DNA from: Pontiellaceae bacterium
Lineage (GTDB): Bacteria > Verrucomicrobiota > Kiritimatiellia > Kiritimatiellales > Pontiellaceae
Reading direction: 5' to 3'
DNA: 24,217 nucleotides
Assembly (NCBI GenBank): GCA_016937035.1
Contig: JAFGWS010000173.1
Location: 1-24,217 of the forward strand
Below are positions 1 to 24,217 of this stretch, piece after piece. The notes beneath the pieces are model-generated. The model was not told the origin of the DNA, ran no database searches, and saw nothing but the letters and a program-made list of their open reading frames with translations. Every line of letters begins with the position of its first letter. The first letter of the stretch is position 1. A program made the position numbers and the translations under genes.

Positions 1-428
1 CCGCCCACCGAGCTGTCGACCATCGCCAGCAGCGAGGTCGGCACCTGAACAAACGGAATGCCTCTTAAATAGGTGGCCGCCACATAGCCCGCCAGATCGC
101 CCATCACGCCGCCGCCGAGCGCAACGATGAACGATCTGCGGTCCAGCCCCGCCTCCACGCAGCGGCTGTAGAGCTTAAACACCTGCTCCCCGCACTTCGT
201 CTGCTCGCCCGCCGGAAGGATCTCCAGCGCCGCCGAAAAACCGGCGGCTTCCAGCGATCGCCTGGCCGTTTCGGCATATAGTTCACCGACATTTTCGTCG
301 GTAATAATCAGACACTTGCCCTTCAGTCCAACCTCGGCACAGCGCGGGCCGAGGGTATCCATAACTCCCGCTCCAATCGTAATATGATAAGAACGCTCAC
401 CTAAATGTACTGGTACGTCGTATAACAT
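1..428 (-). CDS. aroB: 3-dehydroquinate synthase, N-terminal part (cut by window edge)
   Basis: Converts DAHP to 3-dehydroquinate, the second step of the shikimate pathway to aromatic amino acids, in the cytoplasm. The first 142 residues are visible, reading from the ATG at 428 leftwards off the window. They show the family's N-terminal Rossmann-like region: the LPAGEQTK motif (residues 71-78), the NAD-binding glycine loop GGGVMGDLAGY (about 105-115), then FVQVPTSLLAMVDSSVG at the edge, which is a hallmark of AroB. The start is the first ATG, giving the usual MLYDVPVHLGERSYHI opening. Its ribosome binding site is weak (only a CGAG-like stretch upstream). The gene is divergent from everything to its right. 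Identification is secure from the motifs; the C-terminal metal-binding half is outside the window. Confidence 0.95.
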   Translation of the reverse strand, partial: MLYDVPVHLGERSYHITIGAGVMDTLGPRCAEVGLKGKCLIITDENVGELYAETARRSLEAAGFSAALEILPAGEQTKCGEQVFKLYSRCVEAGLDRRSFIVALGGGVMGDLAGYVAATYLRGIPFVQVPTSLLAMVDSSVG

Positions 429-559
429 AGCTCGGAGTGTGTAGGGGCTTGCAGGGGGGCAAGTCAATCAAATTTTGTTTTTATGATCTTATGCCGTTAT
501 GTAACTGTTTGATGCTGTTTTGTTTTTTCATTGAAATAAAGATGAAAGAGCAGAGCTTG

Positions 560-837
560 TTTTTTTTGACAGGATGATTTGAACAGAATGATGACCCAAG
601 GGTGCAAAGGGGATTTACCACGAAGGCACGAAGGGCACGAAGGGAGTCAGGCGGTGCAAAGGGGATGAAACCGCGGATTAACGCGGATGGACACGAATAT
701 GAGGAGATTATTTTCTGAAGCCGTGCTGATGATTAACAAGGATTAATAAAGTTATACGTATAAATTTATGGTAGCGAATGCGGAGAAATATTTTGACGGG
801 ATAACAGGATAGACCGGATCAAATCCTGTAAATCAGC
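560..837. repeat. Cluster of dispersed intergenic repeat fragments
   Basis: Several short low-information repeats sit side by side. A TTTTGACAGGAT-type stretch lies at 560-593. CACGAAGG is repeated three times in tandem at 618-644. An ACCGCGGATTAACGCGGAT block lies at 670-698. A second TTTTGACGGGATAACAGGAT block at 791-837 contains a perfect 7-bp inverted repeat, ACAGGAT (804-810) and ATCCTGT (823-829). The 14-mer GGTGCAAAGGGGAT occurs twice, at 601-614 and 653-666. From memory, blocks of these kinds recur in intergenic DNA of many PVC-group and environmental genomes, often near GxxExxY-family genes. No such gene is seen here. Their function is unknown to me. Confidence 0.6.
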
Positions 838-872
838 AAGGAAAGTATTTTATGGCGTAGACACGCAACGGG

Positions 873-980
873 TTGCCCATTCCGGCAGAGGGGCTGAAGG
901 AAATTAAGAAGATCGTCAGGATGGAGTGGCCTTCTAAGAAAAAATATCCAGATGATGAACCGCTGCGCTATTTTCTGTGA
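873..980 (+). pseudogene. Orphan C-terminal reading-frame fragment
   Basis: A 35-codon open stretch (TTG at 873 to TGA at 978-980) reads LPIPAEGLKEIKKIVR and ends PSKKKYPDDEPLRYFL. The charged, helix-then-tail composition looks protein-like, unlike its other frames. It has no ribosome binding site and an in-frame TAG just upstream (858-860). I read it as the tail of a decayed gene, not a working one. I do not recognise the family. Confidence 0.2.
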
Positions 981-1283
981 AAATTATCAATCGCTGCGCT
1001 AATGGCTGTTATCCGGTCGAAAAACACGGTGCACCATAAAAATATAAGAAGAGCCAATAATAATTATTTTGTCCTAAACGCATCGTATTCAATCGGCGAT
1101 CCCAACCGGTATTTCATAAACTCAATGTCGCTGGATCGTCTCGGGCGAAACCTGCCACAAAATGCAATTATGGCAAATGTATTCTCCAAAAAAGCACCAT
1201 TCTGTAAAATTTATTTCACAAAACAACGCCATTTGCCCGCTTTGGAGGTGCAAATTGCAAGGTAAAGGTGTCAATATGCGCCA

Positions 1284-1775
1284 ATGCGGGTTCATCCGGG
1301 CCTTGGATTGTTTAATGGTTCTGAATTTGACCATGACCGGAAGAAAAATCAACTGGTAGGACGCTTCATCTCCAAGTGGGCATTGTAGGTTTCCCGCAAG
1401 AACTTGGACAAATCCCAATTGGATAAGGCCGTGGAGCGTGGAACCACTCTGTTTGCCGAACTGAAAAAGGACTCTCCCGAACTTCGGCTCCATCCCGTCT
1501 TTTTACGCTTCGGTCCGTGTTCCGGGCAGTTCGGGCTGATCACCGATTTGCGCAAGATCGTCATGGAATTCCCTGAGATGCTGGCAGGACCGGATGGCCA
1601 CGAAAAGGCACAAGGAAACGCAAAAAAGCTTCATGATCTGCTATTCGAAATTATGCGAAAGGAAAAGACCGGTGCCCCGGAACAAATCTGCCTGCTTCAA
1701 AATATAGCGACGCCATGCGAGAATCCCGCGCTTCAGCTCAACGTCGTCGCAGCCTACTTCCTGTTCAGTCGTTAG
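1284..1775 (+). pseudogene. Hypothetical gene interrupted by an in-frame TAG
   Basis: One reading frame stays protein-like from ATG 1284 to TAG 1773-1775, except for a TAG at 1386-1388. Before the amber codon the frame reads MRVHPGLGLFNGSEF and continues to GRFISKWAL. After it, VSRKNLDKSQLDKAVERG and about 110 further residues follow with normal composition and a helical, charged character. The downstream piece could in principle start at TTG 1404, but no Shine-Dalgarno sequence is seen there. The simplest reading is a degraded gene whose upstream part is also lost. I do not recognise the family. It lies immediately upstream of the restriction operon on the same strand. Confidence 0.4.
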
Positions 1776-1983
1776 GGAGAACAGCCTAAAGTATGCTGAC
1801 ATTTATGATAGATTAAGGTGTGTTGATATACTCCAATTCCACATTGCCTGCAGCCTTTTGACGCTTGAAGGAAGCGTGATCAAGATTCTTTCTGGTACGA
1901 ATATGCGTCATGGTTGCCATGCAATAATATCTATGTCATATTCCCCTTTTCATAATGAAATGTTTTCCCATTGGGGGTGTGCC
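1776..1983 (+). promoter_or_regulatory. Leader of the defence operon with two small palindromes
   Basis: This 208-bp stretch between the amber-broken gene and the TTG start of the nuclease-methylase must hold the operon's promoter if the operon has its own. Two compact inverted repeats are visible. ACGCTT-GAAGG-AAGCGT lies at 1861-1877 and CATGG-TTG-CCATG at 1909-1921. Either could be an operator or an RNA hairpin. No convincing -35/-10 pair was found, although TATACT-like sequence occurs near 1830. The regulatory reading is inference. Confidence 0.3.
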
Positions 1984-4065
1984 TTGAAAATCATAGAAAT
2001 CCTGCAGAAATCAAACTACAAGCTGTCCCAGTTCAACGAGGAGGATATCCAGGATCTGGAAGATAGCATCTCCTCCAAAAAGACTGCAAAGGGCACATTC
2101 TACTATGTACCGTGCCGCATCCGGGGAAAACTGATCCGGCTTACCCCCGAGGAGGTTATCCGTCAACTCTACCTCCGCGTGCTGATGGATCGCTACCAAT
2201 ATCCTGCGGAGCGCATCCAGGTCGAGTATCCGGTTCATTTTGGACGGGAAGTCAAACGTGCCGACATCGTCGTGTTCGACAAGGACAAGGCGACTTCCAT
2301 CTTCATCGTCGTTGAAATCAAGTCCCCGAAATGGAACTCGGGCAAGGAACAGCTCAAATCCTACTGCCATGCGACAGGAGCGCCCATTGCGGTCTGGACG
2401 AACGGAGAAAGCATCTCCTATTGGAACCGCCGCGACCCAAACCACTTCTTCGACATTACCCACATCCCCATGGAGAGCGAAACACTGGAGGAGGTCCTTA
2501 ACGAACGCTTCACGATCGCCGATCTGATCGAAAAGGATAAACTGATCAATGAAAGAAAATCCCTCAAGGATCTGATTCAGGACATGGAAGACGAGGTCCT
2601 CGCCCATGCCGGGGTGGATGTTTTCGAGGAAGTCTTCAAGCTCATTTTTACCAAGCTCTACGACGAATCGCTATCGGGGCGCGATCGGAGCCGCTTCCTT
2701 GAATTCCGCAACACCGGTCAAACGGAGACGGCGCTGAACAAGAAAATCCAAACCCTTTTCTCCAGTGCCAAGGAAAAATGGCAGGGTGTTTTTGAGGAGT
2801 CTTCCCGCATCCAGCTCAGCCCCTCCAATCTGGGCATCTGCGTTTCTTCTTTGCAGGACGTGAAGCTGTTCAATTCCAACCTTGAAGTGGTTGACGAAGC
2901 GTTCGAATACCTCATGAGCAAAAGCAGCAAGGGCGAAAAGGGGCAGTATTTCACCCCTCGCTACGTTATCGACATGTGCGTAAAAATGCTCAATCCACAG
3001 GCGCATGAAACCCTGATCGATACCGCCGCAGGCTCGTCGGGCTTCACCGTGCACGGCATCTTCCATGTCTGGAAAGGCATCCTGGAAGAGAAAAACATGC
3101 ATGCCAGCCACCTGTTCACCATCGAGCAGAAGCCGATCGAGTGCGAAAAATATGTGCAGGAAAAGGTTTTTGCCATCGACTTCGACGAAAAGGCCGTTCG
3201 AGTGGCCCGCACCCTCAACCTGATTGCCGGTGACGGCCAGACCAATGTCCTGCACCTCAACACGCTGGACTACACCCGCTGGGACGAAACCACCAAACAG
3301 GAAGAATGGCTCGATACCTTTAATGAAGGGTTCAAACGCCTCAAGAAGCAGCGTCGCAAATCCGACAGCAACAAGGAATACAACTTTGATCTGCTCATGG
3401 CCAACCCGCCCTTTGCAGGCGACATCAAGGACGGCCAGATCATCACCCGCTACGAGCTGGGCAAAAACACCAACGGCAAATGGCGCCCCAAGGTCGGGCG
3501 CGACATTCTCTTCATCGAGCGCAATCTCGACTTTCTGCGTCCCGGAGGCCGGATGGCGATTGTTCTTCCGCAGGGCCGCTTCAACAACGCCAGCGACAAG
3601 ATCATCCGCGACTTCATCACCGAGCGTTGCCGCATCCTCGCCGTTGTCGGCCTGCATCAGAACACCTTCAAGCCGCACACCGGAACCAAAACCTCCGTCC
3701 TCTTCGTGCAGAAATGGAACGACGATCCCAACGCCGGGCCGCTCTGCCCGAAGGTGGACGACTACAACATTTTCTTCGCCACCATGCAGAAGCCCGGCAA
3801 GGACAACTCCGGCGAAAAAATCTATGTCCGCAAGCGCAACCCCGAGTTCCAACCCGTGGAAACCAAAACCGGCAAGATTTCGACCGTGGATGAAACCCCG
3901 AACAAATACAACGCTGTGCCCGAGTTTCTGGACGAATACGAACTCGACTCCCATGGGCACCTGTTCGTCGACCACGACCTCTTCAACCACGATGGACTGA
4001 CCAGCGACGGCATCGCCGAGGCCTTCATCGAATTCGCCAAAAAGGAACACCTCTCTTTTTTCTGA
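1984..4065 (+). CDS. Restriction nuclease-N6-adenine methyltransferase fusion (BcgI-like RM subunit)
   Basis: A 693-aa protein likely to cut and methylate DNA when partnered with the following specificity subunit. The N-terminal part is an HSDR_N-type PD-(D/E)xK nuclease: RADIVVF (Asp94), VVEIKSP (Glu111, Lys113) and QLKSYCHATG (from Gln123). A helical linker follows. The C-terminal HsdM/N6_Mtase core has GQYFTPRYV (about 320-328), the AdoMet motif DTAAGSSGF (346-354), the catalytic NPPF (474-477) and RPGGRMAIVLPQGRF downstream. The start chosen is TTG 1984 because GGGGGTG lies 6 nt upstream; ATG 1960 in the same frame is the alternative. No DEAD-box translocase is present here or nearby, so it resembles BcgI subunit A more than classical HsdM plus HsdR. 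It overlaps the next gene at CTGA. Confidence 0.9.
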   Translation: MKIIEILQKSNYKLSQFNEEDIQDLEDSISSKKTAKGTFYYVPCRIRGKLIRLTPEEVIRQLYLRVLMDRYQYPAERIQVEYPVHFGREVKRADIVVFDKDKATSIFIVVEIKSPKWNSGKEQLKSYCHATGAPIAVWTNGESISYWNRRDPNHFFDITHIPMESETLEEVLNERFTIADLIEKDKLINERKSLKDLIQDMEDEVLAHAGVDVFEEVFKLIFTKLYDESLSGRDRSRFLEFRNTGQTETALNKKIQTLFSSAKEKWQGVFEESSRIQLSPSNLGICVSSLQDVKLFNSNLEVVDEAFEYLMSKSSKGEKGQYFTPRYVIDMCVKMLNPQAHETLIDTAAGSSGFTVHGIFHVWKGILEEKNMHASHLFTIEQKPIECEKYVQEKVFAIDFDEKAVRVARTLNLIAGDGQTNVLHLNTLDYTRWDETTKQEEWLDTFNEGFKRLKKQRRKSDSNKEYNFDLLMANPPFAGDIKDGQIITRYELGKNTNGKWRPKVGRDILFIERNLDFLRPGGRMAIVLPQGRFNNASDKIIRDFITERCRILAVVGLHQNTFKPHTGTKTSVLFVQKWNDDPNAGPLCPKVDDYNIFFATMQKPGKDNSGEKIYVRKRNPEFQPVETKTGKISTVDETPNKYNAVPEFLDEYELDSHGHLFVDHDLFNHDGLTSDGIAEAFIEFAKKEHLSFF

Positions 4066-6188
4066 CCCGCCCGTTCGATGAAGCGAAATACAACGCTTTG
4101 TTGAACGGGCTGGAGATCAGTGAAGTTAGATTCTCCAAGCTGATAAGTGGAAATCGGCTGGATGCAGAGGTCTATGAACGGCAGTACATTTTTATTGAAG
4201 GGCGACTGGCACAACACCCTACCGTTTTGCTTGGTGATATTGCCCAGACACTTCGAAAAGGGATCTTCGATGTAAATGCCGCAGTTTATTCTGATTTCGG
4301 AATTCCTTTTGTGAGAATTTCCAATCTTCGGAACATGCAGATCCAAGGAGACTTTGTCTGCATCCCGGAGAAAGTTGATCGGGAAAACCACAAAACACAT
4401 CTGAGAAAAGGCGATATTGTTCTCTCTAAGACCGCCTGCGCAGCCGCATCCCTTGTAACGGTTGACGAATGCAATGTTTCGCAGGATACCGTCGCATTGA
4501 AGCTGAAGCCGAAGTGTGGAATACGCTCCGATTTTCTTGTGACTTATTTCAACACTCGCGAGGGGCTGCTGTTGTTGCGCAGATGGTTTACCGGCAACAT
4601 TCAAATGCACCTAAACCTCGAGGACTGTGGAAATATCGCCGTTCCCGCCTTTTCAAACGATCTTCAAACCAAAATCGGAAAACTGCTCTTGGACGGTATT
4701 GCGAAGCGTGAAATCAGCGAATCAGAATTCAAAGCGGCGCAGCAGGTTTTGCTGGAGGCGCTTAATTATTCCGAATCCGTTCATGAACAAAGCGCATCCG
4801 TTAAATCCTTCACCGAATCCTTTTCCGTCAGCGGGCGGCTGGATGCCGAGTTTTACCAGCCCAAGTTTGACGAGCTGTTTAAGCGCATTCACCAGAACGC
4901 TGAATACGTGAAGACGGTTTCCGAGATAGCTGGATACATTGAGCGAGGATGCGTTGCGCAGTATGACGAGAGCGGCTCTTGCAAAATGATCACCCAGAAG
5001 CATCTGACAGAAACAGAAATTGATTACGAGAATTTAGATAAGACGACGCTGCAATGCTGGGAAGCAAACGAATCCGCTCAGGTTCGGCAGAACGATATCC
5101 TTGTCTATTCGACGGGTGCCAATGTAGGGCGCACGCAAGCCTATCTTTCCAATGAACGAGCATTGGCTTGCCAGGATATAGTGACGATCCGCCAGGGAAA
5201 TGAGGATCCAATCTATGTTGCCTGCGTAATGAATTCATTGATCGGCAGGTTGCAGACAGAAAAATTCAAGAGCGGTTGCGCCCAGCCACATCTTTACCCC
5301 AAAGACATTTCTCAATTTGTGATCCCGTTTGTTTCCAAGGAAAAGCAACAGGAGATTGTAGACCGGCTCTTGGAAGCACGTGAAAAGAAGGCGGAATCGT
5401 ATCACTTGCTGGAAAAAGCGAAGCGGGCGGTGGAGATCGCGATTGAGAAGGGGGAAGAAGCGGCGATGGCCTATTTGGATGGCAAGAGTTATGTCGCGCA
5501 GACGATCACGCAGGATCTGGCGCAGAAGGCCCCGTACTTTTCCATCGATGCCGTCCGCGATTGGCTGGCGGAACAAAAGATGAGCTACAAGCCGGATACG
5601 GTGAAGAGCTACCTCAGCCGCCAGCAGAAGGAGGGGAAAATCTTCGATGCCGGGCGCGGATGGTATTCCTCCATCGCGGAGCCGTACCGGCTCGATACGG
5701 CACCGGTAGAAAAACTAGTTGGCGAACTTAAAACCGCATTCCCTCTGTTGGAGTTTGCCTGCTGGTCGACGGCCCAGCTGAACGAGATGCTGCGGCACCA
5801 GCTGGCCAAGCATGTCCAGTTAGCCTATGTCGAACGCGACGCCATCGGCAGCGTCGCCGACTGGCTCCGCAGCCACGGCTACCGCGCCTACGCCAATCCC
5901 GGAAAAGCGGAAATCCGGAAAACCTTCTCCATCGAGGGAAACACGGTGGTGGTTCTGCCGCTCACCACCAAGAGTCCGCAACAGAACGGGTATGCCATGT
6001 TCGAGAAGATCATGGTGGACGTATTGGCTGATATAGAAATTTTTTCCATCATGAACATCCCCGAATTCATAGATGGAGCATCAGGTGTAATTCAATCACA
6101 ACGCATTGATATGGCTGAATTAATAAAATACTCAACCCGCCGGAATATCGATATTTCGAGATTGGAAGATGGCTTTGTAATCCACTAG
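4062..6188 (+). CDS. HsdS specificity subunit fused to an AbiEi-like (DUF6577-type) antitoxin
   Basis: Numbering here is from TTG 4098. Residues 1-462 form a two-TRD HsdS: TRD1 (about 40-190), a helical spacer (195-225), the repeat-like SGRLDAEFYQPKFDE (245-259) mirroring SGNRLDAEVYERQY (17-30), TRD2 (about 270-415), and a closing helix ending AIEKGEEAAMAYLDG, where HsdS proteins normally stop. Without a stop the chain continues into a winged helix (about 468-526: FSIDAVRDWLAEQKMSYKPD, then GRGWYSS). A domain with FACWSTAQLNEMLRHQL, EKIMVDVLADIEIF and a basic IKYSTRRN tail follows. This matches what I know of AbiEi-type antitoxins next to AbiEii toxins. The family-like opening FDEAKYNALLNGLE lies in frame upstream of TTG 4098, so translation probably starts at CTG 4062, overlapping the methylase stop as CTGA. 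Confidence 0.85.
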   Translation: MTRPFDEAKYNALLNGLEISEVRFSKLISGNRLDAEVYERQYIFIEGRLAQHPTVLLGDIAQTLRKGIFDVNAAVYSDFGIPFVRISNLRNMQIQGDFVCIPEKVDRENHKTHLRKGDIVLSKTACAAASLVTVDECNVSQDTVALKLKPKCGIRSDFLVTYFNTREGLLLLRRWFTGNIQMHLNLEDCGNIAVPAFSNDLQTKIGKLLLDGIAKREISESEFKAAQQVLLEALNYSESVHEQSASVKSFTESFSVSGRLDAEFYQPKFDELFKRIHQNAEYVKTVSEIAGYIERGCVAQYDESGSCKMITQKHLTETEIDYENLDKTTLQCWEANESAQVRQNDILVYSTGANVGRTQAYLSNERALACQDIVTIRQGNEDPIYVACVMNSLIGRLQTEKFKSGCAQPHLYPKDISQFVIPFVSKEKQQEIVDRLLEAREKKAESYHLLEKAKRAVEIAIEKGEEAAMAYLDGKSYVAQTITQDLAQKAPYFSIDAVRDWLAEQKMSYKPDTVKSYLSRQQKEGKIFDAGRGWYSSIAEPYRLDTAPVEKLVGELKTAFPLLEFACWSTAQLNEMLRHQLAKHVQLAYVERDAIGSVADWLRSHGYRAYANPGKAEIRKTFSIEGNTVVVLPLTTKSPQQNGYAMFEKIMVDVLADIEIFSIMNIPEFIDGASGVIQSQRIDMAELIKYSTRRNIDISRLEDGFVIH

Positions 6189-6223
6189 CGGCGTTTTTTG
6201 TCGAAAATCGCCGCTAGTGGATT
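6179..6223. promoter_or_regulatory. 15-bp perfect inverted repeat between antitoxin and toxin
   Basis: AATCCACTAGCGGCG (6179-6193) and CGCCGCTAGTGGATT (6209-6223) are perfect inverted copies around a 15-nt spacer. After a T-T mismatch the spacer pairs further (TTTT with AAAA). The left arm contains the last codons and the TAG stop of the antitoxin; the right arm ends 15 nt before the toxin ATG. No U-tract follows on either strand, so it is not a standard intrinsic terminator. An operator for the winged-helix antitoxin, an RNA processing hairpin or a partial terminator limiting toxin transcription are all possible. Confidence 0.75.
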
Positions 6224-6238
6224 CGTACGGATAAACCG

Positions 6239-7306
6239 ATGAACATATTGCAGGAAAAGTGCTTCACAAAGGAGTGGCTGGCCGAACAAAAGGCGATGAT
6301 GCAGCGGGTCGATCCCGGCCTGCTGGAAAAGAGCATCCATGCCTTGGAACTCGTCGGATTGCTTGCCCATCGGCAGATTCCTTTTTCCTTCAAGGGCGGT
6401 ACCTGCATGCTGTTGTTGCTGGAAAACATCCGCAGGCTATCCATCGATGTGGATATTGCCTGTACCGTATCCGGTGCGGAACTCGAATCCATTCTGCGCG
6501 AGATCGGAAAAGAGAGTCGCTTCGAAACCTTTGAGCCCGACCACCGTGATCCGAATCGCCTGCCCAAACGCTCCCACTATAAATTCACCTACACATCAGC
6601 CATCAACGGAAAAGCCAACGACATCCTGCTGGATGTGATGGAAGAGGATTGTCTCTATCCGGAAACCATCTCAAAGCAGGTGGCCACTCCGTTTGCCATC
6701 CCCGAAAATCACCACGAAGTAGAGATTCCAACCATTGAGTGTCTGGCTGCGGACAAGCTGACCGCGTTCGCCCCCTCGACCATCGGTGTGAAATATTCCT
6801 CGTACGGCTCTTCGATGAAGATCCTCAAACACTGCGCCGACATCGGTGCACTGTTCGATCATTGCGAAAACATGGAGAAACTGCATGCGGCCTACGAAGC
6901 CATCTGGCCGGTGGAAAATTCCTACAGGAACAATGCATTCAGTCGGGAGCGGATTCTCGACGACACCATTGACGCTGCCCGACTCATCGGCATGCTTGAT
7001 CTGCGGGGCTGTCCATCTTCTGATAAAACTGAAACCTTGCGAACTGGCATCAAGCAACTCGACAGCCACATCATCGGCACACACTTTTCATTGAGCGAAG
7101 CCAAGGTATGCGCGGCAAAGGCGGCCTGGTTCGCAACGTGTCTAAAACAAGGGACTTCCTCCGTCGCCCTGCCGCGCTACAATATGGAAGAACTTCAGGA
7201 ACTCGCAAATAAGCCTCTGCAAGGTGACCTCGTTCCGCTCAACCGGCTGCGAAGCGGAGCGCCCGAAGCCTATTACTACTGGCTCAGAACCGCATCCATT
7301 CGTTAA
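6239..7306 (+). CDS. AbiEii/AbiGii-family nucleotidyltransferase toxin
   Basis: A 355-aa member of the AbiEii toxin family (MNT-fold nucleotidyltransferase), the toxic partner in type IV toxin-antitoxin/abortive infection pairs. Some relatives add nucleotides to tRNA acceptor ends. Visible family motifs: FKGGTCMLLLLENIRRLSID (51-70), holding the GG and Ser68/Asp70, with Asp72 next; the ILLDVM strand (129-134); IECLAADKLTAF (166-177); and ILKHCADIGALF (195-206), equivalent to the KxxD-type helix. Length fits the family. It lies 50 nt after the HsdS-antitoxin fusion, on the same strand. The ATG at 6239 lacks a good Shine-Dalgarno (only CGGA nearby), suggesting translation weaker than that of the antitoxin. 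All recognisable catalytic motifs are intact, so it should be active unless restrained. Confidence 0.9.
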   Translation: MNILQEKCFTKEWLAEQKAMMQRVDPGLLEKSIHALELVGLLAHRQIPFSFKGGTCMLLLLENIRRLSIDVDIACTVSGAELESILREIGKESRFETFEPDHRDPNRLPKRSHYKFTYTSAINGKANDILLDVMEEDCLYPETISKQVATPFAIPENHHEVEIPTIECLAADKLTAFAPSTIGVKYSSYGSSMKILKHCADIGALFDHCENMEKLHAAYEAIWPVENSYRNNAFSRERILDDTIDAARLIGMLDLRGCPSSDKTETLRTGIKQLDSHIIGTHFSLSEAKVCAAKAAWFATCLKQGTSSVALPRYNMEELQELANKPLQGDLVPLNRLRSGAPEAYYYWLRTASIR

Positions 7307-7314
7307 ACGGGAAA

Positions 7315-7430
7315 TGAAAACCATGCCGAATCTTGTGGAAATAAATAATCAGCGCTTCCTCACCAAATCCCGCTTCAAGCCGGTGGTGGAGGGCTCGACG
7401 AAGCTGTTTTATGCGGGCAAGGACGAGTAG
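7315..7430 (+). pseudogene. N-terminal stump of a DUF2779/Cas4-like nuclease gene
   Basis: Starting 8 nt after the toxin stop, ATG 7315 opens a 38-codon frame. Its segment NNQRFLTKSRFKPVVEG is followed by STKLFYAGKDE and a TAG. The pattern LTKSRFK...C-P-T-K-L-F-Y-x-G-K is what I know from the start of DUF2779 proteins (PD-(D/E)xK nucleases related to Cas4). Here the usual Cys-Pro is Gly-Ser. After the TAG the frame continues only briefly (YPE) before the convergent exonuclease gene. It was probably the fourth gene of the defence operon, lost by deletion. A genuine 38-aa peptide is possible but less likely. Confidence 0.5.
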
Positions 7431-7452
7431 TATCCCGAACGCGCAATGGGGT

Positions 7453-7947
7453 TCAGACGGAACGCAGCAGGTAGAGTTTTGCGCAGGCGAGGGCGTCGGA
7501 GAGGGCTTCGTGGTGGTTGAGGGGGATGTTGTGGCGGGCGCAGCAGGTGGCAAGGTCGTTGGGGCGGTAGCCCTTGGCGCGGTTGATCCGTACGGTGCAT
7601 TCCCAAGGGTCGGACAGTTCCAGATCGGCGTAGTCCAAGCCGTGGTGGGCCATGGTGGCCTGCAACACGCGGCGGTCGAATGATTCGTTGTGGGCGACGA
7701 GCGTCCGTCCGCGCAGGCGCAGCCGGATTTCGGGATAGAGCTCGGCAAAGGTCGGGGCGTTGGCGGTGTCTGCCGGGCGGATGCCGTGAACGGCGATGTT
7801 TTGGTACCAGTATTCATTTCCCGGCGGTTGGATGAGCGTGGAATACTGGTCGACGATTACGCCGTTTTCGACCGTCACAATCCCCACGGCGCAGGCGCTG
7901 TTGCGGGATCCGGTGGCGGTTTCAAAATCAATGGCGGTAAAGATCAT
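7453..7947 (-). CDS. DEDDh 3'-5' exonuclease (DnaQ/epsilon-like)
   Basis: A 164-aa cytoplasmic 3'-5' exonuclease domain protein. The two-metal active site is complete: AIDFETAT (Asp7, Glu9, ExoI), HNESFDRRVL (Asp91, ExoII) and HHEALSDA (His146, Asp151, ExoIII, DEDDh type). It consists of the exonuclease domain alone, with no helicase or GIY-YIG fusion, and resembles stand-alone DnaQ-like repair or RNA-trimming nucleases. The start is ATG 7947, set by a strong AGGAGG 6 nt upstream; the frame is open further upstream but that part is antisense-like. It lies 67 nt downstream of pgi on the same strand and could be cotranscribed with it. It converges on the truncated end of the defence operon. Confidence 0.88.
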   Translation of the reverse strand: MIFTAIDFETATGSRNSACAVGIVTVENGVIVDQYSTLIQPPGNEYWYQNIAVHGIRPADTANAPTFAELYPEIRLRLRGRTLVAHNESFDRRVLQATMAHHGLDYADLELSDPWECTVRINRAKGYRPNDLATCCARHNIPLNHHEALSDALACAKLYLLRSV

Positions 7948-8014
7948 GAATTCCTCCTGTTCAAAGCAAGCATGGTTACGCATCCGAGACCTCAGAACCA
8001 ACCATTGATGGGAT

Positions 8015-9786
<1,772 letters not shown>

Positions 9787-11901
9787 ATGAGGATTAAACC
9801 ACTTCTTCTGACCCTGTCGCTGCTGACCCTCCCGATGCTGGGAAGCTGTGATGCTGCCGACGACGGACTCGATACCCAACGAATCACGCGCTCGGTGGCG
9901 TATTCTCTCCCGCTGCTTCACCTGAATCAGCTGCCGCTCGATCAGAACATCTCAACCGATGCCTTCTCGCTCTTTATCAATTCGCTCGATTCGTCGCACT
10001 GTTACTTTCTCCAGTCCGACATTGACGCGTTTAAGAAGGAGGTGCCCGGTCTCGCCGCCCAGCTCCGTCGAGGCGACATTGCATTTGCTCAGAAGGTTTT
10101 CGATGTCCTGAAGAAGCGGATTGAAAACCGGATGGCTTTTATCGAAAACCAGCTTGAAAAGGGCTTTGATACCCGCATTGAAGAAACGTTTCTCTGGGAC
10201 CGCGAAGAGGCACCGTGGCCAAAAGACGAAGCCGAGTGGGATGACTTATGGCGCAAGCGCTTGAAGAATGAGTATGTCTCGCGGCTCGTTTCACAGCAGG
10301 TCTACGACGAAGAGGATGTTGAAGAACCCTCCACCAATACCGTTGAGTCCGTCGAAGTCGATACGGCCGATCTGGACGAGGAAGAGAATCTTTCTCCGGA
10401 AGAGTTCATCCGCGAAAAGTACAAGCAGTTTAAAATGACCATGGACACGTTCGATGATGAGATGCTGCTGCAGAGCTATCTCACCTCCTTTACCCAGGTT
10501 TATGACCCGCACAGCGACTATATGTCGCCCAGCAGCGTTGAAGATTTTGATATCAATATGTCGCTCTCGCTCGTCGGCATCGGTGCCATGCTGCGCGCAG
10601 AAGACGGCATGGCCGAAGTCACCCAGCTCGTTCCCGGCGGCCCGGCTGATCGCGACGGACGCCTTCAGGAGGGCGACAAGATTATTGCGGTCGGCAATGA
10701 AGACGAAGAGCCGGTAAGTATTCTCCACTGGCCGCTCTACAAAGCCGTACGCCTTATCCGCGGAGAGATTAACACCAAGGTGATTCTCGTGGTGATTCCC
10801 GCTTCCGATCGTTCCGGTACGCGGACGAAGACGATTGATATTATGCGCGACGAGGTCAAACTCGAAGAGCAGGCGGCCAAGGGCGAGGTCAAAGAATTTA
10901 AAAAAGACGAAAACACCGTCCGAAAATTCGGCATTATTAACCTGCCCGATTTCTATGCCGACTTTGAAGCGGCCAGCAACAACGAGTCCGATGCACGCAG
11001 AGCCTCGACCGATCTGCGGCGCATTATCAATGAACAGCTGGAAGAAAACATTGACGGACTCATCCTCGACCTGCGCAATAACGGCGGCGGATCGCTGGTG
11101 GAATCGATCGAGTGCGCGGGGTTATTTATCCCGTCCGGCCCGATTGTGCAGATCAAGGAAAACAGCGGCATTCAGGTGCTCCCCGATGCGGATCCTACGG
11201 TCGAATACGACGGTCCGATGATTGTCCTCGTCAACCGCCTCAGCGCCTCGGCCTCGGAAATTCTGGCGGCGGCTCTGCAGGACTACAAACGCGCGATTAT
11301 TGTGGGCGACGAAAAAACGCACGGCAAAGGCACTGTACAGACCCTGCTCTCGCTCGGTGACCGCCGCGGTTCGGTCAAATTGACCACGGCAGGTTTTTAC
11401 CGCATCAACGGCGGCTCCACACAGCTTAAAGGGGTAACGCCCGACATCATCATTCCCGACTACCTCGATGTCATGGGACTGGGCGAAGAATCGCTTGAAC
11501 ACGCCCTGCCGTGGGATACCATACGTCCGGCGATGTACCGTACCCAAAAGGGCCTCGCCGAATTTCTCCCCAGACTGGCAGAGCGGTCGCGCGAACGCCT
11601 CGAGCAAAACGAGGAATTCAAAGCGATGATGGAGAGCCGCGCACTTCTGAAAGAGCGTTATGACACCAAAACGGTCTCCCTTTCATTGGAAACTCGTTTA
11701 GCAGAAGCCCAAAAGAGCAAAGAACTGGATGAGATTCAGGAGGAAGCCATGCTCAAGGCCTCAGGCGAAGATTCTGAAGAAGGCAATGACCTCGTGCTTC
11801 AGGAAGCCATGCACATCCTTTCCGACCTGATTGACCTCAGAAGCGTTAAACCGGCCGAGATCCTTACCGCAACCGAAGGAGCGATTCAGCGTATCGAATG
11901 A
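9787..11901 (+). CDS. Carboxy-terminal processing (tail-specific) protease, S41 family, lipoprotein
   Basis: A 704-aa periplasmic serine protease of the Prc/CtpA type, degrading or trimming envelope proteins from their C-termini. Layout: signal peptide with a lipobox-like LGSC, a helical Prc-type N-terminal domain, a long acidic insertion (about residues 175-210), a PDZ domain (about 258-312, VGIGAMLRAEDGMAEV and VPGGPADRDGRLQEGDKI), the S41 core, and a charged helical C-terminal extension. The Ser-Lys dyad is visible: Ser488 in RLSASASE and Lys514 in THGKGTVQ. The start is ATG 9787 because it begins the signal peptide; upstream codons in frame run into the region antisense to pgi. It overlaps the next gene by ATGA, indicating coupled translation with a cell-wall hydrolase. 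Prc proteases are known to control peptidoglycan hydrolases in other bacteria. Confidence 0.93.
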   Translation: MRIKPLLLTLSLLTLPMLGSCDAADDGLDTQRITRSVAYSLPLLHLNQLPLDQNISTDAFSLFINSLDSSHCYFLQSDIDAFKKEVPGLAAQLRRGDIAFAQKVFDVLKKRIENRMAFIENQLEKGFDTRIEETFLWDREEAPWPKDEAEWDDLWRKRLKNEYVSRLVSQQVYDEEDVEEPSTNTVESVEVDTADLDEEENLSPEEFIREKYKQFKMTMDTFDDEMLLQSYLTSFTQVYDPHSDYMSPSSVEDFDINMSLSLVGIGAMLRAEDGMAEVTQLVPGGPADRDGRLQEGDKIIAVGNEDEEPVSILHWPLYKAVRLIRGEINTKVILVVIPASDRSGTRTKTIDIMRDEVKLEEQAAKGEVKEFKKDENTVRKFGIINLPDFYADFEAASNNESDARRASTDLRRIINEQLEENIDGLILDLRNNGGGSLVESIECAGLFIPSGPIVQIKENSGIQVLPDADPTVEYDGPMIVLVNRLSASASEILAAALQDYKRAIIVGDEKTHGKGTVQTLLSLGDRRGSVKLTTAGFYRINGGSTQLKGVTPDIIIPDYLDVMGLGEESLEHALPWDTIRPAMYRTQKGLAEFLPRLAERSRERLEQNEEFKAMMESRALLKERYDTKTVSLSLETRLAEAQKSKELDEIQEEAMLKASGEDSEEGNDLVLQEAMHILSDLIDLRSVKPAEILTATEGAIQRIE

Positions 11902-12626
11902 AACCGGCAAATTACTGGACGTTCCGACGCATCGGCATCATCTGGCTCATCGGGGCGTTCGGATTAGGAGTTGTGCTTTACCAGCCGGTGGGACGAAGCA
12001 TCTTCCGCCTCTACATCGCTGCGGCCATTCCCGCTCTCTGGATGGGTGCCGGCGTTTTGATGTGGCGGATTCGTTGGATGGCCTACACCATTTGGGCTGC
12101 CGCGCTGCTTGCTGGAATCATCCTGCTCCTTCCGGGAAAAAAGCCTGACCCCGCTCAACTGCGTGCCGAATACATCAAACAGCTTCGCGATTACGAAGGC
12201 ATCCAATATGTCTGGGGCGGAGAAAATCGTCGCGGCATCGATTGCTCAGGGCTGGTCCGCCGTGCGCTCATCGACAGCGACTTTCAGATCGGCATCACAC
12301 AAGCCAACCCGCGCGCACTGCGCTCTGCCATCGGCCTTTGGTGGAATGACGCCTCCGCTCAGGCCTTGCTGAACGGCTATCTCGATCTGACCGTTCCGCT
12401 CGCCGTTGCCCCCTCAATCAACGAAATAGAGTCTGCTCTCCTGCCCGGCGACCTTGCCGTCACCACCGACGGCGTCCATGTACTCGCCTATCTCGGGAAC
12501 CAGCAATGGATTGAAGCCGATCCCGCCGATTTACAGGTGCTTATTGTCCACACCCCTTCCGACAACATCTGGTTCAACAAACCCGTCAAGCTCGTGCGCT
12601 GGAATGCGATGAAGGCCGGCGAATGA
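11898..12626 (+). CDS. Membrane-anchored NlpC/P60-family hydrolase
   Basis: A 242-aa protein with three predicted membrane segments at the N-terminus (about residues 9-28, 36-56 and 60-80). A domain with the NlpC/P60 nucleophile motif RGIDCSGLVRRAL (Cys116) follows, preceded by GIQYVWGGENR and followed by LPGDLAVTTDGVHVLAYLG (His194). The family cleaves gamma-D-glutamyl-diaminopimelate bonds in peptidoglycan or related amide bonds, and here would face the periplasm or outer surface. Its ATG overlaps the stop of the S41 protease (ATGA), so the two are made together. A protease controlling a wall hydrolase is a plausible pairing, by inference. Membrane segments before NlpC/P60 are less usual than a signal peptide. 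Confidence 0.88.
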   Translation: MKPANYWTFRRIGIIWLIGAFGLGVVLYQPVGRSIFRLYIAAAIPALWMGAGVLMWRIRWMAYTIWAAALLAGIILLLPGKKPDPAQLRAEYIKQLRDYEGIQYVWGGENRRGIDCSGLVRRALIDSDFQIGITQANPRALRSAIGLWWNDASAQALLNGYLDLTVPLAVAPSINEIESALLPGDLAVTTDGVHVLAYLGNQQWIEADPADLQVLIVHTPSDNIWFNKPVKLVRWNAMKAGE

Positions 12627-13018
12627 AATTTCACCAAAGGGGCAGGGCGCACAGATTGCTCTCTTCCGGCGCAATCACTTCCACGCCGACGCTCTCGTTG
12701 AAAGCGAGCCAAACCACCATCGTTGTAGCGTTGGCTCTGCGAGCCAATCATCATTCTCGTCGACACGCCGTCCCCGCCGCGTGAAGAAGTTGGAGTTTAT
12801 GCAAGATTGTCAGGAAGTGTTTTGACACTTCGCTCTGTTTGCGTTTATATGTCTGTAAATGGGCGTTTGGCGGCTCGGCCGGTTGAGCGAGGGAAAGCAC
12901 GGGGGAGAGTTGTTTGATTTGAGAGAAAAGGCTAAAAAACGGGATCGACGCCTTGTTATAAGCGGTGCTGTGGAGTCATTTCAAATCTGCATCTGTTCAG
13001 TAAAAATAAGGAGAAAAG
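12627..13018. other. Intergenic region with a dispersed repeat and hairpins
   Basis: 392 bp between the NlpC gene and the secretin-like gene. It contains the first copy of the 59-bp repeat (12731-12789), a 7-bp stem GAAGTGT-TTTG-ACACTTC (12814-12831), and a GC-rich stretch GGCGGCTCGGCC near 12867. A 53-codon frame opens at ATG 12623 (overlapping the NlpC stop as ATGA) and ends inside the repeat at 12784. It has no ribosome binding site and is not called as a gene. Confidence 0.5.
12731..12789. repeat. 59-bp repeat, copy 1
   Basis: Matches 13754-13812 at 57 of 59 positions in the same orientation, 1023 bp apart. It begins with a perfect stem-loop TTGGCTC-TGC-GAGCCAA (12731-12747). Copies 1 and 2 flank the secretin-like gene. 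Both differences fall so that one frame on each strand stays open, reading ALRANHHSRRHAVP on plus and FFTRRGRRVDENDDWLAE on minus. Confidence 0.85.
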
Positions 13019-13696
13019 ATGAGTTCAGGTAAAACAATAATAATTCTGCTTGTCGGGTTGTTGGTTCATGGGGTGGCAAATGCCTCTCTGGACGGTACGG
13101 TGAAAATCCAGACCCATTTTGTCGCTTATCCCAAAGCAATGATTGATAAAATTCAGGCTGAAGACATTACAAAGCCGCTGGATGTCAAGCGACTTGCTGA
13201 GTTGCTCAAACAAGGCCAAGGAACAATACTGGCCTCGCCATCGATGGTTGCTAAGTCCAATATTCTATCCACATTGAGAGATCAGCGGATTCATCGTGTC
13301 CACCAGGATTTAGGCATGGAAACAGGCCAGAATACCTCCCCCATCGTCAGTCCTCAGGATTTCGAAGATTTTGGAGAAGGGCTGGATCTCTCAATAAAGC
13401 CGATCATTAAAGATGATGGTAAAATGGTCCATATAGACTTTGTGTCGACATTAGCGGATGAACCTGAGCTTGTTGAACGCAGCGCAGGAAGCCTGCCGAC
13501 GCTTACTGGAGGGCGCTTAGATTTTACTTACTGTCAAACCGCTATCAAGCATGCCTTCTTTAAGAGCAGTGCTGACGTGAAAGCTGGGGAAACCATCTTG
13601 TTGTCAGGAGGTACTACTACTTCCGGGGATGATCTGATTTATATTTTTCTTACATGCTCAATAATGAGCACAGGAGATCCGCTCCCTGAACAATAG
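13019..13696 (+). CDS. Small secreted secretin-like protein
   Basis: A 225-aa protein with a signal peptide (MSSGKTIIILLVGLLVHGVANA). The mature part resembles a minimal secretin core. KIQTHFVAYPKAMIDKI is followed by GTILASPSMVAKS, where secretins have their ILS-x-P-x-V motif, then GEGLDLSIKPIIKDDGKMV with alternating strands, and KAGETILLSGGTTTSGDD near the end, like the secretin beta-lip region. The usual long N0/N1 domains and the final VPxLGDIP segment are missing, so it probably does not form a type II secretion pore. The start ATG 13019 has a good AAGGAG 6 nt upstream. It stands alone, between two copies of a 59-bp repeat. Function unknown; the secretin resemblance is moderate. Confidence 0.75.
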   Translation: MSSGKTIIILLVGLLVHGVANASLDGTVKIQTHFVAYPKAMIDKIQAEDITKPLDVKRLAELLKQGQGTILASPSMVAKSNILSTLRDQRIHRVHQDLGMETGQNTSPIVSPQDFEDFGEGLDLSIKPIIKDDGKMVHIDFVSTLADEPELVERSAGSLPTLTGGRLDFTYCQTAIKHAFFKSSADVKAGETILLSGGTTTSGDDLIYIFLTCSIMSTGDPLPEQ

Positions 13697-14046
13697 AAGT
13701 CAGAAATGGGCGTCAGTTCGCCGAAAAAGGTCAGAACGCTTTTCTCATTAGAATTAGCTCTGCGAGCCAATCATCATTCTCGTCGACACGCCGTCCCCGT
13801 CGCGTGAAGAAGAGAGCGAGTCGATTCATAATCGCGGTAGCAGAAGTAGAAAACGATAAGACGGGAGAATTTATCGGCAAGGTTTTGGCCATCATCTCTT
13901 TTTGCGTTTTTGTTTTTACAAAAGGGTGCTAGCGGATCAGCCGCCCGGGCGAGCTGGAAAGGGCGGCATTTGCGTGAATTACAAGATTACGGGATCGACC
14001 TTTTTTTGACACCTTTACTGTACCAACATAATGACCACACCCAGCC
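13697..14046. other. Intergenic region with repeat copy 2 and GC-rich palindrome
   Basis: 350 bp with the second 59-bp repeat copy (13754-13812), a GC-rich near-palindrome centred on GCCCGGGC (about 13938-13957), and T-runs near 13900 and 14002. Only short, unconvincing frames occur: one of 33 codons from ATG 13706 ends in the repeat, and a long plus-strand frame from 13910 lies antisense to the 54-aa membrane protein and has poor composition. Confidence 0.45.
13754..13812. repeat. 59-bp repeat, copy 2
   Basis: Second copy of the sequence at 12731-12789, with substitutions at 13756 and in the CCCCG(C/T)CGC stretch. The stem-loop of copy 1 is kept but for one mismatch (TTAGCTC-TGC-GAGCCAA). 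It starts 58 bp after the stop of the secretin-like gene. Confidence 0.85.
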
Positions 14047-14211
14047 CTACTCCCCGCTCCGATCAAGCAGCCGATGCAAAAAGACCACAAAGAGGACGAA
14101 CCCGGCAGCCAGTAATGAGCCTAGCATCAACTTGATCCTCTCCTTGTCAGCCAAAAACAAGAACCCCAAGCAAGCCACCGCGAATACATACACATTATTC
14201 TTAATACTCAT
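14047..14211 (-). CDS. Small two-helix membrane protein (54 aa)
   Basis: A short gene on the minus strand from ATG 14211 to TAG 14047. It opens MSIKNNVYVFAVACLGFLFL, then ADKERIKLM, then a second hydrophobic stretch LGSLLAAGFVLFVVFLH, and ends RLLDRSGE. This gives two membrane helices (about residues 7-21 and 29-46) joined by a charged turn, with a charged tail. A good ribosome binding site, AAGGGAG, lies 8 nt upstream of the ATG, which supports real translation. No family recognised. The neighbours, a Gfo/Idh oxidoreductase to the right and a secretin-like protein to the left, give no hint of function. A long low-quality frame on the opposite strand overlaps it and is rejected. Confidence 0.6.
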   Translation of the reverse strand: MSIKNNVYVFAVACLGFLFLADKERIKLMLGSLLAAGFVLFVVFLHRLLDRSGE

Positions 14212-14609
14212 CACATTTTCTCCCTTCGAGATAACTCCTTATGCTGATTCGGTAAGCAGGACAAGACAGGCGCGATATTCTGTGGACAGTCTTATCTCGC
14301 AGACCTGTGCGTTCAATGCATGCTTTCTTGTCAATCCGATGTGCACACAGAAGTACTTCGAGCTGTATATGGGGCAAGTTCTCGTCCGAGGGGAATTCGC
14401 CTACAAAAAATGCGTTGAGTTTGACTCAGCGTTAGATGGGGCTATTTTGTGAGGCTGCTTGTTGCTGACGATGGGATGAATGTCGATTGAGTTTGAGGGG
14501 TGTCTATTGTATGAAAGAAAAAGGTGCGAGTCCGCCTAATGCGTAATTTTCCGCCGCTCAACATTTTTTATGCCGGAAAAGATGCTGGCTGCTCCTGATA
14601 AAAGGGATA
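14212..14609. other. Intergenic region holding degenerate repeat copy A
   Basis: 398 bp without a supported gene. It contains the ribosome binding site of the 54-aa gene at its left end and, at 14521-14550, a degenerate copy of the repeat found at 15704 and 16986. Nothing else is recognised. Confidence 0.4.
14521..14550 (-). repeat. Dispersed repeat, copy A (degenerate)
   Basis: The reverse complement reads AAAATTACGCATTAGGCGGA and then CTCGCACCTT. It aligns with the plus-strand sequence at 15704-15736, differing at the two bases in AAAATKACGMATTAGGCGG and in the GGMYTSG spacer before CACCTT. Intergenic, just downstream of the oxidoreductase stop. Confidence 0.6.
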
Positions 14610-15605
14610 TTACCCCTTATTTTCTCCTGGATACACCAGTTTCCATGGTTTGCGGACGGCGTCCATAAGTTCCATGATTTGGAGCGTTTTGGAGAGCGGC
14701 ATTACGTTGCTTTCGCGCAGGCCTGCTTCAAGGCAGTCCATAACGTGGTCGATTTCATATTTAAAATTTTCGCTTTCGCCGTAGGGGAAGCGCAGTACTT
14801 CCGGCTCTGCATCGGTTTTGTGAATATGCAGTTCCTGTGCAGCGAGAAAGTCGGGCACGCGGATGTAGCCTTTGGTTCCGCTGACGATGGCATCCTTTGG
14901 AGCGGCCTGAGAATAGCTGGAGGAGAGCACCGCCTTTTTGCGGTCGCCGAATTCCAAAACATAGTGAGAGTGTTCGTCCACGCCGGTTTCTCGGTCCATG
15001 GTGGCAAAGCTGGAGAAGCGAGAGGGTTTTTCTCCGAAAACAATGTCGGCCATGCTGATGGGATAGATTCCCAGGTCAAGCAACGCTCCGCCTGCTAAAT
15101 CAATATTGCGCATGCGGTGCTCCGGCGGCAGATCAAATCCCAGGCAAAAATTGGTGTAGAGCGTTTCAACCGTTCCGATTTCGCCGGAGGCAATCAACTC
15201 CTGAAGCTTAAGAATGGCGGGAAGGAAGCGGGTCCAGAGCGCTTCCATCACGAAAAGGTTTTTCTCTTTGGCCAGTGCCTCCAGTCGACGCGTCTGCTCC
15301 GCATTGATGGTGAACGGTTTTTCGCAGAGCACATGTTTCCCGGCCTCCAGACACTGCTTCACGCACTCAAAATGAAAGTTGTGCGTCGTGGCAATGTAGA
15401 CAATGTCAACCTCGGGGTCGGCCAGCAGCGCATTATAGTCGGAATAGCTGCGCGGAATAGTATGGCGTTTAGCGAAGGCCTCGGCCTTTCCGGCTGTACG
15501 CGATGCGCCCGCAACGAGTCGTCCGCGGTTTAATGACTTCAGGCTGATCGCAAACACGTTTGCAATTTCGCCGCATCCGATAACGCCCCATCCGAATTCC
15601 TGCAT
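14610..15605 (-). CDS. Gfo/Idh/MocA-family NAD(P)-dependent oxidoreductase
   Basis: A 331-aa cytoplasmic dehydrogenase acting on a sugar, sugar derivative or similar polyol; the exact substrate cannot be read from the sequence. The Rossmann motif GVIGCGEIA is at residues 7-15, the family's EKP motif at Glu95-Lys96-Pro97 (HVLCEKPFT), and the C-terminal domain has the LDLGIYPISMADIVFG segment typical of the dihydrodiol-dehydrogenase-like branch. The start ATG 15605 is set by AAGGAG about 8 nt upstream; the frame is open 11 codons further but without a ribosome binding site. It ends at the TAA at 14610-14612. It has no operon partner on its strand. Confidence 0.92.
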   Translation of the reverse strand: MQEFGWGVIGCGEIANVFAISLKSLNRGRLVAGASRTAGKAEAFAKRHTIPRSYSDYNALLADPEVDIVYIATTHNFHFECVKQCLEAGKHVLCEKPFTINAEQTRRLEALAKEKNLFVMEALWTRFLPAILKLQELIASGEIGTVETLYTNFCLGFDLPPEHRMRNIDLAGGALLDLGIYPISMADIVFGEKPSRFSSFATMDRETGVDEHSHYVLEFGDRKKAVLSSSYSQAAPKDAIVSGTKGYIRVPDFLAAQELHIHKTDAEPEVLRFPYGESENFKYEIDHVMDCLEAGLRESNVMPLSKTLQIMELMDAVRKPWKLVYPGENKG

Positions 15606-15703
15606 GATCCTTCTCCTTATTTTGATTGGGAGTAACATGCCGGATCAACGCGGTCTCGGGCAAGCAGTCTTGTATGTTTCCCAAATCAACGGTAGTGCAA
15701 ATC

Positions 15704-15736
15704 AAAATGACGAATTAGGCGGCTTGGCACCTTTTT
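15704..15736 (+). repeat. Dispersed repeat, copy B
   Basis: Starts with AAAATGACGAATTAGGCG (15704-15721), which is the exact reverse complement of 16993-17010, and continues GCTTGGCACCTTTTT. With copy C it brackets the secreted-protein gene at 15767-16930 as an inverted pair. Confidence 0.8.
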
Positions 15737-15766
15737 GACCCCTTTTCTGCAAAGCCCCCGGTTTAT

Positions 15767-16930
15767 TTATTCCCAGAACATGGCCTTTTCGCCGTCAATC
15801 TTCTTTTTCGAAAACCGGAAGACAAATCCGGACCGTTTGCTTGAGCTTTTATCCGTTTTGGTCCCCACCACATATAAATCACCTGCCCCACTGATTCTGG
15901 CAGTAGCAGGATCATAATTAAAACCGGGTTCATAATCGTACAAACGTCTGACTTCAGTTCCTTCCTTGTCCAGAACGATCACATCGACATCGTCATGTTT
16001 TAACAAAGGCTCCTCGCTGAAATTTCTGCTTATGCAAACCATTCCATCCTTACACGGGAAAATTTCAACTGGGATTTGTTTTCCTTTTTCCTCGATCTTT
16101 TTATTCCAGATTTCTTTCCCGGAAGAGTCCATCTTGATCACCTGCAATCCGGTATCCCGTTTTGAATCGACGTTTTCTTCAGCGGCATAGGAATATTCCA
16201 ACAACAGATATATACTATCTTCTTCAACCCAAAGGCTCCCGCCTTCCGCATGCTGCCATTCTCCGAGGCTCGAATTTTTCCATTGAACTTCGCCGGAGCT
16301 GGACAATTTAACCAATCCATAACCGAATATATATCCGGTGATATGTTCATACGAATACAGGATCAGGTATTCACCGTTCTTATTCCGGACCACTTTATGG
16401 ATTACCGCCGCCTGCAGATCCTTGATCTTGACGGTCTTCTTTACCTTGGCCTCTCGATCGATCCAGACCATGCTGATATCATTCGTTTTGCTGGATTGGG
16501 ATATCTTGTAGTTAAACATGGTGTTTAAGCCAAAGAGTACATATTCATTTTCAGAAAGAGGGAAGCCGGCGTAGGGCGCAAAAGGGAAGTCCAAATCTAT
16601 CTGGGTTTCGTTATACCCGTATTTCCCTACGGTGGTGGATGCTAGGAAAGTTTTCCCGCGAATGGAAGCGATGTACTCGGCATGTTCTCCATCATAATCC
16701 CTGATGAAAAAGTCGCCTGCAGCATTGACTCCAATTTCTTCCTCGCCTGCGTCCTCCAATATAAAATTAAGACTGTTCTCGTTTGCTACAAACGAAGACA
16801 GCCCTTTATTAACGAGAAGATACGAATTGTTTTGGTAGAAACAAATGTCCGATATTTCATAATCAGGCAGCTCCTGCGCAAGGCAACAGTCCGCCACCAG
16901 CGATAAAACCATTATGCAATGAAGTCTCAT
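15767..16930 (-). CDS. Secreted protein of unknown function, probable beta-propeller-like repeats
   Basis: A 387-aa protein with a signal peptide (MRLHCIMVLSLVADCCLAQE). The mature part is rich in short strands of the type NGEYLILYSYE, LVKLSSSGEVQWKN, LQVIKMDSSGKEIWNKK and VIVLDKEGTEVRRLYDY. A recurring pattern of hydrophobic strand, D/S-x-x-G-x-E/K turn and aromatic suggests WD40/PQQ-like propeller blades. The family is not recognised, and no catalytic motif is seen. The start ATG 16930 has a strong GGAGG 7 nt upstream. It stands alone, with inverted repeat copies 31 bp beyond its stop and 56 bp before its start, which raises the possibility that gene plus repeats moved as a unit. Confidence 0.8.
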   Translation of the reverse strand: MRLHCIMVLSLVADCCLAQELPDYEISDICFYQNNSYLLVNKGLSSFVANENSLNFILEDAGEEEIGVNAAGDFFIRDYDGEHAEYIASIRGKTFLASTTVGKYGYNETQIDLDFPFAPYAGFPLSENEYVLFGLNTMFNYKISQSSKTNDISMVWIDREAKVKKTVKIKDLQAAVIHKVVRNKNGEYLILYSYEHITGYIFGYGLVKLSSSGEVQWKNSSLGEWQHAEGGSLWVEEDSIYLLLEYSYAAEENVDSKRDTGLQVIKMDSSGKEIWNKKIEEKGKQIPVEIFPCKDGMVCISRNFSEEPLLKHDDVDVIVLDKEGTEVRRLYDYEPGFNYDPATARISGAGDLYVVGTKTDKSSSKRSGFVFRFSKKKIDGEKAMFWE

Positions 16931-16985
16931 ACTTTTCCTCCGTTTACGTCGAGATCGATGACAACCGCTCTACATGATACTGTAG

Positions 16986-17010
16986 AAAGGTGCGCCTAAT
17001 TCGTCATTTT
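16986..17010 (-). repeat. Dispersed repeat, copy C (inverted relative to copy B)
   Basis: CGCCTAATTCGTCATTTT at 16993-17010 is the perfect reverse complement of copy B. AAAGGTG in front of it matches the CACCTTT end of the other copies, with a 5-nt gap relative to A and B. Confidence 0.8.
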
Positions 17011-17029
17011 ACTTTTCAGATTGTATAAT
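17001..17029 (+). promoter_or_regulatory. Candidate sigma70-type promoter overlapping repeat copy C
   Basis: TCGTCA (17001-17006, 4 of 6 to TTGACA), a 17-bp spacer, then a perfect TATAAT (17024-17029). It reads towards the PhnD-like lipoprotein gene at 17289, with a leader of about 250 nt that includes the 17053-17067 hairpin. The -35 half lies inside the repeat. Confidence 0.45.
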
Positions 17030-17052
17030 ACGCTCTTTTTCCAGCTCACTTG

Positions 17053-17067
17053 GGCGGCTGAGCCGCC
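17053..17067. repeat. Perfect GC hairpin
   Basis: GGCGGC-TGA-GCCGCC forms a 6-bp stem with a 3-nt loop. Related GC words occur at about 12867 and 13935. No T-run follows, so it is not a typical terminator. Confidence 0.4.
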
Positions 17068-17288
17068 ACGCGCCCTTGTGGAAGCATAAAAACGTAATAA
17101 GAGAGGAGAGTCAAAACATTTACAGACCATGTTGCATAATCTTCAATCAATTTGTTATTGATGAAGGTGATTCCGAGATGCTTGCCCCGCAAGGAGCTAA
17201 GTCGCATCGATCAAGAGTTTTGAATCGATCTCGCCACAGCTGCGCAAAAATGTATTATGAACTGCACATCGGAAAGGAGACCTGATCC

Positions 17289-18131
17289 ATGATTCGAACC
17301 TTACTTTTATTGACGGCCACAACTCTTCTCTCGGGATGCTTTCTGTTTTCACGGAAAACGGACACATCCATTGTGCTGAAGATGGCGGTGAACGATATTT
17401 ACTGCGCCGACACCGCGTGCGAATGCGTTCATGAAGTTGCTGCGCGAACCTATGCGGAAACGCAGGAGATCATGGCGTCGGAGCACGACATCACGCTCCA
17501 AATCGATTATTTCACCGATTCTTATCAGCTCGAAGCGGCCGTTCTTTCAGGTAAATACGACGCGGTCATCTGTAAGCCTTGGTCGGTTCTGCGGCTCAAC
17601 AAAGAAGCTGGAACCGACTTCCAACGGATTGCAGACCTGCTTGACCCCAATAATAATTTCTGGCTGACAGGGATCGTGATTGTCCCGAAGGGCTCACCGA
17701 TTCAATCACTGGATGAGCTGAGCGGGAAACATATTCTTTTGGGGAAGCCCGATGAATATGAAAAGTCATACGCTGCATATAACCTGTTCGCCAATCACGC
17801 CATCGCTCTAGGTAAGATCGATATGAATGAGAGTTGCCGGGAAAACATCCGCGAACTGCTCGACGGCAACGCCGATGCTGCGGTGGTGAGCGACTATGCG
17901 CTCTCCGCCGACTTTGCGACTGACTTTGCCGACTACGATGATTTCCGCATTCTGGCTCACACCGACATGATTCCACTCACATCGGTGATGATTGATATGA
18001 ACAAATTTAAAGACGCGGACGAACGCCGCATCAAAAGTGCCTTTCTGTCCATCAACGGCACCAACGCTCCCGCGAGCTTAATCAGCGAAGGTTTTTCTGA
18101 TCCGTGGTCGTGGAAGCCCCGTGAATTGTGA
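17289..18131 (+). CDS. PhnD-like periplasmic substrate-binding lipoprotein
   Basis: A 280-aa lipoprotein of the phosphate/phosphonate-type substrate-binding family (PhnD-like, type 2 periplasmic fold). The signal peptide ends in LLSGC (Cys17). Family features include the ligand-cleft segments GKYDAVICKPWSVLRLNKE, TGIVIVPKGSPIQSLDEL and GKHILLGKPDEYEKS, then LLDGNADAAVVSDYALS near the hinge. The start ATG 17289 has AAGGAG about 9 nt upstream. No permease or ATPase of an ABC transporter is adjacent, so it may be an orphan binding protein or a sensor partner; the ligand is unknown. The cysteine-rich stretch IYCADTACECVHEV after the first strand is unusual. Confidence 0.85.
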   Translation: MIRTLLLLTATTLLSGCFLFSRKTDTSIVLKMAVNDIYCADTACECVHEVAARTYAETQEIMASEHDITLQIDYFTDSYQLEAAVLSGKYDAVICKPWSVLRLNKEAGTDFQRIADLLDPNNNFWLTGIVIVPKGSPIQSLDELSGKHILLGKPDEYEKSYAAYNLFANHAIALGKIDMNESCRENIRELLDGNADAAVVSDYALSADFATDFADYDDFRILAHTDMIPLTSVMIDMNKFKDADERRIKSAFLSINGTNAPASLISEGFSDPWSWKPREL

Positions 18132-18223
18132 GTCACCGCGAATCGAAGAATTTACTTGTCATTTTCTCCCCGCTTGAGTACCAAAGGTCATTCGTGTATC
18201 ACTTATAATGACGGGAGGTAATT

Positions 18224-20374
18224 ATGCACAATTCGGTTCGTTCTTATATTGCGTTAGCGGTGGCTTTCGCGTCCTTAATGGTTTGCTGTGTCTCCGCCGG
18301 CCCTGTGCTGAATTATCAGGGACGGATCACCTCGGGAGAGGGCGGTTTCAGCGGGTTCGGCCAGTTCAAATTTGTGTTGATCAATGAGGCCAACCAAACG
18401 GTTTGGTCGAACGACGGTTCGTCTGGTACCGGGCAACCTGCTTCATCCGTCAGCGTAAATGTCGACAACGGTCTGTTTCAGGTCAATCTCGGCGACGAAA
18501 CAACGATGCAGCCGATTCCAGGCATCGTGATGCACGAGCGGTCGCTGCGGCTCAGGATCTGGTTTTCGGACGGCCAATCCGGCTTTGAACAGTTCTCTCC
18601 GGACACGGAGATAAATGCGTTGAACTTTTCACAGATTGACACCGGAAATTTGTTGACGGTAGACGGAGACGGCCGGGGCACGTATGATTCCATCCAAGCC
18701 GCTGTAGATTACGCTTCGACGAATTGGGGTACCGCTATTCTGATCATGCCGGGTCAGTATAATGAAAGCATTGTTTTTCCTTCGAACTGTTTCGTGACGT
18801 TGCGCGGGGCGGTCGCAGGCGGGGCTGTGAGAATAAACAGCGAAGCCAACACCTTGTCCATACCTGAAGGGGCGCAGGTGCGGATCGAAGATCTGAGCGT
18901 TTCGGGCAGCCCTGCGTTGTCGGATCAGGGGATGCAGTCAAATTCCTGGAGGGAAATAACGTTGCGCAATTGCGAACTGTCCAGTTCGTCTCAGGAATCC
19001 TCTTCTCCCGTTATCGCTTTGGAGAATTCGACTCACCTGAACCTGATCGATTCACGCGTGGATGCCCATGGACAAGGGTCGGCTGTTTCCGTTGGCGGGG
19101 GTTCGAATGTTGAGGCAACCCGGTCGCGATTCTGGGCGAATGCCGCCGCCGCCGCGCTTCTGCTTCAAAGCGGCAACCCTAATGTCCGGATGGACGATTG
19201 CGACCTGCATGCAGCCCTGCTTGCGCAGGAGAACGGCGGGTGGGGATCGTTCAAAAACTGCCGTTTTAATGGAATCACTTTGGAGGACTCCGCTGGGGGA
19301 CTTTCCTTTGAAGGCTGCCAATTTTCCTCTCCCAACGAGAACCACGCGGTACGGATTACGGGCGGACATTCCAGTGTGCAGTTTAACAACTGCCAATTCT
19401 ACTCCTCTCAAGCGACCACTTTCTACATGAAAGACGCGCCGGGTTGGGTTGATTTGCAGTCCTGCCGCATGAATGCCTCTGACGCGGGAGTGATCGAAAT
19501 GATTGCCTCTTCCGAAATCGATCTCGGAGAAGATGAAGATGAAGTATACCTCAACCTTCGTAATTGTGTTGTCAGCGCGAATGGCAACGGCGAGGCTCCT
19601 GCGGTCAAGCTGTCCAATACCTATGAAGGAGACCTCGAATTGGAATTCGAGGCCATTTGGTGCGATATCATGGGGAACATTCGCGACGGTGTGGAAATCG
19701 GGAGCGGATGCGGGTTTTGCGCGGAACACTCGCTCGTTGAAGGCAACCGAAACGCGGTTTATGCGCCTGACGGCGGGCAGATCGATCTCAACAAGTGTAA
19801 TGTTTTCGGCGCGGAAGAGCTGCCGGGTGCAGGGGTTTACATGGGCGGGGAAGGGTTTCTCTTCTCGCAAGGATGCGATATAGAGGGAGAAGACGAAGGA
19901 GGGGGAGTTTTTCTGGATTTCCAAGAGGGCGGCAAGGCGGTTATGGTGCAAAACATGATCGGCGGATTCGGCGATAGTGCGCTCGTGGTCACCGGTGGAA
20001 CGGTGCAGGTCACCCATTCGACGTTTATTACAGCCGGGAGCCCGATGCTGTCGCTGGCAGGGACCAATGCCGTCCATCGTTTTAATCACTGTACCTTTAA
20101 ATCGGTTGTTGACCTGCTTGATGATGAAGAACCCCGTCCTGTTCAAGGTCCTGCCGTTATGCTTTCAGGTCCTCAGGGAGAGACGCCCGTGCCCCAATTT
20201 TTTGACTGTTCGTTTGAGCCGGCTGATGACGTCGACTACGCGATCGCGCTTGATGAAGCCGCTTCCGGAAACATTGTCCTGATCAACTCCCAACTTCTGA
20301 AGCCCGTCGCTCCCCAGATCAGCAACAACGGACCTGACATTGACGAATGGGGAAATGCGGTGTTCAACCCATAA
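18224..20374 (+). CDS. Large secreted right-handed beta-helix protein
   Basis: A 716-aa exported protein. A signal peptide (about 25 residues, ending VCCVSAG) is followed by an N-terminal beta domain opening VLNYQGRITSGEGGFSGFGQ. This is the YQGR motif seen at the start of many secreted PVC and tail-fibre-like proteins. A long parallel beta-helix comes next, with pectate-lyase-like turns: GRGTYDSIQAAVDYA, ILIMPGQYNESIVFPSN, VRIEDLSVSG and many N/D-x-C-x-F/L repeats (FKNCRFNG, FEGCQFSS, FNNCQFYS, FNHCTFKS). No catalytic residues are recognised; the helix may bind polysaccharide or act as a scaffold. A GGGAGGT site lies 6 nt before ATG 18224. It sits 21 nt before the next secreted protein, likely the same operon. 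Confidence 0.85.
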   Translation: MHNSVRSYIALAVAFASLMVCCVSAGPVLNYQGRITSGEGGFSGFGQFKFVLINEANQTVWSNDGSSGTGQPASSVSVNVDNGLFQVNLGDETTMQPIPGIVMHERSLRLRIWFSDGQSGFEQFSPDTEINALNFSQIDTGNLLTVDGDGRGTYDSIQAAVDYASTNWGTAILIMPGQYNESIVFPSNCFVTLRGAVAGGAVRINSEANTLSIPEGAQVRIEDLSVSGSPALSDQGMQSNSWREITLRNCELSSSSQESSSPVIALENSTHLNLIDSRVDAHGQGSAVSVGGGSNVEATRSRFWANAAAAALLLQSGNPNVRMDDCDLHAALLAQENGGWGSFKNCRFNGITLEDSAGGLSFEGCQFSSPNENHAVRITGGHSSVQFNNCQFYSSQATTFYMKDAPGWVDLQSCRMNASDAGVIEMIASSEIDLGEDEDEVYLNLRNCVVSANGNGEAPAVKLSNTYEGDLELEFEAIWCDIMGNIRDGVEIGSGCGFCAEHSLVEGNRNAVYAPDGGQIDLNKCNVFGAEELPGAGVYMGGEGFLFSQGCDIEGEDEGGGVFLDFQEGGKAVMVQNMIGGFGDSALVVTGGTVQVTHSTFITAGSPMLSLAGTNAVHRFNHCTFKSVVDLLDDEEPRPVQGPAVMLSGPQGETPVPQFFDCSFEPADDVDYAIALDEAASGNIVLINSQLLKPVAPQISNNGPDIDEWGNAVFNP

Positions 20375-20395
20375 TAAGCGCGAAGAGGAATCGTC

Positions 20396-21040
20396 ATGAA
20401 AACAAGAACTAAGGTTGCAGGATCAGCGCTGGCGCTTCACATGCTTGCTGTGTCGCTAGCCTTTTCCGCCGGTCAGAGCAGCCAAAACTATCAGATATCT
20501 GCGGATGTCTTCGCGCAGGGTGCAGGGGGAGCGACCGCTTTCAGCACCTCGTACAAAGTGTCCAGCTCAATAGGCCAGTACGCCGTTGTGGGGGCTTCGG
20601 TCACGAGTGCTTCCTATAAATTGGAAACGGGATTTCAAGCCGCAATATTTGAAACCGGCGGCGGCGCAGCGCCTGAAGCCTACGATGATTGGGCATCCGG
20701 CATCGCCTGGGGCGGAATGGATCCAAGTCCTTCGGCGGATCCGGACGGAGACGGGTTCCAAAACGAACAGGAGTTCATCGCTGACACAAACCCCACGCAG
20801 ACGGACTCTCGTTTTCACCTCGCTCAGGTTGCGTTAAATGGACAAACGGCCATCGTTTCGTTTCACAGTTCGGCCGATCGGGTATATGAGTTGTGGTTCT
20901 GCACCGATTTGACCGATCCGGACGGATGGGTAAAACTGTCGGGGCCGCGTGTTGGCATTGGCGGCGCGGATAGTATGTCATACGAGCAACAGGAGCCGAC
21001 GCCCGCAGGGTTCTACCGCATTCGCGTCTCGTTGCCGTAA
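20396..21040 (+). CDS. Secreted protein with internal repeat and DPDGDG calcium motif
   Basis: A 214-aa exported protein (signal peptide ending SLAFSAG). The N-terminal half has a twofold repeat, QNYQISADVFAQGAGGATAF then TSYKVSSSIGQYAVVG and ASYKLETGFQ. Next comes a thrombospondin type 3/dockerin-like calcium loop, DPDGDGFQNEQEFIADTNPT. The C-terminal beta-module VYELWFCTDL...GFYRIRVSLP is a type common at the ends of secreted Verrucomicrobiota and Kiritimatiellota proteins. A GAGGA site precedes ATG 20396. It follows the beta-helix gene by 21 nt, so the two probably act together at the cell surface, perhaps in polysaccharide binding. No enzyme motif is seen. Confidence 0.82.
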   Translation: MKTRTKVAGSALALHMLAVSLAFSAGQSSQNYQISADVFAQGAGGATAFSTSYKVSSSIGQYAVVGASVTSASYKLETGFQAAIFETGGGAAPEAYDDWASGIAWGGMDPSPSADPDGDGFQNEQEFIADTNPTQTDSRFHLAQVALNGQTAIVSFHSSADRVYELWFCTDLTDPDGWVKLSGPRVGIGGADSMSYEQQEPTPAGFYRIRVSLP

Positions 21041-21123
21041 GTTTCTCGTACGCAAGAAACCACGGATTTCGGGAATGAGCCATAATTAAACGGCTGTCTT
21101 GCAGGGTTGACAGCTTATCGCGA

Positions 21124-21160
21124 TTAAGATAAACAAAACAGCGAGTTTAGATTATCTTAA
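21124..21160. promoter_or_regulatory. 9-bp perfect inverted repeat upstream of the AAA ATPase
   Basis: TTAAGATAA (21124-21132) and TTATCTTAA (21152-21160) are exact inverted copies separated by 19 bp, ending 12 bp before the ATPase ATG. The spacing, centre to centre about 28 bp, fits a dimer operator or an AT-rich RNA stem close to the start codon. Confidence 0.4.
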
Positions 21161-21172
21161 AATAGATGGGTT

Positions 21173-22357
21173 ATGTGGATTAATAGAAATTTGGGAGAAA
21201 AGCTGAGTAATGCCTGTGGTGTTCGACCCGCCGTGCTTGTTACGGGGGCGCGGCAGACAGGAAAAAGTTCTCTGTTGCGTCGTCAGTTTCCAGAAGCGGA
21301 TTATGTCACGCTGGATCGAATTGCGATGGCGGAGGAAGCTGAGGAGAATCCCGAATCTTTTTTGAGCAGATTTCCCGGACCAGTAATTATTGACGAAATT
21401 CAATACGCACCGTCCCTGTTCCGGGAGCTGAAAATTCGAATTGATGACAACCGAGAGGAGTTTGGTCAATGGATTTTGACGGGCAGTCAGCGGTTTGAGT
21501 TGATGAAAGGTGTGGGAGAGAGTCTTGTCGGGCGATTGAGTATTTTACAGCTCGAAACTTTAAGCGCAGAGGAGCTCCGAGGCACAGGCTGTTTTGATGC
21601 AGACGAGATTCATAGTGCGTTGTGGAAGGGCGGGTATCCTGAGTTGTGGGCTGTAGAGGGCTTGGAATCCCATGATTTTTTTTCGGACTATATACAGACC
21701 TATTTGGAACGTGATTTGAACGCGCTCATTCAGGTGGCCGATTTGCGGAGTTTTCGAAGGTTTATTCAGGCCTGTGCTGTAAGGGCGGGACAACTGCTCA
21801 ATTATACCGATATGGCAAAGCATGTCGGAGTTTCTTCGGTTACCATTAAGAAGTGGGTGAGCATACTGGAGGCCAGCGGCATTATCTATTTGCTTCCACC
21901 TTTTTTTGCCAACATCGGCAAGCGGCTGGTAAAGGCTCCAAAACTTTATTTTGCGGATAACGGACTATTGTGTCACATGCTCAATGTGTCGAATCGTTCC
22001 GCCTATGAAGCAACGCCCATGGGCGGGCAAATCTGGGAAAATTTTGTGTTTACAGAGATCGTGAAAACGCTGTCACTGAAACCTGGGCGAAACCTGTTTT
22101 TTTATCGCGATCAAAACGGGGTTGAAATGGATTTTGTGATGGAGATGGACCGTCGTCTTGTTTTGGTTGAGGCCAAAGCCGCCGAGCGGGTGGATCGGAG
22201 GAAACTCAATTTTTCGAAGATTGCTCCTCTATTTTTGTCAGGCGAGGTTCAATGTGTTCTGATGAACGCGAGTGCCGAAAGTTCAGCTGTTCAGTTCAGA
22301 GAGTATTCCATGCTGAATCCGCTGAAGCATAATCCGGCTGAGTTCTTCTGGAGTTGA
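21173..22357 (+). CDS. AAA_14/DUF4143-family ATPase
   Basis: A 394-aa protein of the common ATP-binding AAA_14 plus DUF4143 family. Walker A is GARQTGKSS (residues 25-33), Walker B VIIDEIQ (71-77), the sensor LTGSQ (102-106), and an arginine in GRLS (about 120). The C-terminal DUF4143 part has the winged-helix-like segment YTDMAKHVGVSSVTIKKWVS and then LLPPFFANIGKRLVKAPKLY. After that comes a nuclease-like GVEMDFVMEMD...LVLVEAK stretch, which resembles a PD-(D/E)xK core (D, then E-x-K). The family is widespread and its role is unsettled. The ribosome binding site is poor (GATGGG close to the ATG). It is a single gene followed by an unrelated cluster. Confidence 0.88.
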   Translation: MWINRNLGEKLSNACGVRPAVLVTGARQTGKSSLLRRQFPEADYVTLDRIAMAEEAEENPESFLSRFPGPVIIDEIQYAPSLFRELKIRIDDNREEFGQWILTGSQRFELMKGVGESLVGRLSILQLETLSAEELRGTGCFDADEIHSALWKGGYPELWAVEGLESHDFFSDYIQTYLERDLNALIQVADLRSFRRFIQACAVRAGQLLNYTDMAKHVGVSSVTIKKWVSILEASGIIYLLPPFFANIGKRLVKAPKLYFADNGLLCHMLNVSNRSAYEATPMGGQIWENFVFTEIVKTLSLKPGRNLFFYRDQNGVEMDFVMEMDRRLVLVEAKAAERVDRRKLNFSKIAPLFLSGEVQCVLMNASAESSAVQFREYSMLNPLKHNPAEFFWS

Positions 22358-22419
22358 TGCAGTATGTGCCGATATTCGGAACATGGTGTTTGCAGTAAGT
22401 TTTCCGGGTGTTGAAATTG

Positions 22420-23670
22420 ATGGGTCGGGAAATTACAGTAAAGGTCGGGACGCGGGAGTTGATATTCGGCGAGGGGGTTGCTTTGCCGGTAGATCGAATT
22501 TTTGTGAATCATCCGGATGACTCCATCGCTGAGGTTGAACGATTTAATGCGGAGCAGTATCCATGGATCACCCTTTGGATGCATCGTTTTAAGGACGGTG
22601 TTCTCGATTGCGAGGTGTGCGATTTCTGTCCGAAATCCCCGGCGTTCCGTGCGCTTCATGGAGATTTTTCCTCCGTTCGGAAACTGTCGATTTTTTACGA
22701 CAATCCGAAACTTTCGAAGCTGGCACAGATCAAAGTGAAGTTGCCTCCGCCCAAACCGCCTGTGAAATCCCGACCTGCGCTGCGTCCAACGCCGCCGACC
22801 GCCCCCGCTGTTGAGCCGCCGCGCGAGCAGGTTGAAACGATCGCATTTTCTGCGCCGCCGGCGCAGTTCCGGTTTTATGATGGATATGCGGAAGTTGATT
22901 GGAAGGGGCACCTGCCCGCAGCGCGAAAATATGTTCGGCTTTGTTTCCGAATGGAGAACTGTTTTTTCAGCCCAAAATTGAATGTTTTTCGGCCCTATCT
23001 TTCGCGCTGTTTTGATCAAAACCCGGAGGTTCACGCAACGCTGCGCGTGTGCGGAGAGGAGGTGTCGATTGATAAGGTTGAAGCGCCGGCGCTTGACCGG
23101 ATTTCTTCGGATTTGCTGGGGCAGGTCCGGTTCAATTATGTAAAGGGCGAATTAAAAAGTCGTAACGGCCGACGGATTACCACGGCTGAACGGTTCTTCG
23201 GAAAGCTGTCGGAGGTGGGGTTTGCGGAGTCGGATGCCGATTTTATTTCCGACATTGTCCGCGCCAAAAATACACGCCACGCGGAGCACATTGAATATCT
23301 TGCGGGGCTTCACGACGGCGGGCGGGTGCGTCTGCGTCTGATTCGCGATCCCTTTTCATTTCTCTTTTATGTGCCCGGTTCATCAGGCAGCTTTTTTATC
23401 TGGGAGACTTTTGACGGAACGGATGCCACATATATCTGGAAGGTTAAGTCGGCGGCGTATGATCAGAATGGGCATCGCAATGAGCTTAAGCAGGCCGTAC
23501 GAAAGGTGGAGCAAACGCTCGATTATATTCATGCCGCCGGTCGAAATCAGTTTCTGGGGGAACCCCATGACGGGTTTGTGCGCGTGTTTCACGATTATCA
23601 AAGAGATGATGGTTTTGAATTATGGAAGAAGGAGATCGAACGACTGGTGCGCGGTCGGGAGATGGTGTAG
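22420..23670 (+). CDS. Hypothetical protein with proline-rich linker
   Basis: A 416-aa protein not recognised. The N-terminal region (about 1-105, opening MGREITVKVGTRELIF) is a mixed alpha-beta domain with CEVCDFCPKS, a possible metal-binding pair of cysteines. A proline-rich linker follows (about 108-138: PPPKPP, RPTPPTAPAVEPP). The larger C-terminal domain includes FYDGYAEVDWKGHLPA and ISDIVRAKNTRHAEHIEYLA, and ends ELWKKEIERLVRGREMV. No signal peptide or membrane segment. The start is ATG 22420 with GGGTG upstream; GTG 22408 is an in-frame alternative. It is followed after 9 nt by a small basic protein and forms an apparent operon running off the right edge. Confidence 0.75.
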   Translation: MGREITVKVGTRELIFGEGVALPVDRIFVNHPDDSIAEVERFNAEQYPWITLWMHRFKDGVLDCEVCDFCPKSPAFRALHGDFSSVRKLSIFYDNPKLSKLAQIKVKLPPPKPPVKSRPALRPTPPTAPAVEPPREQVETIAFSAPPAQFRFYDGYAEVDWKGHLPAARKYVRLCFRMENCFFSPKLNVFRPYLSRCFDQNPEVHATLRVCGEEVSIDKVEAPALDRISSDLLGQVRFNYVKGELKSRNGRRITTAERFFGKLSEVGFAESDADFISDIVRAKNTRHAEHIEYLAGLHDGGRVRLRLIRDPFSFLFYVPGSSGSFFIWETFDGTDATYIWKVKSAAYDQNGHRNELKQAVRKVEQTLDYIHAAGRNQFLGEPHDGFVRVFHDYQRDDGFELWKKEIERLVRGREMV

Positions 23671-23679
23671 ATATTGAGG

Positions 23680-24078
23680 ATGGGAAAGAAGAAGAAAAAG
23701 AAAAGTCTGCCGCCGCGGCGGAAGCGAATGACGCGTGATGGAAGGCTGTGCAATGCCCGTTCCACTAACTATACAGGTAGTGATCTGGTGAGGGGCTATC
23801 GAAACTGGTACGGAGTAGATGCGCTGACGGCCATAATTGAGCTTCGTATGCTGGGTGTATCCGTTTCAGAAGAGCGCGAGGAACAAGTCCGTAGGACGAT
23901 CGATCAAAAAGCGGCGCAGACGGCGGCTCGGAAAGAGCGGCGACGACTGGAAGAGGAGGCCTCGTTCTGGGAGGATCGCGACGAAAATTTTGCATACATT
24001 GCCGGATATACGTCTGGAGGTGCGGCGTTTGGTGTGACGTGGGAAGAATGGGAGCAGATGGAACATGAAAAAGCGTAA
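23680..24078 (+). CDS. Small hypothetical protein, basic N-terminus and coiled-coil-like middle
   Basis: A 132-aa cytoplasmic protein of unknown family. It begins with a lysine/arginine run (MGKKKKKKSLPPRRKRMTRD), then LVRGYRNWYGVDALTAIIEL, then a highly charged helical stretch (EEREEQVRRTIDQKAAQTAA), and ends acidic. The basic start suggests nucleic-acid contact, by inference. TTG 23674 in frame is a possible alternative start. It overlaps the next gene by 14 nt, so translation is probably coupled. Confidence 0.65.
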   Translation: MGKKKKKKSLPPRRKRMTRDGRLCNARSTNYTGSDLVRGYRNWYGVDALTAIIELRMLGVSVSEEREEQVRRTIDQKAAQTAARKERRRLEEEASFWEDRDENFAYIAGYTSGGAAFGVTWEEWEQMEHEKA

Positions 24079-24217
24079 AACAAAAAAGAAACTGACGCCT
24101 GCCGAGGAGCTGCGGGACAGTCTTCCGCCGTTGAGCAATTGGAACACAACCGATGAGCACGAAGTCAACCGACGCAGGTTGAGGGCAATGGAGGAGCCGC
24201 CGCTTTGCATTGAAAAC
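24065..24217 (+). CDS. Hypothetical protein, N-terminal 51 residues (cut by window edge)
   Basis: ATG 24065 opens a frame with no stop to the window end. It starts MKKRKTKKKLTPAEELRDSL, then PPLSNWNTTDEHEVNRRR, with a final LRAMEEPPLCIEN. Its lysine-rich start echoes the preceding gene's. It begins inside that gene (14-nt overlap). Too little is visible for a family call. Confidence 0.55.
   Translation, partial: MKKRKTKKKLTPAEELRDSLPPLSNWNTTDEHEVNRRRLRAMEEPPLCIEN

Follow-up and report, generated by a model that had tools for sequence, protein, structure and literature searches.

Why should the subunit that gives a methylase its specificity carry a whole antitoxin-type domain, and that directly ahead of a predicted toxin gene? 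The question is raised by a locus of a Pontiellaceae bacterium, found in the 24,217 nt of contig JAFGWS010000173.1 that were analysed (the window). A gene on the plus strand (4098-6188, TTG start at 4098, 696 aa) encodes in one open frame an HsdS with two target-recognition domains (TRDs), followed by a whole AbiEi-type domain. The frame runs open over 4062-6188, in agreement with the uninterrupted HsdS-antitoxin frame described in the initial annotation, and the residue numbers below are counted in it.

The HsdS part (4098-5483, plus strand) contains the two TRDs and the closing helices. It is recognized by Pfam (PF01420 Methylase_S, residues 303-436 as the better of two stretches, 1.3e-10) and by PADLOC (Specificity_I, residues 30-474, 9.3e-41), and structure comparison gave matches to HsdS proteins. 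In the structure model the closing helices end at residues 463 and 473; the end initially placed near 462 was counted from 4098 and corresponds to residue 474 here. Relatives at three loci (L001-L003) align with the fused query only as far as residue 472-476.

The rest of the protein (5484-6188, plus strand) is composed of a winged helix and a C-terminal antitoxin-type domain, DUF6577. Its AbiEi-like character, initially proposed for residues 463-696, is upheld by PF20217 (DUF6577, residues 513-696, 1.3e-32) and by the AbiEi profile of PADLOC (residues 484-696, 1.2e-30). It is PADLOC that names the fused domain AbiEi; Pfam returned DUF6577, a family of unknown function, and no AbiEi family for 42/42 family members. 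The predicted structure of this part has a pLDDT of 93.4, and its best three Foldseek matches are 6y8q_A (1.3e-5), 6y8q_D (8.1e-4) and 1zel_A (2.4e-3), with low TM-scores (0.30-0.37); a sequence search of the PDB with the AbiEi part gave no match. A pattern devised for the C-terminal domain, present in 50/61 fused proteins and in 47/73 proteins of the stand-alone search (see below), was too crude for use. The descent of the fused domain from an AbiE antitoxin is well supported.

The predicted AbiEii nucleotidyltransferase toxin (6239-7306, plus strand; PF08843 1.2e-16, PADLOC AbiEii 2.4e-94) is separated from the fused gene by 50 nt. Motifs I-II of AbiEii have the consensus hG[G/S]x15DhD with an Arg (available text of PMC3985639), and the window's protein has G53-G54, 15 residues and D70-V-D72, together with R65-R66. 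G53, G54, D70 and D72 are invariant in 29/29 aligned proteins, the window's included, and the intact GG...SIDVD motif noted initially thus stands. Motif III (KLxAa) is present as KLTAF, and motif IV (+DxxD) reads K-x-x-x-D, with the first Asp missing. The AbiEii profile found no significant relative in the PDB. The cluster ends on its right side with a 39-codon stub (7314-7430, plus strand), weakly similar to the N-terminus of DUF2779 proteins, to which both of its tblastn matches in plasmids belong (E 0.07 and 0.5); Pfam gave no match on frame 7311-7427, and the stub is possibly the remainder of a further gene. The right flank, on the minus strand, carries an RNase_T-family exonuclease and a phosphoglucose isomerase (Pfam).

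Upstream of the fused gene, a type I/IIB-like methylase (1984-4065, plus strand) joins an N-terminal HSDR_N_2 domain of the PD-(D/E)XK type (PF13588, 3.6e-27) to an N6_Mtase domain (PF02384, 1.3e-29). TTG 1984 is its probable start, based on alignment with six relatives, and the ADI...ExK signature of its N-terminus is kept in 7/7 proteins compared, the window's included. The type I components HsdM and HsdS are both present at the locus (PADLOC, Pfam and fold). The layout resembles type IIB, with a predicted nuclease-type domain and the methylase in one chain and a separate S subunit; the nearest solved sequence is RM.BsaXI (2.9e-20), in a match that spans the methylase part only. The "nuclease-methylase" proposed initially corresponds, on the nuclease side, to a predicted domain only. 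No ORF of the length of a separate HsdR is found among the closed ORFs of the 24-kb window (the longest is 776 aa), a list which excludes ORFs cut by the window ends and was profiled in part; such a gene may lie elsewhere in the genome. The upstream ORF 1404-1775 has no family match in PADLOC, other defence profiles or Pfam.

The fusion recurs. A homologue search returned 62 proteins, the window's included: 57 fused to HsdS, four fused to type IIG enzymes of the Eco57I type, and P0062, which reads as HsdS only and has a frameshift at the HsdS-AbiEi junction. Beyond the window there are, consequently, 56 HsdS-fused and four IIG-fused proteins. The 57 HsdS fusions match both the HsdS and the AbiEi profiles, which were built mostly from these same proteins, and 44 of them are at least 670 aa long. 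Near relatives carry the names Kiritimatiellia, Pontiellaceae and Verrucomicrobiota, which hint at the group of the host. An assembly artefact or sequencing slip is ruled out as the source of the fusion because 60 other proteins are fused, and the stop or frameshift that might have been hidden at the junction was not borne out.

The length filter of that search hid stand-alone AbiEi proteins. A follow-up search yielded 73 proteins. P0183, a partial fusion to HsdS, is among them, as are many AbiEi of this clade that stand alone, by which the idea that every relative is fused was rejected. The fusion is not obligatory, and close relatives hold AbiEi as a gene of its own. The earlier concern that homologues would be unfused and only this assembly fused is therefore half realized: separate genes occur in many close homologues, but 60 other proteins are fused.

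A wide distribution of the fusion in bacteria is unsupported in the four phyla sampled, which include Acidobacteriota, Bacteroidota and the phylum of Desulfobacteraceae and lie outside the window's own phylum. DUF6577 occurs there in 52 of the 1,084 genomes (4/247, 36/345, 6/345 and 6/147 by phylum), with 54 matches and 50 genomes over the cut-off, and 0/54 matches lie in an open frame longer than 331 aa (the match of G910 is cut by the contig end). When species genomes were scanned by pattern for the fused protein, a method that reaches close relatives only, four loci came up, all with HsdS without AbiEi and none fused; a DUF6577 match was absent from three genomes of these loci and from one further genome. 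Viral contigs had five loci with HsdS only and no AbiEii, and no AbiEi domain was found in phages. Plasmids gave seven HsdS-only matches and one separate DUF6577 adjoining AbiEii.

The association of the fused proteins with AbiEii was assessed indirectly, by a fused protein and a listed AbiEii being found on longest contigs of exactly equal size, the list for all pairings being the best 120 of 902 AbiEii matches. In the near clade, 12/26 fused proteins besides the window's were paired in this way (13/27 with the window; with P0062, 14/62), and 600 shifts of the sizes for the 62 proteins gave a mean of 0.34 matches and a maximum of 4. The AbiEi and AbiEii distances correlate over 13 pairs, window included (r 0.96), with 0/5000 permutations as high. 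For the stand-alone search, 12/73 proteins were paired with AbiEii by equal-size contigs (control mean 0.96, maximum 6). Among the more distant fusions (30 with HsdS and four with IIG, 34 in all), none was paired with an AbiEii among the best 120 of the 902 matches.

These features are best connected by an AbiE pair that is wired, through HsdS-AbiEi, into a methylation-based defence module, with the AbiEi part neutralizing AbiEii and the toxin enforcing the retention of the module; this proposal is considered modestly probable. The module would consist of the HSDR_N_2-N6_Mtase methylase and the two-TRD HsdS, with the whole antitoxin appended to HsdS at its C-terminal end, and this AbiEi part would neutralize the neighbouring AbiEii nucleotidyltransferase. 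In the AbiE system studied, the C-terminal domain of the antitoxin alone neutralizes the toxin and the full protein is required for transcriptional repression; AbiE can also stabilize plasmids (both from the available text of PMC3985639). Since the antitoxin would be part of the specificity protein, neutralization would last only as long as that protein is produced. A cell in which the module is lost or silenced would be exposed to AbiEii, so that an addiction to the module could be the selected effect, and AbiEii may act as a second line once the module is disabled. In 32 aligned fused proteins the mean identity is 0.29 for the TRDs, 0.46 for AbiEi and 0.57 for the closing helices. Diverging TRDs next to a conserved AbiEi are as expected for one antitoxin borne by specificity subunits with different targets.

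Four relatives, in which the N-terminus of HsdM is joined in frame to AbiEi, bear on retention. P0189 matches the methylase N-terminus over 73 aa (78%, 2e-34), followed by P0186 (1.5e-18), P0185 (7e-6 and 3e-4) and P0200 (6e-5); these clear remnants match 27-73 aa of it. Weaker matches are seen in P0188 (E 0.006) and P0194 (E 0.011), and in all six the AbiEi match starts at residues 480-488. In the tree, P0189 and P0185 adjoin HsdS-fused rows. The simplest reading is that the methylase and HsdS have been deleted and AbiEi kept readable, as would be expected if AbiEii makes the loss of AbiEi costly; all remnants are database-predicted proteins, among which out-of-frame losses would escape detection. 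The remnants indicate that the module can be lost provided that AbiEi stays. None of the four clear ones was paired with an AbiEii by equal-size contigs among the 120 of 902 matches listed, the weak P0188 being the only one paired, and the contig of P0189 (1,489 bases) cannot hold both genes. The suggestion in the initial annotation that the toxin enforces retention is thus fitted by these in-frame remnants, with the toxicity itself predicted only. In P0184, part of a dihydropteroate synthase stands ahead of the same junction, possibly through an assembly chimera.

Unfused AbiE genes are also placed beside defence genes. As stated initially, AbiEi-type genes elsewhere are separate and often adjoin AbiEii, in 19/30 loci of Bacteroidota and in 5/10 loci of the two phyla that were read first. 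For 48 of the 54 DUF6577 matches, some on short contigs, the surrounding genes were examined. In 11/48 a type I, IIG or BREX gene lies on the same strand within 2.5 kb of the unfused AbiEi, and in 37/48 no R-M or PglX gene is so placed. The control gave 0/20 windows of 17 kb (Fisher one-sided p 0.015), in a small set from five chromosomes of one phylum, Bacteroidota; the 2.5 kb limit was chosen after the loci were seen, and several queries were taken from positive loci. The orders are AbiEi-AbiEii-HsdR-HsdS-HsdM (L021/L068), AbiEi-AbiEii-HsdR-HsdS-...-HsdM (L078, L083), HsdM-AbiEi-AbiEii-HsdS-HsdR (L122), AbiEi-HsdR (L113, L114) and HsdR upstream (L125) for type I genes, and BrxC-AbiEi-AbiEii-PglX-...-PglZ (L076) and AbiEi-AbiEii-PglX (L080, L043) for BREX. 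In L124 a type IIG-like gene stands about 50 nt ahead of AbiEi-AbiEii, which looks like an unfused form of the IIG fusions. Outside the 11 remain L119 (HsdR 92 nt away, on the opposite strand) and L084 (HsdM 3.4 kb away). On the best overall reading, methylation-based defence has recurrently acquired AbiE as an addition, wired here into the specificity subunit.

The same 11 loci would also suit a bolder role, in which the complex of methylase and HsdS-AbiEi acts as a sensor: phage anti-restriction proteins or the engagement of foreign DNA, triggers of the kind suggested in the initial annotation, would change or destroy it, AbiEii would be freed and the cell halted. Guards of restriction are known, namely PrrC with EcoprrI and PARIS, and some accessory genes of R-M systems are thought to be toxins (available part of the EcoSal review, PMC12707154). 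Against this, AbiEi seems to persist without HsdS in the HsdM-AbiEi remnants, and guarding is judged possible, if unlikely. Its most general form is doubtful: the assembled complex would hold the toxin back until the complex itself is inactivated or titrated by a phage, with AbiE as a guard recruited repeatedly by type I, IIG, IIB-like and BREX systems.

An inverted repeat with 20-nt arms, 95% complementary (6179-6223), spans the stop codon of the fused gene and ends 15 nt upstream of the ATG of the toxin. The RNA of 6160-6260 folds with -35.8 kcal/mol (z -4.18), and 0/200 shuffles are equally stable. An intrinsic terminator was rejected, as the repeat is not among the predictions of the terminator scan. 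It is a candidate operator for the winged helix, by which the specificity protein might repress the operon that encodes it or the toxin gene; inverted repeats mediate the autorepression by AbiEi elsewhere (available text of PMC3985639), and the wing pattern AG.GWY[SR] is kept in 59/61 fused proteins. However, no inverted repeat was found ahead of the methylase gene (1776-2000 scanned), and such control would be compatible with an antitoxin role; regulation as the explanation of the fusion appears rather unlikely. Retention of the module by AbiEii is held most likely, and autoregulation would be compatible both with it and with guarding.

The tree was built from 134 proteins by a quick method with SH-aLRT support only and has 113 rows, after three short domains and 18 near-copies of the distant clade were dropped. 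Fused and separate AbiEi forms interleave. The HsdS-fused label needs 12 changes, gains or losses, of which supported branches force at least four; the IIG label needs four, and each of these is forced. That AbiE merely inserts next to R-M genes and occasionally loses a stop codon, with no functional coupling, would suit this interleaving and the unfused pairs adjoining R-M genes, such as L124, but is improbable in view of the forced changes in both labels and of the AbiEi domain retained amid the diverse TRDs of the distant fused clade.

If the proposed retention is true, an enzyme that marks self and non-self DNA is in direct physical link with a toxin-antitoxin pair, and the loss of a defence enzyme may equal the loss of the antidote. 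The locus also points to AbiE as a companion that R-M and BREX systems have repeatedly, and the question of toxin-antitoxin pairs as guards of restriction systems becomes testable with two or three genes.

In the openly accessible articles searched, no description of an HsdS-AbiEi fusion was found, including the parts available of PMC11514479, PMC12737573, PMC12707154, PMC12839542 and PMC13335696; in the accessible main text of the 2026 BREX survey (PMC12839542) the term AbiE is absent. Membership in the methylation-associated defence system (MADS) is ruled out: the methylase and S are related to MAD2 (1.4e-94) and MAD5 (6e-38), but both are far under the curated cut-offs (317.6 bits vs 720 and 130.8 bits vs 400, respectively).

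Type IIB BsaXI (8w0p) similarly combines a nuclease-type domain with the methylase on a single chain, beside a separate two-TRD S; the present locus, for which cleavage is predicted at most, differs in the antitoxin carried by S and in the added toxin gene. PrrC, an anticodon nuclease activated on inhibition of EcoprrI (available part of PMC12707154), is likewise a growth-stopping effector tied to an R-M locus, as predicted here, but responds to EcoprrI inhibition, whereas here the specificity subunit itself carries the antitoxin that makes the link. In CreTA, which guards CRISPR-Cas (available part of PMC12737573), the toxin is silenced only via the defence machinery, as is proposed here, through RNA-based, transcriptional control instead of a protein fusion. 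The type IV AbiE systems (available text of PMC3985639) share the winged helix with a C-terminal antitoxin-type domain, the GG-x15-DhD of AbiEii and the adjacent genes; here the antitoxin is covalently joined to HsdS and belongs to the DUF6577 sequence family, and motif IV is without its first acidic residue. The parts are already known, because some relatives are named "DUF6577 family protein" by their sources and PADLOC scores both halves; it is their wiring that is the variant.

A strong inverted repeat (window 6179-6223) spans the stop codon of the fused HsdS-AbiEi gene and is located just 5' of the toxin gene. Directly 3' of AbiEii lies a stub (7314-7430) resembling the start of a DUF2779 protein, and an additional gene may once have been part of the cluster. 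Elsewhere in the window, an ATPase gene with AAA_14 and DUF4143 (21173-22357) shows no visible connection to the cluster.

Among the loci of unfused DUF6577 matches, a BREX operon houses a stand-alone AbiEi-AbiEii pair in L076 (4363-17000), flanked by BrxC and PglX with spacings of about 30 nt and about 4 nt, respectively, and PglZ is located downstream of these four genes. The order AbiEi-AbiEii-PglX is likewise found in L080 and L043. In L122 (3060-11448, minus strand), AbiEi-AbiEii is enclosed within a type I operon ordered HsdM-AbiEi-AbiEii-HsdS-HsdR. The type I operon of L068 adjoins AbiEi-AbiEii, and its HsdS carries a C-terminal GIY-YIG domain (4291-6165).

A search of the stretches around DUF6577 AbiEi-like genes with an AbiEii profile gave no AbiEii in L026, L027, L029, L085, L086, L109-L114, L116, L119, and L126; in L113 and L114, HsdR directly follows the AbiEi-like gene.

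Interchangeable effectors may accompany the methylase/HsdS pair. Among the relatives of the window's HsdS without AbiEi, the one in L002 is followed next by HEPN_AbiU2. Behind the one in L003 (37-4687) come genes for an OLD-type ATPase and a UvrD helicase, a Gabija-like pair.
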